From contig NZ_WHVL01000003.1 in the NCBI RefSeq assembly GCF_020622355.1, positions 248,001 through 312,000 of the forward strand: 64,000 nt of DNA, in the 5' to 3' direction. The notes beneath the pieces were generated by a model. The model ran no database searches, was not told the origin of the DNA, and worked only from the letters and a program-made list of their open reading frames with translations. Of the stretch, positions 1-64,000 are shown one piece after another. Every line of letters starts with the position of its first letter. The first letter of the stretch is position 1. Source of the stretch: Vreelandella malpeensis. Lineage in GTDB: Bacteria > Pseudomonadota > Gammaproteobacteria > Pseudomonadales > Halomonadaceae. Made by a program: the position numbers and the translations under genes.

Positions 1-2
1 GA

Positions 3-110
3 GACAAGCTCGATGGGCCCACCCAGAAGCTGGTAACCCATACCCTGGCCAAGGACCTGAGCAAGGCCACCGCCGATGAGATCGAGCAGGCGATCAGCAG
101 GCTCGACTGA
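3..110 (+). CDS. 3' end of an unidentified gene (partial)
   Basis: A gene enters from the left edge and ends with TGA at 108-110, leaving 35 readable residues. The fragment is rich in Lys, Ala, Asp and Glu, looks amphipathic-helical and ends in AISRLD. I see no motif that identifies a family. A strong hairpin terminator follows 33 bp after the stop, which supports this being a genuine gene end rather than a chance open frame. Nothing can be said about function. Confidence 0.5.
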   Translation, partial: DKLDGPTQKLVTHTLAKDLSKATADEIEQAISRLD

Positions 111-142
111 GCAATGAAGGTGCCGTCACTCATCCTTCCCTC

Positions 143-180
143 ACGTCAAAGGCCGCTCATGTCGAGCGGCCTTTGACGTT
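143..180. terminator. Bidirectional terminator between the left-edge gene and finR
   Basis: A perfect 16-bp inverted repeat (143-158 pairs with 164-179) with a 5-nt loop. The stem contains AAAGGCCGCTC/GAGCGGCCTTT. It lies between two convergent genes, the left-edge gene on plus and finR on minus, so it can serve both. The flanking U tracts are short. Confidence 0.8.
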
Positions 181-211
181 CTTGCCGCGCTGGCGGCCCG
201 CCATGCATTGA

Positions 212-1138
212 TCAAGGCACCGGCGGCAGCGCGATATCGTCGCTCTTGCTGGCGCCGGCGGTCATCTCGCGACATAGCCGCAGGAATTCGCGCACGCCGG
301 TGGTCAGGTACTTGTGGCGGTGCCAGATGAAGGTGAACTGGCGTTTCAAATCCAGCTCCGGTGTGGGAAGTGCGACGAGGCTCCCGCGCCGGAAGGCGTC
401 GCGCAGCGCCAGTTTCGAGACGCAGCCGATACCCAGGCCCGACTCCACCGCGCGCTTGATGCCCTCGGTGTGCTCGAGTTCCAGAAGCATGTTGAAGCGG
501 CTTCGGCGATGGCGCGCGGCATGCTCGAGCGTCATGCGCGTGCCGGAGCCCTCCTCGCGCATGATCCAGTCCTCGCGCAGCAGCTCTTCGAGCTCGAGAT
601 GCGCGCGCCCGGCCAAGGGGTGGCGCGGCGAGCAGAACACGCACAGCTCGTCCTCGACCCAGGGCTGACTGACGATCATCTCGTCGTCGCACTGACCCTC
701 GATCAGGCCCAGGTCCAGCGCATGCTGGCGCACGCCATCGATGATGTGGCGCGTGTTGCGCACCGCAAGCCGCACGCGGCTGCCCGGGTAGCGCTGCATG
801 AAGTCGCTGATCAGAAGCGTGGCCAGGTAGTTGCCGATGGTCAGGGTCGCTCCGACCTCCAGCGCCCCCACGCCATTTTGTCCGCGCAGAAGCTCCTCGA
901 TCTCCTCGGCGCGATCGAGAAGCGCCACCGCCTTGGGCAGCAGTTGAAAGCCCAAGGCGTTGAGCTTCAAGCGCTTGCCGAGGCGGTCGAGCAACTGGCA
1001 GTCGAACTGGCGCTCGAGCTCGGTCAGCGCGGTGCTGGTGGCGGACTGCGACATGGCGAGCGAGCGCGCCGCCTGGGAGACGCTTTCGTGCTGGGCCACG
1101 GCGACGAAGACCTCGAGCTGGCGCAGGGTGTAATGCAT
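212..1138 (-). CDS. finR: LysR-family regulator, FinR-like (divergent from fpr)
   Basis: 308 residues, normal LysR length. An N-terminal winged helix-turn-helix (about residues 3-62, with SVSQAARSLAMSQSATS as the helix-turn-helix core) is followed by a linker helix and a periplasmic-binding-protein-like effector domain (about 90-295). It is divergent from the ferredoxin-NADP reductase gene across a 188-bp AT-rich gap. In Pseudomonas the LysR protein FinR has the same position and activates fpr under oxidative and osmotic stress; that context is the basis for the name. The start is the first ATG of the frame, with only a weak ribosome site, so the 5' end is less sure. Another LysR paralogue cannot be excluded from sequence alone. 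Confidence 0.8.
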   Translation of the reverse strand: MHYTLRQLEVFVAVAQHESVSQAARSLAMSQSATSTALTELERQFDCQLLDRLGKRLKLNALGFQLLPKAVALLDRAEEIEELLRGQNGVGALEVGATLTIGNYLATLLISDFMQRYPGSRVRLAVRNTRHIIDGVRQHALDLGLIEGQCDDEMIVSQPWVEDELCVFCSPRHPLAGRAHLELEELLREDWIMREEGSGTRMTLEHAARHRRSRFNMLLELEHTEGIKRAVESGLGIGCVSKLALRDAFRRGSLVALPTPELDLKRQFTFIWHRHKYLTTGVREFLRLCREMTAGASKSDDIALPPVP

Positions 1139-1326
1139 GCAAGGCCTATATCGATTTTACAGATAAGGATTATCAGTATAATTGGCTTAACAGATAAGAC
1201 GCGACTATTTAGACTTACTCACATCAACGTCAACGTTCTTTTATTCTTTTCAAGAATATTGAATGCGAATGCCTTTCCATTGAATACCTTTCTATTGACA
1301 GGACATTCGCACCCCAAGGAGCCGTC
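1139..1326. promoter_or_regulatory. finR-fpr divergent control region with FinR-like repeats
   Basis: AT-rich 188-bp gap. It contains a direct repeat ACAGATAAG at 1159-1167 and 1190-1198 (31 bp apart, about three helical turns). It also holds the dyads GATAA-N3-TTATC (1162-1174) and TTCAA-N5-TTGAA (1249-1263). The second dyad has the T-N11-A form typical of LysR sites. An AAGGAG ribosome site for fpr lies at 1316-1321. That these are FinR sites is inferred from position. Confidence 0.5.
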
Positions 1327-2103
1327 ATGAGCAAGTTTGCCCTGGAAGAAGTGCTGAGCGTTCATCATTGGAACGACACGCTGTTCAGCTTTCGCACCAC
1401 CCGCGAGCGCAGCCTGCGCTTCAAGACCGGCCAGTTCGTGATGATCGGCCTGGAGGTCGACGGCAAGCCCTTGATGCGCGCCTACTCCATCGCCAGCCCT
1501 AACTACGAGGATCACCTCGAGTTCTTCAGCATCAAGGTGCCGGACGGCCCGCTCACTTCGCGCCTGCAGCACCTGAAGGTGGGCGATCAGATCATGGTCA
1601 GCAGAAAGCCGACCGGAACGCTCGTGTGCGACGACCTGCTGCCCGGACGCAATCTCTACATGCTCTCCACCGGCACTGGCTTGGCCCCCTTCATGAGCCT
1701 GATCCAGGACCCGGAGGTCTACGAGCGCTACGAGAAAGTGGTGCTGGTGCACGGCGTGCGTGAAGTATCGGAGCTGGCTTACGCCGACTTCATCACGAAG
1801 GAGCTGCCCGCCCACGAGTACCTGGGCGAAGACGTTGCCCAAAAGCTCGTCTACTACCCGACGGTCACCCGTGAAGAGTTTCACACCATGGGCCGGCTGA
1901 CGGATCACATTCGTACCGGCAAAATTTTCGAGGATACCGGCCTTGCGCCGATCGATCCGCGCCAGGACCGCGCGATGATCTGCGGAAGCCCGGCGATGCT
2001 CGACGACACCAGCGCCCTGCTCGACGAACTCGGCATGAACATCTCGCCACGCATGGGTGAACCCGGCGACTACGTGATCGAGCGCGCCTTCGTTGAGAAA
2101 TAG
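1327..2103 (+). CDS. fpr: Ferredoxin/flavodoxin-NADP(+) reductase
   Basis: 258 residues, the full bacterial Fpr length. It transfers electrons between NADPH and ferredoxin or flavodoxin in the cytoplasm and supports Fe-S repair and oxidative-stress defence. The FAD-binding motif RAYSIAS is at residues 51-57, the nucleotide-binding loop STGTGLAPF at 114-122, and the chain ends in the characteristic ...AFVEK tail of this subclass. ATG at 1327 follows AAGGAG with good spacing. The gene is monocistronic: it has its own promoter gap shared with finR and a strong terminator directly after the stop. Its pairing with a LysR gene matches the fpr/finR arrangement of Pseudomonas. Confidence 0.95.
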   Translation: MSKFALEEVLSVHHWNDTLFSFRTTRERSLRFKTGQFVMIGLEVDGKPLMRAYSIASPNYEDHLEFFSIKVPDGPLTSRLQHLKVGDQIMVSRKPTGTLVCDDLLPGRNLYMLSTGTGLAPFMSLIQDPEVYERYEKVVLVHGVREVSELAYADFITKELPAHEYLGEDVAQKLVYYPTVTREEFHTMGRLTDHIRTGKIFEDTGLAPIDPRQDRAMICGSPAMLDDTSALLDELGMNISPRMGEPGDYVIERAFVEK

Positions 2104-2115
2104 ACGCTTTCATGC

Positions 2116-2150
2116 AAAAAGCCCCGTACTCGGCGAGTACGGGGCTTTTT
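2116..2150. terminator. Bidirectional terminator between fpr and glnK
   Basis: A perfect 15-bp stem (2116-2130 with 2136-2150) around a 5-nt loop. The GC core GCCCCGTACT is flanked by A5 on the left and T5 on the right. It is a textbook rho-independent terminator in both directions between convergent fpr and glnK. Confidence 0.95.
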
Positions 2151-2176
2151 ATTGGCGCACCAGAAACGCGTGCGAC

Positions 2177-2563
<387 letters not shown>

Positions 2564-2621
2564 TCACTGGAGGCCAAACGCGCCCTGTTCCCCTTAAGCA
2601 TACACCGCTCCTGCCGGAGAA

Positions 2622-2649
2622 TAAAAAGGCCTCCCGCAAAGGGGAGGCC
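2622..2649 (-). terminator. Terminator after amtB
   Basis: On the minus strand, GGCCTCCC pairs with GGGAGGCC (2642-2649 with 2628-2635) around a 6-nt loop, followed by TTTTTAT. It ends the glnK-amtB transcript and separates it from the downstream PII gene. Confidence 0.9.
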
Positions 2650-2676
2650 AGGGGCGCTGACAGGTGCCCAGAATGC

Positions 2677-3924
2677 TTATTTCTTGACGCTGAACTCCGG
2701 GTAGGCCTCGAGGCCACACTCGGCGATGTCCACGCCCTCGTACTCCTCTTCTTCGCTGACACGAATGCCCATGATGGCCTTGAGTACCAGCCAGACCACA
2801 AGGCTCGCCAGGAAGACCCAGGCGAAGATACCGGCAATACCGATCAACTGCGCACCGAAAGAGGCATCGGCATTGTTGAAGGGAACCGCCAGCACGCCCC
2901 AGATACCCACTACGCCGTGCACCGAAATCGCGCCCACCGGGTCATCGAGTTTCATCTTGTCGAGCATGACGATGGAGCCCACAACGATTACCCCGCCAAT
3001 GGCGCCGATCAAGGCTGCCCCTTGGGCAGTGGGTGAAAGCGGGTCGGCAGTGATGGCCACGAGCCCGGCAAGTGCGCCGTTGAGGGCCATGGTCAAATCC
3101 GCCTTGCGGAACCACAGCTTGGCCAGTACCAGCGCAGCGATGACCCCGGCAGCGGCAGCAGCGTTGGTGTTCACGAACACCTGGGCGACGTTGTTGGCCG
3201 AGGCGACATCGGAGAGCTTGAGCTCGGAGCCGCCGTTGAAGCCGAACCAGCCCATCCACAGGATGAAGGTACCCAGGGTCGCCAGCGGCATGTTGGCACC
3301 GGGGATGGCGTGGATCGCCCCGTCCTTGCCGTACTTGCCCCGACGCGGACCCAGAATCAGTACACCGGCAAGCGCCGCGGCAGCGCCAGCCATGTGCACG
3401 ATACCGGAGCCGGCATAGTCGGAGTAGCCGACGGCGTCGAGCCAGCCGCCGCCCCAGGTCCAGTAGCCGGAAACCGGATAGATGACGCTAGTCATCACCA
3501 CGGCAAAGGCCAGAAATGCCCAGAGCTTCATGCGCTCGGCCACGGCCCCGGAGACAATGGACATGGCCGTGGCCACGAACACCACCTGGAAGAAGAAGTC
3601 GGCACGCATGGCGTAGTAAGGCGCGTCTTCGCCGCCGCCCAGTGCCGCCTCGACACTGTTCTCACCGCCGATCAGAAAGCTCAGGCTCGGCAGAAAGCCG
3701 CCCTCGCCGCTCGAGTACATGATGGCGTATCCCACCAGCAGGTACATGGTGCAGGCGATGGCGAACAGCGCGATATTCTTGGTCAGGATCTCGGCGGTGT
3801 TCTTGCCGCGCACCATGCCGGCTTCCAGCATCGAGAAGCCGGCGGCCATCCACATGACCAGCGCGCCGCAGATCAGAAAGTAAAACGTATCGAGCGCATA
3901 GCTCAGATCGGTTACTTCATTCAT
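2677..3924 (-). CDS. amtB: Ammonium channel AmtB
   Basis: 415 residues. A polytopic inner-membrane protein of the Amt/Rh family that conducts ammonium into the cell under nitrogen limitation. It has about eleven membrane helices. The twin pore histidines lie in SGIVHMAG and ISVHGVVG, and the aromatic vestibule motif is GYWTWGGGW. The cytoplasmic C-terminus (VSEEEEYEGVDIAECGLEAYPEF) carries the conserved GVD...YPEF region that interacts with PII. There is no separate signal peptide. It follows glnK (4019) by 94 bp on the same strand, the classical glnK-amtB operon, and is followed by its own terminator and then a second PII gene. Confidence 0.96.
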   Translation of the reverse strand: MNEVTDLSYALDTFYFLICGALVMWMAAGFSMLEAGMVRGKNTAEILTKNIALFAIACTMYLLVGYAIMYSSGEGGFLPSLSFLIGGENSVEAALGGGEDAPYYAMRADFFFQVVFVATAMSIVSGAVAERMKLWAFLAFAVVMTSVIYPVSGYWTWGGGWLDAVGYSDYAGSGIVHMAGAAAALAGVLILGPRRGKYGKDGAIHAIPGANMPLATLGTFILWMGWFGFNGGSELKLSDVASANNVAQVFVNTNAAAAAGVIAALVLAKLWFRKADLTMALNGALAGLVAITADPLSPTAQGAALIGAIGGVIVVGSIVMLDKMKLDDPVGAISVHGVVGIWGVLAVPFNNADASFGAQLIGIAGIFAWVFLASLVVWLVLKAIMGIRVSEEEEYEGVDIAECGLEAYPEFSVKK

Positions 3925-4018
3925 GAGTCATTCCCCGTGTACGAATAACGTTGTCTTTTTAGAGAGGCAGTCGGTGAAAGAGGATCGAAAACGATGGACG
4001 GATAGCACCGCTGGAGCG

Positions 4019-4414
<396 letters not shown>

Positions 4415-4418
4415 CTAA

Positions 4419-4434
4419 TGCGCATACCGTGCCA
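4419..4434 (-). promoter_or_regulatory. Sigma-54 promoter of glnK-amtB
   Basis: The minus strand reads TGGCACG-N4-GCGCA. The -24 element matches the TGGCACG-N4-TTGCW consensus exactly, and the -12 GC is present at the required 10-nt spacing after the -24 GG. Start of transcription is predicted near 4408, giving a leader of about 50 nt before glnK. Two NtrC-type sites lie upstream. Confidence 0.85.
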
Positions 4435-4530
4435 CTCACCCTCATGGCCATTTAAATCAGCCACTTGAACGCTAAACGGCCTTTCCTGGCCGTCTCGACG
4501 AGCGAAGCCTGGAGACCGGCCCCAAGGGCT

Positions 4531-4578
4531 TGCACCAGCCGGGTGCGGAAAGAAAAATGCCTCGCATCATTTTGATGC
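4531..4578 (-). promoter_or_regulatory. Two NtrC-like enhancer sites
   Basis: Site 1 (4531-4547) is TGCACC-N5-GGTGCG, which fits the NtrC consensus GCAC-N7-GTGC exactly. Site 2 (4564-4578) is a perfect GCATCA-N3-TGATGC dyad that fits GCAT-N7-ATGC, a weaker half-site. The centres (about 4539 and 4571) are 32 bp apart, three helical turns, and roughly 131 and 163 bp upstream of the predicted glnK start. This is like the paired strong NtrC sites of enterobacterial glnA. The 4358-4685 gap holds these sites, the sigma-54 promoter and the ubiK leader. Confidence 0.75.
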
Positions 4579-4640
4579 AGCAAAATTTCGCGCCCCCGCG
4601 GCGAGGAAACATGCGTATTTCGTCCGCGTTGCGTATCCTT

Positions 4641-4657
4641 GTGAACAAGCAGTTCAC
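4641..4657 (+). promoter_or_regulatory. Palindrome in the ubiK leader
   Basis: GTGAAC-N5-GTTCAC, perfect 6-bp arms, 18 bp before the ubiK ribosome site AGGAGA (4675-4680). It could be a regulator site or a small RNA hairpin. No known family is assigned. Confidence 0.4.
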
Positions 4658-4685
4658 TTCTATGCGTTCGTACCAGGAGATAGCC

Positions 4686-5072
4686 ATGGCGACCCAAGAC
4701 CGCATCAGCCGACTCGCGCAGCAGATCGGCGACCGCTTGCAGAATGCCTCCCACACCCCGGAGGATATCCAGAAAGGCGTGCAGCAGGTCATGCGCGGCG
4801 CCTTCGACCGGCTGGAGCTGGTGTCGCGGGAAGACTTCGACATTCTGATGGACGTGCTCCAGCGCACACGCTCGCGGGTCGAGGCGCTGGAGCGCCAGGT
4901 GGCCAACCTGGAAGCCTCCATCGATGCCGCCCAGGCAACCCAGGCACCGGCGATGGAAGCCGAAGCGCAGGCAACGCCTGCCCCGGCCGAGCCCGCCAAG
5001 AAAGCGCCCAAGCCGCGCGCCACCAAGGCCACCAAAGACGCCACCGGAATAAATCCCGACCTCGGCGAGTGA
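4686..5072 (+). CDS. ubiK: Ubiquinone biosynthesis accessory factor UbiK
   Basis: 128 residues from the ATG at 4686, which follows AGGAGA by 5 nt. An upstream in-frame start would run through the NtrC sites and is not credible. The protein is the small coiled-coil/BMFP family (YqiC/UbiK). The conserved N-terminal helix (RISRLAQQIGDRLQN) is followed by a helical hairpin with LVSREDFDILMDVLQRTR and a trimerising coiled coil (VEALERQVANLEASI). The Ala/Pro/Lys-rich tail varies in the family. UbiK helps ubiquinone synthesis under air, associated with UbiJ and membranes. Its place next to glnK-amtB and, beyond the iron block, comM is the Pseudomonas-like order as I recall it. Confidence 0.88.
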   Translation: MATQDRISRLAQQIGDRLQNASHTPEDIQKGVQQVMRGAFDRLELVSREDFDILMDVLQRTRSRVEALERQVANLEASIDAAQATQAPAMEAEAQATPAPAEPAKKAPKPRATKATKDATGINPDLGE

Positions 5073-5169
5073 AACTGCAAGGCGCCGAGGGCGGTTCGAG
5101 GGCCGCGCTGGGCTGACGGCCAAGGCTCGATGTCGCCCCGCCGCGGCGCACCAATACGGGGCAGCACTC

Positions 5170-6072
5170 TTGAACGCCATTACCCACCAGACCCTGAACC
5201 AATGGGGACAACGGTTCGGCATTCGCTACTGCCTCGACGACACCCCGGCAGGGGCGTGGGTGGCGAGCGGGCAGGTCCACGATGTACGCCTGCTCGATTC
5301 GCTGCACCTGACGCTCTCGAACCTCGACATCGAGCGCGGTTATACCTCGTCGTCCTGTCAGAGCGTGCCGTGGTTCATCAGCGTGGTGCTGTCAGGCGGC
5401 GTATCGCTGACGCTGGGCGAACAGGCCCGTCGCCTGGGCCCCGGCGAAGGATTCTGCGCATCACTGGCGGCCGACCGGCCACTGGTCGTTCATCAACCCC
5501 GCCAGCGCCAGCTGCAAACCGTGAACCTCGCGGTGCTGGATACGGCGCCGCTGGAACTCCCCGCGCCATCGAGCCAGGACATGCTGCATACCTGGGCCCT
5601 GCCCACCGCCCTGCATCGCACGCTGTGCGATATGGCCCACCTGTCCGCCGGTAGCTGGCGCCAGCGGCTGACCTGGCAGGGGCTCGCCCTGCAACTGCTT
5701 GGCATCGCTCTTCCCGAGGGCCATGCAACCGCTCCCGTGCCGGGGCTTTCACCGCCCGAGCGGGCGCGGTTGACCGCGCTGCACGAACGCATTCGCCATC
5801 ACCCCGGCGCAGAGTATCGTCTGGCGACCCTTGCCAGCGACGCCGCCATGAGTACGAGCAGCCTGCGCCAGAAGTTTCGCCGACTCTACGGCTACACGCT
5901 TTTCGAGCATATTCGACGCTGCCGGCTGGAGCAGGCCCGCCGCCTTCTCGCCCAGGGGCACAGCGTGCAGCAAGTCGCCCACGCCTGCGGTTTCAAGCAT
6001 GCGACCAACTTCGCCACCGCCTTCAAGCGGGCCTTCGGTGTCACTCCCCACATCTCAAGCCTTCCGCCCTGA
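5170..6072 (+). CDS. AraC-family regulator, PchR-like
   Basis: 300 residues. The N-terminal half is a ligand-sensing domain like those of siderophore regulators (PchR/YbtA type). The C-terminal AraC/XylS DNA-binding domain has two helix-turn-helix motifs (about 218-298, for example YRLATLASDAAMSTSSLRQKF and SVQQVAHACGFKHATNFATAFKRAFG). The best start is TTG at 5170 behind a GGGG-type ribosome site; there is no nearby ATG, so the 5' end is uncertain. It immediately precedes a TonB-dependent receptor on the same strand, the usual context of a siderophore-responsive activator. The target is inferred, not shown. Confidence 0.8.
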   Translation: MNAITHQTLNQWGQRFGIRYCLDDTPAGAWVASGQVHDVRLLDSLHLTLSNLDIERGYTSSSCQSVPWFISVVLSGGVSLTLGEQARRLGPGEGFCASLAADRPLVVHQPRQRQLQTVNLAVLDTAPLELPAPSSQDMLHTWALPTALHRTLCDMAHLSAGSWRQRLTWQGLALQLLGIALPEGHATAPVPGLSPPERARLTALHERIRHHPGAEYRLATLASDAAMSTSSLRQKFRRLYGYTLFEHIRRCRLEQARRLLAQGHSVQQVAHACGFKHATNFATAFKRAFGVTPHISSLPP

Positions 6073-6174
6073 GCGCTATCGGCGCGCTCGTCGCCAACGG
6101 TTCCTCGCCTCCCTGCCTTGTGACATCACGCATAGCAAATCTGGCGCTACGCATACCTTTTCCGAGGCACAAAA

Positions 6175-6193
6175 GGTAATAATTCTCATTACC
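6175..6193 (+). promoter_or_regulatory. Fur box upstream of the first TonB-dependent receptor
   Basis: A 19-bp site centred in the dyad AGGTAAT-N7-ATTACCT (6174-6194). It matches the Fur consensus GATAATGATAATCATTATC at 14 of 19 positions. It ends 35 bp before the receptor ATG, inside the only AT-rich part of the gap. Confidence 0.8.
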
Positions 6194-6228
6194 TAAAACA
6201 GCGTTTCGCCTTGCCATCAGGACCCATC

Positions 6229-8331
6229 ATGCTGCCCACCCGCTCCCTCACGCTCGCGCCTGTCACCCTCGCCGTTCTTCTGGCATCGTTTGGTGCCCAG
6301 GCTCAAACCGCCTCGAGCAAGCTTGCGACCGTCACGGTGACCGCCCAGCAGGCGGCCACCAAGGTCGCCACCCCCTTTCTGGAAACACCCCAGAGCGTCT
6401 CGACCATCACCGACGAGCAGATGCAACGCCGTGGCGTCGATACCGTTCAGCGCGCCGCCGACTACACCCCCGGGGTGTACACCAATCAGGTCGGCGCCTC
6501 CAACCGCTTCGACTACCTCGTGCTGCGCGGCTTTTCCGACGGCAGCCTGAGCAACACGTTTCTCGACGGCCTGAAACTGATGGGCGACGCCAACTCCCAC
6601 AGCACCATGAGAATCGATCCCTGGTTTCTGGACAGTATCGAAGTGGTGCGCGGCCCGGCCTCGGTACTTTACGGGCGCGCCTCACCGGGCGGGGTGGTGG
6701 CGCTCAACAGCAAGCGCCCCGAATTCGAGCCAGGCGGCGAGCTGCGCTTTCGGGTCGGAAATAATAACCAGCGCAGCGCCGCGTTCGATGTGACCGGGCC
6801 GCTGGGCGACACGCAGCGCGTGGCGTTCCGCCTGACCGGTATCGCTCACGCCGCCGATACTCAGTTCGACCCCGCCGAAGAAGAGCGTTACGCCATCGCC
6901 CCGCGCCTGACCTGGGACATGACCGATGCCACCAGCCTGACGCTCGAAGCGTATCTACAGGACGAGCCCGAAGGCGGCTACCACTCCGGCGTGCCCTTCG
7001 AGGGAGCCGTGGTACCCCGCAATGGACGCAGGATCAGCAACAACTTCTTCGATGGCGAGCCGGCATACGACGCCTACGAGCGTACCCAGCGGATGTTCGG
7101 CTACTCGTTGGAGCATCGCTTCAACGAGCAGGTCACCGGTCGTCAGCTGCTGCGCTACCTGAACTCGGACGTGCTCCTCAACCAGCCCTATGGATTCGGC
7201 TGGACATCGCCCACGTCCGACGAACTGACGCGCTACTACTCGGGGGCCGAGGAGTCGCTGGAGGCCTGGACCGTCGATAACCAGCTCGAAGCCCACCTCG
7301 ACAGTGGGGCCATGGCGCATACACTGCTCTTCGGCGTGGATTACCAGCGCCGCGAGAACGATGTCGCCTGGCCCTCGGGCGCGTTTCCATCGCTGAACGC
7401 CTTCGATCCGATCTATGGCGTCGACCCGAGCGAGGTCACCTTCTACGCGCCGGTTCGCGAGCGTCACCAAATCGAGCAGACCGGCATCTACCTGCAGGAT
7501 CAGATCGCTTTGGACAGCTGGCGCTTCACCCTGGGCGGGCGCTACGACTGGGTCAGCATCGACAACACCAACCGCGACACCAACGATAACAGCTCGCTCA
7601 GCGATACCCAGCTCAGCGGCCGCGCCGGCGTGGTTTACCTGTTCGACAACGGCGTGGCGCCCTACGTGAGCTACTCCACCGCCTTCACGCCCACCAGCTT
7701 CGTTGACGAGCGTGGCGATTTGCTCGCCCCCATGGAAGGCGAGCAGTGGGAGGCCGGCGTCAAGGTCCAGCCCGAGGGCAGCCAAAGCCAGTTCAGCGCC
7801 GCCGTTTTCCACATCCGCCAGGAGAACGTGGCGACCAAGGAACAGCCGACCGACCCCTACCGCGCCGTCGGCGAGATCGAGTCCCGGGGCTTGGAGCTCG
7901 AAGCGCAGACCCGGCTCACCGACACGCTGTCGCTGCAGGCGGGTTACAGCTTCACCGATATCACTTATGCCAAGAGCGACGACGGCAACGAAGGCAACAA
8001 TGCCATCTACGCGCCACGTCATCAGCTTCAGGCCTGGGGCCACTACGCACCCACCGATGGCCTGCTGAGCGGCATGGACGCAGGCCTGGGCGTTCGCCAC
8101 TACGCCGACATCGCCGCCGACCGCGCCAACACCGAGAAGGTACCCGACTACACCTTGGTCGACGCCACGGTGGGCTACGACTGGGGCCAGCAGGGCTTCG
8201 AAGGCGTTGAGACCCGCCTCAACGTCAACAACGTGCTGGACAAGGAGTACGTCGCCACCTGCAACTCGCTCGACTACTGCTACTTCGGCGCAGAGCGCAG
8301 CGTGACCGCCAGCGTCCACTACCGTTTCTGA
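6229..8331 (+). CDS. TonB-dependent siderophore receptor (FhuA/FoxA type)
   Basis: 700 residues from the ATG at 6229, which follows CAGGA. It is an outer-membrane ferric-siderophore transporter energised by TonB. A signal peptide (cleavage near AQAQT) is followed by a plug domain (about 40-165, with the DSIEVVRGPASVLYG motif) and a 22-strand beta-barrel ending in Phe (VHYRF). The C-terminal signature DKEYVATCN...CYFGAERSV is typical of the ferrichrome/ferrioxamine receptor family, so a hydroxamate-type ligand is likely but not proven. It has a Fur box, follows a PchR-like regulator and precedes a FhuD-like gene. Confidence 0.9.
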   Translation: MLPTRSLTLAPVTLAVLLASFGAQAQTASSKLATVTVTAQQAATKVATPFLETPQSVSTITDEQMQRRGVDTVQRAADYTPGVYTNQVGASNRFDYLVLRGFSDGSLSNTFLDGLKLMGDANSHSTMRIDPWFLDSIEVVRGPASVLYGRASPGGVVALNSKRPEFEPGGELRFRVGNNNQRSAAFDVTGPLGDTQRVAFRLTGIAHAADTQFDPAEEERYAIAPRLTWDMTDATSLTLEAYLQDEPEGGYHSGVPFEGAVVPRNGRRISNNFFDGEPAYDAYERTQRMFGYSLEHRFNEQVTGRQLLRYLNSDVLLNQPYGFGWTSPTSDELTRYYSGAEESLEAWTVDNQLEAHLDSGAMAHTLLFGVDYQRRENDVAWPSGAFPSLNAFDPIYGVDPSEVTFYAPVRERHQIEQTGIYLQDQIALDSWRFTLGGRYDWVSIDNTNRDTNDNSSLSDTQLSGRAGVVYLFDNGVAPYVSYSTAFTPTSFVDERGDLLAPMEGEQWEAGVKVQPEGSQSQFSAAVFHIRQENVATKEQPTDPYRAVGEIESRGLELEAQTRLTDTLSLQAGYSFTDITYAKSDDGNEGNNAIYAPRHQLQAWGHYAPTDGLLSGMDAGLGVRHYADIAADRANTEKVPDYTLVDATVGYDWGQQGFEGVETRLNVNNVLDKEYVATCNSLDYCYFGAERSVTASVHYRF

Positions 8332-8343
8332 CCCCGCGCCCCG

Positions 8344-8381
8344 CGCCCAACGCTCGAGCCGCCGCGCTCGAGCGTTGGGCG
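8344..8381 (+). terminator. Hairpin after the receptor gene
   Basis: A perfect 15-bp inverted repeat CGCCCAACGCTCGAG (8344-8358) with its complement at 8367-8381, loop 8 nt. The T run after it is poor, so termination may be partial. It separates the receptor from the FhuD-like gene. Confidence 0.6.
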
Positions 8382-8398
8382 TTGCCACGTTTGCAAAC

Positions 8399-8417
8399 AA
8401 TAAAGATTATCGTTTAA
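8399..8417 (+). promoter_or_regulatory. Fur-box-like site upstream of the FhuD-like gene
   Basis: AATAAAGATTATCGTTTAA, 12 of 19 matches to the Fur consensus, in an AT-rich stretch 33 bp before the ATG at 8450. With the hairpin before it, this suggests the binding-protein gene has its own iron-regulated promoter. Confidence 0.55.
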
Positions 8418-8449
8418 ATATCGGCTGACTTCTCGAGTGATGCTCCCTC

Positions 8450-9334
8450 ATGCGCCTGACCGCCCTTCTCGCCCGCGCCCTGCTGATGGCCACCAGCCTC
8501 GTGCCGTTCAGTGCCGCTCAGGCTCAATGGGCCACGCTGGACTGGACCATCGCCGAAACCCTCATGGCCATCGACGCACCGATCGAAGGGGTGGCCCAGA
8601 TTCCCGCCTATCACGACTGGGTGGGCGAGCCGCGCATTCCCGAGACGGTGACGGATCTGGGGCTTCGCCAGTCGCCCAACTTCGAACTGATGGCCCGCGC
8701 CGCCCCCCAGGGTTTTTTGATCTCCACCATGGCCGCGGCACTCGCCCCGAAGCTTTCGCGCATCGCGCCAGTGACCTCGCTTGCGCTCTACTCGCCCGGC
8801 GCTCAGACCTGGAGCGAGGTGCTCGACTTCACCCGAAAGCTTGGCGATATCACTCAGCGACAAACCGAAGCCGAAGCGCTGATCGACGATACCGATGCGC
8901 TGCTCGCCCGGTTGCGCCAGGACATGCCCGCCGAGCCCCCGGCGCTGGTCATGATTCAGTTCATGGATGCCCGCCACGTGCGGGTATTCGGCCAGAACAG
9001 CCTCTACAGTGCCGTGCTGGATCGGTTGGGGATCGAGAATGCCTGGACGGCACCCACCAACGAGTGGGGTTTCACCCTGACGGGGATCGAGGCGCTGGCG
9101 CGCTTCGACGAGGCGACGCTGCTGATCGTCGACCCCATTCCCGCCGGGGTGGAAGAAGAGCTTGCCCGAAGCGGGCTATGGCAGCACCTGCCGGTCATCG
9201 AAGAGAACCGCGTCATTCGCCTGGCGCCAGTGTGGAGCTTCGGCGCATTACCCTCGGCCCAGCGCTTCGCCCGGGAGCTCGCCGCCGCGCTGGTGGATTC
9301 ACGCAGCGGCGAGGAGACTACCAGCGGTAGCTGA
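8450..9334 (+). CDS. FhuD-like periplasmic ferric-siderophore binding protein
   Basis: 294 residues with a Sec signal peptide (cleavage near AQAQW, residue about 25). It is a class III (TroA/FhuD-type) binding-protein fold: an N-lobe (TLDWTIAETLMAID...), a long connecting helix (about 145-165, TQRQTEAEALIDDTDALLARL) and a C-lobe (VRVFGQNSLYSAVLDRLGIENAW, typical of FhuD). It should receive an Fe-siderophore from the outer-membrane receptors. No FhuB permease or FhuC ATPase gene is adjacent, so its inner-membrane partner must be encoded elsewhere. The 3' end overlaps the convergent second receptor gene by 17 bp. Confidence 0.85.
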   Translation: MRLTALLARALLMATSLVPFSAAQAQWATLDWTIAETLMAIDAPIEGVAQIPAYHDWVGEPRIPETVTDLGLRQSPNFELMARAAPQGFLISTMAAALAPKLSRIAPVTSLALYSPGAQTWSEVLDFTRKLGDITQRQTEAEALIDDTDALLARLRQDMPAEPPALVMIQFMDARHVRVFGQNSLYSAVLDRLGIENAWTAPTNEWGFTLTGIEALARFDEATLLIVDPIPAGVEEELARSGLWQHLPVIEENRVIRLAPVWSFGALPSAQRFARELAAALVDSRSGEETTSGS

Positions 9335-11366
9335 GGCTGCCGATCACGCTGCGTGACTCGCCGAAGTAGCACCAGTAGTCGCAGCTGGCCACGTACTCCT
9401 TGTCGGTCAGGTTGTTGATATTGACCTGGGCCTGCCAGCCGTCGGCGAACTCGTAGCCGATCATCGCATCCACCAGGGTGTAGTCGCCCACCCGCGTGTC
9501 GCCGTCCACGCTCGAGCCAACGTAGCGCACCCCACCGCCCACGGTCACGCCGTCGAAGGCGCCACCGGCGGCGGTGTAGTCGAGCCAGGACGACGCCTGG
9601 TGGCGGGGAATCAGGCTCGCCCGCTCATCGTCCTCGAGCCGTGCATCGGTATAGGTGTAAGCGATGGTCGCGCGCAGGGCGTCGGTCACATAGCCCACGC
9701 CTTCGAGCTCGAAGCCCTGGGAGGTGCGCTCGCCCTCCTGCACCTGGAACCCGGCGGGAGAGGTGACCAGGGTATTGTTCTCGGACAGATCGAAGACCGA
9801 GGCGGTGACGTAGCCGTCCCACTCGAAGGGGGCGTACTTGACGCCGACTTCCCACTGCTCGCCCTTGCGCGGGTCGTAGAGCGCCCCGGCGCCGTCCACC
9901 TGACCCACCGGCTGGAAGGACTCGGTGTAGCTGATGTAGGGGTTGAGGCCGTTCTCGCCCAGGTACATCGCCCCGCCGGACCAGGAGAGTTCGCTGTCGT
10001 CGGAGCGCTCGCGGGTACCGGCGGTGCGGTTGGTGTTCTCGGTCTCGGCGCGGTCGTAGCGCACCCCGCCGAGCAGCACCCAGCGGTCGTCGATGCGCAG
10101 CTGGTTCTGCAGGTAGACCCCGGTCTGCTCCTTGTCGATGTCGCGACGGATGATCTGCTCGGGGGCCACCGGGGTGTAGTTGCCGTACTGCGGCGCGAAC
10201 AGATCGATCGGCGCGCCGAAGGCGTAGTCGTCCGCCTCGTCACCGCGAATGCCCAGGTTCTGGTAGTCCAGGCCCACCAGCAGGGTGTTCTCGGTGCGCT
10301 CGGTGTACCAGTTGCCCACCATGCGGTTGTCCACGGTCCAGCTGTCCACGGTACCGTCGCGGTAAGTCAGCCCGCGGGTAGCGCGGCGCTCGTCGAGCTG
10401 GGACAGCACATAGGTGCTCGTCAAGTTCAGATCCATCTCGCTGTAGCGCAGATCCTGCTCGAAGGACCAAGTGTCGTCGAAGGTGTGGCGCAGCTCGTAT
10501 CCCAGGCCCCACTGGGTGCGCTGGTTGCGATCGTAACCCGGCTCGCTGTAGTTCACCGAGCGCCCCACCCGGCCGAAGGGTGTGCTCTCCACGGTGCCGT
10601 AGGGCAGCTTGAAGCCGTTGACCGGCACGCCGTCGTCCTTCTGGAGGCTGGCAAGAAAGGTCACGCTGGTAGCGTCGCTGATATCCACTGCCAGGCTCGG
10701 CGCGAAGTAGTAGCGTTCGTTGTCGGTGTGATCCAGGTCGCCGTCGCGCTCCTTGTAGAGCCCCACCAGGCGGTAGCGCACGTCGCCGGTGTCAGTGACC
10801 GGACCGCTGGAGTCGATACCGATCTGGCGATGCTGGCGGTTGCCCACCTGCAGGTTCACCTCGCCCTGAGCGGTATCGGTAGGGCGCTTGCTGATCGCGT
10901 TGATCAGCCCCCCGGGCGGCGCCTCGCCGTAGAGGATCGACGACGGCCCCTTGAAGACCTCCACTCGGTCGAGCCCGAAAGGCTCCGGCAGCCATTGATA
11001 GAAACCTTCACGGTAGATGCGCAACCCATCCTGGTAGGTGGAGTGGTCGAAGCCGCGCACCTTCAGCCAGTCGGTGTCGTTGTCGCTGCCGTAGTGACCG
11101 GAAAGTACACCGGAGCGGTAGCGAAAGGTCTCGTCGAGCTGCTGGACGTTGCGCAGCTCGAGCTCTTCACGCTCCACCGTCGAGACCGGGCGTGGCGTCT
11201 CGACCAACGGAGTCGCGACCTTGAGCGCCGTGCCTACCACCACGACCGGGGCGCTTTCGATGGCGACCTCCTGGGCATGCGCCGTCAGCGCTCCCGCGGC
11301 GGCAGGCATCGAAAGGGCAATGGCGCAGACGAGCGGGCGCCGGGGAAAGAAATCACGGTGGAGCAT
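9318..11366 (-). CDS. Second TonB-dependent siderophore receptor
   Basis: 682 residues. Signal peptide (cleavage near AHAQE), plug domain (about 45-155, with LDRVEVFKGPSSILYGEAPPG) and beta-barrel ending in an aromatic residue (LSYRW). The C-terminal signature DKEYVASCDYWCYFGESRSV again marks the FhuA/FcuA/FoxA ferric-hydroxamate family. It is clearly paralogous to the receptor at 6229 but diverged, so the two probably take different siderophores or serve one ligand with different affinity. A Fur-like site lies upstream. It converges on the FhuD-like gene with a 17-bp overlap, so simultaneous strong transcription would collide. Confidence 0.9.
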   Translation of the reverse strand: MLHRDFFPRRPLVCAIALSMPAAAGALTAHAQEVAIESAPVVVVGTALKVATPLVETPRPVSTVEREELELRNVQQLDETFRYRSGVLSGHYGSDNDTDWLKVRGFDHSTYQDGLRIYREGFYQWLPEPFGLDRVEVFKGPSSILYGEAPPGGLINAISKRPTDTAQGEVNLQVGNRQHRQIGIDSSGPVTDTGDVRYRLVGLYKERDGDLDHTDNERYYFAPSLAVDISDATSVTFLASLQKDDGVPVNGFKLPYGTVESTPFGRVGRSVNYSEPGYDRNQRTQWGLGYELRHTFDDTWSFEQDLRYSEMDLNLTSTYVLSQLDERRATRGLTYRDGTVDSWTVDNRMVGNWYTERTENTLLVGLDYQNLGIRGDEADDYAFGAPIDLFAPQYGNYTPVAPEQIIRRDIDKEQTGVYLQNQLRIDDRWVLLGGVRYDRAETENTNRTAGTRERSDDSELSWSGGAMYLGENGLNPYISYTESFQPVGQVDGAGALYDPRKGEQWEVGVKYAPFEWDGYVTASVFDLSENNTLVTSPAGFQVQEGERTSQGFELEGVGYVTDALRATIAYTYTDARLEDDERASLIPRHQASSWLDYTAAGGAFDGVTVGGGVRYVGSSVDGDTRVGDYTLVDAMIGYEFADGWQAQVNINNLTDKEYVASCDYWCYFGESRSVIGSLSYRW

Positions 11367-11403
11367 GGAAGCAGTCTCTGTTGGAAGCAGGCAGGCAAAA
11401 AAT

Positions 11404-11422
11404 GAGAATAATTGTCATTGAT
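11404..11422 (-). promoter_or_regulatory. Fur-box-like site upstream of the second receptor
   Basis: GAGAATAATTGTCATTGAT on the plus strand, 12 of 19 matches to the Fur consensus. It is 38 bp upstream of the receptor ATG (11366) and shares the core GAGAATAAT/CATT with the other Fur sites of the window. Confidence 0.65.
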
Positions 11423-11477
11423 GCCAAGCGTAATACGCCCTCGCCTGGCTATCAAGCGTGCGGTAAATGCGCTACGT

Positions 11478-11505
11478 TGAAAGACAAAACAAAATTAGTC
11501 TTTCA
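11478..11505 (+). promoter_or_regulatory. Inverted repeat in the comM leader
   Basis: TGAAAGAC (11478-11485) and GTCTTTCA (11498-11505), perfect 8-bp arms around an A-rich 12-nt spacer, 17 bp before the comM ATG and just upstream of its GGGGGA ribosome site (11512-11517). It could be an operator or an RNA hairpin that affects comM translation. Confidence 0.4.
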
Positions 11506-11522
11506 CTGCTCGGGGGAACACA

Positions 11523-13034
11523 ATGACGCTTGCCATCGTGAACACGCGCGCCGGGGTGGGGCTCGACGCCCCCGCCGTGCAGGTCGAGGTGCACCTGACC
11601 AACGGCCTGCCGGGGCTGACGCTGGTGGGCCTGCCGGAGGCCGCCGTGAAGGAGAGCCGCGAGCGGGTACGCAGTGCGCTGGTCAACGCCGGCTTCGACT
11701 TCCCCAATACCCGGCGCATCACGCTCAATCTGGCGCCGGCGGATCTGCCCAAGGAGGGTGGGCGGTTCGATCTACCGATCGCGCTGGGCATTCTCGCCGC
11801 CTCCGGCCAGCTGCCGGTGGACGCGCTGGAGAGCATCGAGTGCGCGGGAGAGTTGGCCCTCGACGGCAAGCTGCGCCCGGTTCCCGGCATGCTGCCCTTC
11901 GCCCTGGCCACCAAGGCCGCCGGACGCCGGTTGATCGTCCCCAACGCCTGCGCCGACGAAGCCGCGCTTGCCGGCAATGGCCTGACCGTGCTGCCCGCCG
12001 CCACGCTCTGGGAGGTGGTGGCACACCTGCTTGACCAGGAGCGTATCGCCCCCCACGTGCTGCCCGCCCCGCCCAAGGCGCACAACCCGGCGCCGGACCT
12101 TGCCGATGTGCGCGGCCAGCACCAGGCGCGCCGGGCGCTGGAAGTCGCGGCTGCCGGGGGCCATAACCTCCTGCTGGCCGGCCCCCCGGGCACCGGCAAG
12201 ACGATGCTCGCGAGCCGCCTGCCGGGCATTCTGCCACCACTGGACGAGGACGATGCCCTGCAGGTGGCCGCCGTGCGCTCGGTGTGCGGGCTGGCGCTCG
12301 AAGCCGACTGGGGCCAGCGCCCGTTTCGTCAGCCCCATCACAGCGCCAGCGCGGCGGCACTCGTGGGCGGCGGCTCGAAGCCCAAACCCGGCGAGATTTC
12401 GCTCGCCCACATGGGCGTGCTGTTTCTCGACGAGCTGCCGGAGTTTTCCCGAAGCGTGCTGGAGGTCTTGCGCCAGCCCCTGGAAACCGGCGAGATCCAT
12501 CTGTCGCGCGCCAGCCACGAGCGCCGCTACCCGGCGCGCTTTCAATTGGTCGCGGCCATGAACCCCTGCCCCTGCGGTCACCTGGGCGATCCGCGCAACC
12601 GCTGCCAGTGCACGGCCAGCCAGATCCAGCGCTACCAGGCGCGGCTCTCCGGGCCGCTACTTGACCGTATCGACCTGCAGGTGGAAGTCCCGGCGCTGCC
12701 GCCGGAGCAGCTCACCGCCCAGACGCCGGGCGAGTCTTCTGAAGCGGTGCGCGAGCGGGTGATGGCCGCCCGCGAGCGCCAGATGGAAAGGGGCGCACTC
12801 AACAGCCAGCTCGGCGGCAAGGCGCTGGAAGCCGCCTGCGCCCTCGACGACGAGGAGCGCGCCTGGCTCGCCGGGGTGCTGGAAAGACTCAAGCTTTCGG
12901 CCCGCGCCTACCACCGCGTGCTGCGGGTGGCGCTGACGCTTTGTGACCTGGAAGGCGCCCCCAAGCCCGCCCAGGCGCACCTGATCGAGGCGATCGGCTA
13001 CCGCCAGCTGGATCGGCTCTTGGGCAAGGGGTGA
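11523..13034 (+). CDS. comM: ComM/YifB branch-migration helicase-like AAA+ ATPase
   Basis: 503 residues, family length. ComM is a hexameric AAA+ helicase that extends branch migration during natural transformation and recombination. The N-terminal domain resembles the Lon substrate fold (VEVHLTNGLPGLTLVGLPEAAVKESRERV). The magnesium-chelatase-like ATPase has Walker A GPPGTGKT near residue 220 and Walker B VLFLDE near residue 300, followed by the Cys-rich segment NPCPCGHLGDP. The C-terminal Mg-chelatase subdomain is complete. In Pseudomonas it lies near ubiK and glnK-amtB; here the iron block separates them. Competence itself cannot be judged from this window. Confidence 0.93.
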   Translation: MTLAIVNTRAGVGLDAPAVQVEVHLTNGLPGLTLVGLPEAAVKESRERVRSALVNAGFDFPNTRRITLNLAPADLPKEGGRFDLPIALGILAASGQLPVDALESIECAGELALDGKLRPVPGMLPFALATKAAGRRLIVPNACADEAALAGNGLTVLPAATLWEVVAHLLDQERIAPHVLPAPPKAHNPAPDLADVRGQHQARRALEVAAAGGHNLLLAGPPGTGKTMLASRLPGILPPLDEDDALQVAAVRSVCGLALEADWGQRPFRQPHHSASAAALVGGGSKPKPGEISLAHMGVLFLDELPEFSRSVLEVLRQPLETGEIHLSRASHERRYPARFQLVAAMNPCPCGHLGDPRNRCQCTASQIQRYQARLSGPLLDRIDLQVEVPALPPEQLTAQTPGESSEAVRERVMAARERQMERGALNSQLGGKALEAACALDDEERAWLAGVLERLKLSARAYHRVLRVALTLCDLEGAPKPAQAHLIEAIGYRQLDRLLGKG

Positions 13035-13043
13035 GCGCTCCTC

Positions 13044-13874
13044 CTACCCGGCGTGGCGCCCGCTCATCACCCAGGCCGTCCAGGAGCCGTCGAACAGTGA
13101 AAGCCGTTTGTACCCGGCAAGCTCGGCGGCCACCCACAGGATGCACGCAGTGATGCCGGAGCCGCAGCTGAAGGTCAGGTGATCCTCCGGCGACAGTCCT
13201 CTTTCGTGCAGCAGCCGGGCAATCGCCTCGGGGCTTTTGAAGTAGCCGTTCTCCAGCACCTCGGGAAAGGGCAGGTTGCAGGCGCCGGGAATATGGCCGC
13301 TCGCAAGCTCCGGGCGGGGTTCCGGGGCCTCGCCGGAAAAACGCCCGGCGCTTCTGGCATCCACCAGCGTGAAGCGCGGCGTGGCGATATTGGCCTCCAC
13401 GTCATCGATGCTGACCACGCTCTCGTTGGCCGAAAGGGCGGGCGGCGTTGCAAGCGGCGTCGGCGCGCTATAGCCCTGCTGCACCGGCAGCGACTGCGCA
13501 AGCCACCCCGGCAGGCCGCCGTCGAGCAGCCGTACGTTCGTGAAGCCCGCCTGGGTCAGCAGCCAGTAGGCACGCGGGGCCGAAAATATACCGCGGTTGT
13601 CGAACACCACGATCTCGTCATCGATCGAAAGCCCGAGCTGCCGGCACGCCTCCCGCAAGGAGGCGAGCGCCGGCAGCGTGTGCGGGAAGGGCGCGCTCGG
13701 GTCGGAGAAGACCCGCTCGATATCGAACGCGAGCGCGCCGGGTAGCGTGCGGCCATCCTCGGCAACGAAAGGGGCGATGGGGCTATTGGGCAGCGAGGCG
13801 TCCAGTATCTTGGGCGGCAAAGGGGACGCTAAACGCTCCACGAGCGCCTGAGCAGAGATTAGAATATGTGACAC
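13044..13874 (-). CDS. sseA: 3-mercaptopyruvate sulfurtransferase
   Basis: 276 residues from the GTG at 13874, which sits 7 nt after GGGAG. An ATG five codons upstream has no ribosome site, and longer starts would run into the divergent carrier gene. It has two rhodanese domains: an inactive N-terminal one (about 10-135) and a catalytic C-terminal one with the active-site loop CGSGITA, the form that separates mercaptopyruvate sulfurtransferases from thiosulfate rhodaneses. It transfers sulfur from 3-mercaptopyruvate to thiol or cyanide acceptors in the cytoplasm. It is convergent with comM with a 9-bp gap. Confidence 0.85.
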   Translation of the reverse strand: MSHILISAQALVERLASPLPPKILDASLPNSPIAPFVAEDGRTLPGALAFDIERVFSDPSAPFPHTLPALASLREACRQLGLSIDDEIVVFDNRGIFSAPRAYWLLTQAGFTNVRLLDGGLPGWLAQSLPVQQGYSAPTPLATPPALSANESVVSIDDVEANIATPRFTLVDARSAGRFSGEAPEPRPELASGHIPGACNLPFPEVLENGYFKSPEAIARLLHERGLSPEDHLTFSCGSGITACILWVAAELAGYKRLSLFDGSWTAWVMSGRHAG

Positions 13875-13984
13875 GTGATGAACTCCCATGGATCTGAAAA
13901 TGACGGTGGTACGAGCAGTCGCAAGCTGACACTGGGCAGGTCCTCGGCTTACTCTAGCCGCCTCGCCACAGAAAGGAACCCTGC

Positions 13985-15148
13985 GTGCGTCTTTTGATCC
14001 TCGCCACCTCGACCGGGGCATTCTTCAACCTCTACCAGCTCCAGGCGCTCTACCCGTGGCTCGCCGCGCGCTTCGAGGCAACGCTCACCCAGGCGGGTTG
14101 GCTCAACATGGCCACGCTGCTCGGCATGATGTTCACCGCTCCCTTCGCCAGCCGCTGGACGCGCCATCTGGCGCCGGCCAACGCCATTCTCGCCGGTATC
14201 GGGCTGCTGGTCGTATTGAACGCCCTGCTGGCGGCGAGCGCCACGCTCACGGGTCTTTGGCTCGTTCGTCTGGTCCAGGGGGTCGTGCTGCCCTGCGTGC
14301 TCACCGCCTGCGTGGCGCTCCTGGCCGGCGCCAAGAGCGAGCGCCAGCGCGCGCAGTGGGTGGGGCTGTTCGTGACCGGCACCATCGCCGGCAGCACCTT
14401 GAGCCGTTTCTACCCCGCCTGGGCGCTCGATACGCTGGGCTGGGCCGGCGGGTTCGGCAGCGCCGCAGGGCTTCTCGGCGTGGCGTGGCTGCTCCTTCTT
14501 CGCCAGCGCCGGCATACTCCTGACTACGCAGCGCCCGCCGCCCAGCCGCCCTTTCGCGAACTCCTGAAAAAGGCGCTCGTCGAGACGCGGCTGCGGCTTG
14601 CCTTCATCGTCGGCTTCAGCCTGCTCTTCACCCAGAGTGCCATCTTCACCGCCCTGGGGCTCAAGCTCGCCCAGCCGCCTTTCATGCAGAGTGCCGCGCA
14701 GATCGGGCTCGTCTATCTGGCGAGCCTGCCCGCCATCGCGGCGGTGCTGGCAAGCCCCCGGCTCTACCAGAACCGTCGGGAGACGCCCTTCTTCGCCGCG
14801 TTCGCCGGGCTCGTGTGGCTGTCGCTTGCCATCATCGGGCAGGGGTATGCCTCGATCATCGCTGGCGTGATCCTCTTCTCGGTCGGCACCTACCTGCTGC
14901 AGACCTTGACCACGCGCCTGGTCAGTCGCGCCGAGCGCGTGCCCGCGGCGTTCGCCAGTGGCATGTACCTTGGCTTCTACTACGCCGGCGGGGCGCTGGG
15001 AGCGATTCTCTCCGCTGCGATCTTCAGCCGCGCGGGCTTCGCGGGGGTGCTGGGGCTAGTGGCGGCGGTGCAGCTGGCGGCGGTGGGCATGATATTCGCT
15101 TCAACCCTGGGAGCAGGAAAACGTCGGCGACCCTCAAACAAGGCGTGA
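13985..15148 (+). CDS. MFS transporter
   Basis: 387 residues, about twelve membrane helices, major facilitator fold. GTG start at 13985 behind AAAGGA (13972-13977). The N-terminus begins directly in the first helix (LLILATSTGAFFNLYQLQALYPWLAARF), and the central loop is short and charged (LLRQRRHTPDY). It resembles drug/aromatic compound exporters of the YbcL/AraJ-like DHA1 group, but I cannot name a substrate. Divergent from sseA and convergent with a second MFS gene. Confidence 0.75.
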   Translation: MRLLILATSTGAFFNLYQLQALYPWLAARFEATLTQAGWLNMATLLGMMFTAPFASRWTRHLAPANAILAGIGLLVVLNALLAASATLTGLWLVRLVQGVVLPCVLTACVALLAGAKSERQRAQWVGLFVTGTIAGSTLSRFYPAWALDTLGWAGGFGSAAGLLGVAWLLLLRQRRHTPDYAAPAAQPPFRELLKKALVETRLRLAFIVGFSLLFTQSAIFTALGLKLAQPPFMQSAAQIGLVYLASLPAIAAVLASPRLYQNRRETPFFAAFAGLVWLSLAIIGQGYASIIAGVILFSVGTYLLQTLTTRLVSRAERVPAAFASGMYLGFYYAGGALGAILSAAIFSRAGFAGVLGLVAAVQLAAVGMIFASTLGAGKRRRPSNKA

Positions 15149-15157
15149 TTCCGGCAT

Positions 15158-16369
15158 TCAACTCAAACGCCGCCGCGAAGCCAGCCCATAGCCGATCAGC
15201 CCGAGCACGGGCCCCGGCACCAGCAACCAGGCGGCGTCGAGGCCGATGCGCTCGAACAGCGCGGTGACGAAAGCGATAGCGACCACGGTGATGGCGAAGC
15301 CGATGGCATTCAGGATGGCCAGTGACGCCCCTACCGCCGTCGGCGGGCAGGTTTTCGACGCCAACGCCGAGAACTGCGGCGAGTCCGCGACCACCGCCGC
15401 CCCCCAGACCAGCAGCAGAAGCGCCAGCCCCGCCGGCGGCAGCGCGCTCCAGAAAAGCGCGAACGCCACCGCGCAGAGCCCTGAGAGCGCCAGCGCCGAA
15501 AGCGCCACGGCGGCGCTGCCGAAACGCCGCGACAGCGCTCCGCCCAGCAGGCAACCCATCGCCCCCACGCCGATCACGGCAAAAGCCATGCCCGAGACGC
15601 CCAGCCCCGGGTAGGCGGCGGCGAGCGGGGAGTTCGCCACCAGCAGCGGCACTACCGTCCAGAAGGCGTAGAGCTCCCACATGTGGCCGAAATAGCCCCA
15701 GGCGGCAGCCCGAAAACGGCGCACCGCGAAGGCCTCGCGAAGCCCGGTTCGTGGATGAGAGGAGGTGCGCTGCACTGGCAGATGCGGCCCGTCACCCAGC
15801 CGCCAGATCAGCGCCGCCCCGATCAGTGCAAGCAGTGAAGAGGCGCTGATGACGAGCGGCCAGGGCAGCGCCGCACCCAGCTCCCTGAGCCCGTGGGGCA
15901 AGGCAGTGCCGAGCGTGAGCATCGCCACCAGCTGGGCCAGCGCCTGGCCGGTGCGCTCGGGGGCGAAGCTCACCACCAGCTTCATGCCCACCGGGTAGAT
16001 GCCGGCAAGGCAAAGCCCGACCAGAAACCGCCACACAAGGCCGTCGGCCAGGCCTTGGGCGGCCCAGGCGAACAGGCCGTTGAACAGCGCTCCCGCCAGG
16101 GCGCTGGCCACGAACAGATGGCTTGCACGGAAGCGGTCGGCGAGCCCGGTCAGCGCCAGCGTGAGCGTGCCAAGAATGAAGCCGCCCTGCACCGCGCCGG
16201 TCAGCCAGCCGATCTCGACGGCGCTGACGCCCCACTCGCGGGCAAGCTCCTGCATGGCGCTGTTGGCGCTGAACCACAGCGAGGTGCCTAGCAGCTGGGC
16301 CAGGGCGATCACGGCGACCGCGTGGCGGGCAAGCCCTGCCGGCCGAGAGGAAGAAGGCGTGGGTATCAC
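15158..16369 (-). CDS. MFS transporter
   Basis: 403 residues from the GTG at 16369 (an upstream ATG would overlap the hydrolase gene). Twelve membrane helices with the family signature LADRFRASHLF between helices 2 and 3 and QLLGTSLWFSANS in helix 1. That last motif recalls the CynX/NarK-like nitrate, cyanate or acid carriers. Substrate unknown. It begins 10 bp after the alpha/beta hydrolase stop on the same strand, so the two are probably co-transcribed, which could mean carrier and hydrolase share a substrate class. Confidence 0.72.
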   Translation of the reverse strand: MIPTPSSSRPAGLARHAVAVIALAQLLGTSLWFSANSAMQELAREWGVSAVEIGWLTGAVQGGFILGTLTLALTGLADRFRASHLFVASALAGALFNGLFAWAAQGLADGLVWRFLVGLCLAGIYPVGMKLVVSFAPERTGQALAQLVAMLTLGTALPHGLRELGAALPWPLVISASSLLALIGAALIWRLGDGPHLPVQRTSSHPRTGLREAFAVRRFRAAAWGYFGHMWELYAFWTVVPLLVANSPLAAAYPGLGVSGMAFAVIGVGAMGCLLGGALSRRFGSAAVALSALALSGLCAVAFALFWSALPPAGLALLLLVWGAAVVADSPQFSALASKTCPPTAVGASLAILNAIGFAITVVAIAFVTALFERIGLDAAWLLVPGPVLGLIGYGLASRRRLS

Positions 16370-16379
16370 GGGCGGGCGG

Positions 16380-17420
16380 CTACTTGGAGACCAGCGCATT
16401 CGCGGCCGGCTCACCGCTGGTCGCCCGCGAGGCCGGCGGTGCGGGAAGGTCGGTGTCCACCGCGTCGACGAACGCCTCCAGCTGCGCGAACAGCGCCTGG
16501 CGAATGGCCGGCGACTCGTTGACCAGATGATGGCGCGCCTGGGGATGGCGATACACCGTCGCCGCGGGGAATTTCGCGGTCAGGATCTCGAGATTGCGTT
16601 CCCAGTCCACCGTGGTGTCCTGCTCGCCTTGCAGGATCAATGTCGGCAGCGCCAGCGGCTCGAAGGCCAGCAGCTTGGGAATCCAGCGGCGCATGGCCGA
16701 GATCCAGACAACGCTCAAGCGTTCAGGCTGCAGCGGGTCCTGGTCGCGCAGAAAGGCGGTGAAGGTCTCGTCGGTGGAGTTGGGCCGGTACTTGCGCGGC
16801 AGCTCCTTGACGAAGGGGCTGGCGATCAGATGCACCCAGCTCGCCTGCCCCCAGCGCCAGGGGCGCACCAGCGGCGCCAGCAGCACGATGCCCGCCCAGC
16901 GCGCCGCCTCGCGCTGCTCCAGGGCGTCGGTGGCCAGGATCGCCGCCCCGGTGCTCTGGCCGATGCCGAGCCAGGGGGCCGGGGCCAGGTCCGCCGCGTC
17001 GAGCGTCCGCTTGACGTGGCTGAAACAGTGCTGATAGTCGTCGAACTCACCGATTTCCGCTCGCGGGCCGCTGGAGAGCCCGTGTCCCGGCAGGTCCCAC
17101 AGCACCACGAGCCAACCCTTCTCCAGCAGGCTCTTCAAAAGATGGCGGTAGAGCCCCAGGTGATCGAAGTAGCCGTGCACCACGAACACCGTGCCCTTGG
17201 GCGCGATGGGGCTCCACACCTGGCACCACAGGTTGAAGCGCCCGGTATCGATGAACCCGGCGTAGACCGACGGGGTGCTCGAAAACAGCGCATCGAGCCG
17301 GTAGTGGTGGAAATACGCCTCGACCGCCCGGGTCATGGCCGTGCCCGGGGCAAGATAGTGCAGCGCCGGCGCGTCCGGCGCCTGCTCGAACACCTCTGAT
17401 AGATGCTGAAACTCGTGCAT
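16380..17420 (-). CDS. Alpha/beta hydrolase, lysophospholipase-like
   Basis: 346 residues, no signal peptide. The serine-hydrolase fold has the oxyanion loop VVHGYFDHLGLY (about residue 80), the nucleophile elbow GIGQSTG with Ser in GQSTG, an Asp in LILQGEQDTTVDW and a catalytic His in ARHHLVNE near the C-terminus. It matches the Hydrolase_4/PldB (monoglyceride lipase, lysophospholipase) group in layout. It is the first gene of a two-gene unit with the MFS carrier downstream. The substrate is a lipid ester by family, not proven. Confidence 0.75.
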   Translation of the reverse strand: MHEFQHLSEVFEQAPDAPALHYLAPGTAMTRAVEAYFHHYRLDALFSSTPSVYAGFIDTGRFNLWCQVWSPIAPKGTVFVVHGYFDHLGLYRHLLKSLLEKGWLVVLWDLPGHGLSSGPRAEIGEFDDYQHCFSHVKRTLDAADLAPAPWLGIGQSTGAAILATDALEQREAARWAGIVLLAPLVRPWRWGQASWVHLIASPFVKELPRKYRPNSTDETFTAFLRDQDPLQPERLSVVWISAMRRWIPKLLAFEPLALPTLILQGEQDTTVDWERNLEILTAKFPAATVYRHPQARHHLVNESPAIRQALFAQLEAFVDAVDTDLPAPPASRATSGEPAANALVSK

Positions 17421-17526
17421 TGCGTCTCCCTGTCGTCAGGAACATCCCTGGCGTTGGCGCGCCTTTATTATCATTTAGTCGAGCATGGCGGCGCTTTGGC
17501 GTTTAGGCTGTTTACATGCCCCAACC

Positions 17527-17549
17527 TTTATGGAAGTATTTTCCATAAA
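17527..17549 (+). promoter_or_regulatory. IclR-type operator upstream of glcB
   Basis: A perfect palindrome TTTATGGAA-N5-TTCCATAAA. Its core TGGAA-N5-TTCCA fits the enterobacterial IclR consensus TGGAAATNATTTCCA at 12 of the 14 defined positions. It lies 62 bp before the glcB ATG. A possible -35 element TTTACA at 17511-17516 would place the palindrome over the -10 region, the right geometry for repression. No iclR-like gene is in the window. Confidence 0.7.
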
Positions 17550-17610
17550 TCGTTTTCATCCTGGCCGTGGCAGCCTCATCCACCCACGGGCACTTCTCGA
17601 GGAGAGACCC

Positions 17611-19785
17611 ATGAGCGAGCGTATCACGCGTCACCGTCTGCAGGTGGCCGCCGAGCTGGACCGTTTCATCAACGAACAGGCTCTGCCGGGCACCGGCGTC
17701 GACGAACAGGCTTTCTGGGCCGGCGTCGATGCCCTGTTCCATGATCTTACTCCGAAAAACCAGCGCCTGCTGGAAGAGCGCGACACGCTGCAACAGGCGC
17801 TCGACGGCTGGCACAAGGCGCACCCGGGCGCGGTGACCGACATGGCCGCCTACCAGCGCTTTCTTAAAGAGCAAGGCTATCTGGTCGATGCACCGACCAG
17901 CGTCAATGTGACAACGGCCAACGTCGACCGTGAAGTCGCCGTTCAGGCCGGCCCGCAGCTGGTGGTCCCGGTGAGCAACGCCCGCTACGCGCTGAACGCC
18001 GCCAACGCTCGCTGGGGCAGCCTGTACGACGCGCTCTACGGCACCGACGTCATCTCCGAGGAAGACGGGGCCGAGAAGGGCAAGAGCTTCAACCCCAAGC
18101 GTGGCGAGAAGGTCGTGGCCTACGCCCGCGAGGTGCTGGACCGCGCAGCGCCCCTGGCCACCGGCTCCCACGCGGATGCCGAAGGTTATCGTTTGCGCGA
18201 CGGCCACCTGGTAGTGCGCCTGGAAGGCGGTCGCGAGACCGGATTAAAAGATCCGGACAAGCTGATCGGCTTCGACGGCGACGAAAGCGCGCCGAGCGCG
18301 ATCCTGCTCGCCAACAACGACCTGCACCTCGAGATCCAGATCGACGCCACCGATGCCATCGGCAAGACCGACCCGGCGGGCGTGAAGGACGTCGTCGTCG
18401 AGGCCGCACTGACCACTATCATGGACTGCGAAGACTCCGTGGCCGCGGTGGACGCCGAGGACAAGGTCGGCGTCTACCAGAACTGGCTCGGCCTGATGCG
18501 CGGCGACCTGGAAGAGCAGATCGAGAAAGGCGGCAAGACCACCACGCGTAAACTGGGCGCCGATCGCACCTGGAAGACCACGGACGGCGGCAGCGTCACC
18601 CTTCCCGGGCGCTCCTTGATGTTCGTGCGCAACGTGGGCCACCTGATGACCACGCCGGCGATCCTCGACGAGAATGGCCATGAGTTGCCGGAAGGCATTC
18701 TGGATGCCGTGGTCACCTCGCTGATCGCGCTGTATGACCTGAAGAAGGACGCCGACCAGCCGCGCAACTCGCGTGCCGGCTCCGTCTACATCGTCAAGCC
18801 GAAGATGCACGGCCCGAAGGAAGTGGCGTTTGCCAACGAGCTCTTCTCGCGCGTGGAAGACATCCTCGGCATGAGTCGCGATACCCTGAAGATGGGCATC
18901 ATGGACGAAGAGCGTCGCACCACGGTCAACCTGAAAGCATGCATTGCCGAGGCAACCTCGCGCGTGGTGTTCATCAACACCGGCTTTCTCGACCGCACCG
19001 GCGACGAGATGCACACCGCCATGGAAGCGGGCCCGATGGTGCGCAAGGGCGACATGAAGGCCGCCAAGTGGATCACCGCTTATGAAAAGAACAACGTCGA
19101 GGTGGGCCTTGCCTGTGGCCTGCGCGGCCGCGCCCAGATCGGCAAGGGCATGTGGGCGATGCCGGATCTGATGCACGCCATGCTCGAGCAGAAGATCGGT
19201 CACCCGAAAGCCGGCGCCAACACCGCCTGGGTGCCCTCGCCCACCGCCGCGACGCTTCACGCGCTGCACTACCACCAGGTGAAGGTGGCCGACATCCAGC
19301 GCGACATGGAGAGCGCCGGCGAATCCGACCTGCTGGAGGATCTGCTCAGCGTGCCGGTGGCCGAGAACGCCCACTGGTCTAGTGAGGAGATCCAGCAGGA
19401 GCTCGACAACAACTGCCAGGGCATCCTGGGCTACGTGGTGCGCTGGGTCGAGCACGGCGTGGGCTGCTCCAAGGTGCCGGACATCCACGATGTTGGCCTG
19501 ATGGAAGACCGCGCCACACTGCGCATCTCCAGCCAGCACATCGCCAACTGGCTGCACCACGGTATCGTCGACGAGGCGCGCGTGAAGGAGACGCTCACGC
19601 GCATGGCGAAGGTGGTCGACGAGCAGAACGCCGGTGACGCGAGCTACACCGCCATGAGCAGCCACTTCGAGGATTCCAGTGCCTTCAAGGCAGCATCGGA
19701 TTTGATCTTCAAGGGCCGCGAGCAGCCGTCGGGCTACACCGAGCCGCTTTTGCACGAGTGGCGCCAGGTGGATAAAGCCAAGTAA
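17611..19785 (+). CDS. glcB: Malate synthase G
   Basis: 724 residues from the ATG at 17611, which follows GAGGAGA. This matches the usual 720-730 of the monomeric G form. It condenses glyoxylate with acetyl-CoA to malate in the cytoplasm, completing the glyoxylate shunt or glycolate use. The TIM-barrel segments expected of the family are present: [19 protein letters not shown] with its acidic Mg site, [24 protein letters not shown] and [16 protein letters not shown]. The C-terminal plug carries the catalytic region. It is monocistronic, between an IclR-type operator and a strong terminator. No glycolate oxidase genes are adjacent. Confidence 0.97.
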
Positions 19786-19801
19786 GCACAGGTAGCAACA
19801 C

Positions 19802-19827
19802 AAGCCCCGAGCCACTCGGGGCTTTTT
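19802..19827 (+). terminator. Terminator after glcB
   Basis: AAGCCCCGAG (19802-19811) pairs with CTCGGGGCTT (19815-19824) around a 3-nt loop, followed by more T residues. Strong rho-independent terminator. Confidence 0.95.
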
Positions 19828-19871
19828 TGTGGCATCGTGAAAGAGCGTCTACTCACGTGGAGACAACAACA

Positions 19872-20288
19872 ATGACCGTCATGACCGTCGACGAGATCGA
19901 ACGTTTTCTGGACGAGGTATTTCCCCAGCGCATGGGCCGGATAGAGAGCGTAGGGGAGATGCGCGCGACGATGCGCTTGAAAATAGGCCACGAGCACCTG
20001 CGCCCCGGCCCCCGGGTGAGCGGGCCGACGATGATGGGCTTTGCCGATGTGGCGCTGTACGTGGCGATTCTGGCGCAGATCGGCCCGGAGCCAATGGCGG
20101 TGACCTGCGACCTGAACTGCCACTTTCTGCGCGCTGCCTCGGGAGATCACGACATTATCGCCCACGCCCGGCTGATCAAGCTCGGTCGGCGCATGGGCGT
20201 GGGGGAAGTGCAGGTGTATTCGACGAGCGACGACGCGCGCCCGGTGGCGCACGTCGTTGCAAGCTACGCCCTGCCGATCAAGGACTAG
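19872..20288 (+). CDS. PaaI-like hotdog thioesterase
   Basis: 138 residues from the ATG at 19872, 9 nt after GGAGA. Hotdog fold: HLRPGPRVSGPTMMGFADVALYVAIL forms the central helix region with the catalytic Asp candidate in GFADVALY, and DLNCHFLRAA is the typical strand after it. Such proteins hydrolyse acyl-CoA or phenylacyl-CoA thioesters. Its last 4 bp overlap the convergent molybdenum oxidoreductase gene. There is no neighbour that fixes the substrate. Confidence 0.8.
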   Translation: MTVMTVDEIERFLDEVFPQRMGRIESVGEMRATMRLKIGHEHLRPGPRVSGPTMMGFADVALYVAILAQIGPEPMAVTCDLNCHFLRAASGDHDIIAHARLIKLGRRMGVGEVQVYSTSDDARPVAHVVASYALPIKD

Positions 20289-22462
20289 ATCGCGGGTAGC
20301 CGGTCGAGCATGCGATCCAGTGTGAGCGGGTAGTCGCGAAGGCGGATGCCGGTGGCGTTGTACATGGCGTTGGCCACCGCCGCCGCGCCGCCGCAAATGC
20401 CCAGCTCGCCCACGCCCTTGGCCTTGAGCGGTGTCGAGGCGCCGTCCAGCGTATCGAGGAAGATCACCTCCTGCTCGGGAATGTCCGCGTGCACCGCGAT
20501 CTCGTAGCCCGCCAAGTCGTGGTTGGCGAAAAAGCCCCGGGCGGTGTCGATGCTGAGGCTTTCCGACAGCGCCGCGCCGATCGACATGACCATGCCGCCG
20601 AGCACCTGGCTGCGCGCGGTGATCGGGTTGAGAATGCGCCCGGCGTCGCACACCGAGAGCATCCGGCGAAGGCGTGTCTCGCCGGTGTAGGCGTTGACCG
20701 CCACCTCGACGAAGTGTGCGCCGAAGGTGCCAAGTTCGATCTCATCCTGGAAGTCGCCGAAGTGCAGCGTATCCTCGCCGACGAGCTCCTCGCCTTCGAT
20801 CTCGAAAAGCCCCAGGTCCTGATCACCTGACACTACCCGGCCATTCTCGAAGCGCGGCGATTCGATGCTCAAGCGCTTGCCGATCTCTTCTTGCAGCGCC
20901 AGGCACGCCGCGTAGACGCCCGCCGTGGAGCTGGCCGCGCCGAACTGGCCGCCGGAGCCCGACGACACCGGGTAGGCGCTGTTACCCAGGCGCACCTCCA
21001 CCTCGTCCATCGTGACACCCATGGTTTCCGCCACGGTTTGCGCGATGATGGTGTAGGAGCCGGTGCCGATGTCGGTCATGTCGGTCTCGACGACCAGCTT
21101 GCCCTGACTCAAACGCACCCGGGCGCCGGAGTCCATGGTGATCGCGCCGCGATAGGCGCCGGCCACGCCCTGGCCGATCAGCCACTGCCCCTCACGCCGG
21201 CTTCCCGGCACCTTGTTGCGCTCGCGCCAGCCGAACGCCTCAGAACCCTTTTGCAGGCACTCGACGAAGTGGCGATCGCTGTAGCGCTTATGCGGCTCTT
21301 CGGGATTGACCTGGGTGTCGTTGAGAATGCGGAACTCCACCGGGTCGAGGCCGAGCTTCTCGGCCATCTCGTCCATGGCGATCTCCAGCACCGCCAGGCC
21401 CGAGGCCTCGCCGGGGGCGCGCATGTCGGCGGCTTCCGGCAGGTTCATGTCGATGGCGTGGTGCGCCACGCGGCGATTCTCGCCGGCGTAGAAGCAGCGG
21501 GTCTGGTTCACCGCGTCCTCGCCGCTGCCGCCGGGCAGCGTGTGGGAGATCGCCGAATGATCGAAGGCGGTGATGCGGCCATCCTTGTTCGCGGCGATGC
21601 GCAGGCGCTGCACGGTGCCGGATCGGTGGGTGGCGTTGTTGAAGATGAACGGACGCGGCAGCGCGACCTTCACCGGCCGGCCGGTTTCGCGAGAGCCGAG
21701 GGCCGCCAGCACCGCATCGGCGCGCAGCCACAGCTTGCCGCCGAAGCCGCCGCCCACGAACGGGCTTTCCAGGCGAATGTCCGCCTCGTCGAGCTCCAGC
21801 GTGGTGGCCAGCGCCTTCTTGCTCCAGGCGATCATCTGGTTGGAGGTCCAGAGCGTCAGGTGCTTGCCGTCACACCAGTCGGCGATGGAGGCGTGGGGCT
21901 CCATCATGGCGTGGCTTTGCGAGGCGGTGTGGTAGATCTCGTCGATGCTTACCTCGGCGCGCTCGAACGCCGCGTCCACATCGCCCACCTCGTTGATCAC
22001 GTCACGATCCTGCAGGCGCTTCCAGGCATCGTCCAGGTCGAACTCGCCCGGCGTCTCCTCGTACTCCACCTCGATGAGCGAGGTGGCCGCGCGGGCCTGC
22101 TCTAGCGTTTCGGCCACCACCACGGCGATCGCCTGATGATAGTGCTCGACGAGGTCGCCGCCGAACAGCTTGGCGACGTTGCTGTCGGCGCGCGGCAGCT
22201 CGTCGATGTCCAGCGCCGTGATCACCGCCGCCACGCCCTCGGCGTTGCGCGCCGCTGCGGCGTCCATGCGCGTGATGCGCCCCTTGGCGATGCTCGCACC
22301 CAGCGGGTAGCCGACCAGGTGATTCTCCACCACGTCGTTGCGCTCGTAGGCATAGGGGGCGGTGCCGGTAACCTTCAGCGCGCCGTCGATGCGCTTATGG
22401 GGTTTACCGATGATCCGGGCGCGGTCGAACAGGTTCTCATCCGCTGACTGATTGAAATCCAT
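20285..22462 (-). CDS. paoC: Molybdenum-binding subunit of an aldehyde/xanthine oxidoreductase (PaoC-like)
   Basis: 725 residues, xanthine oxidase family large subunit in the short three-subunit form. It carries the molybdopterin cytosine dinucleotide cofactor and oxidises aldehydes or N-heterocycles. Typical segments are FVGGGFGGKLWLRADAV, MRAPGEASGLAVLEIAMDEMA, GTGSYTIIAQTVAE and GSGGQFGAASSTAG. The catalytic Glu region precedes the C-terminal LKAKGVGELGICGGAAAVANAMYNATG. ATG at 22462 follows AAGGAG, which overlaps the paoB stop, so the genes are translationally coupled. It is last in the operon paoA-paoB-paoC. Xanthine dehydrogenase function is an alternative. Confidence 0.85.
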   Translation of the reverse strand: MDFNQSADENLFDRARIIGKPHKRIDGALKVTGTAPYAYERNDVVENHLVGYPLGASIAKGRITRMDAAAARNAEGVAAVITALDIDELPRADSNVAKLFGGDLVEHYHQAIAVVVAETLEQARAATSLIEVEYEETPGEFDLDDAWKRLQDRDVINEVGDVDAAFERAEVSIDEIYHTASQSHAMMEPHASIADWCDGKHLTLWTSNQMIAWSKKALATTLELDEADIRLESPFVGGGFGGKLWLRADAVLAALGSRETGRPVKVALPRPFIFNNATHRSGTVQRLRIAANKDGRITAFDHSAISHTLPGGSGEDAVNQTRCFYAGENRRVAHHAIDMNLPEAADMRAPGEASGLAVLEIAMDEMAEKLGLDPVEFRILNDTQVNPEEPHKRYSDRHFVECLQKGSEAFGWRERNKVPGSRREGQWLIGQGVAGAYRGAITMDSGARVRLSQGKLVVETDMTDIGTGSYTIIAQTVAETMGVTMDEVEVRLGNSAYPVSSGSGGQFGAASSTAGVYAACLALQEEIGKRLSIESPRFENGRVVSGDQDLGLFEIEGEELVGEDTLHFGDFQDEIELGTFGAHFVEVAVNAYTGETRLRRMLSVCDAGRILNPITARSQVLGGMVMSIGAALSESLSIDTARGFFANHDLAGYEIAVHADIPEQEVIFLDTLDGASTPLKAKGVGELGICGGAAAVANAMYNATGIRLRDYPLTLDRMLDRLPAI

Positions 22463-22465
22463 GAG

Positions 22466-23416
22466 TCACTCCTTGGCCAGAAGGGCCGCCAGCGTGCGTT
22501 CGGCCAGCACCAGCTTGTAGGCGTTGTCGGGGGTGGGGCGGGCGCCGTCAAGCAGCTTGGCCATGACCGCCGTGGCACCATTGGCGAGCTCGGCGTCGGC
22601 ATCGTCGCGCCGCCAGGGCCGGGGAGCAACACCCCCCAGCGCGACGCGGCCCTCGCCGTTCTCCTGTTCGATCAGCGCCACCGAGACCAGCGCGAAGGCG
22701 TAGGAGGCGCGGTCGCGCACCTTGAAGTAGCGCTGGGTTCCGCCTACCGGGGCCGGCAGTACCACGGCGGTGATGATCTCGCCCGGCGACAGCGCGTTTT
22801 CAACTTCCGGGGTATCGTCGGGCAACAGGTAGAACTCGTCGAGGGTGAGCCGGCGGGTGCGCCCTTCCGGGTCGATGGTCTCCACCTCGGCGTCGAGCAC
22901 ACGCAGCGCCACCGCCATGTCCGACGGGTGCGTGGCGATGCAGTGATCCGAGGTGCCGATCACGCCGAGCTGACGGGTGTCGGCGCCCTCGTCGAGGGCG
23001 GCGCAGCCCGCGCCTGGCTCGCGCTTGTTGCAGGGCATCTTCGGATCGAAGAAGTAGGGGCAGCGGGTGCGCTGCAGAAGATTGCCGCCGGTCGAGGCCT
23101 TGTTGCGCAGCTGGCTAGAGGCGCCGGCGAACAGCGCCCGGCTGAGCACCGGGTAGTCGCGCCGGATGCGCTCGTCTGCACCGAGGGCGGTATTGCTGAC
23201 CAGCGCGCCGATTCTGAGTCCGCCGTCGTCGGTGGCGGTGATCTCGTCGAGGCCGATGTGGGTGACGTCGATCAGGTGCGGCGGCACTTCGATCTCGTGT
23301 TTCATCAGATCCAAGAGGTTGGTGCCGCCGGCGATGAACTTGCTGCCCGGCATTTCAAAGGCGCGCTTGGCCGCCTGGGCGGCATCAATAGCGCGCTCGA
23401 ACGAGAAGGCTTTCAT
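22466..23416 (-). CDS. paoB: FAD-binding subunit of the molybdenum oxidoreductase (PaoB-like)
   Basis: 316 residues. The ATG at 23416 overlaps the paoA stop as ATGA, which fixes the start although the frame stays open further upstream. The FAD-binding motif [15 protein letters not shown] is at about residues 27-41 and the second FAD segment [16 protein letters not shown] near 108-123. Cys119, Cys129, Cys138 and Cys159 lie in an insertion that in E. coli PaoB and in 4-hydroxybenzoyl-CoA reductases binds an extra [4Fe-4S] cluster, so this cluster is likely here. It relays electrons from the Fe-S subunit and molybdenum site to FAD. Confidence 0.85.
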
Positions 23417-23976
23417 GCGCGCTCCTTGGCGACCTGCCGGATGGCCTCGAGAATGTTGGCGTAGGCACCGCAGCGGCAGAGGTTGCCGGACATGCGCTCG
23501 CGAATTTCCTCGTCGCTCAGTTCGATCGGGCCCGTGAGCTCCTTGGTCACGTGGCTCGGGATGCCGGCACGGATCTCCTCGAGGGTCGCCTTCGCCGAGC
23601 AGATCTGGCCCGGCGTGCAGTAGCCGCACTGGAAGGCATCGTGGTCGATGAAGGCCTGCTGCATCGGGTCCAGGTGCTCGACGCCGCCGACACCTTCGAT
23701 GGTGGTGATCTCGTCGTCCTGGTGCATGACGGCCAGGGTCAGGCAGGCGTTGACCCGCTGGCCGTCGATGAACACCGTGCAGGCGCCGCACTGGCCGTGG
23801 TCGCAGCCTTTCTTGGAGCCGGTCAGGTTCAGGTGCTCGCGCAGGGCATCGAGCAGCGTGGTGCGATTATCAAGCGTCAGCTCGTGGCGCTGGCCGTTGA
23901 TGGTCAAGGCAACGCTTGAGCGCGTTTGAGCGCTCTCGCGATGCTTCTCGAACGTCGTCGTTGAGGTCATTTTCAT
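23413..23976 (-). CDS. paoA: [2Fe-2S] subunit of the molybdenum oxidoreductase (PaoA-like)
   Basis: 187 residues with two [2Fe-2S] sites. The plant-ferredoxin-type site is [13 protein letters not shown]...NAC (about residues 57-79), and the second is [10 protein letters not shown]...CRCG (about 117-170). First gene of the operon, coupled to paoB by an ATGA overlap. E. coli PaoA starts with a twin-arginine signal for export of the assembled enzyme. Here the N-terminus ([20 protein letters not shown]) has no RR motif and no hydrophobic stretch, so this complex should stay in the cytoplasm. The natural substrate is unknown. Confidence 0.85.
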
Positions 23977-24151
23977 TGCCTTTAATTATGATGCGGTACC
24001 GGGTCACGGTCATGACGGGTTAAGCATAGACGCGAATGGAAGGCTCGGCCCGGCGTATCCGATAACCTGCATCAAGACTCATCGACTGGTCTACGCTGGA
24101 GGAGCAGCCCGGCTCGACCGCCCCGGCGCCCAACGAGGAACGCGTAATGTC

Positions 24152-25123
24152 ATGCAACATCTGGATCTGAAAGTCATCGAGCGCTCGCTTGCCTGGTGCG
24201 ACCAGGGCGAGACGGTCTGGCTGTGCACGGTGCTGGAAACCTTCGGCTCCTCGCCCCGAGCGCCAGGGGCGTGGCTGTGTGCCAACGCGCGCGGCGAGCA
24301 CGTCGGCTCGCTCTCCGGCGGCTGCGTGGAGGAAGATTTCCTCGCGCGCCTGGGGCGCGGCGCTTTTGAGGCGCCGATCACCCAGACCCGCTACGGCGAG
24401 GGCGAAGGGGCCGTGGCCAACGTGGCGCTGCCCTGCGGTGGCGTGCTCGACGTGCTTGTCGAGCGCCTGCCGTCCACCCCCGCCACCCGCACCCACCTGA
24501 GCGAGATTCTCGCAGCACTTAAGGGCCGCGAGCCGCTGATTCGCCGAATCGATACGGTAAGCGGCGAGCGCGCCTTCATCCCCGCTCCGCCCACCGGGCC
24601 GCGCGTAGAGATCGAGGGTGATGTCATCGAGCTTCGCGTCTCGCCGGCCCACCGACTGGTGATCGCCGGCATCTCGCCGATCACCGCGCCCTGTGCGGCC
24701 TTTGCGGTGACGCTCGGCTTCGAAGTGATCGTCTGCGACCCGAGTGAGGCCACCTGCCAGGCCTTTGATGTGCCCGGCGTTGAAGTCCACGCCACCCTGC
24801 CCTCGGCTTTCATTTCGGATCGCACCTGCCACGGCGCCACCGCCGTGGTGGCCCTCACCCACGACCCGCGCATCGATGACCTGGCGATGATGGAAGCGGT
24901 GTGCACGAAGGCGTTCTACATCGGCGTGATGGGATCGCAGCGCACATCAAAAGCCCGGGCCGAGCGGCTCGCGCGCTCCGGAGGCTTGAGCGAGGCGGAC
25001 ATCGCGCGCATCCACATGCCGATTGGCCTTGCGCTCGGCAGCAAGACCCCGGCGGAAATCGCGCTGGCGGTGATGGCGGACATCGTGCGCGTGCAGCATG
25101 GCAAAGCGCTCGATGAGCTGTGA
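24152..25123 (+). CDS. XdhC-family molybdenum cofactor insertion chaperone
   Basis: 323 residues. N-terminal XdhC/CoxI domain (about 10-80, TVLETFGSSPRAPGAWL and GSLSGGCVEEDF with the conserved Cys) and C-terminal Rossmann-type domain (about 165-300, VIAGISPITAPCAAFAVTLGFEVIVCDP and GVMGSQRTSKARAERL). Such proteins bind sulfurated molybdenum cofactor and insert it into xanthine oxidase family enzymes, like PaoD in E. coli. GAGGAA precedes the ATG. It is divergent from paoABC across 175 bp and overlaps mocA downstream, so it is very likely the dedicated chaperone of the PaoABC-like enzyme. Confidence 0.88.
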   Translation: MQHLDLKVIERSLAWCDQGETVWLCTVLETFGSSPRAPGAWLCANARGEHVGSLSGGCVEEDFLARLGRGAFEAPITQTRYGEGEGAVANVALPCGGVLDVLVERLPSTPATRTHLSEILAALKGREPLIRRIDTVSGERAFIPAPPTGPRVEIEGDVIELRVSPAHRLVIAGISPITAPCAAFAVTLGFEVIVCDPSEATCQAFDVPGVEVHATLPSAFISDRTCHGATAVVALTHDPRIDDLAMMEAVCTKAFYIGVMGSQRTSKARAERLARSGGLSEADIARIHMPIGLALGSKTPAEIALAVMADIVRVQHGKALDEL

Positions 25124-25688
25124 GCCGGTCGTCGCGCTGGTGATGGCGGCGGGCTATTCGCGGCGCTTCGGCGCCGCGGACAAGCGCCTGGCGCCGCTTT
25201 GCGCTAGTACGCTGCTGGCGCAAAGCGTCGATAGCGCCCGGCGGGCCTTTCCCGTGGTACGGATCGCGGTGCGCAGCGACGATACCATGGAAGGCTTCGA
25301 CGAGCGCGAGCTGATCCGCGTCAAGGGTGCCCGAAACGGGCTGGGGGCGAGCATCGGCGAGGCGTTCACGCAGCTTGCGCGCGACCCCGCCTTCGAAGGC
25401 GTCGAGGCCGCCGCCGTGCTGCTCGGCGACATGCCCTACCTGCGTCTAGAGACGCTGAACACCCTTTGTCAGCAGGCCGCGTTCGACCGGATCGTCGTTC
25501 CGTTCTATCGTGAGGCGCCAGGGCATCCGGTGATTTTCGGGCGCGCCTTCTGGGCGGAACTTGCCGCGCTTTGCGGTGGTGAAGGCGCCCGGGCAGTGCT
25601 CGCGGCCCACGCCGCGCACCGCTACCGGATGCCTGTCGACGACCCGGGCGTGCACCTGGATATCGACCGGCCTGAGGACCTGGCGTGA
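25113..25688 (+). CDS. mocA: Molybdenum cofactor cytidylyltransferase
   Basis: 191 residues from the ATG at 25113; an ATG five codons upstream is also possible and both overlap the xdhC stop. It is a nucleotidyltransferase that adds CMP to molybdopterin, producing the MCD cofactor needed by xanthine oxidase family enzymes. The N-terminal signature VALVMAAGYSRRFGAADKRL binds the nucleotide, LLGDMPYL is the metal-binding motif, and PGHPVIF and DIDRPEDL are typical of MocA/CoxI-type enzymes. With xdhC it forms the maturation half of the paoABC locus. A MobA-type GMP enzyme is less likely given the neighbours. Confidence 0.88.
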   Translation: MSCEPVVALVMAAGYSRRFGAADKRLAPLCASTLLAQSVDSARRAFPVVRIAVRSDDTMEGFDERELIRVKGARNGLGASIGEAFTQLARDPAFEGVEAAAVLLGDMPYLRLETLNTLCQQAAFDRIVVPFYREAPGHPVIFGRAFWAELAALCGGEGARAVLAAHAAHRYRMPVDDPGVHLDIDRPEDLA

Positions 25689-25722
25689 AAACGCTCCGTA
25701 CGCGCGAGCGCACGGGGCGTTT
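25689..25722. terminator. Terminator between mocA and the ABC operon
   Basis: AAACGCTCCGT (25689-25699) pairs with ACGGGGCGTTT (25712-25722), 11 bp with one G-U pair and a 12-nt GC-rich loop. It lies between convergent units. Confidence 0.6.
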
Positions 25723-25745
25723 CGGGGGCGTTGCGAGGATAGCGC

Positions 25746-26714
25746 TCAGTAGGCCGCGTCGGGTTCAAAATACTCCTCGACGTTGTCGGCGGTGATCAGG
25801 TCGGCAGCGAGGATCATGCGCGACGGCACGCCGTGGTACATGTCGCCCAGCCGCTCGCCCTTCACGCCGTGCACGGCCAGCGCGATCGCCGAGGCGATCA
25901 TGCTCGGCGGGTAGGTCACGGTGCCCTTAACGATAGGGTGATCGCTGCGAATCATCTCGATCACCCGCTGGGAGCCGCCGCCGCCCACCACGAGCTGGAT
26001 GTCGTCGCGGTTGTTCTCCTCGATCGCCTGCAGGGCGGCGACCAGCACATCGTCATCGCCGGCCCAGATCGCGTCGACCTCGGGGTTGCTGCCGAGCAGG
26101 TCCTCGGTCACGCTCAGCGCCTGCTGGGCGTTCCAGTCGGTGTTCTGCGAGGCGAGGATGTTGATGCCCGGATAGTTCTCCATCACCCGGTTGAAGGCAT
26201 CGACGCGCTGGCTGTTGATCGGGATCGGCGGGCCTTCGAGCACCAAGATATTGCCCTCGCCGCCGAGTTCCTCGGCGATATAGCGCGCCGCCTGCTCGCC
26301 AAGCCCCGGGTTGTCGCCGGCGATGAAGACGTTCTGGGCCGGGGTCTCGAGCTCACGGTCCACCACCACGGTGTAGATGCCCTCTTCGTACGCCTCACTG
26401 ATCACCGCCTGCAGCGTGGCCGGGTTGTAGGGCAAAATCACCAGCGCATCGAGGTTGCGGATCATCAGGTCCTCGACGTTGGCGACCTGGGCGGTACCGG
26501 AGTTGGCGGAAAGCACCGTGAAGTTCACGTCCGGGTGCTTCTCGGCGAGTTCTTCGGTGGCCTGTTGGGCCCACCAGGAAAGCCCTGCGGTCCAGCCGTG
26601 CTCGGCGGCGGGTACGGTCACCCCGATGGTGTACTCCTGGGCGCTGGCGGTGAGCGCGGTGCCCATCAGTGCCGCGCCCAGCGCCGTCTTTTGCAATACG
26701 CGTTTGAGTGTCAT
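25746..26714 (-). CDS. Sugar-binding periplasmic protein of an ABC transporter (RbsB family)
   Basis: 322 residues from the ATG at 26714, with a signal peptide cleaved near ASAQE (residue about 21). The RbsB-type periplasmic fold has YTIGVTVPAAEHGWTAGLSWWAQQA, NLDALVILPYNP, VVVDRELETP and VDAIWAGDDDVLVAALQAIEE. It captures a monosaccharide or polyol for the permease and ATPase encoded just upstream in the operon. The longer open frame upstream is a GC artefact reading through the permease in another frame. Last gene of a five-gene operon; the ligand is not identifiable from sequence. Confidence 0.88.
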   Translation of the reverse strand: MTLKRVLQKTALGAALMGTALTASAQEYTIGVTVPAAEHGWTAGLSWWAQQATEELAEKHPDVNFTVLSANSGTAQVANVEDLMIRNLDALVILPYNPATLQAVISEAYEEGIYTVVVDRELETPAQNVFIAGDNPGLGEQAARYIAEELGGEGNILVLEGPPIPINSQRVDAFNRVMENYPGINILASQNTDWNAQQALSVTEDLLGSNPEVDAIWAGDDDVLVAALQAIEENNRDDIQLVVGGGGSQRVIEMIRSDHPIVKGTVTYPPSMIASAIALAVHGVKGERLGDMYHGVPSRMILAADLITADNVEEYFEPDAAY

Positions 26715-26788
26715 TGTTGTTACCCCGTTTGCGTGCGTAATGGGCAAGGCCCCGCCTTGCCCGCGATGGCCGGCGTGCCGGCCCTGGT

Positions 26789-27771
26789 TCAAGGCGCGCG
26801 CTTGTACTGCAAGAGCACTGCCAGCAGGATCACTGCGCCTTTCACCAACCCCTGCAGGTAGGGCGAAACGCCGGTCAGATTGAGCATGTTGTTGATGATG
26901 CCGAGAATCAAAGCGCCGATCACCGTGCCCCACACGGTGCCGCGCCCGCCGGAAAGCGCGGTGCCGCCGATCACCACCGCGGCGATCGCGTCGAGCTCGA
27001 AGAAGTAGCCCGCATCGCTCGGGCTGACCGAGTTGAGCCTTGAAGTGAGCATGATGGCGGAAAGCCCCACGCACACCCCGGCGATCAGGAAGGTGGAGAG
27101 CACCACGCGCTCGACGCGAATCCCCGAGTAGCGCGCCACTTGGGCGTTGGCCCCTACCGCGCAGACGTGGCGCCCGTAAGCGGTATGAAACAGCACCACG
27201 TGGGAGACGACCGCCAGAGCGAAAAACGTCCACACCGGAATCGGCAGGCCGAGCACAAAGCCACCACCCACGCCCTGGAACAGCGGATTGCGGGTGCTGA
27301 CCTCGGCGGCATCGGTGAAGTAGAGCGCCAGCGAGCGAAAGATCGACATGGTGGCCAGCGTCACCACGAAGGCGGCGATGCGCCCGCGCGTGACCAGCAG
27401 TCCGTTGAAGAGCCCCAACAGCGCCCCGCCCACCAGCGCGGCGAGCATGGCGAGAATCACCGCCTGGAAGGGGTCGGTGATGGTGTTGAGCACGTAGAGC
27501 ACGACCACGCCGACCAGCGCCAACATCGAGCCCACGGAGAGATCGATGCCGCCGGCGATGATCACGAAGGTCATGCCGATGGCGATGATGCCGGTGTAGG
27601 AGACCTGGCGCAGCACGTTGGAGAGATTGCGCGTGTTGAGAAAGTATTCGCTTGCCAGCGACGAGATGACGAACAGCACGATCAGCGCCAACAGCGGCGC
27701 GAGAATCGCCCCGCTGATCGGCAGGTTGCGAAACCGCTGGGCCAGCGGCGTGGTGCGTTGGGACAACGGAC

Positions 27772-27775
<4 letters not shown>
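26789..27775 (-). CDS. ABC sugar transporter permease (RbsC family)
   Basis: 328 residues from the ATG at 27775, which overlaps the ATPase stop as ATGA. About eight to ten membrane helices of the BPD_transp_2 family, with GMTFVIIAGGIDLSVGSMLAL (the ISGGIDLSVG-type signature), GRIAAFVVTLATMSIFRSL and the coupling segment [29 protein letters not shown]. It forms the membrane channel with one copy per half transporter, driven by the two-domain ATPase encoded upstream. Confidence 0.9.
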
Positions 27776-29311
<1,536 letters not shown>

Positions 29312-29319
<8 letters not shown>

Positions 29320-30478
29320 TGCGCCCACCCTTACGTTCATCGCCATCGAGCGCCGTCCAGACGCCGTCGCCAGCGCTGGAGGCGATCGCCGCCTCGATGA
29401 AGCGCATGCCGTCGACGCCATCCTCGATGCCGGGCAGCCATGCCTGTCCATCGCCCTGAACGTCGTCGGCGAAGGCGCGGTAGAGGTTGGCGAAACTTTC
29501 GATGTAGCCCTCCGGATGGCCGCCGGGCAGGCGTATGCTGCGCGCCACCGCCTCGCTTACCGCATCGCTGCGGCGGGTCAGGCGCTGGCTCGGGGCGTCG
29601 AGCGGCTTGAGCCAGAGCTCGTTGGGGTGCTCTTGGGCCCAGGACAGGCTCGCCTTCTCGCCCACGATGCGCAGGGTCAATTCGTTTTCGAACCCCGGGG
29701 CGCACTGGCTGGCCCAGAGCATGCCGCTGGCGCCGCCCTGAAAGCGCAACAGCGCCTGCACGCTGTCATCGAGCGCGCGCCCCGCCACGGCGGTGGAAAG
29801 CGAAGCACTCACCCGGGCCACCTTCTGGCCGGTGACGAACTGCGCCAGTTGAAAGGCGTGCACGCCGATATCACCGAGACACCCGGCGGCGCCGGCCTTC
29901 GTCGGGTCGGTGCGCCAGGCGGCCTGACGGTTGTCGTCATTCTGGGCGACGCTCAGCCACTCCTGCACGTACTCCACCTGCACATGGCGAAGCGCGCCGA
30001 GCTCGCCCTTCGCGACCAGCTCGCGGGCGTGCTGGATCATCGGGTAGCCGGCGTAGGTGTGGGTAAGCAGAAAATGTCCGGCGCTTCGTGCCGCCGCAGC
30101 TTTCAACCGCTCTGCCTCGGCGGCGGTCAGGGTCATGGGCTTTTCGCACACCACGTGAAGCCCCGCCTTTAGCCCTTCGAGCGCGGCGTCGAAGTGCAGG
30201 TGGTTGGGCGTGACGATGATCAGCGCCTCGATGGCGTCCTCGCGCACCGCCTCGCCTTCGATCAGCGCGGCCACGTCGGCGTAGCAGCGCTCGGGCGCGA
30301 CATGCAGCTCGCGGGCGCTTTGCCGGTTGCGCTCGGGCTGCGAGGAAAAGACACCGGCGAGCAGCTCGAAGCGGTCGTCCAGGCGCAGCGCCATCCGGTG
30401 TACCGCGCCGATGAACGCTCCCTGGCCGCCGCCGACCATGGCCACGCGCAGGCGTCGTGAAATGGGCGAATCACTCAT
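29312..30478 (-). CDS. Gfo/Idh/MocA-family sugar or polyol dehydrogenase
   Basis: 388 residues from the ATG at 30478, overlapping the isomerase stop by 8 bp. The N-terminal Rossmann NAD(P) domain starts LRVAMVGGGQGAFIGAVHRMA. The catalytic EKP motif is in HVVCEKPMTLT (about residue 121), and the C-terminal alpha/beta domain holds the conserved GDIGVHAFQLA with Asp and His. It probably oxidises a sugar, inositol-like polyol or glycoside imported by the ABC transporter of the same operon. Pairs of this family with a TIM-barrel isomerase occur in inositol and glycoside (3-keto) catabolism, so those are leading hypotheses only. Confidence 0.82.
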
Positions 30479-31559
30479 GGCGGGCTCCGGCGTGGGGCGC
30501 CAAGGGCGCAAGCCCCAGCAGCGTGCGGTTGGCGTGGCAGTCGGTCCTGGCGTCGGCGAAGTCATCAAACGCCCGGTCGGTGACGAAGATGATGTGCTCG
30601 GCGATGAAGCGCGCGCCCTCGCGTGCCCCCTGCTCCGGGTGCTTCAGCGCGCACTCCCACTCGAGCACCGCCCAGCCCTCGAAGTCGTACTGGGCGAACT
30701 TCGAGAAAATCGCCTTGAAGTCGACCTGACCATCGCCCAGCGAACGAAAGCGCCCGGCGCGCTCGGCCCAGGACGCGTAGCCACCGTAGACACCCTGGCT
30801 CGCCGACGGGGTGAACTCGGCATCCTTGACGTGAAACATGCGGATGCGCTCGCGGTAGCGGTCGAGAAAGCCGAGATAGTCGAGCTGCTGGAGCAGCAGG
30901 TGCGACGGGTCGTACAGGATATGGCAGCGCGGATGGTGATCGACCGCCGCCAGAAAGCGCTCGAAGGTGGCGCCGTCGTGCAGATCCTCCCCCGGGTGGA
31001 TCTCGAAACATAGATCCACCCCGGCCGCCTCATAAGCGTCGAGGATCGGCCGCCAGCGGCGGGCGAGCTCGGTAAAGCCCTCCTCTACCAGCCCCGGCGG
31101 GCGCTGCGGCCAGGGGTAGAGAAACGGCCACAGAAGCGCCCCGGAAAACGTGCCCACGGCGGTGAGTCCCAGGTTGGCGCTGGCGCGGGCGGCCAGCATG
31201 AGTTGTTCCACCGCCCAGGCCTGGCGGGCGTGCGGGTCGCCGTGCAGGTGCGCGGGGGCGAAGCCGTCGAAGAGGCTATCGTAGGTGGGGTGCGCCGCCA
31301 CCAGCTGCCCCTGCAGATGACACGAAAGCTCGCTGATCGAGAGACCGTGGCGGGCAAGCGTCGCCTTGATTTCGCGGCAGTAGTCGGGCTCACGGGCAGC
31401 GCGCTCGAGATCGATCAGCCGCGTGTCCCAGCTCGGAATCTGCACCGCCTTGAACCCCAGGGATGCCGCCCAGCCGGCGATGGCGTCGAGGGTATCAAAA
31501 GGCGGCTCGTCGCTTGCGTACTGCGCTAGAAAGAGGGCGGGGCCCTTGATGGTCTTCAT
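30471..31559 (-). CDS. TIM-barrel sugar phosphate isomerase/epimerase family protein
   Basis: 362 residues from the ATG at 31559, which follows AGGA. AP endonuclease 2-type (xylose isomerase-like) barrel. The expected metal-binding residues are visible: Glu in LCFEIHPGED, Asp/His in HILYDPSHLLLQ, His in RMFHVKDAEF and Glu in AVLEWECAL. It is the first gene of the operon, before the Gfo/Idh/MocA enzyme and the ABC transporter. It resembles IolE/IolI and 3-keto sugar isomerases, but the exact reaction cannot be read from sequence. An upstream ATG in the repeat-rich leader is unlikely to be used. Confidence 0.8.
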   Translation of the reverse strand: MKTIKGPALFLAQYASDEPPFDTLDAIAGWAASLGFKAVQIPSWDTRLIDLERAAREPDYCREIKATLARHGLSISELSCHLQGQLVAAHPTYDSLFDGFAPAHLHGDPHARQAWAVEQLMLAARASANLGLTAVGTFSGALLWPFLYPWPQRPPGLVEEGFTELARRWRPILDAYEAAGVDLCFEIHPGEDLHDGATFERFLAAVDHHPRCHILYDPSHLLLQQLDYLGFLDRYRERIRMFHVKDAEFTPSASQGVYGGYASWAERAGRFRSLGDGQVDFKAIFSKFAQYDFEGWAVLEWECALKHPEQGAREGARFIAEHIIFVTDRAFDDFADARTDCHANRTLLGLAPLAPHAGARHE

Positions 31560-31577
31560 GGGATATCCTGACACATT

Positions 31578-31613
31578 GTCGTTGTAATCGTCGTTGTGAT
31601 TGTCGTTATGAAA
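31578..31613. repeat. 12-bp tandem repeat in the operon leader
   Basis: Nearly three copies of a 12-bp unit: GTCGTTGTAATC, GTCGTTGTGATT, GTCGTTATG(AAA). They lie between the operon promoter/operator and the isomerase start codon, 19 bp before the ATG, so they would be in the untranslated leader. Confidence 0.75.
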
Positions 31614-31629
31614 GCCAGACCCGAGAGGC

Positions 31630-31674
31630 CAATGTAATGGATTACATTGCAGCAAAGCGACGAGAAACGGTCAA
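31630..31674 (-). promoter_or_regulatory. Promoter of the sugar operon with overlapping LacI-type operator O1
   Basis: On the minus strand, TTGACC (31674-31669), a 17-bp spacer and TGCAAT (31651-31646) form a sigma-70 promoter. A perfect palindrome CAATGTAAT-GG-ATTACATTG (31630-31649) covers the -10 and the start site. It has the TGTAA...TTACA half-sites seen in LacI-family operators. The divergent LacI-type gene is the obvious repressor. Confidence 0.8.
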
Positions 31675-31846
31675 GCGGACCCAGTGCGTTCCCGATTTGC
31701 CTAAAAACCGACAAGCAAATGATTTAATGAGAATATATGGCAAGCCGCCAACAGGGCCCAGCGACCAAAGTATGACGACAAAGCTTCCAAAAGCGGCCAC
31801 CGACGGGTGTTTCTGATACGTGGCCCTGTCTTTTTCGACCCGATGG

Positions 31847-31862
31847 TGTAATCGTTTACAAT
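31847..31862 (+). promoter_or_regulatory. LacI-type operator O2 and -10 of the repressor gene
   Basis: TGTAA-TCGT-TTACA (31847-31860), a dyad with the central CG usual for LacI-family sites. It overlaps the candidate -10 hexamer TACAAT (31857-31862) of the repressor gene. It is 214 bp (centre to centre) from O1, so both autoregulation and DNA looping are possible. The 391-bp gap 31560-31950 otherwise holds the leader repeat, O1 with its promoter and an AT-rich stretch at 31690-31745. Confidence 0.75.
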
Positions 31863-31950
31863 AATGAGGGCAGCGACTCGCGCCACACAGGCGTTACCGT
31901 CGTCGCCTCCCCGCGCTAAGCTAGCGCCTCTTCAACCCAGATGCCCTGCC

Positions 31951-32958
31951 ATGAGTACGATCAAGGAAGTCGCAAGCGCTGCCGGCTGCTCCACCGCCAC
32001 GGTATCGCGCGCACTGGCCACCCCGGACAAGGTGAGCGAGGCGACCCGCGCCCGCGTCGCCCGCGCCATCGCCGAGGTGGGCTATACCCCCAACGGCGCC
32101 GCACGCAGCCTGCGCCGGCGCGAATCGCGCACCATCGTGGCGCTGCTGCCGGATATCTCGAACCCGTTCTTCTCCGAGATCATCAACGGCATCGAGGACG
32201 TCGCTCACCAGGCCGGCTACCGGGTGCTGATCGGCGACTGCGAACGCGACCCGCAGCGTGCCGGCGCCTACTTCGACCTGCTGCCCGCCAACCAGGCCGA
32301 TGGCATGCTGCTGCTCACCGCCGACGTGCCGCGCGCCCTGCTCGACGACGCCCGCCGCCGCGGGCGCTTTCCGCTGGTCATGGCCTGCGAGTTCTTCGAT
32401 GACCGGGACCTGCCCACGGTCACGGTGGACAACTACCGCGCCGCTTGTCAGGCGATCGACTACCTGGTCGCCCTCGGCCATCGTCGCATCGCCACGCTCA
32501 CAGGGCCGGTCCACAACCCGATCTGCCGCGAACGCGAGCGCGGTGTGAGCGACACGCTCACCGCCCATGGCCTGGCGGGCGGCGCGCAAACCCTGGCCGG
32601 CGACTTCGGCGTCCACTCCGGCTACGTTCAAGGGCTTGCGCTTCTGACGCCGTTGCACAGCCGCCCGACGGCGATCTTCTGCCACAGCGACGAAATGGCC
32701 ATCGGCGTAATCAAGGCCGCGCGCCAGCTCGGGCTCGAGGTACCACGCGACGTATCGATCATCGGCTTCGACAACATTCGCCTGAGCGAGTACTGCGACC
32801 CGGAGCTGACCACCATCAGCCAGCCCCGGGCGCAGATCGGCCAGGCCGCGATGCGCCTGCTCTTGGGGCTGATCCACGATGAGCCGGTCGAGCGCCAGCA
32901 GGTGCTGGAAACCCGGCTGATCGTGCGCCAGAGCACCGGACAGCCCGAACCCCGCTAA
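31951..32958 (+). CDS. LacI-family transcriptional repressor
   Basis: 335 residues from the ATG at 31951. N-terminal LacI helix-turn-helix (STIKEVASAAGCSTATVSRAL, residues 2-22) and hinge helix (NGAARSLRR), then a ribose-binding-protein-like effector domain (about 60-330) with NPFFSEIINGIEDVAHQAGY and ISIIGFDNIRLSEYCDPELTTI. It is divergent from the sugar ABC/dehydrogenase operon, with one perfect operator at each promoter, so it should repress the operon and itself until a sugar inducer binds. The last 4 bp overlap the convergent DUF423 gene. Confidence 0.9.
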   Translation: MSTIKEVASAAGCSTATVSRALATPDKVSEATRARVARAIAEVGYTPNGAARSLRRRESRTIVALLPDISNPFFSEIINGIEDVAHQAGYRVLIGDCERDPQRAGAYFDLLPANQADGMLLLTADVPRALLDDARRRGRFPLVMACEFFDDRDLPTVTVDNYRAACQAIDYLVALGHRRIATLTGPVHNPICRERERGVSDTLTAHGLAGGAQTLAGDFGVHSGYVQGLALLTPLHSRPTAIFCHSDEMAIGVIKAARQLGLEVPRDVSIIGFDNIRLSEYCDPELTTISQPRAQIGQAAMRLLLGLIHDEPVERQQVLETRLIVRQSTGQPEPR

Positions 32959-33362
32959 TCGCGCGCCAGCACCACCACCAGCAGAAGCGATAGCCACCCG
33001 CCGATCAGCGCCACCCCACCGATGGGGGTGACGATGCCCAGGTTCAGCCCCAGAAGCGCCATGGCGTAGAGCGATCCGGAAAAGGCGAGCGTACCCAGAA
33101 GCCACAGCGCCAGTACCAGGCGCTGGCCCGCTCGCGCGCGCTGGGTGCGCCAAACCAGCAGCGCCAGCATGGCTAGCGTATGCCAGGCCTGGTAGCGCAC
33201 GCCGGTCTCCACCGCGCTGACCAAGTCGGCGCTCACCCGCGCGGGCAGGCCGTGGGCGGCGTAGGCGCCGAGTGCGACCATCGAGGCGCCGGAAAGCGCC
33301 ACCCAACTCCACCATCCTTTATCGGCTTGCTGCACGTTGCGCTCCTTGAGTCGTGTGGGCAT
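32955..33362 (-). CDS. DUF423 inner-membrane protein
   Basis: 135 residues from the ATG at 33362, which follows AAGGGGG; an ATG six codons upstream has a poorer site. Four membrane helices, with the family segments LSGASMVALGAYAAHGL, YQAWHTLAMLALLV, SGSLYAMAL and TPIGGVALIGGWL. Function unknown across the family (YgdD-like). Its position before thiS-thiG-trmB on the opposite strand is conserved in Pseudomonas as I recall. Confidence 0.85.
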   Translation of the reverse strand: MPTRLKERNVQQADKGWWSWVALSGASMVALGAYAAHGLPARVSADLVSAVETGVRYQAWHTLAMLALLVWRTQRARAGQRLVLALWLLGTLAFSGSLYAMALLGLNLGIVTPIGGVALIGGWLSLLLVVVLARD

Positions 33363-33455
33363 CTCATGCCCCCTTGCCATCAGGTGACATACCTCGCGAG
33401 GCGCGAAACCGCTACAATGGGGGCTGTTTACCTTTATCAGGGATACTCATCGCCC

Positions 33456-33677
33456 ATGTCGACTCCCCACGTCTCCATAGAGCTTAGGCTCAACGGCGAA
33501 CCTTACGCCATCACCCAAGGGCTGACGGCGGCGGATCTGATCGACCAGCTCGGCCTGACCGAGCGGCGCATCGCCGTGGAGATCAACGAGCAGATCGTAC
33601 CCAAGAGCCAGCTCGGCGCCACCGCGCTCCATGACGGCGACCAGATCGAAGTGGTTCACGCCATCGGCGGCGGCTAG
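33456..33677 (+). CDS. thiS: Sulfur carrier protein ThiS
   Basis: 73 residues, ubiquitin-like beta-grasp fold ending in the obligatory Gly-Gly (AIGGG). The C-terminal thiocarboxylate delivers sulfur for the thiazole ring of thiamine to Thi[23 protein letters not shown] and [17 protein letters not shown] are typical ThiS segments. A -10-like TACAAT at 33413-33418 suggests a nearby promoter. No TPP riboswitch is visible in the short leader. thiG follows by 26 bp in the same operon. Confidence 0.95.
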
Positions 33678-33703
33678 CGCCGCCTTCGCTTGAGGATTTT
33701 CTT

Positions 33704-34498
33704 ATGACAACATCGCATGATACGCCCTTTACCGTGGCCGGACGCACCTTCGCCTCGCGCCTTCTGGTCGGCACCGGCAAGTACAAGGACATGACCGAAA
33801 CCGGCCAAGCCGTGGCTGAAAGCGGCGCCGAGGTGGTCACCTTCGCCGTGCGCCGCACCAACCTTGGCCAGAACGCGGACGAGCCGAATCTGCTGGACGT
33901 GATTCCGCCCAGCCGCTATACGCTCTTGCCCAACACCGCCGGCTGCTACAACGCCCGCGACGCGGTACGCACCTGCCGGCTCGCCCGGGAGCTTCTCGAT
34001 GGCCACAACCTGGTCAAGCTCGAGGTGCTGGGCGACGACGCCACGCTCTACCCCAACGTGGTCGAGACCCTGAGCGCGGCGAAGACGCTGGTCGACGACG
34101 GCTTCGACGTGATGGTCTACACCAGCGACGACCCGATCGTCGCCCGCGAGCTCGAGGCGATCGGCTGCTGCGCGATCATGCCGCTGGGGTCCTTGATCGG
34201 TTCCGGCCACGGCATCCAGAACCCCTACAACGTGCGCCTGATCATCGAGCAGTCGAACGTGCCGGTGCTGGTGGATGCCGGCATCGGTACCGCCTCGGAA
34301 GCGGCGATCGCCATGGAGCTCGGCTGCGACGGCGTGCTGCTCAACTCAGCCATCGCCCACGCCCGCGAGCCGCTGCGCATGGCCCGCGCCATGAAGCTCG
34401 CGGTCGAAGCCGGCCGAGAGGCCTTCCTGGCCGGACGCATGGCTCGCCGGGCGAGTGCCGAGCCCTCCTCGCCCTTTGCCGGGCGCATCAACGGCTGA
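33704..34498 (+). CDS. thiG: Thiazole synthase ThiG
   Basis: 264 residues, (beta/alpha)8 barrel. It forms the thiazole phosphate carboxylate from deoxyxylulose 5-phosphate, dehydroglycine (or iminoacetate) and ThiS thiocarboxylate. The Schiff-base lysine lies in [11 protein letters not shown]. The N-terminal [15 protein letters not shown] and the phosphate-binding ends [20 protein letters not shown] and GVLLNSAIA are intact. It is directly after thiS and before trmB. The other thiamine genes are not adjacent, except thiD at 48030 in another operon. Confidence 0.97.
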
Positions 34499-34574
34499 TG
34501 CGACGCCCCGTTACAACGATCCGTTCCATCGACCTGCTTCAATGATCCACTTCGAGACACCCTGTCAGGATACC

Positions 34575-35327
34575 ATGACCGAGAACAACGCCACCCCGCC
34601 CGAAAGCGCCGCCACCACCGGCCCGGAAAGTCCGGACGCGCCGCTGCACCGCCGCGGCATCAAGAGCTACGTGATTCGCGCCGGGCGCATGACCCCGGCC
34701 CAGACCCGCGGCCTCGAGGACGTCTGGCCACGCCTGGGCTTGAGCCTTGAGGATGGCCCGCAGGATCTGCAGGCGCTGTTCGGCCGCCGAGCGCCGTGTG
34801 TGGTCGAGATCGGCTTCGGCATGGGCACCTCGCTGATCGAGCAGGCCAAGGCCCACCCGGACACCGACTTCATCGGCATCGAGGTACACGCCCCGGGCGT
34901 GGGCAAGCTGCTCGACGAAGCCGACAAGCACGGGCTCACCAACCTGCGCGTCTACCGCGAGGATGCGCTCAGGGTGCTGGAGGAGTGCCTGCCGGAGGGC
35001 GCGATCGACACCGTGCAGCTCTTCTTCCCCGACCCCTGGCCGAAGAAGAAGCACCACAAGCGGCGCATCGTCCAGCCCGCCTTCGTCGAGCTGATCCGTA
35101 CCCGTCTGGCGCCGAACGGGGTGTTCCACATGGCCACCGACTGGGAAGCCTACGCCGAATGGATGGCCGAGGTGATGGAGGCAGCGCCTGGCTACGAAAA
35201 CACCGCAGACGCCGACACCGCGCCGTTCGTACCACGCCCGAGCTTTCGCCCGCTGACCAAGTTCGAGGCCCGCGGCGAGAAGCTCGGCCACGGCGTGTGG
35301 GATCTGATCTACCGCCGCGCGGATTAG
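34575..35327 (+). CDS. trmB: tRNA (guanine-N7)-methyltransferase
   Basis: 250 residues from the ATG at 34575, 4 nt after AGGA; an in-frame ATG at 34542 is possible. It methylates G46 of tRNA variable loops with SAM. Motifs: SAM-binding [16 protein letters not shown] (the GFGxG loop), [15 protein letters not shown], and the family signature [17 protein letters not shown]. The acidic, low-complexity N-terminal 35 residues are variable in the family and fit a halophile. It follows thiG closely and its last 4 bp overlap the convergent MFS gene. Confidence 0.95.
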
Positions 35328-36436
35328 GCCCGCGCCAGGCCAGCGACGGCGGCAAGTGCAGCAAAGCTTGCCACCGCTACCGTGGCCGAGAACTGATCCA
35401 TCAGCAAGCCGAACACCGGGGCGCCAGCGGTCTGGCCGATAGCAATGGTCAGAAAGCCGACCATCAGCCCGGTGGCCGGGCGGTGGGAAAGCGCCTTCAC
35501 GCCCCACACCAGATAGACCCCGGTCACCGTGATGTAGGCGACCCCGAACAGCGCCCCACCAAGCAGCGCAAGCATGGGCGTGGTATTGACCATACCCACC
35601 ATCAGCGTGCCGGCGACCAATGCGGCGAGAAACACCCGATGCACGCGATTGATGCCAAAGCGCTCGACCAGACTCCCCGCTGCGGCGCCAGCCATGCCCG
35701 CAGCGCCGATGGCGATCCATAAAAGCCCTGCCCCGAAACTACCCCAGTCGAGGCTCAGCGCCACCAGCTGCCCGCCGAAGGACCACACCGCCGTACTCGC
35801 CGCCCCCAACAGAAACGACGCCGCGATCAGGCGCTTGAGTGCCCCGGTCAACGGCGGCAGGCGGGCGGCGTCGCGGGAGCGGTTCGCCGAGGCCGGCACG
35901 CAGAAAAATGTCAGCAGCGCGAAAGCGAAGGCGATCGCGGCGAAGCCGGCGAAGGCGAGGCGCCACTGCTCGCCCATCAGCAGCGCTACCGGCCCGGAGA
36001 GCACCACCCCGGCGCCGGTACCTGCGTTGATCACGGTGTTGGTGGCGCTCTGGCGATGCCTCTCGACGATGGCGGCGACTGCCGCAGCCATCGGCGGCGA
36101 GGCAAGCCCGGTGCTCGAGCCCGCCAGCATCACCGCCGCCGCCAGCCACCAGGGCGAGTTTGCAAAGGCGATACCCACCATACCGAAGGCCGCCACCAGC
36201 GCTGCCAGCAGCGCCACGAACCGCGGCCCTGCCCGCTCGGTAAGGTAGGCCGACAGCAGGATGGCCACACAGTAGCCCAGAAAGGAGCCGCCGGAGATCA
36301 GCCCGCTCAGGGTCGACGAGAGCGAAAGCGTCGCGTCGATCTGCGGCAGGAAAAGCCCGAAGGCGAAGCGCGCGAAGCCGTAGCACACTGCGATCAACCC
36401 AAAGCCGAAACCGCCAAGATACAGGGCGGGGCTCAT
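35324..36436 (-). CDS. MFS transporter controlled by the adjacent TetR
   Basis: 370 residues from the ATG at 36436, which overlaps the tetR stop as ATGA. Twelve membrane helices of the major facilitator family. The N-terminal segment [25 protein letters not shown] recalls the YbfB/cyanate-like carriers, and [10 protein letters not shown] is a degenerate form of the loop 2-3 motif. Co-transcribed with a TetR repressor, so it is most simply an exporter induced by its substrate. The substrate cannot be deduced. Confidence 0.78.
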
Positions 36437-36957
36437 GAGCACGCCCCCGCCAACAGCGCGACCGCCGCCTGACGGGCGGCGGCGACCGCCTGTTCGCCGC
36501 GATAGGCCGCGGCGGCGGCGGCGCCCTCGAACAGCACGATGATCTGCTCGGTCAACGCGGCATCGCTATCTCCGGTTTCTTGCTCGACCAGCCGGGCGAT
36601 CCGCTTTGCCATCCGCATCTTGTGTGCCAGTACCGCCTCCTTGATTTCCGGCGTATCGCCTCCGGTCTCGCTCAGCGCCCGCAGGAACAGGCAGCCGCGT
36701 CGCCCTTCCACGCGCCCCCACTCCTCCAGCGCGTTGAACAGCGCCTCGATGGTGTCGTCCTCCATAAACTGCGCAAAGCGCCGATCGCGCTCGTCGAGTA
36801 CCCGGGCGATCAGGGCATTCTTGCTGCCGACATGCTTGTAAAGCGTACGACTCGAAACGCCCGCGCCCTGGGTGAGCTTGTCCATGCCCGTGGCAGTGAA
36901 GCCGTGGCGGTCGAAAAGTGTTTCGGACGAGCTCAGGATCTTGTCCATTGTGGTCAT
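36433..36957 (-). CDS. TetR-family repressor
   Basis: 174 residues, shorter than the usual 190-210. N-terminal TetR helix-turn-helix (about 5-50: ILSSSETLFDRHGFTATGMDKLTQGAGVSSRTLYKHVGSKNAL with the standard TLYKHVGSK recognition helix) and an all-helical ligand domain ending in an Ala-rich helix (FEGAAAAAAYRGEQAVAAARQA). It is first in a two-gene operon with an MFS carrier and is preceded by two tandem palindromes that are probably its operators, giving autorepression. Confidence 0.88.
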   Translation of the reverse strand: MTTMDKILSSSETLFDRHGFTATGMDKLTQGAGVSSRTLYKHVGSKNALIARVLDERDRRFAQFMEDDTIEALFNALEEWGRVEGRRGCLFLRALSETGGDTPEIKEAVLAHKMRMAKRIARLVEQETGDSDAALTEQIIVLFEGAAAAAAYRGEQAVAAARQAAVALLAGACS

Positions 36958-36973
36958 ATTAACATCTCATCAA

Positions 36974-37010
36974 GTAAAACGATCACTTTACTGTAAAACG
37001 ATCGCTTTAC
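36974..37010 (-). promoter_or_regulatory. Tandem TetR operators
   Basis: Two copies of an 18-bp dyad, GTAAAACGATCRCTTTAC, at 36974-36991 and 36993-37010, with a 19-bp period. Arms are GTAAA/TTTAC around a CGATCG-like centre. They begin 17 bp upstream of the tetR ATG, in an AT-rich promoter gap. Two dimers would bind almost the same DNA face shifted by about two turns. Confidence 0.8.
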
Positions 37011-37140
37011 TTCGTCAAATAGCACTTGTGTCGGCGCAAGCACTCACGGTGTCTTTGCTTCATAAAGGTTTTAAGTGGAAGCGTTATCGTGGGAGAGAGC
37101 GCAACATGAAAAAGATCTCGCACAAGGCGCAGGTAAACGC

Positions 37141-37278
37141 TTACCGTCCCTGGCGGCGGCAGCGCTCGGAGCAGTAGACGACGTTGTCCCAGTCCCGCGC
37201 CCACTTCTTGCGCCAGGCAAAGGGCTTCTGGCAAACGGGGCAGGTTTTGGTCGGCAGATGGGGCTTTTTATGGACCAT
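37141..37278 (-). CDS. DUF2256 zinc-ribbon-like mini-protein
   Basis: 45 residues from the ATG at 37278. The sequence [20 protein letters not shown] then [20 protein letters not shown] fits the DUF2256 family closely. Four Cys in the pattern CPVC...YCSERC suggest a single zinc site. Family function is unknown; members are often found near cryptochrome/photolyase or DUF1365-type genes, none of which are here. An upstream in-frame start has no support. Confidence 0.82.
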
Positions 37279-37369
37279 GAGGAGTGGGCTCGCGTACGGA
37301 ATATTGCTCAGTCTAGACACGCTGCCCCCGCCGACGGGGCGGTCAGCGCTTAAAATTTTCGGAAGGCAC

Positions 37370-37398
37370 AAAAAAGAAAGCCACTCCAAGGGAGTGGC
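37370..37398 (-). terminator. Terminator of the small RNA
   Basis: GCCACTCC pairs with GGAGTGGC (37398-37391 with 37387-37380) around a 3-nt loop. The minus strand continues TTTCTTTTTT (37379-37370). It is strong and oriented only for minus-strand transcription. Confidence 0.92.
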
Positions 37399-37484
37399 AA
37401 AAGACCGTGACTAGCAATGAGAGGGAGAAACCATGACAGAAAAAGCCCTGCTGTCCTGGTTGTGACGTCTCATCAAACGCCAGC
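37370..37484 (-). ncRNA. Candidate Fur-repressed small RNA (RyhB/PrrF-like)
   Basis: Predicted 115-nt RNA between a Fur-overlapped promoter and a rho-independent terminator, in a region with no protein gene on this strand. Predicted parts, 5' to 3': a stem-loop with arms 37459-37451 and 37439-37431 (9 bp, one mismatch); a CU-rich single-stranded part UUUCUCCCUCUC (37430-37419), complementary to Shine-Dalgarno-type sequence; then CAUUGCU (37419-37413), a 7-mer also present in the target-pairing core of E. coli RyhB; and a terminator hairpin. The role expected by analogy is Hfq-dependent repression of iron-using proteins when iron is scarce. Existence is inferred, not measured. Confidence 0.78.
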
Positions 37485-37486
37485 AA

Positions 37487-37519
37487 GAACAATATAATCA
37501 TTCTCATTTAATTCGTCAA
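37487..37519 (-). promoter_or_regulatory. Sigma-70 promoter with overlapping Fur box for the small RNA
   Basis: Minus strand: TTGACG (37519-37514), a 17-bp spacer and TATATT (37496-37491), each 5 of 6 to consensus. The Fur-like 19-mer at 37487-37505 (14 of 19 matches read on plus, with AATCATTCTC at its strong end) covers the -10 and the spacer. Predicted start of transcription is about 37484. Confidence 0.85.
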
Positions 37520-37552
37520 CACGAATGCGAATAGTTTTTATTTATTTTTTTC

Positions 37553-38470
37553 CTAGCCGCTCACCAGCTTCAGCCAGAACGGTAGGGTCAGCATGGCGAG
37601 CAAGGTCTGACCGGTGATGATCGCCGCCATCAGCTCCGCGTCGCCGCCGAGCTGGCGGGCAAGGATGTAGGCGGAGGTCGCGGTGGGGAGTGCGGCGAAC
37701 AGCAGCGCCACGTCGCGGCTCAGCGGGTCCAGCCCGAACGCCCAGGCGAGTGCCAGCACGATGACCGGCATCAGCGCGAGCTTGGCGACGTTGGTGGTCA
37801 GGGTGCCACGATCCAGGCGAAAAAGCGCCGCCGGGCGCAGCGCCACGCCGACCGCCACCAGCCCCAGCGGCAGCGCCGCGCGGCCGAGAAGATCAAAAGC
37901 GCTTTCGCTCCAGCCGGGCAGGCCGATGCCGGTCAGGTTCAGAAAGATCCCCGCCAGGCACGCCAGGATCAGGGGATTCTTGACCAGCGCCAGCACGCTC
38001 GAACGCAAGCTCGATGTCCCAAGCGTTCCCGCCTTGATGAAGCTTGCCACGCACAGCACGTTGACTACCGGCACCATCACCGCCACGGCTACCGCCGCCG
38101 TGGTCACGCCGAGCTCGCCGTGCAGAGCGCCGGCGCCAGCCACGCCCACGTAGGTGTTGAAGCGAATCGCCCCCTGGAACACGGAGGTGAACGCCGGCGA
38201 GGGCAGCGCCAGCCAGTCGCGCAGGCGCCACAGCAGCAGCGTGAGGATCGCAATGGCGCCCAGCAGCACGCCGGTCAACCGCCCCACCGGCACTTGGCTC
38301 ACGTCCGCCGTGGCCAGTGTCGCCACCAGCATGGCGGGAAACAGCACGAAGTAGATGAGCTTTTCCATCTGCGCCCAGAACTCGACGCTCGGCCAGCGCC
38401 GGTAGCCGATGGCTGCTCCCAGCAGAATCAGCAGGAAAAGCGGTCCCAGCGCCGCCGTGATGCTCTGCAT
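37553..38470 (-). CDS. AEC-family transporter (auxin efflux carrier-like)
   Basis: 305 residues, ten predicted membrane helices in two five-helix halves. The N-terminal half has GAAIGYRRWPSVEFWAQMEKLIYFVLFPAMLV and the second half starts LKNPLILACLAGIFLNLTGIGLP (family form VKNPLIIA). Family members export or import small carboxylates such as malate or auxin-like acids. Substrate unknown. No partner gene; the Fur-regulated small RNA promoter lies directly after its stop on the same strand, so read-through could reach the RNA terminator. Confidence 0.83.
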   Translation of the reverse strand: MQSITAALGPLFLLILLGAAIGYRRWPSVEFWAQMEKLIYFVLFPAMLVATLATADVSQVPVGRLTGVLLGAIAILTLLLWRLRDWLALPSPAFTSVFQGAIRFNTYVGVAGAGALHGELGVTTAAVAVAVMVPVVNVLCVASFIKAGTLGTSSLRSSVLALVKNPLILACLAGIFLNLTGIGLPGWSESAFDLLGRAALPLGLVAVGVALRPAALFRLDRGTLTTNVAKLALMPVIVLALAWAFGLDPLSRDVALLFAALPTATSAYILARQLGGDAELMAAIITGQTLLAMLTLPFWLKLVSG

Positions 38471-38597
38471 GGCAATTCCTTGTTATCGTGAGCTCGCCCG
38501 AAGGCCCCATGCGACATCCTGGCCTGCCCGGCCGGGTCGCGTTTGCTGCTACCATGCGGCTATCTTTCGCCGCCTGGCCGTGCAGGACCATTCTGCC

Positions 38598-39098
38598 ATG
38601 AAAAAAACCACGTCTTCGGGATACTTTCTGGGTTTTCCGCTGCTCAACGTGCTCATCCTGATCACGGCCATAGCGCTGATGGTGTGCCTGGGTTATGGGC
38701 TGAACAGCTGGTTGCGCGGCGAGGAGAACATCCGCTGGGTCGCGCCCGACCCCGGCTGCGACTTGCACGCAGCCACCTGCCACGCCTCGCTCGGCGACGC
38801 GGGTTTCACGTTCAGCGTGGATGCCGATGGCGCCATCGAGGCGCTCACCGCGCTGCCGCTGGAGGTCAAGGTGGAAGGTGTGGAGGCGAGCCAGGTCAGC
38901 GTCGAGTTCGTCGGCCGCGACATGGAGATGGGACTTCATCGCTTCACCCTGGTGGCCACCGCGCCGGGGCATTTCAACGGACAGGGTCAGGTCGGCCTGT
39001 GCACTCAGCGCGTCATGCCCTGGCGCGCCCGTGTCATACTGAGTACGCCTGAGGGTAAAATCGGCAGCTGGTTCGATTTCGACGTTACCCGGAGTTAA
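38598..39098 (+). CDS. FixH-like single-span membrane protein, partner of Sco
   Basis: 166 residues from the ATG at 38598. One N-terminal membrane helix (about 14-36, LLNVLILITAIALMVCLGYGL) and a periplasmic beta-rich domain. The C-terminal part (GLHRFTLVATAPGHFNGQGQVGLCTQRVMPWRARVIL) resembles FixH/YtkA-type domains linked to copper oxidase assembly. The domain carries Cys residues at CDLHAATC and LCTQ. The sco gene begins 3 bp after its stop, so the two are one operon. A role in copper delivery to a terminal oxidase is inferred. Confidence 0.65.
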   Translation: MKKTTSSGYFLGFPLLNVLILITAIALMVCLGYGLNSWLRGEENIRWVAPDPGCDLHAATCHASLGDAGFTFSVDADGAIEALTALPLEVKVEGVEASQVSVEFVGRDMEMGLHRFTLVATAPGHFNGQGQVGLCTQRVMPWRARVILSTPEGKIGSWFDFDVTRS

Positions 39099-39101
39099 TC
39101 A

Positions 39102-39716
39102 ATGCAAGCATCGCTCGACAAGCGCTGGCCCTTGAAGGTAGGCGCGCTGCTGGGACTACTGGTCGCCCTGGCCGCCCTGGCGTTTCACTTATGGCATTCG
39201 GGCAAGCGCGACGAGAGCGTTCAGGGCGGCCCGATCAGCATGGCCTCCACCCAAGGCGCCTTCTCGCTTTCCCAGCTGGAGGAGGACCAGTTGGCCGTGA
39301 TCTCGTTCGGCTATACCTCCTGCCCCGACGTGTGCCCGATCACCCAGGCCGTCAAGCGCCAGGCGCTTTCCCAGCTGGATGACGCGCAGCGCACGCGAGT
39401 GGTGCCGGTGATGATCACGGTGGATCTCGAGCGCGATACCCTGGCGCGCATGCGCGAGTACATGGAAGCCTTCGGCAGCGAGTTCGTGGGTCTGGTGGGA
39501 ACCCCGGGCGAGCTTGCCGACGTCACCGAGCGTTACGGCGTGGCGTGGCAGCGCACCGAGGCGGAAGACTCGCGGATGCAATACACGGTGGATCACACCT
39601 CGGCGCTCTACGTGGTTGACCGGGAAGGCGAGATTCTCGAGCAGGTGCTCTACTCGCCCACCCCGGCCGCGCTGGTGTCGACCCTCGACCGAGAGCTCGC
39701 CCGCCGCGAAGGGTGA
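39102..39716 (+). CDS. SCO1/SenC copper chaperone
   Basis: 204 residues with an N-terminal membrane anchor (about 10-30, VGALLGLLVALAALAFHLW). The periplasmic thioredoxin-like domain has the copper-binding CPDVCP motif (near residue 75) and the matching His in DHTSALYVVD. Sco proteins deliver copper to the CuA site of cytochrome c oxidase or handle thiol redox for it. It is preceded by the FixH-like gene. No oxidase subunit genes are in the window. Confidence 0.92.
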   Translation: MQASLDKRWPLKVGALLGLLVALAALAFHLWHSGKRDESVQGGPISMASTQGAFSLSQLEEDQLAVISFGYTSCPDVCPITQAVKRQALSQLDDAQRTRVVPVMITVDLERDTLARMREYMEAFGSEFVGLVGTPGELADVTERYGVAWQRTEAEDSRMQYTVDHTSALYVVDREGEILEQVLYSPTPAALVSTLDRELARREG

Positions 39717-39725
39717 CGCATCGGC

Positions 39726-40766
39726 TCAGTCCCCGGGTGTTTCGAGCCGGTCGAGCATGGCCATCAGCGCGCGGGCCTGGACGCCGTCACGAGTATCGTG
39801 ATGCGGGTTGGGCTGCCAGGCGCTTTCGGCGAACCCCCACCAGTCCCAGCACCCTTGCGGGTTGGCGAGGCTTGCCTGGGCCTGAGGGTAGAGCACGAGC
39901 TGGGCGTGCTCGGCGGCCCAGCGGTTGAGGCCGCTGTAGCGCACGAACACGTCACCGATGTCGTTCGCGCTCATCTGGCAACCGTGCAGCGCGAGCGTCA
40001 CCGGGCAGGGCTGGTCGCGACACTGCTCGGGCACGAACAGATAGCCAGTGTCGGCCAGCCCCTTCACGGCGAACTCGGCCTGGTCAAAGGGCACGAGCGC
40101 TCCCTCCGAAGGCGCCGATGGGCGCTCCGGATAGAGCCAATCGAGCATCTCACCGGCCATGTCGTCATCGCAAGCGAGCATGTAGCTGCCCCCGCCCTGG
40201 CGACAGCCGCCCAGGGCGTAGGGGCCAAGGCTCTCCTCGTCGTCCAGGCGCACGGGCCAGCCGTGGCCGTGCGCGGCGGAGGTGAAGCGAACCGCCTCCC
40301 GATCCACCCAGTGTCGCCACTGCCGGGCTGCCAGTGCGCCGAGCTCCGGCGAGACGACCTCGTCGCCATCGCCGTGACGAACGTAAACCCGCACGCTTTC
40401 CAGCGCCGCTTCGTCACCGGCAAGCCCCTGGGTCCGGTAGCTCGCCAACCGTTCGTCGAGCGTCTCGAGGGAAGGAAGACCCTGGCGCGTGCTCATGCAT
40501 TGGCGCAGCGCCAGACTCAGCGCCCCCTGGGCGCAGCCCCAGGGGCCGGCGGCCACCAGCCCGAGCCCGGTGAAGCGCTCGGGCCAGGCCACGGCGAGCT
40601 GGGCTGCCATGTAGCCTCCGGAGGAGACGCCGACCACGCTCGCTTCTTGGGCGGCGCCCAGGGCCGGCAGCGCGGGCGTCTCGGCGAAGGCATCTGCGCT
40701 ACCCAGCAACAAAAGCGCCGCTATCAAGCGGCGCAGGGTGAAGGCTGGGCGCAAGGCCGTGATCAC
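39726..40766 (-). CDS. Exported poly(3-hydroxybutyrate) depolymerase-like esterase
   Basis: 346 residues from the GTG at 40766, which overlaps the FKBP stop (GTGA). Signal peptide cleaved near FAETP (residue about 28). Lipase box GVSSG with the nucleophile Ser near residue 48, an Asp in VRHGDGDEVV, and the late segment PCPVTLALHGCQMSANDIG typical of PHB depolymerase-like hydrolases. Several Cys suggest disulfides. It may degrade external polyhydroxybutyrate or another polyester; the active polymer cannot be deduced. It is translated right after a periplasmic prolyl isomerase. Confidence 0.78.
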   Translation of the reverse strand: MITALRPAFTLRRLIAALLLLGSADAFAETPALPALGAAQEASVVGVSSGGYMAAQLAVAWPERFTGLGLVAAGPWGCAQGALSLALRQCMSTRQGLPSLETLDERLASYRTQGLAGDEAALESVRVYVRHGDGDEVVSPELGALAARQWRHWVDREAVRFTSAAHGHGWPVRLDDEESLGPYALGGCRQGGGSYMLACDDDMAGEMLDWLYPERPSAPSEGALVPFDQAEFAVKGLADTGYLFVPEQCRDQPCPVTLALHGCQMSANDIGDVFVRYSGLNRWAAEHAQLVLYPQAQASLANPQGCWDWWGFAESAWQPNPHHDTRDGVQARALMAMLDRLETPGD

Positions 40767-41473
40767 TCGATACCCAGAAGCTCGACCCGGAAGGTGAGCA
40801 TTTCGTTGGGGCCGATCGGGCCCTGGCCGTTTTCGCCGTAGGCGAGCTCGGAAGGGATGTAGATCATCCAGCTGTCGCCGACGCTCATCATCTGCAGCGC
40901 CTCCTGCCAGCCTTCGATCACCTGGTTGACCTGGAAGGTGACCGACTCGCCGCGCTCGAAGGAGCTGTCGAACACGGTGCCGTCGAGCAGCATGCCTTCG
41001 TAGTTCACCTCGACGGTGTCCTCCGGCCCCGGTGAGGTCTCGCCGTCGCCGGACTCGAGCACCTCGTACTGCAGCCCCGATTCGGTGACCTCCACGCCTT
41101 CACGTTCAGCGTTCTCCTCGAGGTAGGCCTCGCCCTCTTCCTTGTTCATCTCGGCGATCTCGGCGGCCTGCTCTTCACGCTCCTGCATGGAGCGCTGCTG
41201 GAAGGCGACAAGCGTCTCCATCATCTCCTCTTCGCTCAGGGCCAGCTCGTTGCCCTCGAACACGTCGCGCATGCCCTCGGAGAAGGTGTCGATGTCGAGA
41301 TCCTCGACGTCGGCCTGCATGCTCTCGCCCAAGGTCACGCCGAGGCTGTAGGCCAGGCGCTGCTCGTCGGTTTCCGGCTGAGCGGCGGCGAACGGCGCTG
41401 CCAGTAGAAGGCCGGTGAGCGCCGCAGTTTTGAACAGGGTGGTCTTCGAGGTGTGCGTAACCAGTGCTTTCAT
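40763..41473 (-). CDS. FKBP-type peptidyl-prolyl isomerase (FkpA/Mip-like)
   Basis: 236 residues with a signal peptide cleaved near AAAQPE. An N-terminal helical dimerisation domain (about 35-135, extremely rich in Glu) is joined to a C-terminal FKBP domain (about 140-235: VEVNYEGMLLDGTVFDSSFERG, VIEGWQEALQMMSVGD and YIPSELAYGENG with the expected pocket residues). It assists folding of exported proteins. The strong acidity of the mature chain fits a halophile. A downstream esterase gene overlaps its stop codon by 4 bp. Confidence 0.9.
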   Translation of the reverse strand: MKALVTHTSKTTLFKTAALTGLLLAAPFAAAQPETDEQRLAYSLGVTLGESMQADVEDLDIDTFSEGMRDVFEGNELALSEEEMMETLVAFQQRSMQEREEQAAEIAEMNKEEGEAYLEENAEREGVEVTESGLQYEVLESGDGETSPGPEDTVEVNYEGMLLDGTVFDSSFERGESVTFQVNQVIEGWQEALQMMSVGDSWMIYIPSELAYGENGQGPIGPNEMLTFRVELLGIE

Positions 41474-41526
41474 GTTGAAACCTTTATCAAGGACGCTTCG
41501 CGCCGACGGGTTGAGTCGCTGTTCAC

Positions 41527-41555
41527 GTTATAGCATTTAGTGACGCTAATGCTAG
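41527..41555 (-). promoter_or_regulatory. Inverted repeat and candidate promoter of the FKBP gene
   Basis: TAGCATT (41531-41537) and AATGCTA (41548-41554), perfect 7-bp arms, 10-bp spacer. On the minus strand it spans a weak -35 (CTAGCA, 41555-41550) and a good -10 (TATAAC, 41532-41527) with 17-bp spacing. The repeat may be an operator. The rest of the 41474-41696 gap holds only a terminator hairpin. Confidence 0.5.
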
Positions 41556-41657
41556 GACCATCTTTCGGGTCAAAGGTTTAGCGCTATGCCACCAGTGTAG
41601 GACAAAGCGACGCTCCCGCGACCCGCTGTGAAACGCTGCCCCTCAGGGCGCCAGTCG

Positions 41658-41692
41658 GAAAGCGCAGACGCACAGCCGTCGTCTGCGCTTTC
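41658..41692 (-). terminator. Hairpin after the TRAP operon
   Basis: GAAAGCGCAGACG (41658-41670) pairs with CGTCTGCGCTTTC (41680-41692), perfect 13 bp, loop 9 nt. It starts 5 bp after the dctM stop (41697). It lacks a long T run but is the only hairpin at this operon end. Confidence 0.7.
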
Positions 41693-41696
41693 ATGG

Positions 41697-42980
41697 CTAG
41701 CGAAACGCCACGTCGCGCAGAAACAGCGCGATCTGCGGGAACATGATCAGAAGCGCCGCGACCAGAATCAAGATCAAGATGAACGGCGGCGTTCCCTTGA
41801 TCACGTCCCAGTAGGGACGCTTGAAGATCGCGATGGCGGTGAAGATATCGCAGCCGAACGGCGGTGTCGCCGAACCGATCGCCACCTGCAGGGTGATCAG
41901 GATGCCCACCAGCACCGGATCGAGGCCGGTGGCGGCCACGGCCGGGGCGAAGATCGGGGTCAGCACCAGGATCACGACGATCGGGTCGACGAACATGCAG
42001 GCGATGAAGAACGACACGCAGATCGCGATCAGAACGCCGGTGGGGCCGGCCTCGTTGACGCCCACGGCTTCAAGGATGGTCTGGGGAATCTGGGCGAAGG
42101 AGATGATCCAGGAGAAGCTGTTGCCCACCGCCACCAGAATGAACACCACCGCCGTGATCAAGCCGGTCGACTTGGCGATGGCGTAGATATCGCCCATCTT
42201 CAGCGAACGAAACACCACGAATTCCAGCAGCACCGCATAGAGCACGCAGGCCGCCGCCGCCTCGGTAGGGCTGAATACGCCGCCATAGATACCGCCGACG
42301 ATGAGGACCGGAAAGCCCAGCGGCCAGAGCGCATCCTTCACCGCCGCCGCCCGGGCCTTCCAGCTCGAGCGCGGCTCCGTCGGCACGTCCTTGATGATGG
42401 CATAGGCAATGCAGTAGGCCGAGAACAGCACCAGGATCAGAAGCCCCGGCCCGATCCCCGCGATGAAGAGTTCGCCAATGGAGGTACCGGAAATGACCCC
42501 GTAGATGATCATTCCGATGCTCGGCGGGATCAAAAACGCGATGTCGCTTGCGTTGATGATCAAGGCCAGCGTGAAGGAGTCGGAGTAGCCCGCCTTGAGC
42601 ATCTTGGGTCGCAGCGGCGAGCCCACCGCCACCACCGTGGCCTGAGTGGAGCCGGAGACAGCACCGAACAGGGTACAGGAGGCGGCGGTGCTCACCGCAA
42701 GTCCGCCCTTGATGTGGCCGATGAAGGCCATGACCATGTCAATCAAGCGATTGGCGGACTGGCCCCGGGTCATGATGTCGGCGGCGAGGATGAACATTGG
42801 CACGGCGATCAGCGAGGCGGGACGAATGCCCGCCATCATCTGCTGGATCAGCGTGTCCATCTGGCCGAAGCCGTTGAACATCATGTAAAAACCGATGATC
42901 GCCGCAGTGATCAACGGGATCATCATGGGAAAGCCCAGCAAGAGCAGGGCGATCATGGTCACTACCATTATCGTCGTCAT
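41697..42980 (-). CDS. dctM: TRAP transporter large permease (DctM family)
   Basis: 427 residues, about twelve membrane helices, the transport subunit of a Na+-driven TRAP system. Typical segments: LIQQMMAGIRPASLIAVPMFILAADIM, STAASCTLFGAVSGSTQATVVAVG (with the substrate/Na+ hairpin), FLIPPSIGMIIYGVISGTSIGELFIAG and GSATPPFGCDIF. It is third in the operon dctP-dctQ-dctM and is followed by a hairpin. It should import a carboxylate or related solute defined by DctP. Confidence 0.93.
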   Translation of the reverse strand: MTTIMVVTMIALLLLGFPMMIPLITAAIIGFYMMFNGFGQMDTLIQQMMAGIRPASLIAVPMFILAADIMTRGQSANRLIDMVMAFIGHIKGGLAVSTAASCTLFGAVSGSTQATVVAVGSPLRPKMLKAGYSDSFTLALIINASDIAFLIPPSIGMIIYGVISGTSIGELFIAGIGPGLLILVLFSAYCIAYAIIKDVPTEPRSSWKARAAAVKDALWPLGFPVLIVGGIYGGVFSPTEAAAACVLYAVLLEFVVFRSLKMGDIYAIAKSTGLITAVVFILVAVGNSFSWIISFAQIPQTILEAVGVNEAGPTGVLIAICVSFFIACMFVDPIVVILVLTPIFAPAVAATGLDPVLVGILITLQVAIGSATPPFGCDIFTAIAIFKRPYWDVIKGTPPFILILILVAALLIMFPQIALFLRDVAFR

Positions 42981-43009
42981 AGTGTTCCCCTAAGCGTACG
43001 ATGCCCTTG

Positions 43010-43588
43010 TCAGACTTCTGTATTGGTCTCTTTGTAGCCATCGACCACGCCGGTCGAGAGATACACCTTGCGACTGGTGAGGTTCTTAACCGCCGTGAGC
43101 AGGTACTGCAGGGCGGTGATGAAAAACCCCATCGGGACCCAGACGTAGATCATCCAGACCGGAAGGCTCAGCGCCGGCAGCACCCGCCCCTTGCCGTAGA
43201 GGTCCTGGATGTAGACCACCGAGTAGTAGAGCAGAAAGAACATCACCAGCGAGGTGAACAGCGAGATGAAGACCATCAGCGCGCGGCGTCCGCCCATCGG
43301 CAGCGCGTCGTAGATCGCCGACATGCGGATGTGACGACCGTGCCGGGCGGCATAGCCGATGCCGGCGAAGGTGATCATGATGATCAGGATGCGGTTGAGC
43401 TCGCCCGAGAACATGATGCTGTTCCCGAACACGAAGCGGGCGATGACGTTGATGACCGTATTCAACGCCATTAGCAAAACCCCCAGTGCCAGAATCACTG
43501 ATTCGATTTTGCTAATTGCGGTGTCGATCACGCCGAGCACACCCGGAAGCCCCGAGTGGTAGTTGATCTCTGATTCGTCTTCAGTCAT
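43010..43588 (-). CDS. dctQ: TRAP transporter small permease (DctQ family)
   Basis: 192 residues from the ATG at 43588, which follows GGAGA by 8 nt; upstream starts are unsupported. Four membrane helices ([47 protein letters not shown] and two more) in the DctQ pattern, with the conserved GxxxAxRxxxHIRM-like loop. It anchors and supports the large permease. A hairpin between this gene and dctP probably lowers permease expression relative to the binding protein. Confidence 0.9.
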
Positions 43589-43684
43589 GAAGAGCGTCTC
43601 CTTGAGCGCCTCTCGCCCCATGATGCGGGCAAGAGGATGGCCTTGAGCCGGTTGGCGAGAAAAGTACCGTCGTACTTCACGCAA

Positions 43685-43708
43685 AAGGGGCAGCCGTGGC
43701 TGCCCCTT
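43685..43708 (-). terminator. Attenuating hairpin between dctP and dctQ
   Basis: AAGGGGCAGCC (43685-43695) pairs with GGCTGCCCCTT (43698-43708), 11 bp, 2-nt gap in the minimal loop. On the minus strand it is followed by TTTGCG, a weak tail. Such partial terminators after binding-protein genes are common. Confidence 0.75.
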
Positions 43709-43794
43709 GCGTCACGCGCGGCTTGCCGCGCGATACGTTACCGCCGCCGAATGCTTGAAACGATAGACATCGTCATGAACGGCGCGACGCATGC

Positions 43795-44856
43795 TTACTC
43801 GTTGGTCACGTTGGCAAGGTCTTCCTTGAACAGCTCCAGAAGCTCGGCACCGCGCTCGCCGGTCATCTCCAGGAACCGCTCCTCCACTTGCGGCGCGCGC
43901 TCGCGGAAGGCTTCGATCTGCTCTTCGTCGAGGCGCGTCACGGTCACCTCGTCGGACGCTTCCTGGATCTTCTCGAGCGACTCCTCGGCAAGCCCTTGGA
44001 TGTGCTCCATGGTGTGCGCGTAGGCGGCTTCGGTGGCATCTTGAACCAGCTGCTGGTCCTCTTCCGAGAGGCCGTCATAGAAGTCCTGGTTAGCCATCAT
44101 CGCGGTGGTGAACCAGCCATGCCCGGTGAAGGTCAGGTGCGGCGAGACCTCGTAGAGACCACCGGACTCGATCCAGAAGATCGGGTTCTCCTGACCGTCG
44201 AGGATACCGGTCTGCAGGCCCCCGTACACCTCGCCCCAAGGCAGCGGCGTGGGCGTCGCCCCGAACGCGCTGTAGGTCTCAGAGAGCAGCGGGTTGGTCA
44301 TGGTGCGGATCTTCTTGTTGCGCATGTCCTCCGGCGAGCTGATCGGCTCGTCGGTGGTGATGACCATTTCGCCTTCAGGATACATCTTGAGAAGCTCGAG
44401 GCCCTGCTCGGCGTAGAGCTCCGGGAACATCTCGTTGATCGCCCGGCTCTCGTCGAAGAAATTCAGGACGGTCTGCTCGTCGGTGGGCAGCAGATAGGGA
44501 ATGAAGAAGATCTGGGCTTCGGGAATCAAGGCGCCGGTAAAGCCGGGCGACTGGTTGACGAACTGGAGGATGCCGTTTTGCGTCTGCTCCATGATGTCGT
44601 CGGACTCGCCCAGCTCACCGAAGCGGTAGACCTGGACGGTATGATCGGAGTTCTCTTCGATATAGTTTTTGAACTCCTGGGCGAAGACATCTTGGACGTC
44701 GTCTTCGTACTCCTCGTGGGCGTAGCGCCAGTTGTCCGCCTGTGCAGTGGCACTCAGACCGAACAGCAGCGCGCCGACGCTTGCGGTAGTCAGGAGTTTG
44801 GAAGCGACCGAACGGGTCGACAGAGATTGTGTCAACTGAGTCTTGCTTGCCTTCAT
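43795..44856 (-). CDS. dctP: TRAP transporter substrate-binding protein (DctP family)
   Basis: 353 residues from the ATG at 44856, behind AGGGGAA. A long signal peptide ends near ATAQADNW. DctP fold with YRFGELGESDDIMEQTQNGILQF (N-lobe), the carboxylate-binding Arg region NKKIRTMTNPLLSETYSAFGATPTPLPWGEVYGGLQTGILDGQENP, and a long C-terminal helix. The chain is very acidic, fitting a halophile. First gene of the TRAP operon. The Arg suggests a carboxylate ligand, but which one cannot be read. Confidence 0.92.
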   Translation of the reverse strand: MKASKTQLTQSLSTRSVASKLLTTASVGALLFGLSATAQADNWRYAHEEYEDDVQDVFAQEFKNYIEENSDHTVQVYRFGELGESDDIMEQTQNGILQFVNQSPGFTGALIPEAQIFFIPYLLPTDEQTVLNFFDESRAINEMFPELYAEQGLELLKMYPEGEMVITTDEPISSPEDMRNKKIRTMTNPLLSETYSAFGATPTPLPWGEVYGGLQTGILDGQENPIFWIESGGLYEVSPHLTFTGHGWFTTAMMANQDFYDGLSEEDQQLVQDATEAAYAHTMEHIQGLAEESLEKIQEASDEVTVTRLDEEQIEAFRERAPQVEERFLEMTGERGAELLELFKEDLANVTNE

Positions 44857-45015
44857 GCAGTGTTCCCCTTGAAGTGGTAAGCGCGTCATGAAAGTGCGCG
44901 ATCATCTAGTTTTGTATAACGCCTGGCACTCGATCGAAGCCTTACCGGCTAGGTTTGAAAACGGGTACGCTCGGCTTGAAAGCCACGCGTTATTCAAAAA
45001 TAGCTTATCTCGAGG

Positions 45016-45585
45016 CTAGCGCGCTGGATCGGCAGGGTCAAGGCGGCTTCCCAAGACACCCCAGGCGTTTTCAAGGCGCGCACGACGGCTGACGTCAAAA
45101 GAATAAAAACCATCAATCCGTATTGAAAAAACCTGATTCTGCAACCAAAAAGCAGCCTCCAGTCGCGTTCCAGGCCTTTTTCTCAAGCGGTTCACTGCGT
45201 CGTTCGAGGTTTCGGCGAAGGCCTGCCAGGCAGCGAGATTTTCTTTTTCGGCGGCGAGTTCGGCACGCTTGATCATCTCCCGCAGCGCGGCGATCGAGGG
45301 GCTGGACGCCGCCTGTCGCTTCAATTCACGGCGCAGCGAGCGAAGCGGAAAAGTCACCTCGCGCTGCCAGGCCTCACGCTGCGGGCGCTGCCGCTCCACC
45401 GCCTGGCGGCAGGCCTCGAGCCCATGGTGATAGAGCCAGGCGTGAAACAACAGCTCGCAGACATCGACGCCCGCCTCGTCCTGCAGCATCAGGCAGGCAG
45501 TGGCGACCTGTTCGTCGGCGTAGAACGCGCAGGCAAAATCCCAGAGCGGTGCCTGCTGCAAGCGCTGCGATCGGTTAGAATCCAT
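45016..45585 (-). CDS. TIGR02444 family protein
   Basis: 189 residues from the ATG at 45585, which follows AAGGTGA. The conserved N-terminal block LWDFACAFYADEQVATACLMLQDEAGVDVCELLFHAWLYHHG defines this small gammaproteobacterial family. The rest is helical and basic (RSLRRELKRQ, EMIKRAELAAEKENLAAW). Function unknown. It is divergent from the yheS-type ABC-F gene with only 29 bp between start codons, an arrangement I recall as frequent in Pseudomonas relatives. Confidence 0.78.
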   Translation of the reverse strand: MDSNRSQRLQQAPLWDFACAFYADEQVATACLMLQDEAGVDVCELLFHAWLYHHGLEACRQAVERQRPQREAWQREVTFPLRSLRRELKRQAASSPSIAALREMIKRAELAAEKENLAAWQAFAETSNDAVNRLRKRPGTRLEAAFWLQNQVFSIRIDGFYSFDVSRRARLENAWGVLGSRLDPADPAR

Positions 45586-45614
45586 CGTCACCTTCGCCTC
45601 ATTTCGGAGAAAGC

Positions 45615-47558
45615 ATGATCGCACTGCGCCAAGTCGCCCTGCAACGGGGCACGCAAACGCTGCTGAACGGCGCCGACCTCACGCTGCACAATGGCGTCAA
45701 GGCCGGCATCATCGGCGCCAACGGCGCCGGCAAGTCGAGTCTTTTCAAGCTCCTGCTGGGCGAGCTCGGCCCGGACCAGGGCGATATCGAAATGAGCGGC
45801 GGCCAGCGCGTGGCCCACATGGCCCAGGAAGTGGAGGCGCTGGATCGGCCGATCATCGAATACGTGCTCGATGGCGATAGCGCCCTGCGCCAGGCCCAGG
45901 CGGATCTGGCCGCCGCCCAGCAAGGGGGCAACGCTCACCGCGAAGCGGAACTGCACGGCGTGATCGAGACCTTGGACGGCTACAGCGCCGAGTCTCGCGC
46001 CGCGCAGTTGCTGGTTGGCCTTGGCTTCGTGCAGGCCAACCTGTCGCAGCCGCTGTCGAGCTTCTCCGGCGGCTGGCGCATGCGCGTGAACCTGGCGCGC
46101 ACGCTGTTCATGCCTTCTGATCTGCTTCTGCTCGACGAGCCCACCAACCACCTGGACCTCGACGCGCTGCTGTGGCTCGAGAATTGGCTGACCCGTTACC
46201 CGGGCACGCTGCTGTTGATCTCCCACGATCGGGACTTCCTGGATGCGGTGTGCGATCACATCGTTCACATGCACCACCAGACGCTGGAGCTTTATCGCGG
46301 CAACTACTCGCGCTTCGAGCGTACCCGCGCCGAAAAGCTTGCCTTGCAGCAGGCCCAGGCCGCCAAGCAGCAGGCGCGGCGCGAGGAGATCGAGCGCTTC
46401 GTCGCCCGCTTCAAGGCCAAGGCCACCAAGGCGCGCCAGGCCCAGAGCCGGGTGAAGATGCTCGAGCGCATGGAGGAGATCGCCGTGGCCCACGTCGATT
46501 CGCCCTTCCACTTCAGCCTGCCCGCCGCCGACAAGACATCGCACCCGCTGCTGGTGCTCGACGAGGCAGCGCTTGGCTACCGGGGCGAGGCCGGTGACAC
46601 CGTCCAGCTCGACCGGGTCGACATCACGCTGCTGCCGGGCAGCCGCATCGGCCTGCTGGGGCCCAACGGCGCGGGTAAGTCGACGCTGATCAAGTCGTTG
46701 ACCGGGGAGCTCGCCCTGCTGGCCGGCAAGCGCGTACCCGGCGAGCACCTGGCGATCGGCTACTTCGCCCAGCACCAGCTCGAAGGACTCGACGTCAGCG
46801 CCACGCCTTTCGTGCACGTGCAGCGCCTCTCCCCCACCGCCAGCGACCAGGAGATCCGCAACTTCCTCGGCGGTTTCGGTTTCAAGGGCGACGACGCCTT
46901 TGCCGAGGTGGCGAACTTCTCCGGCGGCGAGAAAGCGCGGCTGGCGCTGTCATTGGTGGCCTGGCAAAAGCCCAACCTTCTGCTGCTTGACGAGCCGACC
47001 AACCACCTGGATCTGGAGATGCGCGAGGCGCTGACCCAGGCGCTATCGGCCTTCGAGGGCACGGTGATCCTGGTTTCCCACGACCGCCATCTCTTGCGCG
47101 CTACGGTGGACGAGTTCTGGCGCGTGGCAGATCACCGGGTCGAGCCCTTCGACGGCGACCTGGACGACTACCGCGCCTGGCTCAAGACCCGCCTGGAGGA
47201 GAGCCGCCGCGAGGAGCGCAGCGAGAAGAGCGAGCGCCAGGGCCAGTTACCGAGCGTGGATCGCAAGGCCATGCGCCAGGCCGCCGCTCAGCTTCGCGAG
47301 AAATTGCGTCCGCAGAAGAAGGCTCGCGACCAGGCGGAAAAGGCGATGGAAACCGCTCAGGCGGCACTGCAGAAGGTGGAGGAGCGCCTGGCCGATGCCG
47401 AGCTCTATACCGACCCGGCACGCAAGGCCGAACTGACCGAGGCGCTCGCCGAGCAGGCGCGCGAGAAGGAGCGCGTGGAGCGTGCCGAGCAGCAGTGGCT
47501 CGCCGCCGAAGAGGCGCTCGAGGCGATGGAAGCGGAGATTCTCGAAAGCGAGCGCTAG
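45615..47558 (+). CDS. yheS: ABC-F family ribosome-associated ATPase (YheS)
   Basis: 647 residues. Two ABC domains on one chain without membrane helices: domain 1 with Walker A GANGAGKSS (about residue 36), signature FSGGW and LLDEPTNHLDLDAL; domain 2 with Walker A GPNGAGKST, signature FSGGEKARL and LLDEPTNHLDLEM. The linker (about 235-290) is rich in Arg and Lys, as in ribosome E-site binding ABC-F proteins, and a charged coiled coil ends the chain. It acts on stalled or initiating ribosomes. YheS assignment rests on length (637 in E. coli) and N-terminal sequence. Confidence 0.92.
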   Translation: MIALRQVALQRGTQTLLNGADLTLHNGVKAGIIGANGAGKSSLFKLLLGELGPDQGDIEMSGGQRVAHMAQEVEALDRPIIEYVLDGDSALRQAQADLAAAQQGGNAHREAELHGVIETLDGYSAESRAAQLLVGLGFVQANLSQPLSSFSGGWRMRVNLARTLFMPSDLLLLDEPTNHLDLDALLWLENWLTRYPGTLLLISHDRDFLDAVCDHIVHMHHQTLELYRGNYSRFERTRAEKLALQQAQAAKQQARREEIERFVARFKAKATKARQAQSRVKMLERMEEIAVAHVDSPFHFSLPAADKTSHPLLVLDEAALGYRGEAGDTVQLDRVDITLLPGSRIGLLGPNGAGKSTLIKSLTGELALLAGKRVPGEHLAIGYFAQHQLEGLDVSATPFVHVQRLSPTASDQEIRNFLGGFGFKGDDAFAEVANFSGGEKARLALSLVAWQKPNLLLLDEPTNHLDLEMREALTQALSAFEGTVILVSHDRHLLRATVDEFWRVADHRVEPFDGDLDDYRAWLKTRLEESRREERSEKSERQGQLPSVDRKAMRQAAAQLREKLRPQKKARDQAEKAMETAQAALQKVEERLADAELYTDPARKAELTEALAEQAREKERVERAEQQWLAAEEALEAMEAEILESER

Positions 47559-47584
47559 CGCAAGCGGCTCAGCGGCTCAGCAAC

Positions 47585-48025
47585 TCAGTGGCTTTCGAGC
47601 AGAAAGGTCACCGGGCCGTCGTTGGTGAGCGACACCTGCATGTCGGCGCCGAAGCGCCCGGTCTCGACCTTCGGCCAAGCCGCTTTCGCCTGGCCGACCA
47701 GGTAGTCGAACAGCCGCGCGCCCTCGTCCGGGGCGGCGGCGCTGGAGAACCCCGGGCGCAGCCCCTTGCGGGTCTCGGCGGCCAGGGTGAATTGCGACAC
47801 CAGCAGGAGCCCGCCTTCGGCCTTTCGCAGGTCGTCGTTCATCTTGCCCTCGCCGTCGCTGAACACGCGGTAGTGCAAGAGCTTGTGCAGAAGCTTGTCC
47901 GCATCCGCCTCGCCATCGCCGCGCTCCACGCCGATCAGTGCCAGAAGCCCGTGATCGATGGCGCCGATGCACTCGCCCGCGACCCGCACCTCGGCATGAC
48001 TGACGCGCTGTATCAAGGCCTTCAT
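47585..48025 (-). CDS. dtd: D-aminoacyl-tRNA deacylase
   Basis: 146 residues from the ATG at 48025. It removes D-amino acids (and glycine mischarged on tRNA-Ala) from tRNA. The two family signatures are intact: [16 protein letters not shown] (Ser-Gln-x-Thr) and the C-terminal Gly-Pro motif [11 protein letters not shown]. It starts 4 bp after the thiD stop, so it is the last gene of the minus-strand run TRAP QM-thiD-dtd. Confidence 0.95.
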
Positions 48026-48029
48026 GGCG

Positions 48030-48851
48030 CTACCACCAACGGTGAAAATGATGGACCGGCCCGCGACCACGCCCGACCTGCAGGCGCTCGCTGGCGGCCA
48101 GCGCCTCGTGCAGCCAGGACTTGGCCTCGCGAATCGCCTCGACCGGGGCATGCTCGTCGGCATCCACCGGAAGCTTCGCAAGGCAAGCGGTGATCGCCGA
48201 GGAGAGCGCGCAGCCGGTGCCATGCAGATTGTCGGTCTCGATGCGCGAAGCGGGAAGCCAGGCGTGCTCGGAGGGCGTGGCCAGCAGATCCGGGCAGCTC
48301 TCGCCGGTCAGGTGGCCCCCCTTGAGCACCGCGTAGGGCGCGCCCAGCGCGGTGAGTCCCGGCAGCATTGCCTCCATCTCGCCCGGCGTTTTGGGTGAGG
48401 CAGTGTCGAGCAGTACCGCCGCCTCGGGCAGGTTGGGAGTGATCACATGGGCCAGCGGTACCAGCACATCGCGCACCGCGCGAATGCCTTCGTCATCGAC
48501 CAGGATGTCGCCACTCTTGGCCACCATCACCGGGTCGAGCACGATCCAGCGCGGGCGATGCCGGCCAAGCACCCGGGCAATCACCTCGGCCACCTCGCGG
48601 CTGGCCACCATACCGATCTTCACCGCGTCGATCTCGACGTCCTCGAGCAGGTTCTCGAGCTGCACGCCGATCATTTCAGCAGAGACCGGCTCCACCCGGG
48701 CAACACCCCGGGTGTTCTGGGCGATCACCGCGGTGATCACGTTGGTGGCGTAGACACCGAGCGCCGAGAACGTCTTGATGTCGCCCTGCAGCCCCGCCCC
48801 GCCGGAGGGGTCGGAGCCGGCGATGGTCAGTACCTTCGCGATCGTATCCAT
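48030..48851 (-). CDS. thiD: Hydroxymethylpyrimidine/phosphomethylpyrimidine kinase
   Basis: 273 residues, ribokinase fold. It phosphorylates HMP and HMP-P for thiamine synthesis. Motifs: [24 protein letters not shown] at the N-terminus, [23 protein letters not shown] and the anion-hole/catalytic segment [13 protein letters not shown]. The ribosome site AGGAGG (48862-48857) begins inside the stop codon of the preceding TRAP permease gene, so translation is coupled. It sits apart from thiS-thiG of this window. Confidence 0.95.
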
Positions 48852-48860
48852 GTCCGCCTC

Positions 48861-50273
48861 CTACATGACCGAGGGGAGCCAGGTGGCGATCCCCGGGAAC
48901 AGCGCCAGCGCCAGCAGCATGCAAAGCTGGATGAGAATGAAGGGAATGACGCCCTTGTAGATGGTCGAAGTGGTAACGCTCGGCGGGGTGACGCCGCGCA
49001 GGTAGAACAGCGCAAAACCGAACGGCGGCGTCAAAAACGAGGTCTGCAGGTTCACCGCGATCATGATGCCGAGCCAGATCGGGTCGAGCCCCATGGCCAG
49101 CAGTACCGGCCCGACGATCGGCACCACCACGAAGGTGATCTCGATGAAATCGAGGATGAAACCGAGCAGGAAGATCACCAGCATGACGATGATCGTCGCG
49201 CCGACCACCCCGCCCGGCATCGAATCGAACAGATGCGTCACCAGCTCCTCGCCGCCGTAGGCGCGAAATACCAGCGAAAAGAGCGCTGCACCGATCAGGA
49301 TCAGAAACACCATGCTGGTGACCTGGGCAGTGGAGTAGAGCGTCTCCTTGAGCATGGTGAAGCTCAGCCGCCGGCTCGCCGCCGCCAGACAGAGTGCACC
49401 GAAGGCACCCACGGCAGAGGCCTCGGTGGGCGTGGCGAAGCCGCCGAGAATCGAACCCAGCACTGCGACGATCAGAAGCACCGGCGGCACCAGCCCCTTG
49501 AGCATCAGCGGCCAGATCGAGCCTTTGTGACCCAGTTCTGCCTTGAGCGCTTCGCGGTCCACCGCCGGTGCCGAGGACGGCTTGAGCCATGCAAGCACCA
49601 ACAGGTAGACGATATAAGCGACGACCAGCAAAAGACCCGGTACCAGCGCACCGATGAACAAGTCACCGATGGAGAGCGTCTTCGGGCTCCACACGCCCAT
49701 GGACAGCTGGGCCTGCTGGTAGGCGTTGGAGAGCACGTCGCCCAGGAGCACCAGCGCGATCGACGGCGGGATGATCTGACCCAGCGTCCCCGTGGCACAG
49801 ATGGTGCCGGTGGCGAGCGCCGGTGAATAGCCGCGCTTGAGCATGGTCGGCAGTGACAGAAGCCCCATGGTGACGACGGTGGCCCCGACGATACCGGTGG
49901 ACGCCGCCAGCAGCATGCCGACGATGACCACCGAAAGCCCCAGCCCGCCGCGCAAGGACCCGAAGGCCATCGCCATGGCGTCCAGGAGCGTCTCCGCCAC
50001 CCGGGACTTTTCCAGCAGCACGCCCATCAGGACGAACAGCGGCACCGCCAGCAGGGTCTCGTTGGTCATGATGCCGTAGAGGCGATTGGGCATCGCGCCC
50101 ATCATGCGCGCCTCGAACGGTACCGCCACGCCCAGGTGCTGCAAGAGCAGGCCGACGCCTGCGAAGGCCAGCGCCGTGCCGGCCAGCGACAGCGCCACCG
50201 GGTAGCCCAGCATCAGCACCCCGCACACGGCGGCGAAGAGCACCAGCGGCATGAAATCGAGTAACACGGCCAC
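48861..50273 (-). CDS. TRAP transporter large permease (DctM family, second system)
   Basis: 470 residues, larger than the other DctM here because of a longer cytoplasmic loop (LAWLKPSSAPAVDREALKAELGHKG, about 222-246). GTG start at 50273 overlaps the dctQ stop by 1 bp (TAGTG). Typical segments: RVAETLLDAMAMAFGSLRGGLGLSVVIVGMLLAASTGIVGATVVTMGLL and NLQTSFLTPPFGFALFYLRG. The form resembles the mannitol/chloroaromatic-type TRAP permeases. No binding-protein gene is adjacent, and thiD is coupled downstream. Confidence 0.9.
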   Translation of the reverse strand: MAVLLDFMPLVLFAAVCGVLMLGYPVALSLAGTALAFAGVGLLLQHLGVAVPFEARMMGAMPNRLYGIMTNETLLAVPLFVLMGVLLEKSRVAETLLDAMAMAFGSLRGGLGLSVVIVGMLLAASTGIVGATVVTMGLLSLPTMLKRGYSPALATGTICATGTLGQIIPPSIALVLLGDVLSNAYQQAQLSMGVWSPKTLSIGDLFIGALVPGLLLVVAYIVYLLVLAWLKPSSAPAVDREALKAELGHKGSIWPLMLKGLVPPVLLIVAVLGSILGGFATPTEASAVGAFGALCLAAASRRLSFTMLKETLYSTAQVTSMVFLILIGAALFSLVFRAYGGEELVTHLFDSMPGGVVGATIIVMLVIFLLGFILDFIEITFVVVPIVGPVLLAMGLDPIWLGIMIAVNLQTSFLTPPFGFALFYLRGVTPPSVTTSTIYKGVIPFILIQLCMLLALALFPGIATWLPSVM

Positions 50274-50821
50274 TAGACGATCTCCTCGTGCTCATGGGTG
50301 GGGTTGGGCAGCGCCCCGCGAATGATCAGCGCCTGGCGAACGAGTTGCGCCACCGCCTGCAGCAGTAAAAGCGCCATCATCACCAGAATCAGGGTCTTGA
50401 GCAGGTACACCGCCGGAATACCACCATTGGGCGAGCGCTCCATGATCGTCCAGCTGGTCAATACGTAGTGGTAGCTGCCGATGGCGATGAACAGCGCCAC
50501 GGGAACGAGCAGAAACAGCGTACCCAGCAGGTCGACCCAGGCACGCGCCCGGCTCGACAGCTTGCGGTAGAAGATGTCGACCCGCACGTGGCCGTCCTGC
50601 TTGAGCGTCCAGGCGGCGCCGAGCATGAATACCGTCGCGTGCATGTACATCACCGACTCCTGCATGACGATGCTGTTGACGCCCAGAAAATAGCGCAGTA
50701 CCACGATGGCGAACTGCACCAGCATCATGACGATCACGAGCCACGCGATCGCTCGCCCGACGCCTTCGGTCAGGCTGTCGAGCCAGCGCAACAAACGGGG
50801 CTCGTGAGAATTTGCACGCAT
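50273..50821 (-). CDS. TRAP transporter small permease (DctQ family, second system)
   Basis: 182 residues, four membrane helices (AIAWLVIVMMLVQFAIVVLRYFLG, YMHATVFMLGAAWTLKQDGHVRVDIFY, LGTLFLLVPVALFIAIGSYHY, LKTLILVMMALLLLQAVAQLV). The conserved loop DGHVRVDIFY is the DctQ signature. It overlaps the large permease gene by 1 bp. It is 127 bp downstream of the EEP hydrolase gene on the same strand. The substrate is unknown because no DctP gene is present here. Confidence 0.88.
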   Translation of the reverse strand: MRANSHEPRLLRWLDSLTEGVGRAIAWLVIVMMLVQFAIVVLRYFLGVNSIVMQESVMYMHATVFMLGAAWTLKQDGHVRVDIFYRKLSSRARAWVDLLGTLFLLVPVALFIAIGSYHYVLTSWTIMERSPNGGIPAVYLLKTLILVMMALLLLQAVAQLVRQALIIRGALPNPTHEHEEIV

Positions 50822-50948
50822 TGGGGTGTCCTGCGTTGGTGAAACGGCTCCGAATCATCGCTGATTCTAAGGCTCGCGTCATCCCCCGCAGGCACGGTAC
50901 ACCGCACGAGAGGCATTTTTCAGCGTCCGGCCACGGTTTCTTCCGGGT

Positions 50949-51764
50949 TCAGTCGACGGCGGCGCGCAGCGCCTCCAGGCAGGCGCCGGGCAGCGGCAGC
51001 TCCACCGCCACCGGCAGGTGATCCGAGAACAGATGATCGAGCACGCTCACCTCAGCGGCCTCCAGCGTCTGGGACAGCAGGATGTGATCCAGCGCCCGGC
51101 GCGGCTGCCAGGAGGGGTAGCTCAGAAGCGGCTTGACCGGATGCAGCGGAAGCGAGGCGCTGAAGCGCTCGTGGGCGTGGAGCTGATCCGGGGTGCAGTT
51201 GAGATCGCCCATCACCACCACATGGCGCAGCGGTGCGATGATCTCGCTGAGGTAGTCGAGCTGGCGTACCCGCCCGCGATGGCTCAGCGCCAGATGGGCA
51301 ACGAAGATGTGCAGCGCGTCCGGGCCATGGCCGTAGCGCACGTGGATCGCTCCGCGTCCGGGAAGCGCGCCAGGCAGGCGATGCTCTTCGATCTGACTGG
51401 GCGTGAGGCGGGAAAGCAGGCCGTTGCTGTGCTGGGCGATGCGCCCCAGGTTGCGGTTGAGCTGCTGGAAATAGTGGGGAAACCCGGCCTGAGCGGCCAG
51501 GTACTCCACCTGGTTGATGCGGCTCGAGCGAAAGCTTCCGCCGTCGACCTCCTGCAGTCCCACCACGTCGAACTGGCCCAGTACCTGACCCATCACGTCG
51601 AGCCGCTTGACGCGACGCGGGTGCGGCAGAAAGTGCTGCCAGCTGCGCGTCAGGTAGTGGTGGTACGCCGAGGTCTGGATGCCCACCTGCAGGTTGAAGG
51701 TCATCAGCCTGAGCGTTCCGCTTTCGAGCAGCGGCCGCTCGTCGCGCGAGGTCTTGCCGTCCAT
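50949..51764 (-). CDS. Endonuclease/exonuclease/phosphatase family hydrolase
   Basis: 271 residues from the ATG at 51764, which follows AGGA; a GTG four codons upstream is possible. Metal-dependent EEP fold: LMTFNLQVGI (Asn), GLQEVDGGSF (catalytic Glu), FVAHLALSHRGRVRQ, MGDLNCTPDQL (Asp/Asn) and SDHLPVAVEL (Asp-His). The complete active site predicts a working phosphodiesterase, possibly on DNA, nucleotides or phosphoinositide-like lipids. No signal peptide. It follows dsbA by 14 bp, the same pair as in Pseudomonas. Confidence 0.88.
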   Translation of the reverse strand: MDGKTSRDERPLLESGTLRLMTFNLQVGIQTSAYHHYLTRSWQHFLPHPRRVKRLDVMGQVLGQFDVVGLQEVDGGSFRSSRINQVEYLAAQAGFPHYFQQLNRNLGRIAQHSNGLLSRLTPSQIEEHRLPGALPGRGAIHVRYGHGPDALHIFVAHLALSHRGRVRQLDYLSEIIAPLRHVVVMGDLNCTPDQLHAHERFSASLPLHPVKPLLSYPSWQPRRALDHILLSQTLEAAEVSVLDHLFSDHLPVAVELPLPGACLEALRAAVD

Positions 51765-51778
51765 GGGGTCCTGCACGG

Positions 51779-52411
51779 TTACTCGTCGCGCTCGCTGCGC
51801 ACCTGTTCGATGAGCGCCTCGGCGATCACCGGCATGTTCTCGAGGCCGCCGGCGGTGCTCGGCGTGATCACGTAGCGACCGTCGACCACCAGCGCCGGCA
51901 CGCCCATCAGGCGCATGGCGCGCATGCGGCTGTTGGCCTTGTTGGTCTCGCTGCGGACCGGGAAGGAGTTGAGCGCCTTCTTGGCGTCGTCTTCGCTCAC
52001 GCCGTAGTTGGCGAAGAACGCGGCGATGTCGTCCTCGTCAGTCAGGCGCTGGCCATCCTGGTGAATCGCGTCGAAGAAGTCCTTGTGCAGCTCCTCCTCG
52101 ATGCCCAGCGACTGGGCGGCGTAGAAGGCCGTGGCGTGGGTGTTCCAGTTGCCGCCCATGGTGGCGGGCATCTTGACGACCTCGACGTCGTCGTCGAGGG
52201 TCTCGTACCACTCGTCGACGGTGTCCTGCAGCGCGTAGCAGTGCGGGCAACCGAACCAGAAGACCTCGGTGACCTCGATATGATCGTCGTCGGCGACGGT
52301 GGCCACGGGCGTCTCGAGCAGGGTGTAGTCCTGGCCTTCGACAACGGTCTGCGCACTGGCGGCGGCAGAGAGGGTGAGACCGGCCAGCGCAGCCACGAAT
52401 ACTTTGAGCAT
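51779..52411 (-). CDS. dsbA: Thiol:disulfide interchange protein DsbA
   Basis: 210 residues from the ATG at 52411, 9 nt after GGAGAA; longer starts are not credible. Signal peptide cleaved near ASAQT. Thioredoxin fold with an inserted helical domain, active site CPHC in EVFWFGCPHCYALQ (about residue 57), and the cis-Pro loop GVPALVVDGRY. It introduces disulfides into periplasmic proteins. A promoter is visible upstream. First gene of a minus-strand run with the EEP hydrolase. Confidence 0.95.
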   Translation of the reverse strand: MLKVFVAALAGLTLSAAASAQTVVEGQDYTLLETPVATVADDDHIEVTEVFWFGCPHCYALQDTVDEWYETLDDDVEVVKMPATMGGNWNTHATAFYAAQSLGIEEELHKDFFDAIHQDGQRLTDEDDIAAFFANYGVSEDDAKKALNSFPVRSETNKANSRMRAMRLMGVPALVVDGRYVITPSTAGGLENMPVIAEALIEQVRSERDE

Positions 52412-52734
52412 GTCAGAAATTCTCCAAGAATGAGCGAAGCCTATGACCATGAAAGGGATTCGCCGGTTCCCGCCCCCCAATGCACGCCCGGGGCGAGCAT
52501 CGATTTCACGCATCGGCTCTTCGCACTATACGGCGCGACGGGCCAATATCAATGGTTGCGTGCGCGGCACGGCTCTTTCGCCTCGCCACGGTGTTACACT
52601 AGCGCCTTTCAGCAAGCTGGCCCAGGCCGCCACTATATCGAATCCCTAAAGCCGCCCCAACGGCCCGCCGCCAGCGGTGGATGCGTTGCGCCGGCCGCCT
52701 TGCTGGCATGCTTCACGCGCTCAGGATCCTTGCC
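52412..52734. other. dsbA-engB divergent gap
   Basis: 323 bp without a credible gene. It contains the dsbA promoter, and on the plus side an engB ribosome site AGGA about 10 nt before the ATG at 52735. A possible engB -10 TACACT at 52595-52600 has no clear -35. I see no other repeat or RNA in it. Confidence 0.6.
52525..52552 (-). promoter_or_regulatory. Sigma-70 promoter of dsbA
   Basis: Minus strand TTGATA (52552-52547), a 16-bp spacer and TATAGT (52530-52525). Each hexamer is 5 of 6 to consensus. The leader to the dsbA ATG would be about 105 nt. Confidence 0.65.
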
Positions 52735-53370
52735 ATGTCGACAGACCGCCAACACCCGCGTCTCAACTACGCCACCGCCCAGTTCATGGTCAGCGCGCCC
52801 ACGCTTGCGCTGTGCCCGGACGACACGGGGGCGGAAGTCGCCTTCGCCGGGCGCTCCAACGCGGGCAAGTCCAGCGCGATCAACGCGCTGACCCAGCAAA
52901 AGGCGCTGGCGCGCACCTCGCGCACGCCCGGACGCACCCAGCTGATCAACTTCTTCAGCCTGATGAACAACCCCGCCACGCGCATGGTCGACCTGCCCGG
53001 CTACGGCTACGCCAAGGTGCCGGAGTCGGTCAAGCTCGAGTGGCAGCGCCACCTCTCCGAATACCTGTTGCACCGCTTCAGCCTGAAGGGCGTGGTGCTG
53101 TTGATGGACGTGCGCCATCCGCTCACCGAGTTCGACCTGACCATGCTCGACGTCGCCGACCAGCGCGGCCTGCCGGTGCACATCCTGCTCACCAAGGCGG
53201 ACAAGCTGAAGAAGGGACCGGCGAGCGCGGCGCTGCAGAAGGTGCGCTCGCAGCTGGTCGAATGGGAGGACCTGGTCACGGTACAGCTCTTCTCGTCGCT
53301 CAAGCGCGACGGCGTCACGCCTCTGTCCCAGACGCTCGACCGCTGGCTCGACGCCCCGGAACCCGACTAG
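52735..53370 (+). CDS. engB: Ribosome biogenesis GTPase EngB (YihA/YsxC)
   Basis: 211 residues from the ATG at 52735. Small essential-type GTPase that helps 50S subunit assembly. G1 GRSNAGKSS (about residue 41), G2 region [15 protein letters not shown]3 [10 protein letters not shown] and G4 TKADK are all intact, with a typical C-terminal [10 protein letters not shown] (G5). It is monocistronic on plus, divergent from dsbA and overlapping the convergent HAD gene by 4 bp. Confidence 0.96.
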
Positions 53371-54113
53371 GCGCCGTCGACCCCGCGCTCCAGGCGCGCG
53401 ATCACCTCCGGCAGCTGGCGGACGTGGTCGATCCGGTAGACCCGCGGCGGCAGTGCGCGATCCTCTACGCCGGAGATCCACACCGCGTGCATGCCCAGCC
53501 GCTGGGCGGGCAGCACGTCCTCCTCCCAGGAATCGCCCACGTGCATGGCGTTACTCGGTGCTACCGCCAAACGCTCTAGCACGTTCAAGAAGGCATTCGG
53601 GTCGGGCTTCGGGGTGAACAGCTCGCCGGCGGCCACGGCGACGGGGAAGTACGCCGCCAGGGGCTGGCGCTTGAGGTGGATGTTGCCATTGGTGATGGCG
53701 GCAAGGTGATAGCGCCGGCCGAGCGTCTCGAGCAGATCAAAAGCCTCCGGGTGCGGGGTGACCTGTACGCGCAGGCGGTGAAACTCGTTCATCGCCGCCG
53801 CCGCCCAGAGAATCGCCGTACTGCGATCGAGCCCCACCGCCTCGAGCTGCCCCTCCAGGGCGCGCAGCCGCAGCCAGGTGAAATCGCCGCGCCGCTCGGG
53901 CGTGGCCCGGGCGAGCGCCTGGCGGCGTTCGAGGTAGTCGGCAAGCCCCTCCTCCCGCGACAGCGAAAGCGTCGCCTCGCCGCGTGCCCGGTGCCAGGCG
54001 GCGAGTTCTTCCAGAAGCCAGCCGTAGTGGCCCTGCTCGGTGGCGAGCATCACGCCGTGGTTGTCCCACAGCGTGTCGTCGAGATCGAAGGTGATGGCGT
54101 GAAGCTCGCTCAT
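53367..54113 (-). CDS. HAD-superfamily hydrolase (YigB-like)
   Basis: 248 residues. Haloacid dehalogenase-type phosphatase with motif [10 protein letters not shown] (nucleophile Asp near residue 10), motif II AITNGN, the Lys in [11 protein letters not shown] and motif [13 protein letters not shown]. In E. coli YigB is an FMN/5-amino-6-ribitylamino-uracil phosphatase in the same place after xerC, so a flavin-pathway phosphatase is likely. Its ATG overlaps the xerC stop (ATGA); it ends the argH operon. Confidence 0.88.
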
Positions 54114-55018
54114 GAGTCGCTCCTTGGGCGGCGCCGGGCGCGCGGATGGGAGGCGTCGTAGCTCTGGGCCAGATGCTGCCAGTCGAGCCGGGTGTAGACT
54201 TGGGTGGTGGAAAGGTTGGCATGGCCGAGAAGCTCCTGCACCGCGCGCAGATCCTGGCTCGACTCGAGCAGGTGGCTGGCGAAGGAGTGGCGCAGCCGGT
54301 GCGGGTGCAGGTGTTCGGGAAGGCCGCGCTCGACGCTGAGCTGGGCGAGGCGCTTCTGGATGGCGCGATGCCCGAGCCGCGCGCCGCGGCGGCCGACGAA
54401 CAGTGCCCGCTCGTCGGCCGCTGCAAAGTCACGGCGCCGGGCGAGCCACGCGTCCAGCGCCTGGCGGGCGCGGCGGCCCAGCGGTACCTGACGGGGCTTG
54501 CCACCCTTGCCGAGCACGCGCACGAAGCGCTCGTGCAGGTGGTCGACATCGAGCGCGGCAAGCTCTGCCAGGCGCAGGCCGCTGGAGTAGAAAAGCTCCA
54601 GCATCGCCTGGTCGCGCACGGCCTGGGTCGAGTCGTCGTGAGGCGTGTCCAGAAAGCGCGCCAGCTGGTCGACGTCCAGCGGCCGGGGCAGGTGGGCGGG
54701 TTTCTTTGGCGTGCGCAGAAGCTTCACCGGATTGTCCGCCAGTGCCCCTTCGCCGACCAGGTGATCGGCGAAGCCGGACAGCGCTGCGCGGCGCCGCGCC
54801 AGGCTGCGCGGCGCAAGCCCTCGGCTGCGCTCACGCCCCAGAAAGGCACGCGCCCGGGACGTGTCGAGCGCGTCAAACCCAGGCAGTTGCGCGTCGTCGG
54901 CGAAGGCCGCGAAGGCCCTCAAATCCTGCCGGTAGCCCGTGACCGTGGCGGGGCTGGCCCGCCGGGCGAGCGCGTCCAGGTAGCGCTCGATGGCTGCCTG
55001 GAGTATCGAACTAGCCAT
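54110..55018 (-). CDS. xerC: Site-specific tyrosine recombinase XerC
   Basis: 302 residues. N-terminal SAM-like DNA-binding core (about 5-90) and C-terminal catalytic domain with the full set R...K...HxxR...H...Y: Arg in SSGLRLAEL, Lys in VLGKGGKPR, HRLRHSFASHLL, GHANLSTTQVYTRLDW (Tyr nucleophile). With XerD it resolves chromosome dimers at dif during division. Starts 8 bp before the end of the DUF484 gene, in the gamma-typical dapF-DUF484-xerC-HAD order. Confidence 0.95.
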   Translation of the reverse strand: MASSILQAAIERYLDALARRASPATVTGYRQDLRAFAAFADDAQLPGFDALDTSRARAFLGRERSRGLAPRSLARRRAALSGFADHLVGEGALADNPVKLLRTPKKPAHLPRPLDVDQLARFLDTPHDDSTQAVRDQAMLELFYSSGLRLAELAALDVDHLHERFVRVLGKGGKPRQVPLGRRARQALDAWLARRRDFAAADERALFVGRRGARLGHRAIQKRLAQLSVERGLPEHLHPHRLRHSFASHLLESSQDLRAVQELLGHANLSTTQVYTRLDWQHLAQSYDASHPRARRRPRSDS

Positions 55019-55721
55019 GCCCGTCCAGGCGCTGGAGCAGGCGAGCGACGATATCGCCCAGGTACTCGGTGAACAGCGTGTCCATGCTGGCGCGATAGCA
55101 CTGCGGGTCGGGGCTCGCCAGCAGCAGGTAGCCCACGGGCTCGCCCGCCGCCAGTCGCGAGACGGCGCAGGAGCCGGCCTTGCGCGGCGGTTTGGTGTGG
55201 GGCAGCAGGCACTTCCAGTCGCTCACGCTGAGCTTGGCACAGCGGCTGGTGCGGCCATCGAGCAGCGCCGTCAATCGGGCCGTCGCGTGCTGGTCCAGCA
55301 CGTGGCGCGGCGGCTGCGGCGGCGCGGGCTCGTCATCGCTGAGGCTTGCGGGGCACCACAGCGCCATGGCGGGCGTATCGAAGCGCTCGCCGAGCTGAAC
55401 GGCCAGCGCCTGGGCCAGGGCGTCGCGGTCCTCGGCCTCGATCAGCGCCAGCAGCGTCTCGCGCAGGCGCCGGTACTGCGCCTCGTTGTGGCGAGCGGTC
55501 TCGAGCAGGTGCTCGAGGCGCCCTTCGGCGCTGTCGGCGCGCTGGCGCAGGTCGATCACCAGCCGCTCCAGCAGCGATACGGCGCCGTCGATGTGCGGGT
55601 GCGGCACCTTGAGCTGCTGCAGAAGTCCTTCCCGGCCAACGAAGAAGTCCGGGTGACGGGCCAGCCAGAACGCGACCTGGTCCGGGTCGAGCGTCTTGCG
55701 GGGCTCCGGGGCTTGCGACAT
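55011..55721 (-). CDS. DUF484 family protein (GAF-like)
   Basis: 236 residues from the ATG at 55721, which has AAGGAGA at proper distance; an ATG two codons upstream is too close to it. The N-terminal motif DPDQVAFWLARHPDFFVGREGLLQQLKVPHP is the family hallmark. A helical segment (about 60-100) then leads to a GAF-like domain (about 105-230). Function unknown, though linked to xerC by gene order throughout gammaproteobacteria. 16 bp after dapF. Confidence 0.88.
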   Translation of the reverse strand: MSQAPEPRKTLDPDQVAFWLARHPDFFVGREGLLQQLKVPHPHIDGAVSLLERLVIDLRQRADSAEGRLEHLLETARHNEAQYRRLRETLLALIEAEDRDALAQALAVQLGERFDTPAMALWCPASLSDDEPAPPQPPRHVLDQHATARLTALLDGRTSRCAKLSVSDWKCLLPHTKPPRKAGSCAVSRLAAGEPVGYLLLASPDPQCYRASMDTLFTEYLGDIVARLLQRLDGHG

Positions 55722-55737
55722 CGCCATTCTCCTTGGA

Positions 55738-56571
55738 TTAGTTGAGCGTCACGCGGCCGTCGAACACGCGCGTGGCGGGACCGATCATGATCAGCGCGGC
55801 GTCTTCGCCGGGCCACTCGATGGTAAGCTTCCCTCCGGGCAGGTGCACCGTCACCGGACTTTGCAGAAGCCCCTGGCGAATGCCGCTGGCCACCGCCGCG
55901 CAGGCGCCGGTGCCGCAGGCGAGCGTCTCGCCGCTGCCGCGCTCGAACACGCGCAGGCGAATCTCGCTTTTGGACACCACCTGCATGAAGCCGACGTTGA
56001 CCCGGCGGGGAAAGCGCGGATGGGCTTCCAGCAGCGGCCCCAGTCGCTCGACCGGCGCGCTGTCGACGCTTTCGACCGTGAGCACCGCGTGCGGGTTGCC
56101 CATCGATACCGCGCCGATTTCGAGCTGCTCGCCGTCGACCTCGATGGCGTGGCACACCGCATCCTCTTGGGCATCGAAAGGCAGCGCAGCCGGCTCGAAG
56201 CGCGGCCGGCCCATGTCGACGCGTACCTCGCCATCGTTTTGTACGTGCAGGATGAGCGGCCCGCCGGCGGTTTCCACGTGGATCTCGTGCTTGTGGGTCA
56301 GGCGCTGCTCGCGCACGAAGCGAGCGAAGCAGCGCGCACCGTTGCCGCAGTTCTCCACTTCGCTGCCGTCGGCGTTGAAGATGCGGTAGCGAAAGTCCAT
56401 GTCCGGGTCGCGGGGCGGCTCGACCACCAGAAGCTGATCGAAGCCGATGCCGAAGCGCCGGTCGGCGAGCTGAGCGATCACCTCGTCGGTCAGCCGAGCG
56501 CGCTGGGTGACCAGGTCGACCACCATGAAATCGTTGCCCAGCCCGTGCATCTTGGTGAAGTGCAGAAGCAT
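55738..56571 (-). CDS. dapF: Diaminopimelate epimerase
   Basis: 277 residues. It interconverts LL- and meso-diaminopimelate for lysine and peptidoglycan. The two catalytic cysteines are in [14 protein letters not shown] (about residue 75) and [16 protein letters not shown] (about 219). The N-terminal [15 protein letters not shown] is diagnostic. ATG overlaps the lysA stop by 1 bp (TGATG), so it is translated coupled with lysA, which uses its product. Confidence 0.97.
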
Positions 56572-57842
56572 CAGTTCGCCTCGTCCGGCAAGAGCGCCTC
56601 GCCGGCCCAGAGCTGCTCGAGGGTTTCCCGGGCACGCACCACGTGGACGCGGTCACCGTCGACCATCACTTCGGCAGGCCGCGGGCGGCTATTGTAGTTC
56701 GACGCCATGACGAAACCGTAGGCACCGGCCGAGCGCACCGCCAGCAAGTCGTTTGCGGCAATGGCGAGTTCGCGCTCCTTGCCGAGAAAATCGCCGGTTT
56801 CGCACACCGGGCCGACCACGTCGTACATGGCGCTTTCGCGCGCCTCGCGGGTGTCGACGCGCACGATCATCTGCCAGGCCTGATAGAGCGCTGGGCGGAT
56901 GAGATCGTTCATCGCCGCATCGACGATGGCGAAGTTCTTGGTCTCGCCGGGCTTCAAAAACTCGACCCGGGTGAGCATCACTCCGGCGTTGGCGGCGATG
57001 GAACGGCCAGGCTCGAACAGAAGCGTGAGATTCTCGCCGCCTTCCCAGCGTGACAGGCGTGCGAGCAGCTGGCTTGCGTAGTCGAAGGGCTGCGGCGGAG
57101 TCTCGTCGCGGTAGGGCACGCCGAGGCCGCCACCGAGATCCAGGTGCTCGATCTCGATACCGCGCTCGCGCAGCCGCTCCATCAGTACCAGAAGCCGCTC
57201 GAGGGCGTCGAGAAACGGCGCGGTCTCGGTGAGCTGCGAGCCGATGTGGCAATCGAGCCCCTTGATCGCCAGGTTCGGCAGATCGGAAGCGAGCGCGTAG
57301 GCTTCAAGCGCCTCATCCACGGCGATGCCGAACTTGTTGTCCTTGAGCCCGGTGGAGATGTACGGATGGGTACCTGCGTCGACGTCCGGGTTGACGCGCA
57401 GCGACACCGGCGCGACGACGCCGAGCTCCGCGGCCACGGCGTTGAGCCGCTCGAGCTCCGGAACGGACTCGACGTTGAAACACTTGATGCCGACCTCAAG
57501 CGCGCGAACCATCTCGTCACGCCGCTTGGCCACGCCCGAGAAGACTACCTTGCCCGGGTCGCCACCGGCTTTGAGTACGCGCTCGAGCTCGCCAATGGAG
57601 ACGATGTCGAAGCCCGCGCCGAGCTTCGCCAGAAGTCCCAGCACCGCGAGGTTCGAGTTGGCCTTCACCGCGTAGCAGATCAGGTGCGGGTGGCCGCCCA
57701 GCGCCTCGGTGTAGGCGCGAAAGTGGCGCGTGAAGGTGGTCTTCGAGTAGACGTAGCAGGGCGTGCCGATCTCGTCGGCAAGACGCGTGAGCGGCACGTC
57801 CTCGGCGAACAGTACGCCGTCACGGTAGTTGAAGTGATCCAT
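56571..57842 (-). CDS. lysA: Diaminopimelate decarboxylase
   Basis: 423 residues, PLP-dependent fold III decarboxylase, last step of lysine synthesis. The PLP lysine is in [14 protein letters not shown] (about residue 60). [16 protein letters not shown] and [22 protein letters not shown] bind PLP phosphate. [12 protein letters not shown] supplies the catalytic Cys. ATG overlaps the lptM stop (TGATG). It is in the operon argH-lptM-lysA-dapF, so arginine and lysine/DAP synthesis are co-transcribed here. Confidence 0.97.
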
Positions 57843-57955
57843 CAGGACTCCTCGGCGGCGGTCTGGGCGTTATCGTCCGGCAGGTAGAGCGGGCCCTTCT
57901 GCCCGCAGCCGGCAAGCACGAAGGCGATCAGCGCGATCGCGGCCAGCGCCTTCAT
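57842..57955 (-). CDS. lptM: LPS translocon maturation lipoprotein LptM (YifL)
   Basis: 37 residues only. Short N-region, hydrophobic stretch, lipobox VLAGC with Cys17 as the lipidated residue, then the family hallmark [10 protein letters not shown]. LptM is an outer-membrane lipoprotein that helps LptD fold and acquire native disulfides. ATG overlaps the argH stop (ATGA) and its stop overlaps the lysA ATG. The place before lysA-dapF is the same as in E. coli. Confidence 0.93.
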
Positions 57956-59355
57956 TTCGCCTCCCGGTGCGCCTTGAGCGCCTCGCGGGCGCGGCTCGCC
58001 GCGGCGCGGACCTGATCCGGCGCGGTCCCGCCGATATGATTACGCGCGGCGACCGAGCCTTCGAGTGTGAGCACCTCGAAAACGTCTGCCTCGATGATGT
58101 CGGAGAACTGCTTGAGCTCCTCGAGGGTCATCTCGGACAGATCCTTCTTCTCCTTCAGGCCGAAGGCTACCGACTGGCCGACGATCTCGTGGGCATCGCG
58201 GAAGGCCACGCCCTTGCGCACCAGGTAATCCGCCAGGTCCGTCGCGGTGGAGAAACCGCGCCGCGCCGCCTCGAACATGCTCTCTTTTTTCGGCTCGATG
58301 GCGGGCACCATGTCGGCAAAGGCCTTGAGACAGTCCAGCACCGTGTCGACGGCGTCGAACAAGGGCTCCTTGTCCTCCTGGTTGTCCTTGTTGTAGGCCA
58401 GCGGCTGAGACTTCATCAGCGTGAGGAGGCTCATCAGGTGGCCGTAGACGCGACCGGTCTTGCCGCGCACGAGCTCCGGCACGTCGGGGTTCTTCTTCTG
58501 CGGCATGATCGAGGAGCCGGTGCAGAAGCGATCCGGCAAGTCGATGAAGTCGAACTGGGCGCTGGTCCAGAGCACGAGCTCCTCGCTCATGCGTGACAGG
58601 TGCATCAGGAGGATGCTGGCGAAGCTGGCGAATTCGATGGCGAAGTCGCGATCGGACACCGCGTCCAGCGAGTTCTCCGCCGGGCGGGAGAAGCCCAGAA
58701 GCTCGGCGGTGACGTGGCGGTCGATCGGGTAGGTGGTGCCGGCCAGGGCAGCGGCCCCCAGCGGCATCACGTTGACCCGCTTGCGGGTATCCAGAAGCCG
58801 CTCGTGGTCGCGGGCGAGCATCTCCTGCCAGGCCAGCAGGTGGTGGCCGAAGGTGACCGGCTGGGCGGTCTGCAGGTGGGTAAAGCCCGGCATGATGGTA
58901 TCCGCCTCGCGCTCGGCGAGTGTGATCATGCCTTCACGCAGGCGCGCAAGCTCTGAGTCGATCGAGTCGATGGCATCGCGCATGAAAAGCCGGATATCCG
59001 TGGCCACCTGGTCGTTACGCGAGCGGCCGGTGTGCAGCTTCTTGCCGGTGATGCCGATCTTCTGGGTCAGGCGCGCCTCGATGTTCATGTGCACGTCCTC
59101 GAGCGGCACCGACCACTCGAACTCGCCGCGTTCGATCTCGCCTTTGATCTCGGTCAGGCCTTCGATGATCGCGTCGCGCTCGGCGTCGCTGAGCACGCCG
59201 ACGCGGGCCAGCATCGTGGCGTGAGCAATCGAGCCTTGAATGTCCTGGCCGGCCAGGCGCTGGTCGAAGTTCACGGAGGCAGTGAAGCGGGCGACGAAGG
59301 CGTCGGTGGGTTCGCTGAAGCGGCCGCCCCAGGATTGATTCGTAGCGTGGCTCAT
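57952..59355 (-). CDS. argH: Argininosuccinate lyase
   Basis: 467 residues from the ATG at 59355 ([26 protein letters not shown], the standard N-terminus); the open frame upstream is not used. Last step of arginine synthesis, releasing fumarate. The fumarase-superfamily signature [12 protein letters not shown] is intact, as are [13 protein letters not shown] and TGHTAQ-type substrate segment [15 protein letters not shown]. First gene of the overlapping operon that runs to the HAD gene. The GGDEF-EAL gene lies 115 bp upstream on the same strand with no strong terminator between. Confidence 0.97.
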
Positions 59356-59470
59356 CAAGGGTACCTGTTGGCAAAACGAAGGTTGGCAAAACAAGGAAGT
59401 CGTTGGCCCAGAGTGTACCAGAGTCGGCCGCCTTCGCGGCACGGGGTTTGCGCGAGTTCGAGGGCGGGCC

Positions 59471-61540
59471 TCAGGCCCCGGCGAGGTCTCGCAGCACGGC
59501 GTGCTGGTCGAAGCGATCCAGATAGTCGATGAGCGCGTCCAGCGGGATCGGGCGGGCGAAATAGTAGCCCTGCAGGTAGGTCGGATGGCGCTCGCGCAGG
59601 TAGAGAAACTGCTCGCGTGTCTCCACCCCTTCGATCAGCACGGTGAGGCCGAGCTTCTCCGCCAGGGTGATCACCCCCTCGACGATGGCGGCGTCGTTCT
59701 CGTCGCAGGTCACGTCGCGAATGAAGGAGCGGTCGATCTTGAGCTTCTGGATGGGCAGGCGCTTCAAGTAGCTCAAACTCGAGAAGCCGGTGCCGAAGTC
59801 GTCCAGCGCGATGTTCACGCCCAGCGCGCGCAGCCCCTCGATGGCGTCGATGGCATGCTCCGTGCTATCCATCAGCACGCCTTCGGTGATCTCGATCTCC
59901 AGAAGCTCCGCCGAGAGGCCGGTCTCGGCCAGCACTCGCTCGATCGAGGCGACGAACCCCGGACGCTGGACCTGCATGGGCGACACGTTGACGGCCATGG
60001 TCAGCGGGGCGTGTTCGCCGCGATTGAGGGCCACCGCGTCGAGGCAGGCGCGTCTGAGCACCCAGTCGCTGATCGGGATGATCTGCCCGGTCTCCTCGGA
60101 GAGCCCGATGAAGTCGATCGGCGGGATGTTGCCCTGCTGCGGGTGCTGCCAGCGCAGCAGCGCCTCGACCCCGACCACCCGCCCGCTGACGCTATCGATC
60201 TGGGGCTGGTAGTGCAGCTCGAACTGCTCCTGCTCGATGGCCTGGGCCAGGGCGTGACGCAGGTTGACCCGCTCGGTGACCCGCCGGTTGAGCTCGTCGG
60301 TATACCACTGGTAGGTATTGCGCCCGCGCCCTTTGGCCTTGTACATGGCGAGATCCGCCTGCTGGATCAGCGTCCGGGGCTTGGTGATGCTGCCATCGTC
60401 GGTGCCGATACCGATGCTGGCGGTGATGTGAAGCTCCTCGCCCTGGTACCAGTAAGGCGCCGACAGTCTGGCCAGCAGGCGCTCGACCACCTGCATCACA
60501 TCCTGCTCGTGGGCCAGATCCGGCAGCAGCACGATGAACTCGTCGCCGCCGATGCGCGCCACGGTATCCCAGGGGCGCAGCTCCTCCTCGAGGCGCCGCG
60601 CCACGCTGATCAGAATGAAATCGCCTACGTCGTGGCCGAGGGAATCGTTGATCGGCTTGAAGTCGTCCAGGTCGATGAACAGTACCGCCAGGTAGCGCTG
60701 GTAGCGCTTGGCCAGCACGCAGCCCTGGGCCAGGCGCTGATGCAGGAGCTGGCGATTGGGCAGGCCTGTCAGGGCATCGTGGTGGGCGTTGTGCCTGAGC
60801 TGCGCCTGATACTCGCGCTGGGCGGTGACGTCATTCTGCACGCCGATGAAGTGGGTGACCACGCCCTGCTCGTCGCGCACCGGCGAGATGTAGAGATCGT
60901 TCCAGAACAGCGTGCCGTCGCGGCGATAGTTGCGCAGCATGACGTGCACGTCGCGCCGCTCCTGAATGGCGCGGCGCAGCTGCTTAAGCGTGGCGGCGTC
61001 GGTCTCCTCACCCTGCAGAAAGCGGCAGTTGAGTCCCATCACGTCGTCCCGGGCGTAGCCTGTGATCTGCTCGAAGGCGCGATTGACGTAGACCATCGGC
61101 AGGTCGTCGGCCTGGGCATCGACGATCACCACGCCGTTGGTGCTCGACTCCACACTGCGCTGCAAAAGCGCCAATTGCTGGTCGGCGGTCTTGCGCCGGG
61201 TGATGTCGCGAGCGATCACGTAGATGACATCGTCGTTGGCACAGGCGCTCACCTCGAGCCAGAAGAGCTCGCCTTGCCAGCTGCGCGCGCGCACGTCGAA
61301 TGCCTCGATCTTCCGGCCGTCGCGAAGGCGCATCAGGGCGTGCTCGATCACCGCGTAATCCTGCGGGTCGATGATCACCCCGCAGGGCCGACCGATCAGT
61401 TCCTGGGCGGAATACCCCAGCAGGTGCTCGAAGGTGGGATTGACGTTCAACAGCGTCCCCATGAAATCGATGCAGCAGAACAAGTCCTGCGACAGCAGGA
61501 AAAATTGATCTAGCTCGCCTTGCGGCTTGGCAGGGGACAT
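59471..61540 (-). CDS. PAS-PAS-GGDEF-EAL cyclic-di-GMP enzyme
   Basis: 689 residues, no membrane helix. Two PAS domains (about 10-120 and 125-245, the second of LOV-like type with [13 protein letters not shown] containing the flavin-type Cys motif NCRFLQ), a GGDEF domain (about 255-415, active-site [11 protein letters not shown]) and an EAL domain (about 425-680, [20 protein letters not shown] and the metal ligands expected). It may both make and degrade c-di-GMP, with blue light possibly sensed by the second PAS. That PAS motif NCRFLQ is the photoactive LOV signature. Confidence 0.9.
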
Positions 61541-61589
61541 AGGGCGTTACCTGAACAAAGGGTCCATCAACCAATTATGGCTGGTTATT

Positions 61590-61630
61590 TTTACTGCGTG
61601 ACCGGGTGCTTTATGATGAGACTTATCATA
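61590..61630 (+). promoter_or_regulatory. hemC promoter region with palindrome
   Basis: TTTACT (61590-61595), a 16-bp spacer and TATGAT (61612-61617) fit a sigma-70 promoter. TATGAT also forms the left arm of a perfect dyad TATGAT-N7-ATCATA (61612-61630), which may be an operator. The gap to the divergent GGDEF-EAL gene is 127 bp. Confidence 0.5.
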
Positions 61631-61667
61631 GTTCGACGCGCCGTGTCAGCGGCAAAGGGAGAATAAC

Positions 61668-62612
61668 GTGTCATCCATCACCAAACTGCGCATCGCCACG
61701 CGCAAGAGCCAACTGGCCATGTGGCAGGCCGAGTACGTCCGGGAACGACTGATGGCGGCGCATAGTGGTCTGGAGGTCGAGCTGGTGGCGCTGTCCACCA
61801 AGGGCGACAAGATCCTCGATACCCCGCTTTCCAAGATTGGCGGAAAAGGGCTGTTCGTCAAAGAGCTGGAGGATGCCATGCTCGACGGCCGGGCGGACAT
61901 CGCCGTGCACTCCATGAAGGACGTGCCGATGCACTTCCCCGAAGGTCTGGGGCTCTCCATCATCCTCGAGGGCGCCGAGCCCACTGATGCCTTCGTCTCC
62001 AACCGTTTTCAAAGCGTCGACGCGCTGCCCGACGGCGCGCGCATCGGCACCGCCAGCCTGCGCCGTGGTCTGCAACTGCGCGAACTGCGCCCGGATCTCG
62101 AGATACTCAACCTGCGCGGCAACGTGCAGACTCGCCTGGCCAAGCTCGACGCCGACGAGTTCGACGCCATCATCCTCGCCACCTCCGGGCTCAAGCGCCT
62201 GGGGCTTGGCGCGCGTATCGCCCAGGAGCTGCCCCCGGAGCTCTGCCTGCCCGCCTGCGGCCAGGGGGCGCTGGGCGTCGAGTGCCGGCTGCACGACCCG
62301 GAGCTGATCAGCCTGCTCGCTCCGCTCGATCACGCCGATACCGCCACCCGCGTGCGCGCCGAGCGCGCCATGAACACGCGTCTGGAAGGCGGCTGCCAGG
62401 TGCCGATCGCCGGCCACGCGGTGCTCGACAAGGCCAACGAGACGATCTGGCTGCGCGGTCTGGTCGGCAATCCCGAGGGGACCGAGGTGCTGCGCGCCGA
62501 AGGGCGCGGCTCGATCCACGAGCCGGAGGCGCTGGGCATTCGCGTGGCCGAGGACCTGCTCGACCAGGGCGCCGGCGAGATTCTCGCCGAGGTGTACGGC
62601 GACAACGTATGA
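61668..62612 (+). CDS. hemC: Hydroxymethylbilane synthase (porphobilinogen deaminase)
   Basis: 314 residues. It polymerises four porphobilinogens into hydroxymethylbilane on a covalent dipyrromethane cofactor. N-terminal [21 protein letters not shown], catalytic Asp/Lys region [12 protein letters not shown] and VHSMKDVPM, and the cofactor Cys in [14 protein letters not shown] are intact. First gene of hemC-hemD-hemX, the usual gammaproteobacterial order, with a palindrome-containing promoter upstream. Confidence 0.97.
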
Positions 62613-62613
62613 G

Positions 62614-63408
62614 ATGCCCACGGTGAACCAGGCGCCGGTACTGATCGCCCGCCCCGGCGAGCGCGGCGAGACCCTGGCGGGCGCGCTGCGCGACAAGGGT
62701 TTCGTGGTCGCGCGTCTCGATGTCATGACCCTCGAGGCGCTCGACGAGGACGCCGCGACGCGAGGCGTGTGGCTCGATCTCGACCACTACCCTAAGATAA
62801 TCGTAGCCAGCCCCTTCGCGGCGCTCTGCCTGGGTGAGGCGATCGATCGCTACTGGCCGCAGCTGCCGGTGGGCATCGACTTCTACACCCTGGGGCGCGG
62901 CACCGCCGAGGTGCTCGATCAGACGCTTGGCGTGCGTGCCCATACGCCGCCCCCCGGCGCCGGCGAGGAGTCGAGCGAAGCGCTGCTGTCATTGGCCTCG
63001 CTTGCGGACCTATCCCACCAGCGCGTGCTGCTGGTGGCCGGCGAAGGTGGTCGCGCCCTGCTCGGGGAGACGCTTGCCGAGCGTGGCGCCGAGGTGACCC
63101 GGGTCGAGGTCTACCGGCGGCGTTACCAGCCGCCGGAGGCCGAGTTGCAAAGGCAGCTGGCGGCTGGCAGTTTTCATGCATTGGTCGTGACCAGCGGCGA
63201 GCTGCTGCAATATCTGGCAAGATGGTGCCATGAAAAAGCGCTGAACCAACCATTAATCGTCTCCAGCCACCGCTTGGCCCTGCTGGCCGGCCGGCTGGGA
63301 TTTCGTGCCATCAAGGTGGCGTCGGGTGCATCGCCGGCCGCGCTGGCAGCGGCGTTGAACGAGTCCTGCAACGTACGGGGTGCCGATGTCGATGAAAGAA
63401 CTCAATAA
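62614..63408 (+). CDS. hemD: Uroporphyrinogen-III synthase
   Basis: 264 residues. It closes and inverts ring D of hydroxymethylbilane. Sequence is poorly conserved in the family; recognisable are VLIARPGERGETLAGALRDKGF at the start, IIVASPFAALCLGEAI, FYTLGRGTAEVLDQTL and VTSGELLQYLARW. It starts 1 bp after hemC, directly in the operon, which makes the assignment secure. A GTG at 62623 is an alternative start. Confidence 0.93.
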   Translation: MPTVNQAPVLIARPGERGETLAGALRDKGFVVARLDVMTLEALDEDAATRGVWLDLDHYPKIIVASPFAALCLGEAIDRYWPQLPVGIDFYTLGRGTAEVLDQTLGVRAHTPPPGAGEESSEALLSLASLADLSHQRVLLVAGEGGRALLGETLAERGAEVTRVEVYRRRYQPPEAELQRQLAAGSFHALVVTSGELLQYLARWCHEKALNQPLIVSSHRLALLAGRLGFRAIKVASGASPAALAAALNESCNVRGADVDERTQ

Positions 63409-63421
63409 GGGCTAGCGACAG

Positions 63422-64000
63422 ATGAGCAAAGAACCATTTGATCAGACCGGCGCCGACAAGTCGTCCGATGCCGCCTCTCAGGACCGCCCGGTGGAAAAGG
63501 CTTCGGGCAGCGATACCGCCAGCACCCCGTCGTCGGCGGACAGCCAGCGCGCTGCCGACGCCTACGTCGCCAAGAACAGCCGCTCGCGACGTCGCAACAA
63601 GGGGGGGAGCGGCGGCAGCACGCCCTCGACGCCGAACGCCTCTGCCAGCGCCGCCTCGACGAGTGATGCGCCCAAGGCCACGACGCCCGCCGCCACTGCC
63701 GCGCCCGCTCCGACGAGCTCCGTCAAGGGCACCGCAGAAACCAAGCCCGGCGCCGCCAAGCCCCCCGGCAGCCCGCCTCCCGCGTCGCCGCCTCCAGGCG
63801 GGCGCGGCGGCAAGGCCGGCACACTTGCCATCGTGCTGGTGCTGATCCTGGCGCTGGTGCTCGGCGTCGTCGCCTGGCAGCTCTGGCAGCGCCTTGAGAG
63901 CCAGCAGGCGCGCCTGGACGAGATCGCCCAGCAAACCGAGGCCAGCGCCACGCAGCAGAGCCTGAATGATCTCGAGTCACGCCTCGAGAGCGGCGAGACC
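63422..64000 (+). CDS. hemX: HemX-like membrane protein (partial, cut by window end)
   Basis: 193 codons of a longer gene. A very Ser/Ala/Pro/Thr-rich cytoplasmic N-terminus (about 1-135) is followed by one membrane helix (about 135-155, TLAIVLVLILALVLGVVAWQLW) and the start of a coiled coil (QRLESQQARLDEIAQQTEAS). This layout and the position after hemC-hemD match HemX (so-called uroporphyrinogen-III methyltransferase-like, enzyme activity doubtful). The disordered leader is longer than in E. coli. The rest lies outside. Confidence 0.85.
   Translation, partial: MSKEPFDQTGADKSSDAASQDRPVEKASGSDTASTPSSADSQRAADAYVAKNSRSRRRNKGGSGGSTPSTPNASASAASTSDAPKATTPAATAAPAPTSSVKGTAETKPGAAKPPGSPPPASPPPGGRGGKAGTLAIVLVLILALVLGVVAWQLWQRLESQQARLDEIAQQTEASATQQSLNDLESRLESGET

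Follow-up and report, generated by a model that had tools for sequence, protein, structure and literature searches.

Background

The enterobacterial small RNA RyhB contains the letters CAUUGCU in its pairing core, and ArrF of Azotobacter is a Fur-controlled, PrrF-like RNA. ArrF acts on sodB, as far as the title of a cited work tells. PrrF, the iron-sparing RNA of Pseudomonas, itself has no sequence homology with RyhB; tandem prrF copies are known in P. aeruginosa, where PrrH arises by read-through of the prrF1 terminator into prrF2 (PMC4211561). The second copy, prrF2, has its own promoter (excerpts of PMC13104616), and deletion of prrF in P. aeruginosa affects sdhCDAB, acnA and acnB among other genes (excerpts of PMC2851614). 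Engineers have imported PrrF scaffolds from Pseudomonas into Halomonas bluephagenesis, according to an excerpted source, and therefore a native relative could cross-talk. Within excerpts of the literature searched, outside which most subscription papers lie, no native PrrF is described in Halomonas or its family; where PrrF is named together with Halomonas, it is an imported Pseudomonas scaffold or a mention in passing.

Here we report an element on the minus strand (37519-37370) of a 64-kb window, by which we mean the whole stretch of DNA analysed. It very probably encodes, in one copy, a divergent small RNA of the PrrF type, repressed by Fur and sparing iron through Hfq-aided pairing with mRNAs, and as such the likely iron-sparing regulator of bacteria that serve as an industrial chassis.

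Organization of the locus

The element lies between the gene of an AEC-type transporter upstream (PF03547; 38470-37553, minus strand) and a DUF2256 gene of 46 aa about 90 bp downstream (PF10013; 37281-37141, minus strand). The initial annotation, made from the letters of the DNA, had placed here TTGACG-N17-TATATT, a sigma-70 promoter the coordinates and letters of which proved correct (37491..37519, minus strand; -35 TTGACG at 37519-37514, -10 TATATT at 37496-37491; score 10/12), and which is kept in the full-length copies of the genus. The Fur-like 19-mer it described was borne out at 37487-37505 (14/19, scored against a Fur consensus); with the motif AATGAGAATGATTA at 37508-37495, it makes up a putative Fur box over the spacer and the -10 (37487..37508, minus strand). 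The predicted small RNA of ~115 nt (37370..37484), with its start placed from the -10 and its end from the T-run, comprises stem-loop 1 (37463..37482), stem-loop 2 (37430..37460; ACCA, GACAG ... CUGUC, UGGU), a CU-rich pairing region UUUCUCCCUCUCAUUGCUAGUCACGGUC (37403..37430) that aligns with the PrrF core, and an intrinsic terminator (37370..37398), all on the minus strand. The CU-rich stretch with CAUUGCU is present as described, and so is the 8-bp terminator hairpin (37398-37380, then TTTCTTTTTT); the proposed 5' stem-loop is real, with 8 pairs in the tested structure instead of 9. The strand had been said to carry no protein gene, and none is credible there: the list of open reading frames has at this place a frame of 54 aa (37507-37343) and one of 82 aa, which is the DUF2256 gene (46 aa) read from an early TTG.

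Scans of 36000-39000 on both strands returned 2 promoter-like sites with 0.5 expected and 7 terminator-like sites with 3.1 expected, and therefore each scan is weak by itself. A 14/19 match to the Fur consensus arises in 0.5% of trials that shuffle the local 80 bases, and matches as good occur at four other places in the window (1162, 6175, 11398 and 43373). A sharper motif, AATGAGAATNATTA, has three sites in the 64 kb at one mismatch or fewer with 0 expected; since the motif was picked after its three sites were known, this count serves to calibrate it rather than to test it blindly. One site (6177-6190, minus strand) is just upstream of a TonB-dependent receptor gene (6211-8331, plus strand), and another (11401-11414, plus strand, one mismatch) just upstream of a second such gene (11366-9318, minus strand). 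A Peripla_BP_2 gene (8450-9334, plus strand) sits between the two receptor genes, and the group is probably a siderophore uptake cluster. At the element, a Fur box over the promoter, which is a trait of PrrF, is present by its letters and kept in the genus alignment, and the genome itself encodes Hfq and two FUR-family genes. As judged from sequence, the reality of the element is settled by the sharper Fur motif together with conservation in the genus.

Assignment to the PrrF family

At gathering cut-offs, Rfam reports nothing anywhere in the whole 64-kb window. With a query limited to 261 bases, the Rfam PrrF model (RF00444) aligns over 1-150 of 150, promoter included, at 42 bits (E 4.4e-6); the gathering cut-off of this model is 90 bits, which is an annotation threshold and not a biological property. 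A family-wide search with stricter filters, which missed our own genome, found PrrF matches at E<=0.01 in 167 of 275 family genomes, spread over 23 of 24 genera; 108 genomes had no match at that level, none of the 275 reached 90 bits, and none of 14 control genomes matched. We speak of a divergent homologue because 42 bits is below the 90-bit cut-off and no family genome attains it.

A model built from 27 genus copies (R1) gave 39 matches in the 30 best loci of the family-wide PrrF search, and it matched 30 of 293 genomes of the order, 18 of them outside the family. Among these 18 loci is L242, which Rfam assigns to PrrF with 149 bits; the R1 match to it is weak (E 0.0035), and in an alignment of family loci with selected loci of the order, intermediate sequences join L242 to the copy in the window. 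Our own genome has one PrrF-like RNA gene, and both the rho-independent terminator and the intergenic location of PrrF are found at the element. On this homology, the element is a divergent homologue of the Pseudomonas iron-sparing RNA PrrF, kept across the genus, and a well-supported member of a known RNA family that was previously hidden in this family of bacteria. The range of PrrF widens to 23 of the 24 sampled genera of the family, where the Rfam cut-off hides it. A locus in another family of the order (L230, genome G523) has three PrrF-like copies with a spacing of exactly 277 bases.

Conservation and RNA structure

Loss of the element in close relatives was looked for, and it was found to be kept in all 82 genus genomes (Vreelandella/Halomonas; worst E 1.2e-14). 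An exact 19-base core occurs in 72 genome stretches from Halomonas, Vreelandella, Billgrantia and Halovibrio, in a collection from which records close to our own genome are possibly absent. The pairing region is near-frozen, with an identical 34-letter context in 93 of the 113 genus copies matching the core pattern. Gene order bears on the reading of the element as a regulatory leader or attenuator of the DUF2256 gene (37281-37141), not a free small RNA, for which its place on the same strand ~90 bp upstream, with an intrinsic terminator in between, would speak. The downstream neighbours, however, differ among 80 loci: at E<=1e-8, a level at which a diverged 46-aa protein could escape detection, 7 have the DUF2256 gene and 36 a dehydrogenase gene. 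On the upstream side, 78 of the 80 retain the AEC transporter. We consider a leader highly improbable and prefer a free small RNA.

The predicted fold of this small RNA beats 200 of 200 shuffles (z -3.07). For covariation, a structure drawn by hand, with 25 pairs in three helices, was tested on 27 dissimilar copies out of 98 distinct full-length ones, four loci having been removed by hand. The helices are paired in 98.0% of cells compared with 94.7% in shuffles, and changes on both sides of a pair are found in 29 cells over 9 pairs compared with 7.4 in shuffles, with 0 of 500 shuffles as high; they fall on 5 of 8 pairs in stem-loop 1, 2 of 9 in stem-loop 2 (paired in 99.2% of cells) and 2 of 8 in the terminator. 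The count of pair types is ordinary, being equalled by 123 of 500 shuffles, and slid-partner controls bring the pairing down to 34-51%. The covariance search in related genomes that the initial annotation suggested has thus come out in its favour, with compensatory changes in the stems and with promoter, pairing region and hairpin kept.

The conserved piece might instead be the gene of a small protein, either on the plus strand, where a mini-ORF encodes MTEKALLSWL (37433..37465) with GAGGGAG upstream of its ATG, or on the sense strand, where a frame reads MVSPSHC in 99 units (among the eight commonest kinds). But the length of the plus-strand frame ranges between 4 and 102 codons among the 113 units that have its ATG, which is missing in 6 of 119, the sense frame lies in nucleotide-invariant sequence with no ribosome site clear by eye, and the stems covary as RNA. 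A small protein is very unlikely on either strand; the mini-ORF, which is not conserved, is judged not to be a gene, and is, as had been proposed, a by-product of the conserved pairing region.

Two further structures were considered and given up. An RNAalifold consensus that pairs the Fur box with the pairing region was set aside because the promoter is untranscribed and those pairs hardly vary. In the predicted minimum of our own copy, stem-loop 1 folds back on the pairing region (37416-37474), with GAUGAGA of the former paired to UCUCAUU of the latter, a fold favoured by 5 kcal/mol; the idea of a conserved switch, with stem-loop 1 masking the pairing region, was dropped, as no more than 28 of 94 copies are predicted to fold in this way.

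The rewritten pairing core

For reading of the core, the 30 best-scoring family loci were supplemented with loci from the remaining genera. Rfam PrrF has the core CAUCA(A/G)GCU, as do almost all of the 20 other genera that were read; their loci have CAUCAAGCU with one variant, CAUCUAGCU (L406), and in some an extra CAU. Loci with UCUCCUCAUCAAGCUA(A/G)UCACGG or a near variant were found in 19 of these 20 genera; in one more genus (L404) the core pattern found no match, and the second copy at L042 has diverged. In L242, the high-scoring PrrF locus, the core region has the letters UCUCCUCAUCAGGCUAAUCACGG and CAUCAGGCU. CUCAUUG is restricted to the genus of the window and one neighbouring genus (six loci, L219 and L396-L400), in graded variants. 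The pairing regions rewritten by degrees in these six loci include UCUCCUCCUCAUUG, UCUCCCCCUCAUUG and UCUCCCUCUCAUUG, and may show the order in which the core changed.

These readings also bear on the link to RyhB made in the initial annotation. An orthologue of enterobacterial RyhB would account for CAUUGCU in the pairing region, a feature of RyhB, and for the similar plan of Fur promoter, CU-rich stretch and terminator. Yet the Rfam matches of the element up to E 10 include PrrF and lack RyhB (RF00057), and CAUUGCU is missing from the loci of the 20 other family genera; we regard such orthology as next to impossible. Being confined to two genera, CAUUGCU is therefore a recent local change, and on the sequences compared it is derived in this lineage and not shared with RyhB by descent. 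Of the earlier proposal, a Fur-controlled iron-sparing RNA of the PrrF type is supported by homology, conservation and covariation, and the RyhB connection finds no support. The two rewritten genera, set against 20 unrewritten ones, offer a natural experiment on the co-evolution of a small RNA and its targets.

Candidate targets and proposed mechanism

Seven candidate genes came from families fixed beforehand on what is known of the targets of PrrF and RyhB, and leuC was added to them. The names acnA, acnB, bfr, dps, leuC and catalase are presumptive, given by Pfam family and length; besides the aconitase genes scored, our own genome has two further members of that family. Complementarity was scored within -60..+30 against 55 window genes, and for the seven candidates also against 2000 shuffled pairing regions. 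By uninterrupted pairing, none of the 55 background genes is as good as acnB or catalase, 1 is as good as acnA, 3 as the dps-like gene, 21 as sdhC and as leuC, and 51 as sodB and as the bfr-like gene. By duplex energy the corresponding numbers are 1 for acnB, 6 for catalase, 8 for acnA, 15 for sdhC, 27 for sodB, 34 for bfr-like and 40 for dps-like. Against shuffled pairing regions, P for the longest run and with mismatches allowed is 0.05 and 0.11 for acnA, 0.06 and 0.12 for acnB, 0.13 and 0.30 for catalase, 0.15 and 0.24 for dps-like, 0.66 and 0.04 (0.043) for sdhC, 0.90 and 0.97 for bfr-like, and 0.96 and 0.86 for sodB; all seven summed, with mismatches allowed, give P 0.07.

Conservation of the sites was also considered. 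The acnB gene has ATGAGAGGGCCC, perfect to CCCUCUCAU, just before its start in 9 of 11 genomes; the site is one base short in one genome and reduced to AGAGGG in another (G033), and the sequence upstream of it mostly differs among relatives. The G033 locus, L141, has an insertion inside its pairing region, CATTGCTATTCAAGATTGCTAG, in the same genome as this weakest acnB site. For sdhC, the best candidate with mismatches allowed (12 pairs plus a wobble, flanking a single mismatch), CCGTGAATAGCAAACG is found over the GTG start in 28 of 30 loci, and in 30 of 30 allowing one T; this conservation is not specific because the 5' end of sdhC is conserved far beyond the pairing site. Some relatives have a broken catalase site, and most of the relatives listed lack the acnA site of our own genome. 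When our own genome was searched with the complement of the pairing region as a pattern, 6 places matched, one of them the RNA gene itself, versus 3 for the reversed pattern, and therefore no clear target emerged. With moderate confidence, acnB and sdhC are the best predicted targets, acnA and catalase being weaker. The targets suggested earlier are in this way supported for acn and sdh; sodB and two ferritin-family genes, one of them taken as bfr, find little support in the pairing scores.

From promoter, Fur box, conserved folded RNA, terminator, PrrF homology and the Hfq and Fur-family genes we infer transcription, a response to iron, use of Hfq and repression of targets. Iron-loaded Fur would sit over the promoter and keep the RNA gene off. 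At low iron an RNA of ~115 nt would be made, stopping at its own terminator, and its exposed CU-rich stretch, with Hfq, would pair at the ribosome-binding site or start of mRNAs whose iron enzymes are dispensable, acnB and sdhC being the likeliest and acnA and catalase perhaps among them; such pairing would block translation and so spare iron. Co-evolution would be expected to show as GAUGAGGAGA at acnB where sister genera retain UCUCCUCAUCAAG, with AUGAGAGGG confined to Vreelandella/Halomonas.

Tandem units in related genomes

A count with a tolerant pattern gave 119 units at 81 loci, which belong to 80 of the 82 genus genomes. At least two units are present in 26 of the 81 loci, and the majority of the extra units each come with a promoter. 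Fifteen extra units in six genomes are promoterless by score, with up to four behind one Fur promoter (four in L062, three each in L063 and L064, two each in L065 and L066, one in L068); the arrays at L062 2512-2995, L063 3220-3757 and L064 3127-3660 repeat pairing region and terminator behind a single Fur promoter. The 15 units score -25.8 to -33.8 in a scoring that covered one promoter type, and random 200-base segments of the same loci, the top percentile of which includes real promoters, have a mean of -30.9. Every promoterless unit lies 3' of a unit with a full promoter. At L067 (2909-3456), in a seventh genome, three tandem units have promoter scores of 49.9, 5.7 and 17.3, and by these scores the later ones look as if they were a step of promoter decay.

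Terminators of array units are mostly kept, a few being weakened, and GCUAGUCAC(G/A)G is kept while several units have drifted elsewhere in the pairing region; therefore use by read-through and decay are both possible. A variant pairing region, CTCTTTCCTTGCTAGTCAC(G/A)G, is common to later units of L062, L064, L065 and L068. The rewritten pairing region and the promoterless arrays of relatives are the features of specialist interest. As a tentative conjecture, and a rather doubtful one, Vreelandella/Halomonas may have rewritten the near-frozen heart of the PrrF pairing region with targets such as acnB following, and a sub-branch may have come to drive up to five units from one Fur promoter by stepwise terminator read-through. 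If this is true, an array would make an iron-starvation RNA graded in dose and length by read-through. The promoterless arrays would allow stepwise read-through of small RNA genes to be tested directly.

Comparison with known systems

The element shares with PrrF1 and PrrF2 a Fur box over the promoter, a 5' stem-loop, a terminator, a length predicted here at ~115 nt and a CU-rich core ending in GCUA(A/G)UCACGG. It differs from PrrF (RF00444) in the centre of the pairing region, where CUCAUCA(A/G)G is rewritten to CUCUCAUUG, and from PrrF1 and PrrF2 in its stem sequences and in being a single copy in this genome. Its likeness to RyhB (RF00057) is one of plan and of the letters CAUUGCU, and no homology between the two was found; ArrF of Azotobacter is likened to it by description. 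The tandem copies of P. aeruginosa have their counterpart in relatives of the window, for whose multi-unit arrays the read-through RNA PrrH is a precedent; prrF2 bears a promoter, whereas the later units in six relatives are promoterless by score.
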